Source: Planctomycetota bacterium
GTDB taxonomy: Bacteria; Planctomycetota; Phycisphaerae; Sedimentisphaerales; Anaerobacaceae
Assembly: GCA_023481165.1 (NCBI GenBank)
Contig: JAMCWO010000054.1
Span: 1 to 39,026, forward strand
Direction of reading: 5' to 3'
Length of the DNA stretch: 39,026 nt
The position numbers and the translations under genes are program-made. A model generated the notes under the pieces. The model worked only from the letters and a program-made list of their open reading frames with translations. It had not been told where the DNA came from and did no database searches. The first letter of the stretch is position 1. The number at the start of each line of letters is the position of its first letter. Below are positions 1 through 39,026 of the stretch, one piece after another.

Positions 1-1
1 C

Positions 2-1081
2 TGGAAGTCCACGAGAAAGACCCGCATGATCGCCGGCATGGTGGCCAAGCACGGCGGCTACCAAGTCACGGCTGTTGCCGATTATTTCGAGCGTGTGGCG
101 GACGCCGCCGGCGAGCAACTCGGCGTGCCCAAGGCCAGGCGCTTTTGTGGTCTGGGTGCCTACAAGGGCCTGATCGCCGAGGTGGAGGCTGTCTTCCTGG
201 AGACGCCGCCCTACTGTTTTCCCGAGCACGCCGAGGCCGCGGTCGAGGCGGGCCGGCACGTCTACCTGGCCAAGCCCTTGGGCTGCGATGTCCCCGGCTG
301 CCTGCGCATCCAGGCGGCGGGCAAGAAGGCCACCGCCAACAAGCGGGTCTTTCTCGTGGACTTCCAGACCCGCACGGACCCCTTCTTCATCGAGGGCGTT
401 AGGCGCGTCCGCGAGGGGGCGATCGGTCGAATCGGCCTGTTGTCGTCCGAGTACAACGATGAGAGCTTCCGCGATCCGCCGAAGACCGCTACGGTCGAGA
501 GCCGCCTGCAGGAACTGATCTGGGTCAACGACGACGACTTGGGCGGCAGCTATCTCGTGAACGCGGGCATCCACGCCATCGACGTGGCCCTGTGGATCGC
601 GGGCCAGATGCCGACGAGCGCCATGGGCGCGTCACAGATCGTCCGCGCGGATCCGCACGGCGACTCGCACGATGTCTTCTCGCTCACCTACGAATTCCCG
701 AACGGCATGATCCTGAACCACCGCGGCGAGCACCTGAGGAACCGCTGCGAGTTCCGCAGCGACTGCCTCGCCCAGGGCCAGGACGGCTGGCTCCAGACCG
801 GTTACACCTCGGAGGTCCGCATCCTCGGCAACCGTAGCGGCTGGCGCGGCGGCGCTGTCGTGAACCTCTACCCCTCCGGCGCCGAGCGCAACATCGACGC
901 CTTCCACAAGTGCATCACGCAGGGTATCTATGACAACCCGACCCTGGAGCCGAGCGTCAACGCGACTCTGACGACGATCTTAGGCCGGGAAGCCGCCCGG
1001 CGCAGAACCAAACTGACTCTCACCGAGGTCCTCAAAGAAAACCGCCGCCTCGAACCCGACCTGACCGGTCTGAAAGCGTAG
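2..1081 (+). CDS. Gfo/Idh/MocA family oxidoreductase, 5' end cut by window edge
   Basis: The frame is open to the window edge, and the first visible residues (WKSTRKTRMIAGM) lie just after where the GxGxxG Rossmann motif should be, so the start is upstream. The fold is NAD(P)-dependent: an N-terminal Rossmann half containing VTAVADYFE, then the GFO_IDH_MocA C-terminal half. The usual EKP catalytic-lysine motif reads LAKPLG here, so the lysine is kept but the glutamate is replaced by alanine. The GIHAIDVALWIAG segment is the family's conserved helix. The family usually oxidises or reduces sugars and cyclitols; the substrate cannot be told. The TAG stop abuts a GC-rich palindrome. Confidence 0.88.
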   Translation, partial: WKSTRKTRMIAGMVAKHGGYQVTAVADYFERVADAAGEQLGVPKARRFCGLGAYKGLIAEVEAVFLETPPYCFPEHAEAAVEAGRHVYLAKPLGCDVPGCLRIQAAGKKATANKRVFLVDFQTRTDPFFIEGVRRVREGAIGRIGLLSSEYNDESFRDPPKTATVESRLQELIWVNDDDLGGSYLVNAGIHAIDVALWIAGQMPTSAMGASQIVRADPHGDSHDVFSLTYEFPNGMILNHRGEHLRNRCEFRSDCLAQGQDGWLQTGYTSEVRILGNRSGWRGGAVVNLYPSGAERNIDAFHKCITQGIYDNPTLEPSVNATLTTILGREAARRRTKLTLTEVLKENRRLEPDLTGLKA

Positions 1082-1134
1082 CATGGGCGTCCCGCCCGTG
1101 GAGGACAACGACCGGCAGGGCCGTCTTGGCCCTG
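1082..1134. repeat. two GC-rich hairpins directly after a stop codon
   Basis: The first palindrome, CATGGGCG-tcc-CGCCCGTG (1082-1100), starts one base after the TAG stop of the upstream oxidoreductase. The second is CAGGGCC-gtctt-GGCCCTG (1116-1134). Neither is followed by a U-tract, so intrinsic termination is doubtful. The architecture (TAG, TGGGC, short loop, GCCC) resembles the GTAGGGTGGGC palindromes elsewhere in the window, though the sequence differs. The remaining spacer to 1348 shows nothing else I can support. Confidence 0.55.
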
Positions 1135-1362
1135 TTGCCACAGACGACACGCCTCCGAAGACAAGCTTTGCGCCCCATGCTCCAAGGTGTTGGAAGTAAG
1201 CGGTGGCCGTGGACCCATCGGGCGAAACAAAGCCAATTTCCGCCCGCCGGTCTTGCCGCCTGCCGGCCGTTGCGTATGTTCCTGTCTCCCCACGCGGCTA
1301 TTGCCTAATGCGATGATCCGCCGGCGGGTCGCATACTGATGCAGATTGAAAGGAGGTGCGGC

Positions 1363-1986
1363 ATGACAATGACAGATCTGGGCCCCGGGCGTGTGCTGAT
1401 CGACGCAATTGCCAGGAACTGGCCCCTGATTCTCGTGCGCGGGGTGGCCGCGATCGTATTTGGCATCCTATGCTTCGTCTGGCCGGCTATCACCCTGTTG
1501 GCCCTGGTGCTGGTCTGGGGCGCTTATGCGATTGTGGATGGCGTCGGCGCTATCGTCTGGGGCACGCGCTCCCGCTGGTGGTCGATGGTGGCGGTCGGCA
1601 TCGTAAGCGTGCTGGCCGGACTGATCGCCTTCTTCTGGCCCGGCATTACGGCGCTGGCGCTGCTGTACCTGATCGCCGCCTGGGCCATTGTGCGCGGCGG
1701 TGTCGAGATCGCAGCGGCCGTTCGCCTGCGCCATTGGATCCGGAACGAATGGCTCCTGGGGCTGGCCGGTATCGCTTCCATTGTGTTTGGCGTGCTGGTC
1801 GCGCTGTTCCCGGGAGCCGGAGCGCCCTCAGTGGTTTGGCTGATCGGTGTCTTCGCCGTGGTCTTCGGCGTCCTCGCAGTGGGCGTGGCGCTCCGCTTGC
1901 GCTCTCTTCAACACACGGCAAGAGCGCGGCCCGAAGAGGTCTCCGCGGCCGCCGTCGCTCCCAAGTGGGACGAGGACACGCGCTGA
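1363..1986 (+). CDS. HdeD/DUF308 family integral membrane protein
   Basis: A 207-residue, strongly hydrophobic protein with about six membrane segments arranged as repeated helical hairpins. The recurring motifs LVRGVAAIVFGILCFVWP and FFWPGITALALLYLI are typical of HdeD/DUF308 proteins, some of which help acid tolerance in enterobacteria. The exact role here is unknown. The start is ATG 1363 because AGGAGG lies at 1351-1356 with a six-base spacer; an in-frame upstream ATG at 1339 has no such site. The C-terminus (ARARPEEVSAAAVAP) is polar and probably cytoplasmic. The gene is convergent with the M20 amidohydrolase downstream and appears monocistronic. Confidence 0.85.
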   Translation: MTMTDLGPGRVLIDAIARNWPLILVRGVAAIVFGILCFVWPAITLLALVLVWGAYAIVDGVGAIVWGTRSRWWSMVAVGIVSVLAGLIAFFWPGITALALLYLIAAWAIVRGGVEIAAAVRLRHWIRNEWLLGLAGIASIVFGVLVALFPGAGAPSVVWLIGVFAVVFGVLAVGVALRLRSLQHTARARPEEVSAAAVAPKWDEDTR

Positions 1987-2117
1987 ACGAAGGGAACGTA
2001 CCCGCGCGTGAGTCTATCGCGCGCTTGGCCTGAGCCGCCCCGGTCTCCCAGAACCGGCAGAGAGGCAACGACCGTAACACGGTGCCATCCCAATTGGGCG
2101 GGCGACTTTCCGCCGGG

Positions 2118-2150
2118 CCGGGAATAGGTAAGGCATTTCCGCCTTCCCGG
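2118..2150. terminator. possible hairpin between convergent genes
   Basis: CCGGGAA (2118-2124) pairs with TTCCCGG (2144-2150) across a 19-base loop. It lies between the convergent DUF308 and M20 genes. There is no clear U-tract on either strand, so a terminator role is only a guess from position. Confidence 0.25.
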
Positions 2151-2165
2151 AGTTCGCTGATCCGC

Positions 2166-3509
2166 CTACTTCTCCAGGTAGCTGACGGTCAAGTGTGCCA
2201 GGGACCGGATGCCGAGGACCAGCGCGCGCTCATCGGCGAAGAAGCGCGGCGAGTGGGGCATGGGGGCCTTCTTCGGGTCGGTGCCGTGCGGCGTAACACC
2301 CAGGAAGAAATACAAGCCCGGGATTTGCTGCTGATAATAGGAGAAGTCCTCCGCGCCGGTCATAGGCGGCATGACCACAGCGTGGCCCTTGCCGACGACC
2401 GTTTCGAGCACCGGGACCATGCGCGCCGTGAGGTTGGGATCATTGAAGGTCACCGGATAGCCCGGATCGATGGTCACATCGGCGCCGGCGCCGCCGCTTT
2501 GGGCGATCAGGGCTGCCGTCTTGCGAATGCGGTCGAAGATGTCGGCGCGCATCTGGGGCTCGAGGGTGCGAATCGTTCCGATCATCTCCACTTCATCGGG
2601 GATGATGTTCGAGCGCACGCCGCCGTGGATGCTGCCGATCGTAATGACGGCCGGAGCCAGAGGGAGATCCACCTGCCGGCTGACGATCGTCTGCAGGCCG
2701 AGGACGATCTGCGAGGCGACCACGATAGGATCGGTTCCGCCCCAGGGCAGGGCACCATGAGTCTGTCGCCCACGAACCAGGATGCGCAGATTGTCCTGAT
2801 TGGCCATCGTCGCTCCGGGGCGGTACGCCATCTCGCCCACGGCGTAGCTCGGATTGACGTGCAGGGCAAAGATGACCCGAGGTTTAGGATTCTCCAGGGT
2901 GCCTTCTTGGATCATCAGCTTCGCGCCCCCCTGCTCTCCCTGGGGCGTTCCTTCCTCCGCCGGCTGGAAGAGGAACTTCACGGTGCCGGGCAACTCCTCC
3001 CGCACCTGTGCCAGCACCTGGGCCACGGCCATCAAGACCGCCGTATGCACATCGTGCCCGCAGGCGTGCATCACCCCGACTAGCCGGCCGTTGTACTCGG
3101 CCTTGACCTTCGAGGCGAACGGCACGTCCAGCGCCTCCGTCACCGGGAGGGCGTCCATATCCGCCCGCAGCGCGACCACGGGACCGGTTTGGCCGCCGCG
3201 CAGGACGGCGACCACGCCGGTGTGGGCTACTTGCGTCCGGACCTCCAGGCCGAGTCGGCGCAGGTGGTCCGCCACGATGCCCGCCGTGCGGACTTCGCGA
3301 TTCGACAGTTCCGGATGCCGGTGAATGTCACGCCGCCAGGCGATGGCCTGCGGTTGGATCTCCGCGGCCAGCTGGTCGATCTTCGCCGCAAGCGAGTTTC
3401 CCGGCGCTGTCTGGCTCCCAGCGTTCGACGCCAGCGCCACGACCGGCAGCAGTACCGCCCAGACACAGAAGCCGATCCAACTCATCGTTATTCTCGCCAA
3501 AGTACCCAT
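2166..3509 (-). CDS. secreted M20 family metallo-amidohydrolase
   Basis: A 447-residue metallopeptidase/amidohydrolase of the M20D type, related to hippurate hydrolase and N-acyl-amino-acid or IAA-conjugate hydrolases. The N-terminus is a Sec signal peptide (GFCVWAVLLPVVALASNA), so it acts outside the cytoplasm. Family motifs in order: HRHPELSNRE, VALRADMDALPVTE, the metal-binding HACGHDVH, QPAEEG with the catalytic and metal Glu pair, FALHVNP, and MTGAEDFSYY near the C-terminus. A dimerisation insert lies between the halves. The start is ATG 3509, preceded by AAGGACGGAG; a longer frame upstream lacks a good site. The substrate is not predictable. Confidence 0.9.
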   Translation of the reverse strand: MGTLARITMSWIGFCVWAVLLPVVALASNAGSQTAPGNSLAAKIDQLAAEIQPQAIAWRRDIHRHPELSNREVRTAGIVADHLRRLGLEVRTQVAHTGVVAVLRGGQTGPVVALRADMDALPVTEALDVPFASKVKAEYNGRLVGVMHACGHDVHTAVLMAVAQVLAQVREELPGTVKFLFQPAEEGTPQGEQGGAKLMIQEGTLENPKPRVIFALHVNPSYAVGEMAYRPGATMANQDNLRILVRGRQTHGALPWGGTDPIVVASQIVLGLQTIVSRQVDLPLAPAVITIGSIHGGVRSNIIPDEVEMIGTIRTLEPQMRADIFDRIRKTAALIAQSGGAGADVTIDPGYPVTFNDPNLTARMVPVLETVVGKGHAVVMPPMTGAEDFSYYQQQIPGLYFFLGVTPHGTDPKKAPMPHSPRFFADERALVLGIRSLAHLTVSYLEK

Positions 3510-3656
3510 TCTCCGTCCTTTCCCGTGCGAAACCATCGTGACACCATCGTGCGGCGGTGTCACCTGCGGCGCTGCCGGCGCGACGGAATGATTATCTCTC
3601 GCAGGAGTGGTTTGGACAAGGGGTGGCTGGGTCTGCGGGTGGAACAGATGCAATCC

Positions 3657-3729
3657 GTAGGCTGGGCTGTGCCCACCAGTTGGCCGTCCGGTTGGGCCCG
3701 GGGGAATTGGTGGGCACAGCCCACCCTAC
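3657..3729. repeat. inverted pair of GTAGGGTGGGC palindromic repeats
   Basis: Two 22-bp arms (3657-3678 and 3708-3729) are inverted copies with one mismatch, separated by a 29-bp loop. Each arm is itself a palindrome, TGGGCTGTGCCCA. The right arm carries the TAG stop codon of the histidine kinase at 3726-3728. A second pair lies at 27544-27609 and a half copy at 33718-33739. It looks like a dispersed non-coding repeat of the REP/MITE kind. Confidence 0.85.
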
Positions 3730-5447
3730 GAGGATTGGCCGGCCTCTGTCATGGACTGGCCTGCGTCTACCGCGGCGTCGGGGACGGCGATGAGGAACGT
3801 GCTGCCCTTGCCGGTGGCGCTTTTGATCTTCATGCGTCCACCGAGGAGCTCCGCACGCTCCCGCACGCTCAGCAGGCCGGAGCCTGCCGTGTGGGTCAGC
3901 GACCGCAGATCGAAGCCCTGCCCCTGGTCGGAGATGGTCAGCCGCAACTGATTCCGGACGCGTGTGAGCCGCAATTTCGCCTCGGAGACCTCCGCGTGTT
4001 TGATGACGTTGAACAGGATCTCCTGGGCCGCCCGGTAGAGAAACATCCGCACCGGTTCCGAAGGCGAGTGAACCGGGCCGCGTGTCTGGACATGGACCAC
4101 CAGGCCGTGCTTGCTCTGCATCTGGTGCGCCAGCCACGCAAACGTGTCGTCCAGACCGCTCTGGGACAGCACCGCCGGACCGAGCTCATGCGAGAGATTG
4201 CGGGACTTCTCGATGGCGTCTTTGAGCATCTGCTCGACCAGCCGGACCGTCTCCGCCAGGTCCGCATCGCTCCGGACCCGGCTGTCCAGCAGACCCAATT
4301 GGAACTTGGCCGCCGCCAGGATCTGCTGCAGGTCATCGTGGAGAATCTCGGCCAGGCGCCTCCGCTCCCGATCCTCGGCGTCCAGCATCTCGAGCGTCAC
4401 CCGCTGAAGCTGATGGGCGCGCTGCTCCAACTGGCAGATCGCGTTCTGGCGCTCGGTGACGTCGTCGAGGCTCAGCACCAGGAACTGCACCTCCCCCGCG
4501 TCGTCGCACAGCGGGGTAAGTCGCCAATCCCAATACGTCACTCCTCGTTCGGGTTGATCGGGATAGATCAGCGGTCGCGCATAGGCATAAAAGGCCTGCC
4601 GACGACGGAGGGTCTGCCGAAAGATCGCCTCGGTCTCCTCGTGCGGATAGAGCGTGAAGTGGTTCTTGCCGACGAAGTATTCTGGGTTCTTGCCGGCCGC
4701 GTGCGCGTAGGCCTCGTTGACCCGCACGAAGTTGAAGTGCCGGTCCAGGAACGCCAACGGCGTGATGGTATCCCGGAAGAAGGCTTCCAGCATCTGGGAT
4801 CGTTTCCGCAGTTCCGTTTCCACCAGGGCGCGCCGGCCCATCTCCTCCTGCAGCCGGTCCACGGCGTCGCGCAACTCCTCCGTCCGGGTCCGCACCTCCT
4901 CCTGGAGCCGATTCTGGCAGCGATCGGCCTGCTCCTGCAGCCGTCTTCGCTCCGTGATGTCGCGAACGACCGTAAGCGTCATCCGCCGCTGGCGAAACTC
5001 CAGCGTGTCGACGCTGACCTCGACCGGCACCGGTTGCCCATCCTTGCGGATCAGCGTGGTCTCGAACAACAGTCGGCCGGATTTCCGGAGTCTCCGCAGA
5101 GTTTCGGGGATCGCCTCCCGGGCCTCTTCGCCCAAGATCTCGAAGAGAGTCAACTTCAGGACTTCCACGCGGGGGTAGCCCAGCATTTGGCACATGCGGT
5201 CGTTCACGTCGATAAAGCGGCCCTGCGGCGGAGAGGGCAGCAACTCGTGCAGCACAATGCCATCGCTAGAAACCTGAAAGAGATGAGCCAAGAGCGCCTC
5301 GCGCTCGCCGGGAGCGTCGAATGGAGCGGAGGAATCATGGATTTCGAGGTGGGCTACTCGGACCGGCTCTTGGCGATGCAATGGCTTATACGCTGGGTGG
5401 GATTCCTGCCCGCCGTCGATCTTCTCGTGTCCCGATTTTGCGGCCAT
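3726..5447 (-). CDS. PAS-domain sensor histidine kinase, HisKA_3 (NarL/DegS type)
   Basis: A 573-residue kinase with no obvious membrane segment, so probably cytoplasmic. First PAS domain about residues 50-165 (DGIVLHELLP, then TVVRDITERR); coiled coil about 166-226; second PAS about 226-335, ending SLDDVTERQ. The HisKA_3 dimerisation domain carries ERRRLAEILHDDLQQI with the phospho-acceptor His near residue 370. The HATPase_c domain has the N-box RAAQEILFNVIKHA, G1 DQGQGFD and G2 GSGLLSVRERAELLGG. ATG 5447 is chosen because GGAGGG lies seven bases upstream. No response regulator is adjacent, so it is an orphan here. Its TAG stop lies inside a palindromic repeat. Confidence 0.9.
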   Translation of the reverse strand: MAAKSGHEKIDGGQESHPAYKPLHRQEPVRVAHLEIHDSSAPFDAPGEREALLAHLFQVSSDGIVLHELLPSPPQGRFIDVNDRMCQMLGYPRVEVLKLTLFEILGEEAREAIPETLRRLRKSGRLLFETTLIRKDGQPVPVEVSVDTLEFRQRRMTLTVVRDITERRRLQEQADRCQNRLQEEVRTRTEELRDAVDRLQEEMGRRALVETELRKRSQMLEAFFRDTITPLAFLDRHFNFVRVNEAYAHAAGKNPEYFVGKNHFTLYPHEETEAIFRQTLRRRQAFYAYARPLIYPDQPERGVTYWDWRLTPLCDDAGEVQFLVLSLDDVTERQNAICQLEQRAHQLQRVTLEMLDAEDRERRRLAEILHDDLQQILAAAKFQLGLLDSRVRSDADLAETVRLVEQMLKDAIEKSRNLSHELGPAVLSQSGLDDTFAWLAHQMQSKHGLVVHVQTRGPVHSPSEPVRMFLYRAAQEILFNVIKHAEVSEAKLRLTRVRNQLRLTISDQGQGFDLRSLTHTAGSGLLSVRERAELLGGRMKIKSATGKGSTFLIAVPDAAVDAGQSMTEAGQSS

Positions 5448-5631
5448 CGCGTAGCCCTCCATTGGCCCCATCGTGTACACGCTCTCTCGATTCGACGAAA
5501 ACATCTCAACGGTGCGGTTCTTTGATCCTACGGCGCTACTCCGGCACCTGCAAGTGAATTTCCGAGTTCGCCTAACATTTTTTTGCCGCCGGCCGGGTCG
5601 GATATTGCGTGCAGGGCCGGCGTGCCCAACG

Positions 5632-5637
5632 TATAAT
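5632..5637 (+). promoter_or_regulatory. TATAAT -10 box six bases before the start codon
   Basis: A perfect TATAAT ends six bases before ATG 5644, and there is no Shine-Dalgarno sequence between them. This predicts a leaderless or near-leaderless transcript. A TTGCGT lies upstream at 5605-5610, but its 21-base spacing is too long for a standard -35. Confidence 0.4.
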
Positions 5638-5643
5638 CAATGT

Positions 5644-6225
5644 ATGAAACTACCGAAATTGGATAATCCAGAGCGTTACCAGGGATTGTACGTGTTCGAC
5701 TTCGGCGACCACGCGGGCGTGGGCTTCACGGCGGAAGAGGCGGCCGAGTTGCTGGACAGCAAGCGGTATAAAGAGGGCAAAGTGTACAAGATTCAGCGGG
5801 CTTTCCCCGACGGCCGGATGGAGTTGCGCGCGGTGCCGGCGGCCCGTTTCCAGTTGGAGGCCGGGATGATCTTCTACGCACCGGACGAGGCGACGGCCCG
5901 GCGGGATTTCAAACGGCTGGTGAATCTGGCCGTCCGGAGCAGCCCGCCCTGCCGTGCCAAAGGCGAACTGGCCCGATACGCACAGGACAAGTTCGCCGTC
6001 GTGCTCATCTACCCGGCCGAGCGGGATGAAGAAGTCAGCGCCTGGCTGCTGGATGGCGACTACCGGACAGCCGGTCCGGCGGAGGGTGGAATCGGGGTCG
6101 TCGAGCGCTACTACCGAGATCAACCCGAGATCCTGGAAACGCAGCAGTTTTTCGGGGCCAGTGAGACGGTCAGCCGAACCGGCCGGGAGTTGCTTGGATC
6201 GGTCGCCTTGGCGGTCCAGAGGTGA
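5644..6225 (+). CDS. hypothetical protein, 193 aa
   Basis: I do not recognise a characterised family. The protein is soluble, with no signal peptide or membrane segment. It starts MKLPKLDNPERYQGLYVFDF and includes KVYKIQRAFPDGRMELRAV and a C-terminal FGASETVSRTGRELLGSVA. ATG 5644 is chosen because a TATAAT lies immediately upstream; a longer GTG frame from 5473 runs through the divergent promoter region and looks non-coding. It is divergent from the histidine kinase and overlaps the next gene by one base (TGATG), so the two are probably cotranslated. Confidence 0.75.
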   Translation: MKLPKLDNPERYQGLYVFDFGDHAGVGFTAEEAAELLDSKRYKEGKVYKIQRAFPDGRMELRAVPAARFQLEAGMIFYAPDEATARRDFKRLVNLAVRSSPPCRAKGELARYAQDKFAVVLIYPAERDEEVSAWLLDGDYRTAGPAEGGIGVVERYYRDQPEILETQQFFGASETVSRTGRELLGSVALAVQR

Positions 6226-6473
6226 TGACGGGTATGCAGCAAGCAGCGATGAGAGTCCATACCGATGCGGGGAAAGGTCCGGGCGCCAAAGCCCTGTGGC
6301 TAGGCCTCGCGGCAGGCTTGATCGCGCGGCTGTTCCGGACCCGGCTCCCCGAGGTAACCGGGAAAGACCTTCAGAGAAACGACTATTCCATCAGCACGCA
6401 ACGGATGGGGGTGCGCTTCACCGAACGGATTCGCAACGCGTTCCGGCTCCGCTGGATCCGGGAGATCTTCTGA
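6225..6473 (+). CDS. small hypothetical protein coupled to the upstream gene, 82 aa
   Basis: Unknown family. It begins at ATG 6225 within a TGATG overlap with the preceding stop; GAGG lies just upstream. A single short hydrophobic stretch ([15 protein letters not shown]) could be a weak membrane anchor, and the C-terminus is basic ([18 protein letters not shown]). Its TGA stop (6471-6473) abuts the TGA of the convergent prepilin gene (6474-6476), making the shared palindrome TGATCA. The overlap with a sibling unknown gene supports it being real. Confidence 0.65.
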
Positions 6474-7260
6474 TCACCACCAGAAGCACGGGTTGCCGTT
6501 GGCCTGCCAGAACCAGCGGTGCTCCATTTCGTCGAACTTGCGCCATTGAACGTGGCCGTCCACGAAGAGGAGATTGCTGCCGAGGGGGCTTCGTGCCACC
6601 CTTGAGATGGCTCGTCCGGTCGTAGATTTGCCAGCGGGACCAGCAGCCGCCGGTCGCCTTCGTGAAGTCGGATTGCAGGGGGTCCGCCCCGGTGCTCGCG
6701 GTAACATCCGCAATCAGCTCCACCTGCGCGGGGGCTGCATGGGTCTTGATCACCGACCGGACCCACTCCTTGGGGGCTCCGGTGCTCATGGGCGGGTGCG
6801 CCCGGGGAGCGACGACGTCGATGAACCAGAAGTACCCCAGGATGCGATGGTAGTCTTTCCGCGTGGCCACCGCCTGGGGCTCGGGCTGCGCATAGCTCTC
6901 CGACGTACCGGCCGGCAGGTTCTCGCCGTACCGCCAGAAGATGATCCGATCCCGCTGCCGCCAGGAGGGACAATACATGATGTGCCGGTCGAAGGCCCCG
7001 GTCTTCAGGACGATGTCCGTCGTCCAGTACGAGACGTCGAAGAGCCACCGGTCGACTTCATTGAGCGGGAGCTTGCCGTCGTAGTCGTTGGCGTAGAGGA
7101 ACAGTCCCAGTCCGGTGTTCTTCTCGTTCTGGGCACAGACAGCGCGCCGGCCCTGCTCCCGGGCGGCATTGAGCGCCGGCATCAGAATCGCCATCAACAA
7201 GGCGATTACAGCGATCACGACCAGCAGCTCGATCAGGGTGAATCCACTCCTCTTTCCCAA
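6474..7260 (-). pseudogene. prepilin-type N-methylation protein with a +1 frameshift
   Basis: The N-terminus ([19 protein letters not shown]) is a type IV prepilin/type II pseudopilin leader with the Gly-Phe cleavage site and a hydrophobic helix, followed by [20 protein letters not shown]. The family normally ends in a [11 protein letters not shown] box. That box is present, but in another frame. One extra base in the G5 run at 6584-6588 (C5 on the coding strand) explains it: removing one restores ...[17 protein letters not shown]... to a TGA at 6474, giving about 261 residues. Read unrepaired, the frame runs on to 6418 with unrelated sequence. The start is TTG 7260 with AGGGGAGG upstream. 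It could be a true mutation or an assembly error. Confidence 0.82.
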
Positions 7261-7326
7261 GGCTGCCTCCCCTGTCCCTGCGCAGGGTGGTGACGCGTCG
7301 GGTGCATCCTCCCTGAGCCGGAACGG

Positions 7327-8151
7327 TTAGAAGACCGGCGCCGGTCGATCGCCGGGCCAGGTGTATTGCCAGCACTCGCTGGCGTCCTGCCCCCAGGGAT
7401 CGACTTCCTGGACGTGTCCATCCACGAAGGAGGCATTGGTAATGCCGTGGTCGCGATTGCTCATTGCGATCTTGTGGAACGTCCCGAAACTGTCGGTCGA
7501 ATGGTTCGGCAAAGGACGCAGGTTCGTGTCGTTGATGCCGGCGTTATTGATGCCGGGCGTCCGCCAGGTGTTCTCCTCGCCAAAGTAGAACGTCAACGCC
7601 GGACGTTTCACCATGGTTTCCTTGCGCAGACCCTTGCTGGTGTCTGTGTCGCCTATGCCGCTGCGGTACTGGGCCGGCACGGAGCCAAAGGCGTCGCCAT
7701 TGAGGTAAGAATTCATCGTATAGCTGAAATTCGGCTTGTCGACGGGAATGGTCGCGCCATTGCACATGGCGCAACTCATCGCCTTGAGCACGACCCTGAA
7801 CGTGGGGCACACGTGGATCTTCGGGAAGTCCTTGAGATAGGGCCAGCACAGGCCGGCATACTCCGGGTGCAGAGTCAGGCTCATGGCCGGATTGTGGTAA
7901 GCGCAGCCGGTGCCGCTGCCGCCGCCGGTGCTATTGTAGAGCCAGTTGAACGAGCGCGGGAAATCGCCGTTGTTGTCCTCGGAATACATTCTCTGAATGA
8001 CCGCGTAATTGCGCAGGTTGGATCGGCACGACATGAACCGCGCCTGCTCCCGAACCTTCGTGAGGCTGGGCATCAGAACCCCCATCAGGATGGCTATGAT
8101 GGAGATCACCACCAACAGTTCAATCAACGTAAATCCTCTTCGGCCTCTCAT
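7327..8151 (-). CDS. prepilin-type N-methylation domain protein
   Basis: A 274-residue pseudopilin-like protein. The leader [18 protein letters not shown] is cleaved after Gly by prepilin peptidase, and the helix then inserts in the membrane. The extracellular part contains [18 protein letters not shown], a Cys-containing variable middle, and the family's terminal box ([17 protein letters not shown]). This layout is very common in Planctomycetota and Lentisphaerae, often in many copies per genome. No prepilin peptidase or secretion ATPase is nearby. ATG 8151 is chosen because AAGGAG lies seven bases upstream. It is tandem with a frameshifted sibling just downstream. Confidence 0.88.
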
Positions 8152-8230
8152 AAGATCGCTCCTTATTACCCAAATCCTCACACGCAATCGCACCGCGTCA
8201 CCCTAGATGTCAGACGAAATGCCTTCCGAT

Positions 8231-8259
8231 AATGTACTACGAATCGGCGGCAAATGCAA
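8231..8259 (-). promoter_or_regulatory. weak candidate promoter for the prepilin gene
   Basis: On the minus strand TTGCAT and TACATT are separated by 17 bases, about 80 bases upstream of ATG 8151. The match to the sigma-70 consensus is partial (3/6 and 4/6), so this is only suggestive. Confidence 0.25.
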
Positions 8260-8347
8260 TAATTCGTCCACTTTTTTGCAGGGTGGCCCCTAGGGCGGCC
8301 CGGAGCGGCCGCAGCCCAATTTCCTCCGGCAAGGCTACGAAAAGGGC

Positions 8348-9763
8348 CTAATACTCCCGATTCTTGAGAATACCTGGCTGTGGAGTAGGATATTTCCCAT
8401 CCGGTCCGGCCGGGAGCGGCGCCGGCGAGTCCATCGTCAGTTTATCCACATCCGGGGCAAACTCCTGCTCACTGTTGAGCATTTCCTCGTAGGTGACGAC
8501 CTGCCCCGTATGGACGGCCCGGCGCGCCATCGCGGTCACGAGACTGGCTTCGGCGCCGCGTTTAGCCTCGTTGTAGGGCTTGTCCTTGCGGATCGCGTCG
8601 ATCAGTTCGTCCCATTCGAGTTGGTACGGATTCGGTTCCGGCTGCGGGAACACCCAAGTCAGGTTCTCTTTGGTAAAATCCTGTCCCTTGTATAGGCGGC
8701 ACTTGCCCGGCGTGTGCATGAAGGTCGAGATCACGGCCGAGCCTTTGGTGCCGTGGGCGTAACTGGCGAATTCCTCGTGACAGCCGGGCATGTGACGGTT
8801 CCGGAGGAAAAGCTTGGCCCCATCGGCGAACGTGTACTCAACATCGTAATGGTCAAAATTCTGGTCCACGGCGTTGCCGCGATAGCACCGCGCACCGGAG
8901 CCCTGGGCCCGGACCGGCCAAGCGTCCTTCATCCAGCAGCACTCGTCCACGTTGTGGGCGACCACATCCTGGAACAGTCCGCCGCTGGCCCACAGGAAGC
9001 CAAGGTAGTTGCGAACCTGATAGAGCAGTTCGCTGATGTTGCCCTGCCGGGGTCCGGCGAATCCCGCCGGCCCCTGCTGGCGGTAGGTCCGCATCATGAA
9101 GATCTCGCCGATCTCGCCCGACTTGATGCGGTCGTAAAGCGCCCAGCGGGCCTTGCAGTGCCGGCACATCAGTCCGACGCCCACCTTGAGGTTCTTTCTT
9201 GCGGCTTCCTCGGCCAGTTGGATCATCCGGCGGGTGGTCGGCCCATCCACCGTCACGGGCTTTTCCATGAAGACATTGATCCCCTTCAGGATGGCGTGGC
9301 GGAAATGGACCCAGCGAAACGCCACGGGCGTCGTCAGGATGACGACATCGCCTGGCCGCAGACAGTCCATCGCCTTCTGATAGGCGTCAAAGCCAAGGAA
9401 CCGCCGTTCCGGCGGCACGTCGATCTGGGACGCTTGGTAGCCCATCACCCACGTATCGGCCGAGCCCTTGGTCCGCGGGGCACTGGCCGCCTCAATCAGG
9501 CCGTCGTAGCTGCGCTGGAGACGATCTGCAAAGACATCGGCCATCGCCACCAGCTTGATCGGGCCGCCTTTGGCCGCCATGGCATTGGCCGCCGCCCCGG
9601 ACCCTCGCCCGCCGCAGCCGACGAGGGCAATTCGGATCGTGTTATCCTCCCCCGCATAAAGGCGAGGCGACATAGCCGCCAGTAGCGTGGATGTGGCCGC
9701 GACTCGACCGGTGTTTGTCAAGAATTCACGCCGTGATGTGGCTTTTCGCGTGCCGGTGCCCAT
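8348..9763 (-). CDS. Tat-exported Gfo/Idh/MocA family oxidoreductase
   Basis: A 471-residue NAD(P)-dependent sugar oxidoreductase. The N-terminus has a twin-arginine signal (TSRREFLTNTGRVAATSTLL), so it is folded with cofactor and exported. The Rossmann motif is ALVGCGGRGSGAA; catalytic lysine motif FMEKPVTVDGP; the C-terminal half has a LFQDVVAHNVDECCW segment. ATG 9763 is used rather than an in-frame TTG two codons upstream. It is followed after about 200 bases by the prepilin genes and preceded by a Tat-exported isomerase-like protein, suggesting shared carbohydrate processing. The substrate is unknown. Confidence 0.9.
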   Translation of the reverse strand: MGTGTRKATSRREFLTNTGRVAATSTLLAAMSPRLYAGEDNTIRIALVGCGGRGSGAAANAMAAKGGPIKLVAMADVFADRLQRSYDGLIEAASAPRTKGSADTWVMGYQASQIDVPPERRFLGFDAYQKAMDCLRPGDVVILTTPVAFRWVHFRHAILKGINVFMEKPVTVDGPTTRRMIQLAEEAARKNLKVGVGLMCRHCKARWALYDRIKSGEIGEIFMMRTYRQQGPAGFAGPRQGNISELLYQVRNYLGFLWASGGLFQDVVAHNVDECCWMKDAWPVRAQGSGARCYRGNAVDQNFDHYDVEYTFADGAKLFLRNRHMPGCHEEFASYAHGTKGSAVISTFMHTPGKCRLYKGQDFTKENLTWVFPQPEPNPYQLEWDELIDAIRKDKPYNEAKRGAEASLVTAMARRAVHTGQVVTYEEMLNSEQEFAPDVDKLTMDSPAPLPAGPDGKYPTPQPGILKNREY

Positions 9764-9826
9764 AGTCAATCGTCCCTTGCCTATGCTACTTGCCGTCGAG
9801 TGCGCACAACGTCCCGCGCACCTTCG

Positions 9827-10690
9827 CTACACCTTCAGATCGCGCAGGAAAGGATAGCTCGCCTTGAGCGCATCCATATTCATCTCGACGAAGTAGTTCT
9901 CCACGCCACCGATCTTGGCCGCGGCGAAGAGGCCCTTCCAATCGACCACGCCCGAACCCACCGGTACCGGCCTCTTCTCCGTCGACGACCAGTCCGCCAG
10001 ATGCAGCGAGCAGAACCGGCCGGGATACTTCCTGAGATAGGTGGCCGCCTGGTAGCCCAAACTGATCACCGCCACCTGGAATTGCATCTTGACCAGCTGG
10101 GGATCGAACTCGCTCATCAGCTTGTCATAGATGAGCACGCCGTCGATCTCCTGGAATTCGAAATTGTGATTGTGGAAGCCGAGTTGGATGCCCTGCTTCT
10201 TGACCTTTTCGCCGATCTTGTTCAGTTCGCCAGCCGCCTTCAGCCAATCGGCCATCGCCGCGTCCTTCCGCAGACCGAAAGTCGACAAGATCATGTGCTT
10301 GAGCCCAAGCTCCTTGGCGTAGGCGATCCGATCGTCGAGCTTGTCCTTGAGCTCCTGGAATTGGTAGTGACAGCTCTCACATCGCAGGCCCGCCGCCGCA
10401 AAGGCCTTGCGGACCTCCGCCGCCGTCATCTTGACGAGCGGGGCAAAGCCCGATTTCTCGTAGCTGGGCGGCGAACACAACTCAATCGTCCGGTACCCGA
10501 TGGCCGCCAGTTGCCGCAGCGTCCCCTCGAAGTCCTGCGCGATCTGCTTGCCAACCGGATAAAGCTGACACCCGATGGGCAGCCCGAGCGGCTCAGCATG
10601 CAGTGCTCTGACCGCCGGCCCCAAACACGTGCCCGCCGCGAGAGCCAGGGCACCCTGACCGAGGAATTGCCGTCTGGAGATCGTGCTCAT
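9827..10690 (-). CDS. Tat-exported sugar phosphate isomerase/epimerase-like TIM barrel
   Basis: A 287-residue protein of the xylose isomerase-like (AP endonuclease family 2) TIM-barrel superfamily. A twin-arginine signal (TISRRQFLGQGALALAAG) opens the protein. The barrel shows IGYRTIELCSPP, LGLKHMILSTFG, GIQLGFHNHNFEF with metal-ligand candidates, and CSLHLADW. Related proteins isomerise, epimerise or hydrolyse keto-sugars and often sit with Gfo/Idh proteins, as here. ATG 10690 follows GGGAGG. The frame is open further upstream only through a tRNA gene, which excludes the longer start. Confidence 0.86.
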   Translation of the reverse strand: MSTISRRQFLGQGALALAAGTCLGPAVRALHAEPLGLPIGCQLYPVGKQIAQDFEGTLRQLAAIGYRTIELCSPPSYEKSGFAPLVKMTAAEVRKAFAAAGLRCESCHYQFQELKDKLDDRIAYAKELGLKHMILSTFGLRKDAAMADWLKAAGELNKIGEKVKKQGIQLGFHNHNFEFQEIDGVLIYDKLMSEFDPQLVKMQFQVAVISLGYQAATYLRKYPGRFCSLHLADWSSTEKRPVPVGSGVVDWKGLFAAAKIGGVENYFVEMNMDALKASYPFLRDLKV

Positions 10691-10742
10691 GGAATCCGTC
10701 CTCCCAATTCGTTCGGTGTCTTGGAGATAGATGGTTGCACAT

Positions 10743-10816
10743 TGCGCCTGGACGGGCTCGAACCGCCAACCTTTGGTTCCGTAGACCAAAGCTCTATCCA
10801 ATTGAGCTACAGGCGC
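10743..10816 (-). tRNA. tRNA-Arg (ACG)
   Basis: Full cloverleaf on the minus strand: acceptor GCGCCTG/CAGGCGC, D-arm GCTCAATTGGATAGAGC, anticodon stem TTGGT/ACCAA with loop CTACGGA, and T-loop TTCGAGC. The anticodon ACG reads CGN codons after A34 deamination. A73 and A20 fit arginine identity. CCA is not encoded. Confidence 0.95.
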
Positions 10817-10827
10817 TGGATTTTCCG

Positions 10828-10857
10828 AGTGTAATCGCCGCCGCCCCGCGCTGTCAA
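10828..10857 (-). promoter_or_regulatory. sigma-70-type promoter of tRNA-Arg
   Basis: On the minus strand a perfect TTGACA (10852-10857) is followed after 18 bases by TACACT (10828-10833), ending 12 bases before the tRNA 5' end. Confidence 0.65.
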
Positions 10858-11389
10858 CTCCCTATCCATCCGCCACCCGCAGGCTTTCCCGGGATCTTGT
10901 GCTTCGCGCGGAGTTTTCCACGGCAAAACAACCGTGCCCGGACAACAACCAAGAAGATCACCTCTCGTAAGTGCTGCTACGACAAAGGTTTCGGATGGGT
11001 CCGAAAAAAACTTACACCTTTTTGAAAAATCGTGTTACGTTCGGAGGCCATTACGGCACTACTGGTTGAAAACAACGATAAACCGAATTTTCGAAAAGGT
11101 AAGGTGGTGATCAATGGTCCTTGGCAATACGAATATGACATGCTCGCCGGCAGAAAGAATGAGGAAGACTGCCGTCCCCGCTTCCGAGAGAAGCTGCAGC
11201 CTTCGGGGCCGAGCCGGGCAGGGCGTGTCGCAGACCATCAGGATGGATCCGGCTTCACCCAGACAGAATAGACCTTTCTACTTAACCCGAACTACACCCA
11301 GGTCAAACTCTAAGCCGCAGATGACACCAACACCGCTATCGCCTCTCTGACGATAGCAGCTCTCTATCACCTGCCTCCACCAAGTACTG
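10858..11389. other. gene-poor gap with an AT-rich stretch and a hairpin
   Basis: No convincing gene. About 10980-11130 is visibly more AT-rich than its surroundings. It contains a 7-bp hairpin TTTCGGA-tggg-TCCGAAA (10989-11006) nested within AAAGGT...ACCTTT (10984-10989 and 11016-11021). A frame from GTG 11032 to 11271 (79 codons) has no recognisable domain or ribosome binding site, so I do not call it. The stretch could hold a structured RNA or a decayed gene. Confidence 0.4.
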
Positions 11390-11413
11390 AGCCCCGCTCG
11401 CCCGAGTGGGGCT
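11390..11413. terminator. strong GC hairpin at the 3' end of the PHP gene
   Basis: AGCCCCGCTCG pairs with CGAGTGGGGCT, one G-T position apart from perfect, and starts seven bases beyond the PHP-domain gene's stop. On the plus strand it is followed by TTGGTATTTAT, on the minus strand by no U-tract. It may stop transcripts from either side. Confidence 0.5.
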
Positions 11414-11419
11414 TGGTAT

Positions 11420-12508
11420 TTATAGACCGAGGAGGAGTTTCACCGGCAGCCCTTTTTCCGGCGCAATCAGAAAGTTCGTCGCCGTGTAGGACAGTTCGAT
11501 CGGCTTCTCCGTGTCATCCACGCTGATCTTCATTCTCGCCGAAGTGTTCCCGGGCAGGTTCTGTTCCTTAGGACCCAGCTTGCCCGTCCGCTGCAATTCC
11601 ACCGGCAGGTCCGAGTCGTTCCGGACCGTGAACAGCACGACCTTCTTGCCTCCCCGTTCCACGTCTGTGACTCGGACGGCGGCCTGGAACAAGGCTTCCG
11701 CATATTCCCGGCGTGCGATGATCTTGTTCTCGAACCAGACAGCGGTCCGGCCTGCGCTCAGCGCCTCCTTGAGCGCCGGGATGCTCTTGTCCTTGACGAA
11801 CACGAACGTCATGGGCCGATGGCCGCCGGCGGGCATATCCTCCCGGCCGGTCGGCTCGTGGATGTCCGAGTTCCCGAGAATCGTCAGGTTCTTGTCCAAG
11901 GCCCATTGAAAAACTGTCGGGTAGTACGACCGTCCGTTGACCACTTCGATCCCGCGCAGGTACTTTTTCTCGTAGAGCGTCGTATGGATGTCGAACCAGC
12001 CCTTGCGGTCGGGAATCCAATCGGGATGGTTCCACCAGATGAAGGCCCCCTGCTTGTCGGCGGCGGCCATGGCGTCCAGGAGATCTTTGGTGTCGAGTGG
12101 CGTGGCATCCTCCAGAAACAGCGCGTTGAAGTGTCCCGGCGGAGTCTCCCGCGTGATCTCGGCCGCGTGGACCAGCAGAATCCCCTTCTCTTTCGCGCGC
12201 GGCAGCGCGATCTCATAGGACCGATTCAGATCGGCCGCGATATCCTGCTTATGGGGCCGGTACTCGATGTGGTCCGTAATGGCGATCGCATCGAGCCCCT
12301 CCTGCCACGCCTCATCCACCCGCACCGTGGGCCAGACCAGGCCATCCGAGAAGACCGTGTGCATGTGGAAATCACATTTCAGTGTCTTGTACCCCATAAC
12401 ATCGGGAATACGAATTTCCCGCCGAACTTGGCCGACGACAGCGGACGCCGACAGCAGGAGGACGAGGAGACTCAGCACGGCCGGCCGGGAGCGTAACGCG
12501 GTGTTCAT
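11420..12508 (-). CDS. secreted PHP-domain phosphoesterase (Sb-PDE-like)
   Basis: A 362-residue protein with a Sec signal peptide (SLLVLLLSASAVVGQ). PHP metal-binding motifs appear in order: KCDFHMHTVFSDG, DAIAITDHIEYRP, HAAEITRETPPGHFNA, WWNHPDW and LGNSDIHEP. This supports a polynuclear-metal phosphoesterase working in the periplasm or outside. The pattern matches my recollection of proteins annotated as Sb-PDE family phosphodiesterases, which hydrolyse organophosphate diesters, but that specificity is inference. The C-terminal ~90 residues form a separate beta-rich domain (VVLFTVRNDSDLPVELQR). ATG 12508 has only a weak AAAGGG upstream. A hairpin follows the stop. Confidence 0.85.
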   Translation of the reverse strand: MNTALRSRPAVLSLLVLLLSASAVVGQVRREIRIPDVMGYKTLKCDFHMHTVFSDGLVWPTVRVDEAWQEGLDAIAITDHIEYRPHKQDIAADLNRSYEIALPRAKEKGILLVHAAEITRETPPGHFNALFLEDATPLDTKDLLDAMAAADKQGAFIWWNHPDWIPDRKGWFDIHTTLYEKKYLRGIEVVNGRSYYPTVFQWALDKNLTILGNSDIHEPTGREDMPAGGHRPMTFVFVKDKSIPALKEALSAGRTAVWFENKIIARREYAEALFQAAVRVTDVERGGKKVVLFTVRNDSDLPVELQRTGKLGPKEQNLPGNTSARMKISVDDTEKPIELSYTATNFLIAPEKGLPVKLLLGL

Positions 12509-12687
12509 GGTCAGACCCTTTCTTCAGACCAACATCGAACCACAGTTCCACCAAGGCACAAAGCGATGGCGGCTACCATATCATACTCGGCCCGTACCGG
12601 CAACTCGGTCGTTCCGCCGAATGCGCCTGGCCCGGGGCAAGGACGTTGGAGACGGGATGCAGGGACCTCCTCCGGCGGGGACCGTCG

Positions 12688-13188
12688 TCACCGGCCGCCA
12701 TCGTGAAAATGGAACCAGCGGCGGAAGAATTCGATCGTGTTGGGGTCTTGCGCATTGCCGCCCAGGGCGTGCGCTCCGAGGGTCCAACCTCCGAGAGCAT
12801 AGTACCCGATGGCACCGCCACCGAGGGCCACCAGGCCGATCGCCATCCCGCCCAGCGCCAACAGTGCCCCGATGGCCACGCCACCGATTGCGATCAGCCC
12901 CAGGGCAGCGCCGCCAAAGCTGACCACGCCGAATGCCGATCCGCCGAGGGCCAGGCCGCCGACCGCGATGGGGCCAATGGCGATGATCCCTTTGGCCACC
13001 CGCGGCCTGCCTGTGGCAGGATCCATCCGGTTGCCCGAGACGATGTGCACCAGGGGCAGACCGAAGATCTGTCGCTCGGAACGATACTCATAGCCACCCC
13101 CGCCCCCGATCGGGTACCCGCAGTGCGGACAGGCCAGCGCCTGATCGGAGACTTCCCGCCCGCATTCCGGACAAGGCACCAGCGCCAT
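12688..13188 (-). CDS. zinc-ribbon protein with 15 tandem A-[LIVF]-G-x-x pentads
   Basis: A 166-residue protein. Residues 6-23 form a zinc ribbon (CPEC...CPHC). After a linker come 15 consecutive pentapeptides of pattern A-[ILVF]-G-x-x (AIGPI AVGGL ALGGS and so on), interrupted by one extra Leu after the eighth. The period and hydrophobic core position recall pentapeptide-repeat beta-helices, but glycine follows the core residue, so the fold is uncertain; a glycine-zipper membrane structure is an alternative. ATG 13188 follows GGGAGGTG. It starts 20 bases after the NapH-NapG fusion gene, as the last gene of that operon. Function unknown. Confidence 0.8.
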   Translation of the reverse strand: MALVPCPECGREVSDQALACPHCGYPIGGGGGYEYRSERQIFGLPLVHIVSGNRMDPATGRPRVAKGIIAIGPIAVGGLALGGSAFGVVSFGGAALGLIAIGGVAIGALLALGGMAIGLVALGGGAIGYYALGGWTLGAHALGGNAQDPNTIEFFRRWFHFHDGGR

Positions 13189-13208
13189 CGAACACCTCCC
13201 TTCGCTCG

Positions 13209-15086
13209 CTATTTTAGAAAGTCCGGCAGATATTCGCTTCCAGCATTATTCCGGGTCGAACGCATCTTTTCCTCATCTTGTTTCCGCCGGGCACGTTCCT
13301 TCCGGAGAGCGAGGTACGATCCGCGTAGCATGCGATCCTCTCTATCCCCTCCGGCCGCCACCCGTATGGCACTGCTCTGCAACAGCTTCTGGGTCTTCAC
13401 ATTGATGGCGTGGCAGCGCATCTGGCACAGACCGCATCCGACACACCGGTCCTCCCGCACCGCCGGAGCCAGCCGTCCGCTATCTTCGACCGGCTCACCT
13501 TTCTCGTTCGCCGCGCCGCCGACGCGAAGGAACTCGATGGCATTGTAGCCGGCCATCCGGCACTCATCAACACACAATTGACACGCGCCGCGCCCCGCGT
13601 ACGGCAGACACGTCCTCTGGTCCACCTGCGCCAGGCCGATGCGTGCGGCCTGTTTCTCCTCCAAGGTCAAAGCCCGGATTGCTCCCGTCGGGCAGACCTG
13701 TCCACAGTTGCTGCAACTCGGCTCGCACCCCGACCAGTCCGCCACGACATGCGGCGTCCACAGATCGTTGAGACCATATTCAAATCCAGCCGGCTGCAGG
13801 ACATTGTTGGGGCAGACCTTGATGCACTGGCCACACCGGATGCACAACTGCAAGAACTTGTCCTCTGGGACGCTGCCCGGCGGCCGGATCGGCGGTTCAC
13901 CGCGTTGACTGCCCACCCCCAATGAGGCGCTGGCTCCAACCACCGAGGCGGCACCAAGCCCGGCCAGAATGCCGCGACGTGAAATATCGCTCTTGGAGGG
14001 TGCGTGAAAACGCGCGGCAGCCTCAAGACCGAAGGTCTTGGGGATGGTTGGACTCCGGTCGTCGGCAGATCCCCGTTTACGGGGCAAGCCCTCCCCAAGC
14101 GGCGCTTCAGGCTGCCACCCGGAGAGCAACGACTGCGCACATGCCTGCGGCGCAGGGCGCACGTCTTTGTTGCGATTCCAGCGCGAGGTGAACTCGATGG
14201 CCCCCGCCGGACAGACCCCGGCGCAGCTTTGGCAGAACGTGCAGTTGCGAAATCGGGTCGAGAAATCCTCGTTGATCGCCGCGAACGAACAGATCTTCCG
14301 GCACTGCCCGCACTTCACGCAGGCCGCAGTCACTCTCCGCTCGCTCAGCCGCAACCCATTGCAGACGGAGAACAGCGCCCCCGTAGGACACACATAGCGG
14401 CACCAGAACCGGCGTCCCCCAAAGCCCAGGCCGAAGATCAGCACCACCAGCAGGATCGAGAGCCAATGACCGAAGTTCATCGGGGGGACCAGATACCAGC
14501 CTTTCAAAAGCCCCGTTTGCGCCGGGGCCAGTATGAGAAGCATTGCCCGGGTCAGCACCGGGATCGCGGCGCAGAATCCCGACAATAGAACACCGAAGAC
14601 CGCGGCAACCAGTACCGCGGTCAGCAGGAAGTACCTGAGGTTGGCCCACCAGCCTTCCCGCTCCAGTTGCCAGCGAGTGACGCGGCGGCCGATCAGCCAG
14701 TCGAACCCGTCCAACAGCGTCCCCAAAGGACATACGTATCCACAGAACGCCCGGGGAAACAGGACGCATACGAGAATGGCGGCCGCTGCCGCCATCAGAG
14801 CCCCCAGGAGCATCTTGCCGGCCAGCGCGGCGGAAATGCTCACCAGCGGATCGAGCAGAAGAAACAGCTCCGCAGTGACGATCTCCTTCGCGTGAAAAGC
14901 CTCTGCGTATTGCCGCGCGCCGTAGGGCCAGCACACGTAGAAGAACAGAACCAGGAAGCTTAGTAGGCAAAACACCTGCGCAAGACGTCGGATAGGTGAG
15001 CCCACCCAGGTCGGGCCGAGGACCTTGAGAATCCGCCCGAGCCGTCCCGATGCACCGTTGTGCCTGCGAAACAGATTCGGACGCAT
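13209..15086 (-). CDS. NapH/NosR-type membrane polyferredoxin fused to a NapG/MauM-type ferredoxin
   Basis: A 625-residue electron-transfer protein. Residues 1-245 are NapH/NosR-like: several membrane helices and two CxxxCP motifs (FCGYVCPLG, WCRYVCPTG). Two [4Fe-4S] motifs follow at about 256-292 (CVKCGQCRKIC, CTFCQSCAGVC). A linker leads to an internal twin-arginine motif, SRRGILAG, and hydrophobic stretch at about 369-392. The NapG/MauM-like domain then has CIRCGQCIKVC, CEPSCSNCGQVC, a CLPYAGRGACQLCVDEC site and CVGCGLCQMRC. In nitrate-reductase operons NapG and NapH are separate; here they are one chain. ATG 15086 follows CGGGGA. It lies 25 bases after the FMN-binding gene. Confidence 0.88.
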   Translation of the reverse strand: MRPNLFRRHNGASGRLGRILKVLGPTWVGSPIRRLAQVFCLLSFLVLFFYVCWPYGARQYAEAFHAKEIVTAELFLLLDPLVSISAALAGKMLLGALMAAAAAILVCVLFPRAFCGYVCPLGTLLDGFDWLIGRRVTRWQLEREGWWANLRYFLLTAVLVAAVFGVLLSGFCAAIPVLTRAMLLILAPAQTGLLKGWYLVPPMNFGHWLSILLVVLIFGLGFGGRRFWCRYVCPTGALFSVCNGLRLSERRVTAACVKCGQCRKICSFAAINEDFSTRFRNCTFCQSCAGVCPAGAIEFTSRWNRNKDVRPAPQACAQSLLSGWQPEAPLGEGLPRKRGSADDRSPTIPKTFGLEAAARFHAPSKSDISRRGILAGLGAASVVGASASLGVGSQRGEPPIRPPGSVPEDKFLQLCIRCGQCIKVCPNNVLQPAGFEYGLNDLWTPHVVADWSGCEPSCSNCGQVCPTGAIRALTLEEKQAARIGLAQVDQRTCLPYAGRGACQLCVDECRMAGYNAIEFLRVGGAANEKGEPVEDSGRLAPAVREDRCVGCGLCQMRCHAINVKTQKLLQSSAIRVAAGGDREDRMLRGSYLALRKERARRKQDEEKMRSTRNNAGSEYLPDFLK

Positions 15087-15111
15087 AGTTGGTCCCCGCA
15101 CGGCGCTGCCG

Positions 15112-16236
15112 CTACTTCGCCTTCTTCCGCATGCCGCCGGCGAGGGCCTTAGCGGTGGCGTTGATGATGGCCTCCGCGGTCATCGTTGCCCCGGTGACCG
15201 CGTCCACGCCTTTGACGCTTTGCTTTCTCACAATCTGGTTCGGAGTATCCGTGAGGGCGGAGTAGAACTGCTTCTCCTCATGTTTGGTGACACGAACCGC
15301 TTCGATCCGACCGCCCTGGACGGCGACCTCGACATACAGTGGTCCGGCGTAAGCGAGGCTGTTGGCCGCGTAGACGCCGTCGGCGACCTCGGCCACCTCC
15401 AACACATCGAAGAGCTTGATCGCCTGAATGCTGGCCTGCGCCCGTTCTTTGTCTTTCTTGACATCCGCCTCCCGGCCGAGGTCCTCCTTTACCGTCAGCG
15501 CTTTCTGATACCAAGCCAGCGCCTCATTGTATCGGCCGGCCAGGCGGCAGGTGTCTCCCGCCGTCAGGTACGCGCTCGTGGGCATACCGTCGGCCGCCCT
15601 CTGCGTGACGAGCGCCAGGGCCTTGTCGAATTCCCCCATGTCTGCCCACAATTTGATTACCGCCCCATGACGCGTATCGTCGGGCCCGATCTTTGCGAGC
15701 ACCTCCGCGGCCATTTCCTTGCTGCCCAGCTTCCAATAGCAGTGCGCCAGGCCGACCGGGTCCACGTTGCCGCCGTGCCGTTCGCACAGGCGCCACCAGA
15801 AGACCGCGCGGGCCCAGTCCTCCATCAGATCGTGGTACATCCGGCCCAGCGTCTCCATCGCGCGGACCAGCTTTTGGGGATCATCCCTATGCCGGATCAT
15901 CAGGTGATTCACCAGCTTGATGCCCTCTTTCCACCGGCCGGGGTTGGGGTTGATGACGTCCCAGAGGTACTGACCAACATTCTTGCGCGCATCCCACGGC
16001 CCCTCCGCGCGCATGGGCCAGTTCAGATCCAGGGTCGGCGGGTAAGTCAACGGTGTCGAGTCCCACCAGTCGGGTGGCGTCTTGCCCACCTTCTCGATCA
16101 AGCTTTCGATCTCGGCGCGGCTCCGCGTCACGGGTCCACTGTTCGAGAGACTCTGCGCCTCGCAGATGCGGGGTCCCAACTCTACCGCCAGTACTGCCAG
16201 GAAGAGTGCCGTGTGCCTTGCCACGGGATGTTTCAC
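15112..16236 (-). CDS. exported TPR protein with a C-terminal FMN-binding domain
   Basis: A 374-residue protein with an N-terminal signal (HTALFLAVLAVELGPRICEAQ). The middle (about 90-260) holds TPR-like helices (LGRMYHDLMEDWARAVFWW, GRYNEALAWYQKALTV). The C-terminal FMN_bind domain has GRIEAVRVTKHEEK and the ApbE flavinylation motif DAVTGAT near residue 351, where FMN would be covalently attached to Thr. GTG 16236 is chosen because it overlaps the preceding gene's TGA as GTGA, a standard coupled start; a longer frame runs upstream inside that gene. It likely passes electrons to or from the polyferredoxin encoded next. No apbE gene is present in the window. Confidence 0.85.
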   Translation of the reverse strand: MKHPVARHTALFLAVLAVELGPRICEAQSLSNSGPVTRSRAEIESLIEKVGKTPPDWWDSTPLTYPPTLDLNWPMRAEGPWDARKNVGQYLWDVINPNPGRWKEGIKLVNHLMIRHRDDPQKLVRAMETLGRMYHDLMEDWARAVFWWRLCERHGGNVDPVGLAHCYWKLGSKEMAAEVLAKIGPDDTRHGAVIKLWADMGEFDKALALVTQRAADGMPTSAYLTAGDTCRLAGRYNEALAWYQKALTVKEDLGREADVKKDKERAQASIQAIKLFDVLEVAEVADGVYAANSLAYAGPLYVEVAVQGGRIEAVRVTKHEEKQFYSALTDTPNQIVRKQSVKGVDAVTGATMTAEAIINATAKALAGGMRKKAK

Positions 16237-17525
16237 TCCTTCGCCCCACCGACACAGATCAGGTGAGAGAAGGTTCGCAGGAACATGCGCCCGTTGGCGA
16301 CCGCCGGCGTCGCGTGGCTCTTTTCGCCGAGGGGATTCACCGCCAGTAGCTCGTACTGGGGCCCCGCCCGGAGCACGACGACATCGCCGTCTACAGTGAT
16401 GCAATAAAGCTTGCCGTCGACACAAACCGGCGAGCCAAAGAATCGGCCGGCGGGCTTTTGACTCCAAAGCACTTCCCCCGTGGCGAGGCGGAAACACGAC
16501 ACCACGCCACCGTCATGGAAGCCGAAGAAGTACTCATCGCGCATGACCGAGGTCGGCACGTAAGGTACCTCCTTGCTCTTCAGGGCATAGAGCTCTTTTG
16601 CCTCCGACGAGGCCGCCTCGGGCGGTTTGATCGCCGCCAGCCGGAGGCCTCGCCCCCCCTCCCCGCAGGTGCCGATCACCATGTCTCCGGCCAGGACCGG
16701 TGAGCTGACCACGCGGGCCGGCAATGCCGTCGGTGTCTTCCACAAGAGCTTGCCTGTACTCGGATCGAGAGCGGCCAGGCCGTGCGAGTTGCTCGTGAAG
16801 ACTACCTCCTCGCGGCCCTGCTGGTCCCGATAGATGCACGGCGTGGAGTACGAAGCATTCGCGTTCTGCGGATGCTCATAGCGCCATTGGATCCGTCCGG
16901 TTTTGCGATCCAAGCCGAACCAGGCGCTCGCGATATTGCCGCCGCTCTTTTGATCCTGCTCGCGCGTGATAATCACGTAGTCCCCGACGACAATCGGCGA
17001 GCTGCCCATGCCGTGCTGTGTCCGGTTGCCGGGCAACTTTCGGGTCCAGACCTCGCGGCCATCATGCGTCAGCGCCGCCAGGGTGGTCTCATCCACCCCT
17101 GGCCAGAACAAGTAGACGTGCTCGATGTCGAGGGCCGGCGTGGCCGCCGCGTAGTTGTTCAGGGTGTTCATGCGAACTTTGTCCAGGCCGTACTCCTTGC
17201 GCCACACCTCGCGCCCATCCGCGGCACGCAAGCACAGGAGGATGCCTTTCTGGGCCTTCTCATCGGCACAAGTGACAAAGACATTATCGTCCCACACGGC
17301 CGGAGATGAATGTCCCCCGCCCGGCAGCTCGATCTTCCAGTTGTACTCCGAGGGTGACCACTGGGCCGGAATTGTCTTGGCATCGCTGATCCCCTGCCCG
17401 TTCGGCCCGCGAAACCGCGGCCAGTTGTCTGCCCGTACCGCGCCCACGATCGTCAATGACAATGCCAATACTACGCCCCTCCGTATCGCGCGACACTCTC
17501 TCACCGAAGCTTCTCGTCTGTGCAT
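16233..17525 (-). CDS. secreted PQQ-like beta-propeller protein
   Basis: A 430-residue protein with a signal peptide (GVVLALSLTIVGAVRADNW). It contains repeated propeller blades with the WxG-type strand ends, such as ADGREVWRKEYG, THDGREVWTRKL, RKTGRIQWRYEH, PSTGKLLWKTPT and LATGEVLWSQKP. The opening NWPRFRGPNGQGIS is typical of planctomycetal PQQ-domain proteins. Whether it binds PQQ or is only a BamB-like scaffold cannot be decided. ATG 17525 opens a four-gene operon, overlapping the FMN-binding gene by four bases. It may supply electrons from an extracytoplasmic dehydrogenation or serve as an assembly factor. Confidence 0.87.
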   Translation of the reverse strand: MHRREASVRECRAIRRGVVLALSLTIVGAVRADNWPRFRGPNGQGISDAKTIPAQWSPSEYNWKIELPGGGHSSPAVWDDNVFVTCADEKAQKGILLCLRAADGREVWRKEYGLDKVRMNTLNNYAAATPALDIEHVYLFWPGVDETTLAALTHDGREVWTRKLPGNRTQHGMGSSPIVVGDYVIITREQDQKSGGNIASAWFGLDRKTGRIQWRYEHPQNANASYSTPCIYRDQQGREEVVFTSNSHGLAALDPSTGKLLWKTPTALPARVVSSPVLAGDMVIGTCGEGGRGLRLAAIKPPEAASSEAKELYALKSKEVPYVPTSVMRDEYFFGFHDGGVVSCFRLATGEVLWSQKPAGRFFGSPVCVDGKLYCITVDGDVVVLRAGPQYELLAVNPLGEKSHATPAVANGRMFLRTFSHLICVGGAKE

Positions 17526-17668
17526 GACTCACCCCTGTTCCGGACTGTCCTTGCGTTTTTCACTACGGGTGGCATTCCCTCTTCCGAAGGTGGGCGGATC
17601 AAGGACTGCAACGACCCAACGCCTCTATTGTCGCGCCGCGAGCGCATTTTGCAAGCGCAATGTCAGCG

Positions 17669-18331
17669 TCAAAGCTTCCGCAGGAGGCCGACGACCACCG
17701 CGTTGATCCGACAGTCGTCCGAGTAGATGGGCGTATAGCTCGAATTGGCGGGCTGAAGGCGGGCTCGGTCCTGTTCCCGGTAGAATCGTTTCAGTGTAGC
17801 CTGACCTTCATTGACGAGAGCGACAACAAGCTGGCCGTTCTGCGCGGTCTCAGCGCGCCGACAGATGACATAGTCGCCGGGCCGAATGTTCTCTTCGATC
17901 ATGCTGTCGCCGCGGACCTGCAGGGCGAAGAGACCGTCGCCCATCCCAAAACACGACGCCAGCGACAGAGTGTCTCGATTCTCCACCGCCTCGACCGGCA
18001 AGCCCGCCGCCACCTGTCCCAGTAGTGGTAGGCCTGTCCGCGGGGTCTCTTCGTCGTCGCTGGCCTGGGCTTGGGTGTTTCTAAGCAGTCTTCGCCCTTG
18101 GGGCGTCAACCTCAAAGAGCGAGCCCTGCCCGGGCAGGTCGAGAGCAACGATTTTCTTTGCAGTTCGGCGAGATGCTCGAACACGGTGCTGCGGCTGAGA
18201 CTCAACTGGCTCGCCAGTTCGGCTATCGTCGGCGAATAACATTGGCTGCCGTGGAAAGCGGCGATGTGCCGGAGCACTTGCAGTTGTTTCGGGGTCAAAC
18301 CGTCGATGAGATCTGCGTCGCGCGGCCGCAT
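17669..18331 (-). CDS. lexA: LexA SOS repressor
   Basis: A 220-residue S24-family repressor and autopeptidase. The winged-helix N-terminus reads LTPKQLQVLRHIAAFH and SPTIAELASQLSLSRSTVFEHLAELQRK. Cleavage should fall at Ala109-Gly110 (QVAAGLPV). The catalytic dyad is Ser143 (RGDSMIEENI) and Lys181 (QATLKRFY). On DNA damage RecA would stimulate self-cleavage and derepress SOS genes. The start is ATG 18331 with AAGGAG ten bases upstream. A longer out-of-frame reading frame overlaps its first third. I could not identify a convincing LexA operator upstream. A UvrD/Rep helicase lies 1.5 kb away on the same strand. Confidence 0.93.
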   Translation of the reverse strand: MRPRDADLIDGLTPKQLQVLRHIAAFHGSQCYSPTIAELASQLSLSRSTVFEHLAELQRKSLLSTCPGRARSLRLTPQGRRLLRNTQAQASDDEETPRTGLPLLGQVAAGLPVEAVENRDTLSLASCFGMGDGLFALQVRGDSMIEENIRPGDYVICRRAETAQNGQLVVALVNEGQATLKRFYREQDRARLQPANSSYTPIYSDDCRINAVVVGLLRKL

Positions 18332-18569
18332 CCGGAGTGTTCTCCTTAGGAGTGACAGCGGGCTTGTTATGAGACATTGTCGGCGCGGACGCCCGGACGC
18401 ATCGGGTCCCGGAGAGCACTCCGACGATCTCGGCGAGGGACGCCAGCAGGCGGGTCAGATGTCCTGTCGACAGGTCATCTTCCTCCACCTGTCCCGGCGG
18501 CCACACGGAAAGGTACTCGCCCCCCGGCCCGAACTTGCACAGCGGCTCGATCCTTCTGATTCGGTACAT
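18081..18569 (-). CDS. hypothetical reading frame upstream of and overlapping lexA
   Basis: The first ~75 codons (MYRIRRIEPLCKFGPGGEY, VWPPGQVEEDDLSTGHLTRL) look protein-coding: GC-rich third positions, and AGGA five bases before ATG 18569. From 18331 on it shares DNA with lexA in another frame, and there the sequence is Arg/Pro/Ser-rich and looks like shadow. A real gene may originally have ended before lexA and lost its stop or suffered a frameshift. No family recognised. Confidence 0.4.
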   Translation of the reverse strand: MYRIRRIEPLCKFGPGGEYLSVWPPGQVEEDDLSTGHLTRLLASLAEIVGVLSGTRCVRASAPTMSHNKPAVTPKENTPDAAARRRSHRRFDPETTASAPAHRRFPRQPMLFADDSRTGEPVESQPQHRVRASRRTAKKIVALDLPGQGSLFEVDAPRAKTA

Positions 18570-18657
18570 ATCCATCCTTGGCACCCTGAACTCGATTTCG
18601 TTTTTCCCACGCTTGTCCGATCGACGCTCACCCTATCGGCCGCCCCCTTGAAAAAAC

Positions 18658-18677
18658 CCAAACAAAAACCGAACAAA
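18658..18677 (-). promoter_or_regulatory. direct repeat one helical turn apart, possible operator
   Basis: Two 9-mers, TTTGTTCGG and TTTGTTTGG on the minus strand, lie 11 bp apart about 90-110 bases upstream of the frame preceding lexA. The spacing suits a protein binding one face of the helix. No regulator can be assigned. Confidence 0.25.
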
Positions 18678-18773
18678 TTCCGCCTCGCGCGCGACCTTTT
18701 TGCGCAGGCCGACACACCCGGACTACCGCATGTCGTTATATGGGACTGATGACACAAAAAATGTGTGTTCGCC

Positions 18774-18971
18774 CTAACCGGGCCGTGCTCCACCGTGAGC
18801 GGAGATGAACCAGCCCCAATCCTCCTGCTCGGCCTGGACCGCCTCATACTGTTCGCGAACCAAGGGCAACAAGCGTGCAGAAACCACGTCTCCCCCGATA
18901 CAGCAGTCGTTGATGTAGGGATCGGGGTCTGTCGGTTCGACCTTCTTCAGGAATGAGATTTCGTACGGCAT
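18774..18971 (-). pseudogene. short, probably truncated hypothetical protein
   Basis: The 65-residue product begins MPYEISFLKKVEPTDPDPY, continues INDCCIGGDVVSARLLPLVR and reaches QEDWGWFIS before a stop. The first ~55 residues look like the start of a compact conserved protein; the final SAHGGARPG appears to be out-of-frame tail, so I infer 3' truncation or a frameshift near 18805. It could instead be a complete short protein. Start ATG 18971 has no clear ribosome binding site. Confidence 0.45.
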
Positions 18972-19069
18972 GGCCGTTTCGCTATAGTCTACGCCATCTC
19001 CGTATCATCCGCGGGAGGAGGAAGCTCCCGGTTCGCACCGGTGGTAGGGGTCCGAGTTGTGCGGTTCCC

Positions 19070-19708
19070 TCAGTCGTCTGCTTCCAGACAGTCCCGGAAC
19101 AGGATATTCGTCGTGCTCGCGGGGATCTTCTGGGCCGGAGTCAGCAGAATCACTTCGTCCACGCGCCCCTGCCCGTACACGTCGATCCCGGCTTCCTGCG
19201 CCTCATCGAACGACACCGTACCGGCCTCCTCCATCCGGTCCCAGTCTTTGCGGTACAGGATCACGCGATAGGTGCCGGGGGGCACTTGCACGATCGCGCC
19301 TTCATCCGGCGGGTCATCATCGTTGTCGCCCATGGGCAGCGTGTTGTACGAATGGACGCAGAGCCGGCCGGAGGGCAAAGACAAGTATCCGGTCTCGGGC
19401 GGATACCATTTGCCCCAGGAGAGTTCTTTTTCCAGCAAGGGTGCTCCGACAACAACCTCCACGTCGACACCGCCGTCCCCATGGAGGCCATAGATCAGCA
19501 GCTCGCCGGAGGCCAGCAGTTCCTGTGTGGCCCGGTCCTCGAAGGCTTCCGGACTTGCCCCCCAGATGATCTCCGGGTCGGCATCCCTGATCCGCTCTTC
19601 ACTTGCTTCGTCATAAAGGAACACGACGAGGCCTTCATTGTAGATGTGAACGGGGATGGCTCCCTGGCGAATCGGGCCGGTAACGATACGAAAATCCTGC
19701 TGGATCAT
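19070..19708 (-). CDS. hypothetical protein, 212 aa
   Basis: No recognised family. It is acidic, soluble and has no signal peptide. It contains IPVHIYNEGLVVFLYDE, an acidic stretch GDNDDDPPDEG, and VPPGTYRVILYRKDW, which suggests a beta-rich domain. ATG 19708 has AGGAG six bases upstream. It lies between a truncated gene and a UvrD/Rep helicase, 100 bases after the helicase stop on the same strand. Codon use matches its neighbours, so I regard it as a real gene. Confidence 0.75.
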   Translation of the reverse strand: MIQQDFRIVTGPIRQGAIPVHIYNEGLVVFLYDEASEERIRDADPEIIWGASPEAFEDRATQELLASGELLIYGLHGDGGVDVEVVVGAPLLEKELSWGKWYPPETGYLSLPSGRLCVHSYNTLPMGDNDDDPPDEGAIVQVPPGTYRVILYRKDWDRMEEAGTVSFDEAQEAGIDVYGQGRVDEVILLTPAQKIPASTTNILFRDCLEADD

Positions 19709-19808
19709 ATCTCACTCCTACGTACCTCGACAACGAGAGACACACGTCGGCCCCGCTGGCGTCTATCGTCCGTTCCGGCGTGGCACTTTAGGTCTGTCAG
19801 AAGGGACG

Positions 19809-21839
19809 CTACGCCTCCGGCGAAGGTGGGAGCAAGTTGTGGTCCGCACCGCCGATCAGGTGTGGGAGGCCCTCTTCGAGCTCCATCGGCTCGGTGAGGT
19901 CTCTGGCCAGTTCGGTCAGGAAGCGGCTGGGCTTCATCATGATAAGATTGCCGCCGCGGTTGCGGTAGACTTGCGGCAGAACCAGGTACAGCTCATCCCG
20001 GGCCCGAGTGACCGCGACGTGAAAGACCCGGCGTTCCTCTTCGAGGTCTTCGTCTTTGTTCATCGCCATATCCGTCGGGAAGCGGCCGTCCGCCAACCAG
20101 GGAATGAAGACAACCGGCCACTCCAAGCCCTTCGCCTGGTGCACCGTGCTGAGGATGACGAACTCCTGCTCGACGGGTCCCTCGACGCAGGTCTCGCCGG
20201 AGAATTCGCCTGCCAGCGAGACATCGGCGAGAAACGCTTCCACGTTCTTGTACTGGCCCGCGAAGTTCGCCAGGGCGCGGATGTCTTCCCGCCGCATTGC
20301 CGCATTATCGTAGTGCGAAACGAGGTAATCGTCATAGAAGCGTTTGTTGGCCAAGTCGATGACCTCCGCCGGCGAGTCCATTTCGCGCGATTCCTTGAGC
20401 AGCCCGACAAACTCCTGGAAGAACGGCCGGGCGCTGGTGGGCAGGAGGCTGGCCGTCTCGATGCCCAGGACCTCGTTGAAGGGGTCCGCGGCGCTGCTGA
20501 TATGCTGCCAGACCCGCCGGGAGATCGCGCTGCCGACGCGAGGCAGCATCTGGAGCAGCCGCAGCCAAGCCAACTCATCGTTGGGGTTCTGCTGGACACG
20601 GAGGTAACAGAGGATGTCCTTCAGGTGGGCCTGCTCGAAGAAGCGCAGGCCGCCACGTATGCTATAGGGAATATTGCGACGCTTGAACTCTAATTCAATC
20701 TCCAGCGAATGCCAATGACTGCGATAGAGCACGGCGATGTCGTTCAACGTGCGGCCCTGGTCGAGCAGGTGCAGCACGTACTCCGCGATGAACCGCGACT
20801 GGGTGAAGTGGTCCTGACAGGCCACGATCGCAGGTTTGAGGCCCGAGGTGCGGATCGCTTTGAGGTTCTTCGGCAACCGGCGGCTGTTCTGGGCGATGCT
20901 CGCGTTGGCCAAGGTCAGAATCTCCGGCACGGAGCGGTAGTTGGTTTCGAGCTTGTACTCCTTGGCATCCGGGTAGCGCTGCTTGAAAGTAATGATGTTC
21001 TCGAAGTTTGCCCCGCGGAAGCTGTAGATCGACTGCGAGTCGTCGCCGACTACCGTCAGGTTGCGGTGCTTCGAGGCGAGCAGATCGACGATCGCGCCCT
21101 GGATGGCGTTCGTGTCCTGGTACTCATCGACGAGGATATGCTGGAACTGGCCGGCGAGCATCTCGCGGACCTCCTGGTGATCCATCATCAGCCGCAGCCA
21201 GGCGCTGAGCAGATCGTCGAAGTCCAGAAGCTGCCGCAGACGCTTTTTCTCCGTGTAGAGCACGAGCACCCGCTCGATGCCGTCGATTTCCTGAAGAAAC
21301 ATGGGAAAGCGTTTGCTGATGACCTCCGGCAGCGGCTCCAGTGTGTTCTGGATGAAGCTGGAGATCGCCGCCAGGACGTTCTTCTGGGGAAAGCGCCGCT
21401 CGCGGATATCGACGCCGGCCTCCTGGATGCACGAGGCCAAAAGGTCCTTCGCATCCTCGCGGTCGAGGATCGTGAAGTCCGGCGAGATGCCCAGCCGCTT
21501 GCCGTGCGTCCGCAGGATGCGGTTGGCAATGTGGTGGAAGGTACCGCCCCAGATATCACGGGTCTTCTGCTTGACAAGCAGTTCGACCCGATTGAGCATC
21601 TCGCGGGCCGCCCGGTTCGTGAACGTAACCAGCATGATCCGCCCCGGATCGACGCCGTGATGCACCAGCCAGGCCAAGCGGTACGTCAGCGCCCGCGTTT
21701 TGCCGCTGCCGGCGCCCGCCACTACGAGCATCGGCCCGCCGGGCGCCGTCGCCACCGCCAATTGCTCCGGGTTCAGGTCCGCCCCAAAATCGATATCCCC
21801 CGCCGCCGTCCGCGACTGGAGTGTGAATTTCCGTGCCAT
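19809..21839 (-). CDS. UvrD/Rep/PcrA-family ATP-dependent DNA helicase
   Basis: A 676-residue superfamily 1A 3'-5' helicase with the motifs in order: Q-motif LNPEQLAVA, Walker A AGAGSGKT (41-48), motif Ia TFTNRAAREM, Walker B VDEYQDTN (about 237-244), motif III VGDDSQSIYSFRGA, motif IV LETNYRS (about 297), motif V STVHQAKGLEW and motif VI VFHVAVTRARDEL. The length matches Rep (about 670) more than UvrD or PcrA (about 720-750). It probably unwinds DNA in repair or removes replication-fork roadblocks. ATG 21839 is preceded by GGCGGA. lexA nearby hints at, but does not show, SOS control. Confidence 0.94.
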   Translation of the reverse strand: MARKFTLQSRTAAGDIDFGADLNPEQLAVATAPGGPMLVVAGAGSGKTRALTYRLAWLVHHGVDPGRIMLVTFTNRAAREMLNRVELLVKQKTRDIWGGTFHHIANRILRTHGKRLGISPDFTILDREDAKDLLASCIQEAGVDIRERRFPQKNVLAAISSFIQNTLEPLPEVISKRFPMFLQEIDGIERVLVLYTEKKRLRQLLDFDDLLSAWLRLMMDHQEVREMLAGQFQHILVDEYQDTNAIQGAIVDLLASKHRNLTVVGDDSQSIYSFRGANFENIITFKQRYPDAKEYKLETNYRSVPEILTLANASIAQNSRRLPKNLKAIRTSGLKPAIVACQDHFTQSRFIAEYVLHLLDQGRTLNDIAVLYRSHWHSLEIELEFKRRNIPYSIRGGLRFFEQAHLKDILCYLRVQQNPNDELAWLRLLQMLPRVGSAISRRVWQHISSAADPFNEVLGIETASLLPTSARPFFQEFVGLLKESREMDSPAEVIDLANKRFYDDYLVSHYDNAAMRREDIRALANFAGQYKNVEAFLADVSLAGEFSGETCVEGPVEQEFVILSTVHQAKGLEWPVVFIPWLADGRFPTDMAMNKDEDLEEERRVFHVAVTRARDELYLVLPQVYRNRGGNLIMMKPSRFLTELARDLTEPMELEEGLPHLIGGADHNLLPPSPEA

Positions 21840-22010
21840 ATTCCGCCAATTGAGCGGTGCGTGATACGCACCCTACCACTTCGGTTCGTTCAGGATTGCC
21901 CCCGGGCCATCCCACCAAGGCGCACAGCCTACGATACCACAATACGAGCAAAATGCCAGCCTGGGGAACAACACCAGACAATCGCAAGAATGAAAACGTC
22001 GGTGATAGCG

Positions 22011-22348
22011 TCAGGGAGTAAGCAGGTGCTGGACAACCCGCTCCAGCGAAGCAAGATGGTTCTGCACAACGTCCCAGACAATCGCATGGTTGACGATATC
22101 GTAGCCGTGGCTGATGATCTTCCGGAAAGTTATGATCCGATCGTGATCAGGGATCGTCGTTACAAGCAGCTTATCCAGGCGTTTGATCCGATTCAGGGCC
22201 TCACCGATGATCTCGAACTTCCGCTCCACGGCCGCTTGTGTTTTTGCGTCGGCCAAGTAGTCTGTTACGTCAGGCCGGAGGTGAATTCTCGAATATCCTT
22301 TGCCGCCTGCAGGACGTCAAACAGGTGTTTGCGGGTTTCATCCTGCAT
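22011..22348 (-). pseudogene. hepT: HepT-like toxin (DUF86) with a 1-base deletion
   Basis: The start MQDETRKHLFDVLQAAKD...EFTSGLT runs from ATG 22348 to a TAA at 22265-22267. The rest (DYLADAKTQAAVERKFEII...) continues in another frame to 22011. Restoring one base near 22262-22268 yields a 112-residue protein, the normal HepT length. The HEPN active-site motif R-x4-H-x-Y is intact as RKIISHGY. HepT toxins are RNases neutralised by MntA, which AMPylates the motif tyrosine. The gene overlaps mntA by 11 bases, the usual arrangement. The toxin is probably inactive unless the frameshift is a sequencing error. Confidence 0.85.
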
Positions 22349-22637
22349 AGACAGTCCTTCTACTGCGTTCGACGCTGGCCCTGAAGTAAGGATTCCGTAG
22401 CGAATCTTCGACGACCACGTCTACGGGCCGTCCGAAGATCTCCTCTAATCCCTCTTTTAGATCGAAGTAGCGGTTGAAAAGCCCGCCACCATCCTGTTCG
22501 AATTGGACGAGAACGTCGACATCGCTTTCCGCTCGAAACTCCTCGGAGGTCGCGGAGCCGAAGATGCCCAGCCTGCTGACCCTGACGCGCCGGCACAACT
22601 CAGCGATCGCGGGTTCGAATTTTTCGATGTCAAACAT
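22338..22637 (-). CDS. mntA: MntA-like minimal nucleotidyltransferase antitoxin
   Basis: A 99-residue nucleotidyltransferase. The signature GSATSEEFRAESDVDVLVQF matches G-S-x(n)-D-x-D, with the metal-binding aspartates, and a further acidic position follows in RPVDVVVED. MntA transfers AMP from ATP to the HepT toxin's motif tyrosine. ATG 22637 (MFDIEKFEPAIAEL) with GGTGAG just upstream is preferred over an upstream frame start. It precedes and overlaps the frameshifted hepT. The intact antitoxin beside a broken toxin fits a decaying toxin-antitoxin module. Confidence 0.88.
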   Translation of the reverse strand: MFDIEKFEPAIAELCRRVRVSRLGIFGSATSEEFRAESDVDVLVQFEQDGGGLFNRYFDLKEGLEEIFGRPVDVVVEDSLRNPYFRASVERSRRTVYAG

Positions 22638-22791
22638 GAACTCACCGTGCACCGACCGAATCACTACTGCTTCAAGACACGTGTTCAACCTACGTGGGCG
22701 CCGGTGCCCTGAATCCGATGGTCATTATCGGATTCCACGCGTGAGAAGTCAACAATAGGTTCATCGCATGATGAAGCTCGAAACGTGAGAA

Positions 22792-22829
22792 ACGAAGAGC
22801 CCGGTCCAGTCGGTGGCCGGGCTCTTCGT
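22792..22829 (-). terminator. intrinsic-type terminator after the Gfo/Idh gene
   Basis: A 13-bp perfect stem (ACGAAGAGCCCGG and its complement) with a 12-base loop lies 18 bases beyond the Gfo/Idh stop. On the minus strand the stem is followed shortly by TTTCTC, a modest U-tract. Confidence 0.7.
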
Positions 22830-22846
22830 CGGCATGCCAGAGTAAT

Positions 22847-24319
22847 CTATACGCTGTTGCGGATGGCGAACGGTTCGCGATAGGAGCACTTGAGGTACTG
22901 GTTCGCCTGTTCGGCGTTGTCGCCGACAAAACGCTCCGTCTTGCGATCATAGGCTAGTGCCGGGCCGAGAACGAACGGCTGCTTGGCCCGATCGACCTCG
23001 TTGCCTTCAAGCTGTTCGAGCATATCCTTGAGCGTGTTCAGGGCGTCCTCGCACGATTTCATACTCCCCCGCACCTGGTCCGGCGTGGCTTTGGCGCCGG
23101 CACGCCAGGCCATGTTGGCTTGGTGGCAAATGGCCGTGCCGAAGTGGCCCACTTCGATCTCGGCCGCCAAATCCTCACGCCGCCCGCTCCGGAGAGCGTC
23201 GATGAAGTTCTGGGCATGGCCCGCCCCGCCATTGCCTTTATACTGGTAGACGCGCTTGCCGTCGTTGTCGTAGAACCACCCGCCGCCGCGCGAGATGCGG
23301 ACGGAGCCCTGCTCGCATTGGATGTAATTGCCGCCGCGGGAGGTCAGATAGACGGCCCCATCCTTGCCCCCCTTGCGTTTCGGGTCGGGCAAGTTGCGGA
23401 TGTCGACGACCAGGGGCAGACCATCGTAGTCCATCAGGGCGAAGTGCATATTGGGTGTCTCGCCGTTATCGTCCCAGGCAAAACGATTGCCCGCCGCGAC
23501 GACTTTCGTGGGCACATCTTTCCAACCCAACATGTGCCGGACATCGTCCAGGTAGTGAATGCCCCAGTTCGCCATTTCACCATCGCCCCAGTTCCACTGC
23601 CAGTGCCAGTCGTAGTGGAACTGCTTGCGCATCACTGGCGTCATGGGGGCTGGGCCGGCCCAGAGATTGTAGTCGATGGACTCGGGCACAGGCTGCGGCT
23701 CGGTCACTTTGCCGATGCTGGCCCGGGAATGGAGCACACAGCAATGAACCCACAATACCTTGCCGTACTTGCCCGCTTGGAGGTCGCGGGCGGCCTCCTT
23801 CACCGCCGGGCAGGACCGGTGCTGCGTGCCCGCCTGCACGATCCGGTTGTACTTGCGGGCCGCCTCGACCATCTTGCGGCCCTCCCAGATCGCATGGCTG
23901 ACGGGCTTCTCCACGTAGACATGCTTGCCCGCCTGGCAGGCCCAGACGGTCATCAGCGCGTGCCAGTGGTTCGGGGCCGCCACGACGAGGGCATCGATGT
24001 CCTTGCGCTCCAGGAGCTTGCGCACATCGGCGTATCCCGTGATGGCAGAGTCGCCCACATTGTACTTCTTCTTGAACTGCGCGACTCCCTGCTCCAGGAT
24101 CTGCTTATCCGGGTCGCACAAGGCCACAACCTTCACACCCGGGAGTCCCATGAACTGGCCGACGTGGTCGCCGCCCCGGCCCCGGATTCCCGCCACGGCC
24201 AGGCGAATCTGCTCGTTGGCTCCCCGCACAGTCGGCATGGGGCCGGCCGACGAAGACAGAGCCACGTACGCTCCCATGGTCGCGGCTACACCACGTTTCA
24301 AAAAGCCCCGGCGATTCAT
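22847..24319 (-). CDS. Tat-exported Gfo/Idh/MocA family oxidoreductase
   Basis: A 490-residue oxidoreductase with a twin-arginine signal, MNRRGFLKRGVAATMG. The Rossmann region reads AVAGIRGRGGDHVGQF, the catalytic-lysine motif HVYVEKPVSHA, and a long insert rich in Trp and His (HYDWHWQWNWGDGEMANW) precedes GIHYLDDVRHMLG. This subtype is abundant in Planctomycetota. ATG 24319 follows GAGGAG; an in-frame ATG 48 bases upstream lacks a good site and would bury the Tat motif. A strong hairpin terminates the gene. The substrate is probably a sugar or sugar derivative in the periplasm. Confidence 0.9.
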   Translation of the reverse strand: MNRRGFLKRGVAATMGAYVALSSSAGPMPTVRGANEQIRLAVAGIRGRGGDHVGQFMGLPGVKVVALCDPDKQILEQGVAQFKKKYNVGDSAITGYADVRKLLERKDIDALVVAAPNHWHALMTVWACQAGKHVYVEKPVSHAIWEGRKMVEAARKYNRIVQAGTQHRSCPAVKEAARDLQAGKYGKVLWVHCCVLHSRASIGKVTEPQPVPESIDYNLWAGPAPMTPVMRKQFHYDWHWQWNWGDGEMANWGIHYLDDVRHMLGWKDVPTKVVAAGNRFAWDDNGETPNMHFALMDYDGLPLVVDIRNLPDPKRKGGKDGAVYLTSRGGNYIQCEQGSVRISRGGGWFYDNDGKRVYQYKGNGGAGHAQNFIDALRSGRREDLAAEIEVGHFGTAICHQANMAWRAGAKATPDQVRGSMKSCEDALNTLKDMLEQLEGNEVDRAKQPFVLGPALAYDRKTERFVGDNAEQANQYLKCSYREPFAIRNSV

Positions 24320-24561
24320 CCGACTCCTCAATAGCTCCTTTCGCGGAAAATCCGATGGCATCGTCATCTGCTATGATACAGGCAAGACAAAACTGGTACG
24401 TAATGCGTTGCGTTCACAGAGATTTCCTATCTTACCAGATGCATCGGCGTCCCAGAAGCATTTTCCACCTGGAGCAATTTCGGCAATGGTCGCACGCAAA
24501 GAAGTCTGGTTGCTGCCCCGCACTCGGAACTATCTGCCTTTGAATACGCCTGTTTTTCCCG

Positions 24562-24590
24562 TTGACAGCCGGAGTTCCTGGTCATAGAAT
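24562..24590 (+). promoter_or_regulatory. sigma-70 promoter of tRNA-Gly
   Basis: A perfect TTGACA (24562-24567), 17-base spacer and TAGAAT (24585-24590) end 21 bases before the tRNA. The 200 bases upstream of it, back to the Gfo/Idh start, show no gene. Confidence 0.75.
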
Positions 24591-24611
24591 GGCAGGCAAA
24601 TAGAACTGAAT

Positions 24612-24683
24612 GCGGCCGTAGCTCAACGGTAGAGTGCTACCTTCCCAAGGTAGATGTTGTGGGTCCGAATCCCATCGGCCGCT
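24612..24683 (+). tRNA. tRNA-Gly (CCC) with an atypical T-loop
   Basis: Acceptor GCGGCCG/CGGCCGC, D-arm GCTCAACGGTAGAGT, anticodon stem CTACC/GGTAG with loop TTCCCAA (anticodon CCC, reads GGG), and T73 as expected for glycine. The T-loop is TCCGAAT, so position 55 is C instead of the near-universal T. CCA is not encoded. Confidence 0.9.
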
Positions 24684-24713
24684 GTTCTCCCGCTTTCGGG
24701 GCAAAGCCACCGA

Positions 24714-24785
24714 GTGTTCCAGCACCATGATGGTGATGATGGCAATCACGCCATCGCTGAACGCTTCCATGCGGTTTTTGCTCAT
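24714..24785 (-). pseudogene. N-terminal fragment of a TMEM175/DUF1211-like channel gene
   Basis: The reading frame from ATG 24785 gives MSKNRMEAFSDGVIAIITI then MVLEH, the conserved start and first helix (FSDG...AI) of the bacterial TMEM175-type potassium channels, which are normally about 200 residues. It then loses similarity and runs into the 3' side of tRNA-Gly. The rest of the gene is not in the neighbourhood, so this is a truncated remnant next to the tRNA. Confidence 0.6.
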
Positions 24786-24852
24786 CGGCGCACACCCTCT
24801 GCGGCGGCAGTACTCTTACGGACGGCATCGCGTCGAGGTCTTTGTGCTCGAT

Positions 24853-25284
24853 TCAACCGTTATCAGGGCGACGCGCGAGACGTAGAAGTAAGAGCAGGAG
24901 CAGAACCCCCTGAGCCAAGCCCTCTGCAAAGTCGCCGAAGACTACCCAAAAGAAACCGGTTCGCTGGTCCGGCAATACGCCCGCGAATAGGGCGATCAAC
25001 CCGACCATGGAACCAACAACGCTGCCGGTGCTCAGGACCCAGATCAGGGGAAGGTACCGACGGATGTCGGTCGACATGATGAAACACAGCAGCCCTACAA
25101 ACGCGTACATGGCCATCAGCATTCGGGCCAGATACGTGAACAAGATTCCTACCGTGGTCCCTGGGGCCACCTTGTTGGCCCAGTAGACAAGCCAGGATTG
25201 CGGCATCACCGCTGGCACGAAAGCGAACACCGCGGTGAGGGCAATAAAGCGCAGCAGCCATTTCAGCCCGGATTTCGCTGTCAT
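24853..25284 (-). CDS. small integral membrane protein, unknown function
   Basis: A 143-residue protein with four predicted membrane helices (FIALTAVFAFVPAVM, YLARMLMAMYAFVGLLCF, LPLIWVLSTGSVVGSMVGLI, AEGLAQGVLLLLLLL). No characterised family recognised. ATG 25284 overlaps the TGA of the preceding putative glycoside hydrolase as ATGA, so the two are translationally coupled, which suggests a linked role. Nothing in the sequence indicates a transported substrate or an active site. Confidence 0.75.
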   Translation of the reverse strand: MTAKSGLKWLLRFIALTAVFAFVPAVMPQSWLVYWANKVAPGTTVGILFTYLARMLMAMYAFVGLLCFIMSTDIRRYLPLIWVLSTGSVVGSMVGLIALFAGVLPDQRTGFFWVVFGDFAEGLAQGVLLLLLLLRLARRPDNG

Positions 25285-27530
25285 AGCGCCACCGGCTTGA
25301 TCACTTCCTCGCGCTTGACCTCATAGTTCCTGCCCTGCCATGAGAGCGTCGCCGGGCCGAAAGCGTGGAAGATGCGGATGCTGCCCGCATCTTTCAGGTC
25401 CTTGTTGTCCGTTGGGCGCAGGGTGAACAGGGCTCCGTTGCCGTAATCCTGGCCGTTCCAGGAGCGGGCGTGGAACGCAACGAAACGCGGAGATTCCACG
25501 AGGAAACCCCAGGGCGGCAGGACCGTGCGGCCGCCGGCCTCGGAGTTGATCTCGGCGGGGGTCGGGCCGAAATTGACCGTGACCTTCACTGTCTGGCTGC
25601 CTTCGCCGTAAGTGGCCCGGCGGACATTGCGATCCTCGGTGAGATACTCGAAGGCGGTGAGCCGAGCGTAGGCCGTCAACTCGTGCAGCGGACCGAGGAC
25701 TTCGTGTGTGTTCTTGACGAACACATCGGTCGGGTGCATGCCGTCCGCCCAGCCATTGTCACTGCGGGTGTAGGAGGCGCGATCCGATGCCCCCGTATTT
25801 CCGCCGCGACGCTCGCCGGGCTTGTTCTGCCAGTAGAGATGGTCGGGGAAAGAGTGGTAGTACAGGGGACGGGCACACAGGACGTGGTGAGCCACGTTCT
25901 CGGCGGCGCTTTCGGCGCGGTAGCCGTATTTGCCGTAGCAGATCTGGCAGTCGTGGTAGACCATCTCGAAGAAGGGAATCACCTGGGCCCCCAGTTCCTC
26001 CTGCGGCTTGAGACCCGCGTAGTAATTGCCGCTGACGCCGACGAGACCTTCGAAGAAATCGCTATGGGGCAGCGCCCATTCCCGGCCGCACTCGCTGCCG
26101 AAGATGCCGAACACGTTGCGGGCGTAGTCGCTCAGGCGAATCTTCCACGCAATGTCCTCGTTGCGGCCGATCGGATGGTTCGGGTCGAAACACTCCCGCG
26201 GCCCGACCGCGTAGGTCGTGTCGATGAAGTAGCTCCACGGCCCGAACAGGTCGCGAATCGCGCCGAGGTTCTGCGGGCGCTGCGCCAATTCCAGTTGCTT
26301 CGGGGCGCAAACCATGTAGGCCCGACCCCCGTTCCAGCGTCCGCCTTTGATCAGCGAGCCATCGCGATTCTTCTCGATGAAGCTCGGGCTCCAGCTCTTC
26401 GCATCGCGGTACATGTCCTGGACGTTATCGTGCAGGCAGGCCAGGTAGCCCAGCTTCTGGATCCGTTTAACCATGTCCGCCAGGGCCTCGTTGCCGCCGC
26501 ACTCCGGGTTGGCCGGCAGGTTGTCCGGGTGGCGCACATCGTAACCCCCTTGTGTCCAGCCGCCGACCATGAAGAAACACCGCTCGATCTTCACGTCGTT
26601 CTTCAGGTGCTCGGCGACCTTGGCGGCCTCGTCGAACGTCCAGTGGACGCGGGCCGATTCCTCGGCCGTGCTCTCCTCGTTCATCCGGCGGGTCAGGCAC
26701 GACCACAGTTTGGCGTCCGGGGCGCCGACCATCAGCTCGACGTGCGGATCGCGGCGAATCTTCTCCCGTAGCGTCACGGCGTAGCCGCGCTTCTCGGCGT
26801 ACCCGCGGTACGCACGGGCGAGGGTATTCCAGTCGCCCTTGCCGAGGGGCATCAGGCGCACGACGTTCGCGCTGCCACGCAGCTCGAACGTGGTCCCCAG
26901 CCGATTGGAATTGCCGGCCGAGACCTTTCTCTCCAACTCGGGAAAGACATACGCATCGTCCCACGTCACGATCAGGGCCGAGTTCTTCTTCACGAGGCCA
27001 AGCATATTCATGTGGCAGCCTTCGTATTCCGAGGTGCCGAATACCCGCTGGAATGCTCGGTCGCCCTGGACGGGCACCAGCAATCCCTCCCGGCTCGGCA
27101 CGATCACATAGCCGCCGTCTGTGCCGCTGATCGCCAAGGCATCGTTCAGAATCCGGAGCGTGTCCTTGGCAGGCTTCTCATAGCGAAGCTCCAATGTCTG
27201 GCCGCCGTCCACGAGGGAAAAGACAATCGCCCCGCCTCGTTCATTCGTCAATTTGATGGAATTCTCGCGCTCACTCGCCGCGCGCGAGAAGCGGCCCTGG
27301 AGCCAGGGAACGTTGCCGGGACTTGCCGTCCCCGCAGACGGCCACGGCACGCCGGAGCGCGTGTCCGAGAGCTTCCATGCCGCTGTCGCGTCATCGACCT
27401 CCAGTGTGAGCGTGTCGCTCTGCAGATGGGCAATACCGGCACGACTCATAGCGCCAGAAGCCAACAGAATGAACAGGCCCGCCAGGAATACTCCACCCCG
27501 AACGCGATGAATGCGATGTCGGAATTCCAT
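25281..27530 (-). CDS. large secreted protein, putative glycoside hydrolase (TIM-barrel type)
   Basis: A 749-residue protein with a signal peptide (GGVFLAGLFILLASGAMSRA). An N-terminal beta-rich region (about 25-200) precedes a barrel-like central part with KIERCFFMVGGWTQGGYD, LGYLACLHDNVQDMY, GPWSYFIDTTYAVGPRECFD and FGSECGREWALPHSDF, then a C-terminal beta domain (VTVNFGPTPAEINSE). The layout resembles GH101-like/DUF5696 proteins, but I am not certain of the family, and the acidic residues in FIDTTY and GSECGRE are only candidate catalytic sites. ATG 27530 follows AGGAGG; the longer frame reads through a palindromic repeat. Confidence 0.7.
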   Translation of the reverse strand: MEFRHRIHRVRGGVFLAGLFILLASGAMSRAGIAHLQSDTLTLEVDDATAAWKLSDTRSGVPWPSAGTASPGNVPWLQGRFSRAASERENSIKLTNERGGAIVFSLVDGGQTLELRYEKPAKDTLRILNDALAISGTDGGYVIVPSREGLLVPVQGDRAFQRVFGTSEYEGCHMNMLGLVKKNSALIVTWDDAYVFPELERKVSAGNSNRLGTTFELRGSANVVRLMPLGKGDWNTLARAYRGYAEKRGYAVTLREKIRRDPHVELMVGAPDAKLWSCLTRRMNEESTAEESARVHWTFDEAAKVAEHLKNDVKIERCFFMVGGWTQGGYDVRHPDNLPANPECGGNEALADMVKRIQKLGYLACLHDNVQDMYRDAKSWSPSFIEKNRDGSLIKGGRWNGGRAYMVCAPKQLELAQRPQNLGAIRDLFGPWSYFIDTTYAVGPRECFDPNHPIGRNEDIAWKIRLSDYARNVFGIFGSECGREWALPHSDFFEGLVGVSGNYYAGLKPQEELGAQVIPFFEMVYHDCQICYGKYGYRAESAAENVAHHVLCARPLYYHSFPDHLYWQNKPGERRGGNTGASDRASYTRSDNGWADGMHPTDVFVKNTHEVLGPLHELTAYARLTAFEYLTEDRNVRRATYGEGSQTVKVTVNFGPTPAEINSEAGGRTVLPPWGFLVESPRFVAFHARSWNGQDYGNGALFTLRPTDNKDLKDAGSIRIFHAFGPATLSWQGRNYEVKREEVIKPVAL

Positions 27531-27543
27531 GAGGACACCTCCT

Positions 27544-27609
27544 GTAGGGTGGGCTGTGCCCACCACATGCTTGCGGTCAATGGAAGATGGTGGGCACAGC
27601 CCACCCTAC
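27544..27609. repeat. perfect inverted pair of GTAGGGTGGGC palindromic repeats
   Basis: Arms 27544-27565 and 27588-27609 are perfect 22-bp inverted copies around a 22-bp loop. The arm sequence matches the pair at 3657-3729. The left end lies only a few bases from the AGGAGG of the gene starting at 27530. It fills most of the spacer between the hydrolase gene and the MalK-type gene. Confidence 0.88.
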
Positions 27610-27681
27610 GGCTATCGCCGCTCCGGTAGAGTAGCCCGGGAGAAGACCAAAGACAAGCGTCTCTTCGCCCACAACCACCAA

Positions 27682-28779
27682 TTACGCGCACCAATGGCTC
27701 AGGGCAGTGCCGTCCGACGCGAACAGGTGAAGCTTCGTCGGATCGACATGTATGTGGACCTCCTGACCGACGCCGAGCCGGGTGGATGGCGGCGCGGAGA
27801 GGATGCATTTCTCTCCGGACGTGACCACCACGTGGACATCGGTTCGCGACCCAAACGGCTCCAGCAAGCTGACGCGGCCGGAAAGCACACAACCGCCCTG
27901 CGTTGGCAACGGCTCCAGAGAGAGGTCATGCGGCCGGATTCCGACGTGAACCGCCTTCTCCACGCTGTCAGCCGGGAACGCGGGCAGCGACACCCTGCCA
28001 TCGGCCCAGTCCAGGAAGAGGGCACCCTTCTCGGAACAAAGGCAGCCCGTCAGGAAGTTCATCGGCGGCGTGCCGAAGAAGCCGGCGACAAAGCGGTTGG
28101 CGGGCCGGTCATAGATCTCGGCCGGTGGACCTATCTGCTGGATTTGTCCATCACGGAGCACACAGAGGCGGTCCCCCAACGCCATCGCCTCCGACTGATC
28201 GTGTGTAACGTACAGCATCGTCGTGCGCAACTTCTGGTGCAGGGCCCTGATCTCTTCGCGCAGCGCCTGGCGCAGACCGGCGTCCAGGCTGCTGAGCGGC
28301 TCATCGAACAGAAAGGCCGCCGGCTCGCGCACCAGGGCCCGGCCCAGGGCCACGCGCTGCCGCTGACCACCCGATAGGGCCGCCGGCTTGCGGTCCAACA
28401 GGTCCGCGAGGCCCAGGATCCCTGCCACCTCGCCCACCCGCCGCTCCACGTCCGTCCGGGGCTGCCCCCGCATGCGCAGGGGGAACGCGAGGTTGTCATG
28501 AACCGTCATGTGCGGATAGAGGACGCCATCCTGGAAGACCATCGCGACGTTACGGTCCTTGGGCGATACGCCCTCGACCGACCTCTCGGCAACGCGAATC
28601 TCACCGCCGGTCGGGGCCTCCAGGCCCGCGATCAGGCGGAGAAGCGTCGTCTTGCCGCAGCCACTCGGCCCAACGAGGACCAGGAACTCGCCGTCGCGCA
28701 CGTCCAGAGTCACGCCGGAGACTGCCGTCGTGCGGCAGTCGAAAACCTTGGTGATGTTGTGCAGCGAGATAGAGGCCAT
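27682..28779 (-). CDS. MalK/UgpC-type ABC transporter ATP-binding protein
   Basis: A 365-residue ATPase of the carbohydrate-uptake CUT1 type. Walker A GPSGCGKT (37-44), Q-loop VFQDGVLYPHMTV, signature LSGGQRQRVALGRAL (135-149), Walker B AAFLFDEP (154-161), H-loop His193. The C-terminal ~120 residues are a TOBE/OB domain (HVGIRPHDLSLEPL). Such proteins normally power MalFG-like permeases with a binding protein, none of which is present; the upstream neighbours are ABC-2 permeases. It may serve distant permeases as a shared ATPase. ATG 28779 has AAGG almost touching it, within a heptamer repeat array. Confidence 0.92.
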   Translation of the reverse strand: MASISLHNITKVFDCRTTAVSGVTLDVRDGEFLVLVGPSGCGKTTLLRLIAGLEAPTGGEIRVAERSVEGVSPKDRNVAMVFQDGVLYPHMTVHDNLAFPLRMRGQPRTDVERRVGEVAGILGLADLLDRKPAALSGGQRQRVALGRALVREPAAFLFDEPLSSLDAGLRQALREEIRALHQKLRTTMLYVTHDQSEAMALGDRLCVLRDGQIQQIGPPAEIYDRPANRFVAGFFGTPPMNFLTGCLCSEKGALFLDWADGRVSLPAFPADSVEKAVHVGIRPHDLSLEPLPTQGGCVLSGRVSLLEPFGSRTDVHVVVTSGEKCILSAPPSTRLGVGQEVHIHVDPTKLHLFASDGTALSHWCA

Positions 28780-28780
28780 G

Positions 28781-28815
28781 CCTTGATTTATGATTCACGG
28801 TTTATCATTTAGGAT
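28781..28815 (-). repeat. degenerate heptamer array (AATCNNN-like), five units
   Basis: On the minus strand the spacer reads as consecutive 7-mers ATCCTAA, ATGATAA, ACCGTGA, ATCATAA, ATCAAGG. It lies directly before ATG 28779 and is related to the array at 30614-30648. Confidence 0.65.
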
Positions 28816-28847
28816 TCGAAGATCGCACGTCACAAGTCATAGACCCC

Positions 28848-30605
28848 TCAGAATGGATTGTTTCTCAACCGGGCCGCGGCCCGCGTGAGGAAGACCAGAC
28901 CCACCGACACGTAGACCGCGAAGGTCAGGGCCATCCAGCAGGTCGCATCCGACAGGCTGCCCATCCCTCTTTGCAGCCAGTCATACGTCCCGAGGCCCCC
29001 TCGATGAGCGGCCGCATTCACGATGACGCCGGCGTGGACAAAGGGGTTCAGATCCATATACGTCTCAATCACGCCCGTGGACGTTTTGGTCATCACTCCT
29101 AGGAAGATGGCGAGGAACAGGGGGAAAACGGCCCAGAGGCCCGCCGCCAGTCCCACGTTGGCGATTACCGCCGTCGTCGTATGCCGCAGGCGCGTGCTGA
29201 AGTACAGGCCCGTGCTGGTCAGGAAGAACACCACCCAAGCCACCAGGAGTGCCAGGTGAACCACGGCAATCGGATGAATGGTCCCCGGCCCCATGAACAC
29301 GAGAGTATGAGCGAACAGCAGCACCCATGCCGGCAGGCAGCGGCGCGCGGCGCCCGCGAACTTGCTCCAGAGAATCTCCCAGTTGCTGACGGTCGTCGTC
29401 AGCAAGAGCGGCCACGTCTGGGACTCCTTCTCCGTGGTGATGCAGGTGGCCGGCAAAATCACGGTGAAGAGGACGCCGACGCTGAAGAAGACGACGCCGT
29501 ACATGACGTGGGTCTCCGTATCCCGGAGGAGATTTGCCCGGTAGCACAGGCCATACGTCAGGAGCAGCAGGCCCAGGATCACGACGCCGGAAACAATCTC
29601 CGCGACCCGGCGCAGCTTGCGCCGGCCGAACAAAGGGGCCCGGCGCTCCTTCCACAGCACCGGCGGCCCCTGCACACGGCGGATAGTCGATGGCGGATTG
29701 GTGCCGCGATTCGCATCCACGATCCCGCCGGCCTGGCGCAACGCAGCCCTGCGGACCAGGATCGTGGCCAGCAACAGGAGCAAGGCGGACAGGCCCAGCA
29801 TGACGGCACAGTGCAGCGGCCAAGCGACGACCGCCGGCCGTGCCATATACAGCGCCTCCATCGCGGCTCCCATCACCACGAATGGATTGAAGTAGGAAAG
29901 CCAACGCATGAGGGTGGGTGGCGAGACCACCTTGTCCGTGAGAAAGGCCAGAAGGACGGGAATGCCTCCGAAGAGAAACCCCATCGCCAGGACAGTCTCA
30001 ATGATCGCGGCGTAAGCCTGCCGCGTGAAGATCGAGAAGAACAGGCTCAAAGACCCGACGAAGATGACGGTTGTCAGCGTCACGCACAGCCCGCACAGCA
30101 AAAAACTCCAGGGCACGCCCCCGAACACGCGCACCACCGCCAGTAGCGGCAGGGAAATCGCCAGCAGCAGGACGATCTGCAGCAGGCGGCTCATCAGCTT
30201 GCCGATCACGATCTGGAAGCTGCCGATCGGCGTCGTCATCAGCACGCCGAGCGTCCGCTTGTAGATCTCGTCGCTGATCGAGGTGCTGAGCATGACCGCC
30301 GCGATCGCCGGCGCGGTGAGAAACTGGAACCACAGGATGGCGGTGACGATCGTCTGGCCCGCCGCCGCCATGCGCGAGGCCTGGTACACCGAGGAGGTGC
30401 TGCGCACGAGACTGTCCAGCCAGACCACCGACGCCAGAAAGGTAAAGAGGCCAATGTAGAGAAAGCGCAGCACGTAGTTGCGCCGGCGCCGGCTGGAGAC
30501 CCGCATCTCCTTGTCGAAGATCGGCCCGGCCAGGCGCGGCAGAAGCGACGCCGCCCACCAGCGCCATCTCAGACTCGTGGTTTCCAAGTCCATCATGTTC
30601 TTCAT
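28848..30605 (-). CDS. ABC-2 type transporter permease
   Basis: A 585-residue membrane protein. An N-terminal cytoplasmic segment (GPIFDKEMRVSSRRRRNYV) leads to a first helix, then about ten more hydrophobic segments, including the ABC-2 hallmark region DEIYKRTLGVLMTTPIGSFQIVIGKL and a second similar region TEKESQTWPLLLTTTVSNWEIL. The duplicated motif suggests two fused ABC-2 halves. It is paralogous to the permease encoded upstream (30643-32484), and the pair probably form a heterodimer with the ATPase at 32514-33482. The substrate is unknown. ATG 30605 is used; nearby GTG and ATG codons are alternatives and no clear ribosome binding site distinguishes them. Confidence 0.87.
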   Translation of the reverse strand: MKNMMDLETTSLRWRWWAASLLPRLAGPIFDKEMRVSSRRRRNYVLRFLYIGLFTFLASVVWLDSLVRSTSSVYQASRMAAAGQTIVTAILWFQFLTAPAIAAVMLSTSISDEIYKRTLGVLMTTPIGSFQIVIGKLMSRLLQIVLLLAISLPLLAVVRVFGGVPWSFLLCGLCVTLTTVIFVGSLSLFFSIFTRQAYAAIIETVLAMGFLFGGIPVLLAFLTDKVVSPPTLMRWLSYFNPFVVMGAAMEALYMARPAVVAWPLHCAVMLGLSALLLLLATILVRRAALRQAGGIVDANRGTNPPSTIRRVQGPPVLWKERRAPLFGRRKLRRVAEIVSGVVILGLLLLTYGLCYRANLLRDTETHVMYGVVFFSVGVLFTVILPATCITTEKESQTWPLLLTTTVSNWEILWSKFAGAARRCLPAWVLLFAHTLVFMGPGTIHPIAVVHLALLVAWVVFFLTSTGLYFSTRLRHTTTAVIANVGLAAGLWAVFPLFLAIFLGVMTKTSTGVIETYMDLNPFVHAGVIVNAAAHRGGLGTYDWLQRGMGSLSDATCWMALTFAVYVSVGLVFLTRAAARLRNNPF

Positions 30606-30613
30606 CACTGCCC

Positions 30614-30648
30614 ATCATAAATCGAAAATCATAAATCATAAATCAAAA
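30614..30648 (+). repeat. tandem heptamer array, five units of ATCATAA type
   Basis: Units ATCATAA, ATCGAAA, ATCATAA, ATCATAA, ATCAAAA fill the spacer between the two permease genes. The TGA stop of the upstream permease (30643-30645 on the minus strand) lies inside the array. Confidence 0.85.
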
Positions 30649-32484
30649 GATTCTCCGTCGCAGGCAACACTTCGCTCGCCAGAAGAAGAATAGCCCTGCC
30701 AGGATATAGGCGACCGCGATGGCCATCAGGAGACATGTCACCCGGCCGACGTTCATTTCCTCACGACCCGTGTGAAACACGGCCGCGGTGGCATAGCGGA
30801 GCGACCGCCAGGATGTCCCGGCGTTCTGCGCGCCTGTGGCGCCCGTCATAATCAGTTGTGTCTGAACCGCCGGATGGGACCACAGATACGTGGCAAGCAC
30901 ATCGTTCTTTCCGCCCATGACCCCCATCAGACCGGCCAGAATCGGCCCGATCACCCACAGACCAATCACCAGGGCGAAGCTCGCCACGACGGCGGAGGTC
31001 GTGCGGGCGAAGCGGGCGCTGAAGTAGAGACCCGACCCCGTGAGGAAACACGTCAGCCAGGTCACCAGCGCCAGCAGATGAAAGACGGCCACGGGATGAA
31101 TGTAGCCGGCCAGGGTGAACAGGAGCACATGCCCGGCGAGCAAGCCCCAGATCGGCAGACAGCGGCGAAACGCGCTGACGGCCTTGCCCAGAAGAATATC
31201 CCAGTCGCTCAGGGGCGTCGCCAGGAGCAGCGGCCAGGCCTGGGACTCCTTCTCCGTAGTGATCCGCGTCGCCGAAAAGACGATATTGATCAGGCCGCCG
31301 ATAAAAACGAACAGCATGACATAAGTAATGTGGGTGAAATCCTCCGTGAGACTCTTCGACTGGGCCCCAACCAGGTACGTGAACACGAGCCCCACGATGG
31401 CCATCGCCAGGCCAATGTAGCTGTTGCGGCTGTCGATCCCCTGAATGAAAGGCGCCCGCAACTCCTTCCAGACCAGCGGCGGCCCCACCACCCGGCGGAC
31501 GCTGCCCGATTTCGGATTGCGGATTTCGGATTGCGGATTAGCTTTGCCGCGCAAATCCGCAATCCGCGATCCGCAATCCGCAATTCCTACGGCCTGTCGC
31601 AGAGCGACTCGGCGGACGATGGTCATCGCCCGGCCGAGCACAAGGGCGGAAAGACTGAGCATGAAGGCGCAATGCACAGACAGAGAGAACATGCTGGGGC
31701 CGCTGGGAGAGAACATCCGACTGGTGATCGCCGCCATGCTGGAGATGGGGTTGAGACTGACCACGATGGGGCCGAGCACCATCATGGCCCCCGCCCGGGA
31801 GCCGAGATTGACGCCCGCCCGCGAAAAGAGATAGGCGGCCGTGAACCCGAACAGGGCCGGCAGGACAAAGTACAGACAAGCCAGCGTGAACATCGTGCGG
31901 ATGATCACGCCGTAGGCGTGGCGGTTGCGGATCGAGAAGAGCAGGCTGAGCGAGCCCGCGAAGATCGCGGCAGTCAGCGTGATGCACAAGCTCGACAGCA
32001 GATAGCCCCATGGCACCCCGCCCAGCACCCGCACAATCGCCAGCATCGGCAGCGAGAGGGCCAGCAACAGGATCAATTGCAGCAGCCGGCTCAGGAGCTT
32101 GCCCATGACGATCTGCAGACTATTGATCGGCGTCGTCATGAGAATGCCCAGCGTGCGGTGATAGATCTCGTCACTGACGGCGCTGCTGAGCAGGACGATC
32201 GCGAGAATCTGCATGGCAAAGAACTGGAAGAACACGATCGTCGTGACGATCCGCTGGCCCGCGGCCGCCATGCGGGATTGTACGAGGGAAGCATTCCCTT
32301 CGTAGGGCACGACCCCAAGCCAGACGACACCGACAAACGCCGTCAAGGCCGCGATGTACAGGAACCGCAGTGCATACTGTCTCCGCCGGCGGCTGGCGAC
32401 CCGCAGTTCCTTAACGGCCAAGGGCCCCACCAGCCGCAAGGGGCTGAGGTACTCGACGAGGCTGGTCGTCTGTATCGGCTGCAT
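30643..32484 (-). CDS. ABC-2 type transporter permease, carrying an in-frame palindromic insert
   Basis: A 613-residue paralogue of the next permease, with the same order: GPLAVKELRVASRRRRQYA, first helix, DEIYHRTLGILMTTPINSLQIVMGKL, later TEKESQAWPLLLATPLSDWDIL and C-terminal helices. Between RQAVGI and RRVVGPPLVWKE it has about 15 more residues than its paralogue (IADCGSRIADLRGK, NPQSEIRNPKS), encoded by a heptamer palindrome at 31513-31580. The extra loop should be cytoplasmic and polar. ATG 32484 has no strong ribosome binding site. It lies 29 bases after the ABC ATPase stop, so it is probably in that operon. Confidence 0.88.
   Translation of the reverse strand: MQPIQTTSLVEYLSPLRLVGPLAVKELRVASRRRRQYALRFLYIAALTAFVGVVWLGVVPYEGNASLVQSRMAAAGQRIVTTIVFFQFFAMQILAIVLLSSAVSDEIYHRTLGILMTTPINSLQIVMGKLLSRLLQLILLLALSLPMLAIVRVLGGVPWGYLLSSLCITLTAAIFAGSLSLLFSIRNRHAYGVIIRTMFTLACLYFVLPALFGFTAAYLFSRAGVNLGSRAGAMMVLGPIVVSLNPISSMAAITSRMFSPSGPSMFSLSVHCAFMLSLSALVLGRAMTIVRRVALRQAVGIADCGSRIADLRGKANPQSEIRNPKSGSVRRVVGPPLVWKELRAPFIQGIDSRNSYIGLAMAIVGLVFTYLVGAQSKSLTEDFTHITYVMLFVFIGGLINIVFSATRITTEKESQAWPLLLATPLSDWDILLGKAVSAFRRCLPIWGLLAGHVLLFTLAGYIHPVAVFHLLALVTWLTCFLTGSGLYFSARFARTTSAVVASFALVIGLWVIGPILAGLMGVMGGKNDVLATYLWSHPAVQTQLIMTGATGAQNAGTSWRSLRYATAAVFHTGREEMNVGRVTCLLMAIAVAYILAGLFFFWRAKCCLRRRIF
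31513..31580. repeat. palindrome of inverted heptamer arrays inside a coding region
   Basis: Left arm 31513-31539 consists of CGGATTG, CGGATTT, CGGATTG, CGGATT. Right arm 31554-31580 is its inverted copy with 25 of 27 positions matching; the loop is 14 bases. It lies in-frame within the ABC-2 permease gene and accounts for its extra residues relative to the paralogue. Confidence 0.9.
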
Positions 32485-32513
32485 AGGACGTCATGCGGCA
32501 CGAGGCGCGCCTA

Positions 32514-33482
32514 TCAATGCACGATTCCCTTGGTCAGTTGCAGGAAAGCGTCGTCGAGCTTGAGCTGTTCGGGCTGGAGAGAGAGCAGATCGACGCCGCC
32601 ATTGACGAGCGTGCGGGCGATGAGGCCGTCCGCCATCTGGCCCTCCTTGAACGTCACCAGCAGCGTGGAACCCGGCCCCTCGCCGGACAGGCCGGACGAG
32701 GACGGCTGGGATGCCATCACTTCGACGCTCTGGATTTGGGGCAGGACCGACAGCAGTTCCATTGCTCGGATCCCCTCGCCGAGCACCTTCACACGGACCT
32801 TGCTCTGGAGGCCCAGCCGCGGCCGGATCTCTTCCAGGGTGCCGCTGAAAACGAGCTTGCCGTGCTCGATGATGCCGATCCGGTCGCAGATTTCCTCCAG
32901 CTCGCTGAGGATGTGGCTGGAGATCATGATCGTTTTGCCCATGCGCTTGAGCTCGCGGAGCAGCTCGCGCATCTCGATCCGGGCCCGCGGATCGAGTCCG
33001 CTGGCCGGCTCATCGAGGATCAGGACCTTGGGGTCGTGGATCAGCACGCGCGCCAGTCCCAGCCGCTGCTGCATGCCGCGGGACAGGCTGTCCACCAGGG
33101 CATCCTGCTTCGAGACGAGGTCCGTCAACTCCAGCACGCCATCGACAATGGCCTTGCGCTTGGCGTACTCGATGCCGAAGGCGGCCGCGAAGAACTCCAG
33201 GTACTCGAAGACCTTCAGATCATCGTAGACGCCCATGAAATCCGGCATGTACCCGACGCGGCGGCGCACCTCTTTGCCCTTCTTCCCTACGTCCAGGCCA
33301 TCGATGAACGCCGCGCCGTAGGTCGGCTCCAGGAGCGTCACGAGGATGCGCATGGTCGTGGTCTTGCCCGCCCCATTGGGTCCGATGAAGCCGAAGATGT
33401 CACCCGCTCCGATGAACAGGTCGAGATGGTCCACCGCCACGAGGCTACCGAAGGTCTTCGTCAGTTTCTTGATCTCAATCAT
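32514..33482 (-). CDS. ABC-2 type transporter ATP-binding protein
   Basis: A 322-residue ATPase of the CcmA/NatA/GldA type. Walker A GPNGAGKT (34-41), Q-loop VGYMPDFMGVYDDL, signature LSRGMQQRLGLARVL (about 133), Walker B VLILDEP (153-159), H-loop His190. A C-terminal ~100-residue extension (about 215-322) follows. It is the obvious energiser of the two downstream ABC-2 permeases. ATG 33482 is chosen because GAGGA lies eight bases upstream; ATG 33497 is in frame but sits two bases from a MITE-like element. That element separates this gene from the Bat-like genes upstream. Confidence 0.92.
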   Translation of the reverse strand: MIEIKKLTKTFGSLVAVDHLDLFIGAGDIFGFIGPNGAGKTTTMRILVTLLEPTYGAAFIDGLDVGKKGKEVRRRVGYMPDFMGVYDDLKVFEYLEFFAAAFGIEYAKRKAIVDGVLELTDLVSKQDALVDSLSRGMQQRLGLARVLIHDPKVLILDEPASGLDPRARIEMRELLRELKRMGKTIMISSHILSELEEICDRIGIIEHGKLVFSGTLEEIRPRLGLQSKVRVKVLGEGIRAMELLSVLPQIQSVEVMASQPSSSGLSGEGPGSTLLVTFKEGQMADGLIARTLVNGGVDLLSLQPEQLKLDDAFLQLTKGIVH

Positions 33483-33498
33483 GGCCGTTGTCCTCATT

Positions 33499-33674
33499 AG
33501 GGTTCTGCAAAATGGACATTAGGCCTACATTCTTCAAGGAAATCGGCCGTTTCGATTTCCTTGGAGAATCCGTCTGACTCGCGCCCGGCGCAGCGATTCT
33601 GTCTTGGCGAGAAAGAAATCGAAAGACGCTTCTTCCTTCCCAAAACAGGCCTAATGTCCATTTTGCAGAACCCT
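33499..33674. mobile_element. MITE-like element, 176 bp with perfect 28-bp terminal inverted repeats
   Basis: Ends 33499-33526 (beginning AGGGTTCTGCAAAATGG) and 33647-33674 are perfect inverted copies. Inside, 33529-33545 and 33553-33569 form a second hairpin, with 16 of 17 positions pairing around a 7-base loop. No transposase is encoded, and I do not see an unambiguous target-site duplication. It lies directly upstream of the ribosome binding site of the ABC ATPase gene, between two genes of one cluster. Confidence 0.85.
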
Positions 33675-33717
33675 GTCGTCACTTAACCCTCAGCGCCAGA
33701 CCATTGTCTGCCGGGAT

Positions 33718-33739
33718 TGGTGGGCGAAGCCCACCCTAC
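33718..33739 (-). repeat. single GTAGGGTGGGC palindrome carrying a stop codon
   Basis: A 22-bp copy matching the arms at 3657 and 27544 at 20 of 22 positions (loop TC instead of GT). Read on the minus strand, its TAG (33736-33738) is the stop codon of the 714-residue membrane protein. Confidence 0.85.
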
Positions 33740-35880
33740 TTCTTCGGAAGCACAAGCTGCCGCGCCACCTGAACGTGATTCACCGCATACGAGCGGTCCT
33801 TGACATCCATGGGAAGCGGCGCTTTCTCAAACACCACACAGACCAGGGCCGCTCCCGAATCCAGGCAGGCGTGCATGGCCAGTGTCCGGCTCAGACACCC
33901 CTGGGCCAGAAAAGCACTCTCCGCCGGACCGCCGAGCTGACCGGGATAGCGCGGGACGTTCGCGCCCGGCACCATGACTGCCGTCTGCCGTCGGTTGTAG
34001 GTCGGGCGCGATCCCGCCTGCTCCCACGACCGGAACGGGCGGGTCCGCACGTCGAACCGCGTGGTCGAATGAGCCTGGACCGGTCCCAGGTCCGCGCACG
34101 TATCCGCGAACAGGACGTAGCCTCGCTCAATGGCGCTGTCCGAGGTGTTTCGGATTTCGACCACAGCCGTCCCCGCCCCGTGTTCTACCGTCGCGGTAAA
34201 AGGCATCCGGTCCAGCGCCCACTCACTGAGCAAAGGCTGCACGGTCCACATGTTGACCGGCAGGGACACCGGGAGATTGCCGCCATCGACCTGCAGACAG
34301 TGAATCTGCTGCATGCCCATGTCCCGCTGAAAGGCCCAGACCTCCTCCCGCATCGGCGAGATGCCGGACCACCACTGGTTCGGCGGCAGACCCGCCAGCC
34401 GGTAGTCGCCGCTGCGCGGGGCGAACAGGCCCGTGTAGCTGGTGGCCCAGGCGCAGTTGCTGTCGGCGATCCCGTCCAGGACCGAGACCGCCCGCACCTC
34501 CATCGCGCCGGCCCGGAGCCATTGCACGCCGAAGTAAGCCCCGACAGTGAAGATCACGATCCAGCCGGTGCTCGTCAGCCAGGTATACGGCAGCTTGTCC
34601 AGCCGCTTGAGGACGAGGTAGTCCACCGGGCCGAGCAGAACGGCCAGGGCCATCAGGGTCAGAACGATCCACCAGATGCTCAGGGGCTTCATCTGGTCCA
34701 ACTGGTAAAGGAAATCCATCACCCGGTTGGTGGCGTTCTGCGCGAGCGTGATCTGGTAACGGTTGTCGTTCGGGTTGAAGCCAGCGGGCGGATTCCCGCC
34801 CCGCTGGGACTCCTCCACCAGGATAATGCGGCGTCCGCCCGCCGACAGTAGGCCGGCGCCGGAGGTCTGAGACCTGTAGACGGCGGCCATCTGGCGTGTC
34901 CAGAACGTCGCGCTGCGGCTGCTCTGCTGCTCGTCCAGTTGCGCAGGGTTGAACGCCAGCACGGCCATCCGCCCGAACCCCGCATAACCTACTCCCCAGA
35001 GGCAATCGCCCTCGGCGGTTTCCACTTTCCGGGGGATCACGGCACTGGGCTTGGGCGCGAGGGGCCAGGCCGTCACCGTCTGCGCCCGGCTCGCATCCAG
35101 CCCCCATTCCTCCAGAACCCGCGGTGGGATCTGCACCTGCTTCGGCTCTCCGATGTCAAACGGCACGAAGGCACGCAGAGGACTGTCGGCCGGCAGAGGA
35201 TGCTGCCCGAGGATCACCAGTGCGGTGCCACCGTTGGAGATCCACTCGCCGATCGCCCGGGCCTGCTGCGGCTGCAACAGCGACCAGTCCAAGTCGCAGA
35301 TCACCAGCAAATCCAGGCTCACGTAGCCGGTCCAGTCCCACGGCGCAGCGCGCGGAACCTTGGACCCCAGGAAAACCTTCCCCGCGCCGCGGTCGGATGT
35401 ACACGCCGTCTCCTGGGGCAACCGCAGAAGGCCGAAGCGCGCCTGCCCGAGCAGGCCGATGAGCAGGTCCTGTTCCTGAACCACGCGGAGCATGCGGTTC
35501 GTCGCCGAGAAATCCCAGAGGTTGATCGCCTGCTGCCAGCGGGTCCGCCCCTTCTCATCCCGGATGGCCAGCGTGCACCGGTCCGTGGCGAAGGCGAATT
35601 TGGTCACCAAAGGCGCGGTCAGCGGGCGGTCGGGCGTCAGGACGAAACTGTGGATGACGTTCAGGGTGTTGAGGCCATCCTGGCGAGCCGTGATGGTGAA
35701 GGTCCCGGAGAACGGGTCCTTCATCGCGCCGATGCCGATCTCGACCGGCGTCCATTCCATGGGCCGGTAGTAGCCCTCCCAGCCGCAGAAGAAGTCCACG
35801 TTGAACTCGATGTCCTTTGCCCCCTGGACGGACACCGTCCCGGCCAACAACAGCAAAGCCGCGATCAAGATTCTGGACAT
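33736..35880 (-). CDS. large envelope protein of the MoxR/DUF58/VWA cluster
   Basis: A 714-residue protein with a signal peptide (RILIAALLLLAGTVSVQG). An N-terminal beta-rich region (about 20-150) precedes an amidotransferase-like Rossmann segment (VSLDLLVICDLDWSLL, GGTALVILGQHPLP), as in many such cluster proteins. Two membrane segments near the middle (WWIVLTLMALAVLLGPVDYL, WLTSTGWIVIFTVGAYFGV) are followed by a ~250-residue extracytoplasmic region. No catalytic residues can be assigned. ATG 35880 follows GCGGAG. It lies 29 bases after the VWA gene. Its TAG stop falls within a palindromic repeat. Confidence 0.78.
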   Translation of the reverse strand: MSRILIAALLLLAGTVSVQGAKDIEFNVDFFCGWEGYYRPMEWTPVEIGIGAMKDPFSGTFTITARQDGLNTLNVIHSFVLTPDRPLTAPLVTKFAFATDRCTLAIRDEKGRTRWQQAINLWDFSATNRMLRVVQEQDLLIGLLGQARFGLLRLPQETACTSDRGAGKVFLGSKVPRAAPWDWTGYVSLDLLVICDLDWSLLQPQQARAIGEWISNGGTALVILGQHPLPADSPLRAFVPFDIGEPKQVQIPPRVLEEWGLDASRAQTVTAWPLAPKPSAVIPRKVETAEGDCLWGVGYAGFGRMAVLAFNPAQLDEQQSSRSATFWTRQMAAVYRSQTSGAGLLSAGGRRIILVEESQRGGNPPAGFNPNDNRYQITLAQNATNRVMDFLYQLDQMKPLSIWWIVLTLMALAVLLGPVDYLVLKRLDKLPYTWLTSTGWIVIFTVGAYFGVQWLRAGAMEVRAVSVLDGIADSNCAWATSYTGLFAPRSGDYRLAGLPPNQWWSGISPMREEVWAFQRDMGMQQIHCLQVDGGNLPVSLPVNMWTVQPLLSEWALDRMPFTATVEHGAGTAVVEIRNTSDSAIERGYVLFADTCADLGPVQAHSTTRFDVRTRPFRSWEQAGSRPTYNRRQTAVMVPGANVPRYPGQLGGPAESAFLAQGCLSRTLAMHACLDSGAALVCVVFEKAPLPMDVKDRSYAVNHVQVARQLVLPKK

Positions 35881-35909
35881 TGGAAAACTCCGCCTGCCGT
35901 TTGTCGCTT

Positions 35910-37877
35910 TCAAATGCGAACTTTCAGATTGTACGCCAGCCATTCGAGACAGACAAGCACCAGCGCCGCCAAGACCAGCAGCGGCCAAAGAGGCACGTTG
36001 GCCCGCTGGACCATCTGGTCCTGGGCCGTGACGGCCACGCTGGAGAACTTGATCTGGTCCTGCGGCTCGATGCGGCCCTCTTCGGCATCCAATAGATTGA
36101 CGGCGTACCGCTGGCCCGGCTGACCGGGCGCTTGGACCGTATACACGCCCACACGCTGCGTACCCGGGAAACGGACCGTGCCGCCAGGGTCCGGTTTCAA
36201 GTCCACCGTCGTGGCATCCGGCCGGGTCAGGGCCAGGACCGTTTCGGTCGGTACACTCTCGATCGAGATTGGCTCGCCCACGGCCAGCTCATGCTGACCG
36301 CCGCTGCCGACCTGGGCCCCCAGGAAGCTCAGCGCGTTGTAGCAAAACAGGACGAAGCTCGGCTCGAATGGCCAGTTGCTCTGCAGGATATCGAAGCCGG
36401 CCAGCAGATACGTACTGCCCTGCCGCCGCACGAGGGCCAGGGCGGGCGATTCGTTGAACTCGGCCAGCACCTCGGCGTCGCGCGGCAGCTCCAGCCTGCG
36501 GCCCTTGAGCGCGAAGAAGTTCGTCAGGTTCACGTACTGCAGCACCGGATGCTGCGACCGCCAATCGACAATCACCTGATTGTCCAACTCCCGCACGCCG
36601 TTCACATCGATCCCGTTCGGGGGCGGCCCGAAGACAAGATACCGGCTCTGGGGCAGGTGCGCCGGCACGTAGTTATCCAGTACAACTACGTCGTACCGCT
36701 GCCGGGCGGCGAAGGCAGCCGGGTCCAACGCATCGAAACCGGCCGGTGTGCACGGGTCCAGCCGTGCCAGCGGGCACGCCTGGAGCGCCGACTCCAGCAC
36801 GGGATTGCCGTTGGTCACCAGCAGGACAGAAAGCCGCTTGGGAGGCTCCAGGATGCTCCACGCCGCATCGTCGCCGGGCAGCGCATCGGCCCCTAACTGC
36901 CGCACCTCGAGCACGCCCGCTTCGTTGTGGGAGAGAGAGAAATTGACAACGGTCTGGCCCGGCTTGAACGGGACTTCGCCGCTGCCCGCCTGGGCGGCCG
37001 GGATTGCGACGGACCGGATCGTCTGCACATTGCCGTCGATGGCCAATTGCACATCGCGGGTCACCGGCTCAGCCCCGTAGTTCGCCAGCGAGGCGAAGAC
37101 TTCCACCTGTTCCGGCTGCTCATACGACCGGCGGGCATTCATGGCCGTGATGCCGACGTTGTCCGGCGCTTGCCCGAGGCGGTGGAAAGTAAGCTCTTCG
37201 GGCCCGACCACAATGCCGCCCAGATCCTGAATCCGGCCATCGCTGAACAGGGCCAGCTTGGCGGCCTGTTCGGCGCTGCGGATATTGCCTTCGACGCCGG
37301 GCGACTGGGCAAAGGCTCGCGCCATCGTGATCGCCTCTGCGAGAAGAGAGGGACCGTCGCTCGGCTCGATTGCGTCGATGGCGGCGGTGAGCTGGCGCTT
37401 GTCCGCGGTGAAGTTGCACATCACGTTAGCGTGCCGGTCAAACGCGATCACCATCGCGTGGTCGGACCCTTCGCGCAGAGATAAGGCCGAGCCGCTGCGC
37501 ATCGACTCGATGAGAATCTTCGCCTGCTCCTTGGCGGCCTCGAGCCGGGATGGCGCGACATCGGTGGCGCTCATGCTGGCCGAGCGGTCGATCAGGAGGA
37601 CATAGCGTTGTCCCGGTCCCCGGCTCCAGGCCAGCACCGGCCCCGCCAGTGCGACCAGGACAGCAGCCAGCGCCAGCAGTTGCAGCAGGAGCAGGAGGTT
37701 CCGGCGGAGCCTCTGGAACGGTGCGTTGACTTGCAAGTCCTGCACCGCGCGCTTCCAGAGCAACGTACTCGAAACGACTACCTCCCGGCGCTTGAGCTTG
37801 AGGAAGTAGAGCACCAGCAGCAGCGGCACAGCCACCGCCGCTGCATAAAGCCCCATGAAAGGTGAAAGCCATTCCAT
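35910..37877 (-). CDS. BatA-type membrane protein with a von Willebrand factor A domain
   Basis: A 655-residue protein. It opens with a BatA N-terminal region of two helices (YAAAVAVPLLLVLYFLKLKRR, LLLLLQLLALAAVLVALAG) separated by a conserved loop, then a VWA domain beginning RYVLLIDRSASMSATD, whose D-x-S-x-S forms the metal-ion-dependent adhesion site. FSDGRIQD is a later VWA strand. A long extracytoplasmic region and a C-terminal helix (PLWPLLVLAALVLVCLEWL) follow. Such proteins partner MoxR ATPases and DUF58 proteins in poorly understood envelope or metal-insertion roles. ATG 37877 starts seven bases after the DUF58 stop. Confidence 0.88.
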   Translation of the reverse strand: MEWLSPFMGLYAAAVAVPLLLVLYFLKLKRREVVVSSTLLWKRAVQDLQVNAPFQRLRRNLLLLLQLLALAAVLVALAGPVLAWSRGPGQRYVLLIDRSASMSATDVAPSRLEAAKEQAKILIESMRSGSALSLREGSDHAMVIAFDRHANVMCNFTADKRQLTAAIDAIEPSDGPSLLAEAITMARAFAQSPGVEGNIRSAEQAAKLALFSDGRIQDLGGIVVGPEELTFHRLGQAPDNVGITAMNARRSYEQPEQVEVFASLANYGAEPVTRDVQLAIDGNVQTIRSVAIPAAQAGSGEVPFKPGQTVVNFSLSHNEAGVLEVRQLGADALPGDDAAWSILEPPKRLSVLLVTNGNPVLESALQACPLARLDPCTPAGFDALDPAAFAARQRYDVVVLDNYVPAHLPQSRYLVFGPPPNGIDVNGVRELDNQVIVDWRSQHPVLQYVNLTNFFALKGRRLELPRDAEVLAEFNESPALALVRRQGSTYLLAGFDILQSNWPFEPSFVLFCYNALSFLGAQVGSGGQHELAVGEPISIESVPTETVLALTRPDATTVDLKPDPGGTVRFPGTQRVGVYTVQAPGQPGQRYAVNLLDAEEGRIEPQDQIKFSSVAVTAQDQMVQRANVPLWPLLVLAALVLVCLEWLAYNLKVRI

Positions 37878-37884
37878 ATCGCAC

Positions 37885-38793
37885 TCACCGCAGCAATTGC
37901 ACACGCCGGAGGTAATTCAGAACCAGCGCTTCGATCGAGTCCGCGGAATTCGCCCGCACATAGACGGCGCCCCGATGCGTGCAGAACTCGCTCAGTTCCT
38001 GGCAGTACGCGGCCAAGTTGCGTTTGTAGTACTTGAGGAGCGCTGAACTGACCGTGATCTCGGCCATGTCCGCATCCTCGACATCGAGCAGCTTCAGATC
38101 GCCCGCCAGCTCGGGCGCGATCTCCTGCGGCGACAACACCTGGACTACGTAGAGATCGTATCGCGAGCCGACCAGCCGCCGCAGCGCGGTCTCGTAGCCC
38201 CGCTTGAACAGAAAATCGGAAACCACGATGGTCACACCCGAGCCGAGCCGCTCCGCCGTGACATCACGGCAGGCCTTCTCGAAGTCGGAGAAGCCGTCGC
38301 ACTCGGTCGTCAGGAGCAATTCGGTCATTTGTGGCAGGTAGCTGCGGCCCCGCGCGTTCGCCAACTGGAACCGCACCCCGTCGCCGAACAGGCTCACCGT
38401 CAGACGATTGTTGTTCACCAGGCTGATGTACCCGAGAGCGGCCGTGAGCCTCCGCGCGAACAGGTCCTTCGAAGGCTTCCCTATTCCCATCGACGAACTG
38501 GTGTCGGCGAGGATATGCACCGTCAGGTCCTGTTCCTCCAGGAACAGCTTCAGGAAGAGTTGGTCCAGCCGGCCATAGATGTTCCAGTCCACGAAGCGCA
38601 GATCGTCGCCGACGACGTAAGCGCGGTGGTCGGCGAATTCGACGCTCTGACCCCGCCGCTTGGAGTGCCGCTCACCCTGGAGCTTGCCCTGCAGAATCTT
38701 GCGGCTGAGGACGTCGAGGGCATCCAGCCGGGCCATGAACTTCGGGTCCAGCAGATCGGTCAGCTTGCGGGTTGTCGGTTTGGCAGCAGTCAT
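37885..38793 (-). CDS. DUF58 domain protein
   Basis: A 302-residue soluble protein. Typical DUF58 features: LSRKILQGKLQGERHSKRRG, the box VEFADHRAYVVGDDLRFVDWNIYGR, then a VWA-like core VHILADTSSSMGIG with D-x-S-x-S. It is expected to act with the MoxR ATPase encoded immediately upstream. ATG 38793 is chosen; an alternative GTG at 38838 overlaps the moxR stop by eight bases and would add 15 residues encoded largely by a 9-bp tandem repeat (SYR SYS SHE SYS). Neither start has a good ribosome binding site, so the N-terminus is uncertain. Confidence 0.9.
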   Translation of the reverse strand: MTAAKPTTRKLTDLLDPKFMARLDALDVLSRKILQGKLQGERHSKRRGQSVEFADHRAYVVGDDLRFVDWNIYGRLDQLFLKLFLEEQDLTVHILADTSSSMGIGKPSKDLFARRLTAALGYISLVNNNRLTVSLFGDGVRFQLANARGRSYLPQMTELLLTTECDGFSDFEKACRDVTAERLGSGVTIVVSDFLFKRGYETALRRLVGSRYDLYVVQVLSPQEIAPELAGDLKLLDVEDADMAEITVSSALLKYYKRNLAAYCQELSEFCTHRGAVYVRANSADSIEALVLNYLRRVQLLR

Positions 38794-38829
38794 GCTATAC
38801 GACTCATGGGACGAATAGGACCTATACGA
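38794..38829 (-). repeat. four degenerate 9-bp tandem units before DUF58
   Basis: On the minus strand the units are TCGTATAGG, TCCTATTCG, TCCCATGAG, TCGTATAGC, in frame with the DUF58 gene. They lie between the moxR stop and ATG 38793. Confidence 0.6.
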
Positions 38830-38830
38830 T

Positions 38831-39025
38831 TCACGCACTTAGCTTTTGGCTCAGCGTTCTGGGAACGTTCTGGAGAATGTCGTTCACGATATCGTCCGTC
38901 CGCGTGCCCTCGGCCTGGCCCTCGAAGTTCAGCAGGAGCCGATGCCGCAAGGCCGGCAAGGCCGATTTCGTGATGTCGTCGAAACTCACGTGGTAGCGCC
39001 CATCCAGCAGGGCGCGGGCCTTGGC
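38831..39025 (-). CDS. MoxR-family AAA+ ATPase, C-terminal end only
   Basis: The last 64 residues run off the window edge. ARALLDGRYHVSFDDI, TKSALPALRHRLLLNFEG and a final ...VPRTLSQKLSA match the C-terminal lid of MoxR proteins. MoxR ATPases act as chaperones for the VWA and DUF58 proteins they are encoded with, as here. The ATPase motifs lie outside the window. The stop at 38831-38833 is followed by a 9-bp tandem repeat and the DUF58 gene. Confidence 0.88.
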   Translation of the reverse strand, partial: AKARALLDGRYHVSFDDITKSALPALRHRLLLNFEGQAEGTRTDDIVNDILQNVPRTLSQKLSA

Positions 39026-39026
39026 C

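Follow-up and report, generated by a model that had tools for sequence, protein, structure and literature searches.

Small palindromic repeats within bacterial protein genes have been described in several systems. The Rickettsia palindromic elements (RPE) are dispersed palindromes with many in-frame copies in unrelated conserved protein genes; according to the available text of the sources, they are about 105-150 bp long and each has an ORF for a conserved peptide (PMC2229807, PMC10969869). REPs, which are small palindromes as well, occur within genes in several species (available parts of PMC3733652). The RU/ERIC elements of enterobacteria and the NEMIS elements of Neisseria are MITEs of about 100-170 bp with defined terminal repeats, several of them with TA ends; these small repeats are fused in frame to host genes and are not described as heptameric in the available text of PMC2229807. 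Rickettsia is the chief known source of frequent in-frame palindromic repeats; elsewhere there are isolated cases among REPs and MITEs. A further group are the heptanucleotide repeats, namely GGGAATC in Xanthomonas, GGGGA(T/C)T in Nostoc and tandem heptanucleotides in Calothrix; the available parts of PMC4692102 mention inverted pairs for Xanthomonas and report the Xanthomonas and Nostoc heptamers as under-represented in coding regions. The heptamer palindrome family reported below was not found described in the open-access literature as far as its text was available, and neither its two repeat peptides nor its DNA unit was found there.

The locus analysed here is a palindrome with arms of tandem heptamers within a permease gene of a planctomycete. 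The window, i.e. the whole stretch of DNA analysed, has a length of 39,026 nt and is one whole contig of the host genome (G000; assembly of 6.05 Mb, 376 contigs).

Search procedures

The window was scanned for palindromes with 27-bp arms, at least 25 matches and a loop of 3-30 nt. Loop lengths of related elements were counted in genomes G000, G002, G007 and G008 using a search pattern which allowed loops of 6-26 nt. Tandem runs were counted at a threshold of at least 11 matches and at a looser threshold of at least 9 matches. The linker DNA of the permease genes was compared codon-wise and ungapped against codon shuffles. Codon-usage scoring at the repeat sites of G000 was too weak alone, and family matches and orthologues were used instead. 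For other planctomycetes, 20 stretches from six genomes (G071, G202, G275, G277, G303, G308) were picked before gene inspection, and the family-library scan covered 8 candidate ORFs, 2 of which had no match.

The palindrome and its position in the permease gene

The palindrome at 31513-31580 is exactly as the initial annotation had claimed, with arms of 27 bp and 25 of 27 positions matching; its loop measures 14 nt. The further claim that the gene is read through it was confirmed as well, since the 613-aa frame on the minus strand stays open across the palindrome.

30643..32484, minus strand: host gene, fused ABC-2 permease of 613 aa with a PF12679 match
31513..31539, minus strand: 3' arm of the palindrome (gene sense), coding-strand units of the AATCCGC type, peptide NPQSEIRNPKS
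31540..31553, minus strand: palindrome loop of 14 nt, one of the two loop lengths most often seen in the family
31554..31580, minus strand: 5' arm of the palindrome (gene sense), coding-strand units of the GGATTGC type, peptide ADCGSRIAD
28848..30608, minus strand: paralogous permease with a linker 15 residues shorter, not an empty site (alignment with orthologues)

The arms can be extended imperfectly to 31509-31542 and 31551-31584, which are 34 nt each and 88% complementary. Across the whole window 31513-31580 was the single match of the palindrome scan, and the same scan found such a palindrome in none of ten first-order Markov copies of the window, which ruled out a chance palindrome. The fold of the coding-strand RNA has an energy of -55.0 kcal/mol compared with -33.0 +/- 3.7 kcal/mol for shuffles (z -5.9), and the DNA fold of the palindrome has a z of -6.1.

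Within the protein, the palindrome occupies the hypervariable linker joining the two permease halves, at about residues 301-329. The structure model of the permease has a low mean pLDDT of 53, with values of 27-39 per ten-residue block over residues 301-350; the low values of the linker are compatible with disorder and do not prove it. All eight named loci encoding relatives of the permease belong to Planctomycetota MAGs, three of which are labelled Sedimentisphaerales.

A dispersed family in the host genome

The initial annotation had proposed a genome search for copies elsewhere. This search placed the palindrome in a dispersed family with 41 exact-consensus sites in G000: the pattern GGATTNCGGATTNCGGATT gave 65 exact matches, which form these 41 sites, while its reversed control gave 0 matches in the same genome. 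By a rule of our own, 10 sites are two-armed and 31 single-armed, some of the single arms retaining a degenerate second arm. The two-armed copies span 52-92 bp, and the commonest element ends are CGATT/AATCG and GAATT/AATTC. In 16 distinct two-armed elements the loop measures 13-15 nt in seven, 19 nt in seven and another length in two, a count which omits four of the ten two-armed G000 sites for lack of a pattern fit (L093, L094 (3756), L097 and L098 (2443)). The loops of 13-15 nt and of 19 nt have look-alike sequences. Such quantised, similar loops are unexpected from independent slippage, so that the elements seem to have been copied from a single element that has two subtypes.

Other sequences adjoin some of the sites. 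Five single arms (L080, L091, L095, L102, L111) lie within longer composite repeats, several with a CCCAATT-like sequence upstream, and a sequence similar to AGACCTGCGG is located downstream of the single arm at L077, L084 and L091. At L096, L108 and L114 a second palindrome, similar to GCGGCCCCCGGTCGAAGCCGGGGGTGAC, adjoins the heptamers, and at L096 it lies in frame within the cytochrome gene.

Copies within protein genes and their reading frames

Of the 41 sites in G000, 14 lie in frame inside an ORF, and individual assignment to genes covers these 14. For 13 of the 14 the ORF is backed by a Pfam or NCBIfam family match or by an orthologue, and the fourteenth (L108) lies in an ORF without a Pfam match. 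The carriers with such backing, located in G000 including the window copy, are:

ABC-2 permease: the window copy
MurQ/GKRP-like protein
RimO: TIGR01125 match of 439 bits (cut-off 357) spanning the element, which lies just before the TRAM match
XerD
dGTPase: element within the HD-domain match
multihaem cytochrome c
uracil-DNA glycosylase family 4: element N-terminal to the domain
GldG-like protein
NuoC/D-like protein
two B12-radical SAM proteins
Xaa-Pro aminopeptidase
PQQ propeller protein: element N-terminal to the domain

Both strands and three codon phases are used within genes. Seven GGATT arms lie in codon phases 2 (four), 0 (two) and 1 (one), and ten AATCC arms in phases 0 (six), 1 (three) and 2 (one). 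A (GGATTGC)n array contains zero stop codons across its six frames. Whichever frame is read, one strand encodes the rotated peptide GLRIADC and the opposite strand AIRNPQS; as 7 is no multiple of 3, the 7-residue peptide of a heptamer array is, apart from its rotation, independent of the frame within a strand. Freedom from stops in six frames is a property of 8264 of the 16384 possible heptamers, about half, and openness alone is therefore no special design. Real copies frequently fall short of a perfect array, 21 of the 41 being open in all six frames. For annotators, peptides like IADCGLRIAD and NPQSAIRNPQS in planctomycete proteins stand for repeat DNA.

Orthologues with and without the repeat

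Permease orthologues lacking only the loop had been named in the initial annotation, together with copies elsewhere, as support for insertion. Orthologues without the loop were found for RimO, dGTPase and the NuoC/D-like protein and not for the permease, the measured orthologues of which have long linkers.

In the NuoC/D-like protein, G000 has a whole palindrome and G008 a homologous one, the loops being identical at 16 of 19 positions. The orthologues of G001, G003, G006, G037, G038 and G041 have no loop and only a short VGGPN-like turn, and in G004 this site is taken by an insert of unrelated sequence, whose GTTCGTAG and CTACGAAC ends face each other; G002, G005 and G007, with no or a partial orthologue, were excluded from this comparison. 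RimO contains QSAIRNPQSA in G000 and G007 and a CCCGCCG array in register in G008, and it has no loop in G001-G006 and G009. The dGTPase genes carry different units, namely GGATTGC in G000, degenerate GGATTCC-like units together with AATCATC in G008, GGACAGA and TCCTCGG in G002, and 8-nt repeats in G001; those of G004, G005 and G009 are without a repeat, and the comparison excludes G003, G006 and G007. XerD of G000 is longer than that of G007 by exactly 21 nt, corresponding to three units. The XerD loop of G002 (L168) is filled by a different insert, with the peptide KHGRDARDA.

Copies common to species are present in RimO (G000/G007), in the NuoC/D-like gene (G000/G008) and in the permease (G000/G007/G008). 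In the aligned sequences, a given loop thus holds one repeat in one species and another repeat in the next, and a loop once filled can remain so through speciation.

The linker of the permease gene

The initial annotation had taken the shorter junction of the paralogue, about 15 residues less, as evidence of insertion. The length difference itself is correct (32 residues from LRQ to WKE versus 47 in the host gene), but the argument fails, because orthologues have equally long linkers: G007 has 56 residues between the same motifs, G008 47, and G001, G004, G005 and G006 have 49 each. The last four rule out the paralogue as an empty site, and their linker DNA is unrelated to the palindrome. Alignment of the orthologues thus does not present the loop as an addition to a short ancestral junction. 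A loop conserved in most orthologues with non-palindromic DNA, named beforehand as the finding that would speak against insertion, is literally what is seen at this one locus. Likewise against insertion of an element here, the net length change relative to the orthologues is about zero, so that an insertion would require the loss of an old linker.

At the DNA level, the G000 linker is identical to that of G007 at 48 of 81 nt and to that of G008 at 45 of 81 nt, values which none of 3000 codon shuffles reached in either case. Identity is at chance level in seven other orthologues (G001, G004, G005, G006, L070, G032, L073) and also in G002, where 842 of 2000 shuffles reach the value. The linker of the paralogue weakly resembles the palindrome at 22 of 39 nt, a borderline value reached by 38 of 2000 shuffles. 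Since homology is confined to G007 and G008 among the linkers compared, the repeat came into the linker, or took its place, in a common ancestor of G000, G007 and G008, and the DNA common to these three indicates that the repeat is old at this locus. On the common segment the fold has a z of -5.5 in G000, 0.2 in G007 and -1.4 in G008; the palindrome is decayed in G007 and G008, neither of which folds beyond chance. Identity between the linkers of G000 and G008 has fallen to about 55%, and yet 25 of 27 positions still pair in the window copy. This near-perfect copy is most simply explained by renewal in place, and recent overwriting by another copy is the alternative.

Homogeneity of the repeat units

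The right arm of the NuoC/D copy consists of four AATCCGC units in G000 and of three CATCCGC units plus CATCCGA in G008. The RimO array consists of four CAATCCG units in both G000 and G007, and of CAGTCCG followed by three CCCGCCG units in G008. Over the first four units, neighbouring units agree at 100% in G000 and at 79-93% in G008, and orthologous units agree at 6, 4, 4 and 4 of 7 positions in RimO and at 6, 6, 6 and 5 of 7 in NuoC/D. Neighbouring units are more alike than orthologous ones, which is a mark of concerted evolution, seen at two loci; the G008 RimO array could have a separate origin. The homogenisation was probably brought about by slippage or hairpin-templated repair. In another genome, G136, the GGATTCC variant is apparently preferred: there are 16 matches in total, and 11 of the 13 places listed are pure GGATTCC, while GGATTTC units also occur in the remaining 2, which gives the impression of uniform units throughout this genome.

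Other heptamer arrays

In the stretches selected for the element together with the window (226 kb), 45 runs with lag 7 and 15 with lag 14 were counted at the threshold of at least 11 matches, and lags 4-6 and 8-13 gave a total of 1. The 45 lag-7 runs comprise 30 of the element unit AATCCGC, 6 that are one base off and 9 of unrelated heptamers (AAATCAT, ACAGAGG, AAGTGTG, ACGGAGG). A second sample of 204 kb, taken without regard to the element, gave 6 runs with lag 7 versus 0-3 for each other lag at the same threshold; at 9 or more matches the lead of lag 7 was slim (7 runs versus up to 6, the latter for lag 15). AATCCGC formed none of the seven period-7 arrays in this sample, in which about 1.4 sites would be expected at the genome-wide density of 41 per 6.05 Mb. 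G000 thus favours 7-nt arrays of varied kinds to some extent, and in the palindrome family a single such unit has been amplified. The AATC core is present in 5 of 16 units from G000, which include near-variants of the element unit, and in 3 of 4 published units versus 5.5% of all heptamer classes, and this is suggestive of a common AATC core among bacterial heptamers.

A second, AT-rich family is found next to the paralogous permease gene:

30626..30645, no strand assigned: array of the AT-rich heptamer, (AAATCAT)n, separating the paralogue from the host gene
28783..28815, no strand assigned: inverted imperfect counterpart of this array, on the paralogue's other side

The facing arrays, at 28783-28815 and 30614-30646, bracket the gene of the paralogue. 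The AT-rich heptamer TGATTTA has stops in all six frames.

Search for traces of mobility

Matches to PF01797 (RAYT) were found at 15 loci, 5 in G000 and 10 in G007. In the flanks fetched for these loci heptamers were present at 1 of 15 and GTAG-type REP motifs at 5 of 15, and a RAYT link was rejected on these counts. A GTAG/CGTC tag was not seen at the element ends, and the search with PF01797 identified no mobilising enzyme. The element has inverted arms; in the four orthologue sets (NuoC/D, RimO, dGTPase, XerD) no target site duplication was recognised by eye. None of the comparisons revealed a copy as a recent, still polymorphic insertion.

The window contains further repeats of other kinds. 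GTAG-type REP palindromes (TGGTGGGCACAGCCCACCCTAC) are located at 3655-3730, 27544-27611 and 33713-33739, and it was motifs like TGGTGGGCACAGCCCACCCTAC that occurred in the flanks of the five PF01797 loci of G000 and G007. A MITE-like element of 176 bp lies at 33495-33680; its terminal inverted repeats (33499-33526 / 33647-33674) are 28 bp long and perfect. It has 10 matches in its own genome, two of which are the query itself (forward and inverted) and two of which are nearly full-length places at 73% (C177:655-822 and C42:14195-14363). The contig start has a 33-bp inverted repeat (1-33 and 335-367; 91%), which could be an assembly-end fold-back.

Occurrence in other planctomycetes

The exact pattern was present in 34 of 294 sampled Planctomycetota genomes (own genome included), leaving 260 without it. 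Five other genomes from four families (G071, G202, G227, G275, G331) have 44-82 matches. In the 20 stretches picked, 8 of 27 exact copies lie within ORFs having family matches, namely:

LeuRS: TIGR00396 match of 956 bits, element within the editing-domain match
MtaB: family match
formate dehydrogenase alpha: 751 bits
B12-radical SAM protein: family match
two PfaA/PKS ORFs: four copies together

The family has probably spread patchily through the phylum Planctomycetota.

Interpretation and alternatives

With a probability of roughly 0.7, the palindrome is a copy of a non-autonomous repeat family with heptamer arms which survives in genes as a linker loop. The element has two arms that face each other, each with about four units of 7 bases (GGATTKC ... 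GMAATCC), and between them a loop of about 14 or 19 nt; it also occurs as single arms. It would have spread through G000 and, patchily, through the phylum by an act of transposition or copying. Its survival in genes may be favoured by a unit that is stop-free in six frames, each frame giving IADCGLR one way and NPQSAIR the other, and copies would persist only where net lengths are multiples of 3 and within tolerant loops and linkers, presumably neutral for the carrier proteins. Persisting copies would be inherited over long times, their units kept alike in place by slippage or hairpin-templated repair, and a copy so homogenised would stay a near-perfect palindrome or drift blockwise towards a different heptamer. 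The copy in the permease fills the hypervariable linker between the two halves.

Three other origins were weighed. An ordinary linker, the codons of which fold back by accident of chance or composition, would agree with the hypervariability of this linker among the aligned permease orthologues and paralogues; its probability is negligible given the fold, the Markov copies and the 41 exact family sites. Mobilisation of a REP-type repeat by a transposase of the RAYT (Y1 tyrosine) kind would account for a short palindrome in high copy number in a genome with PF01797 genes, but is very improbable with heptamers beside a single PF01797 locus of 15 and no GTAG/CGTC tag seen at the ends.

In-place slippage deserves more weight, though it is still judged unlikely. 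Here nothing moves: polymerase steps of 7 nt extend chance seeds, template switching makes some palindromes, and genes keep arrays of length 3n in loops. The single arms at 31 of the 41 sites, which slippage alone could make, count against a mobile element, as does the lack of AATCCGC among the seven arrays of the 204-kb sample. At 11 or more matches both samples have more runs with lag 7 than with any other lag (45 vs 1; 6 vs 0-3), and several unrelated heptamers coexist. The XerD difference of exactly three units and the RimO genes of G007 and G008, which are 21 nt longer than that of G002, point the same way, and the available text of PMC4692102 proposes a link between heptamer abundance and polymerase slippage. 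Against slippage stand the one unit GGATTKC at 41 sites and the two loop length classes; moreover, the 45 runs come from element-chosen stretches and are in 30 cases the element unit itself and in 6 one base off. A dispersed family of copied elements is therefore preferred.

A broader proposal is tentative and rather doubtful as a whole. Heptamer palindromes may form a distinct coding-compatible class of selfish DNA in Planctomycetota, giving a harmless peptide in any phase and landing recurrently in the same loops (dGTPase, RimO, NuoD, XerD), with different repeat families per species and with array units switching in frame by concerted evolution. If true, the phylum would have a standing mechanism to grow and rewrite protein loops. 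The orthologues present one loop without the repeat, with it, with another repeat and decayed, which opens to direct test both the way such repeats get into genes and their possible role as a source of new protein loops.

Comparison with known systems

The RPE resemblance noted in the initial annotation holds for a dispersed palindrome in frame in unrelated conserved genes, a behaviour now met in conserved enzymes of planctomycetes, where the 7-nt build offers a concrete reason for any-frame tolerance; it does not extend to length or to the conserved-peptide ORF. Unlike RPE of 105-150 bp, the planctomycete copies with two arms span 52-92 bp and have arms of tandem heptamers, and instead of one conserved peptide ORF the element gives two peptides, one per strand. 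It further differs in being read on both strands and in three phases, in units which look homogenised in place and in its Planctomycetota host. By analogy, the element may be called RPE-like, being closest to RPE in behaviour, but not an RPE, as the likeness is one of behaviour and not of compared sequences.

With the GTAG/CGTC REPs and their RAYTs it has in common a small palindrome, some copies of which are in genes, whereas no tag was seen and one of 15 RAYT loci had heptamers. Like RU/ERIC and NEMIS it is a small repeat fused in frame to host genes; it is heptameric, which those elements are not described to be. With the heptanucleotides of Xanthomonas, Nostoc and Calothrix it shares a tandem 7-nt unit in many copies, and GGGAATC, GGGGATT and the GTGATTA of H. 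pylori contain AATC or its complement, as does AATCCGC (available text of PMC4692102). In contrast to the Xanthomonas and Nostoc heptamers, 14 of the 41 copies of the planctomycete element are read in frame within ORFs.
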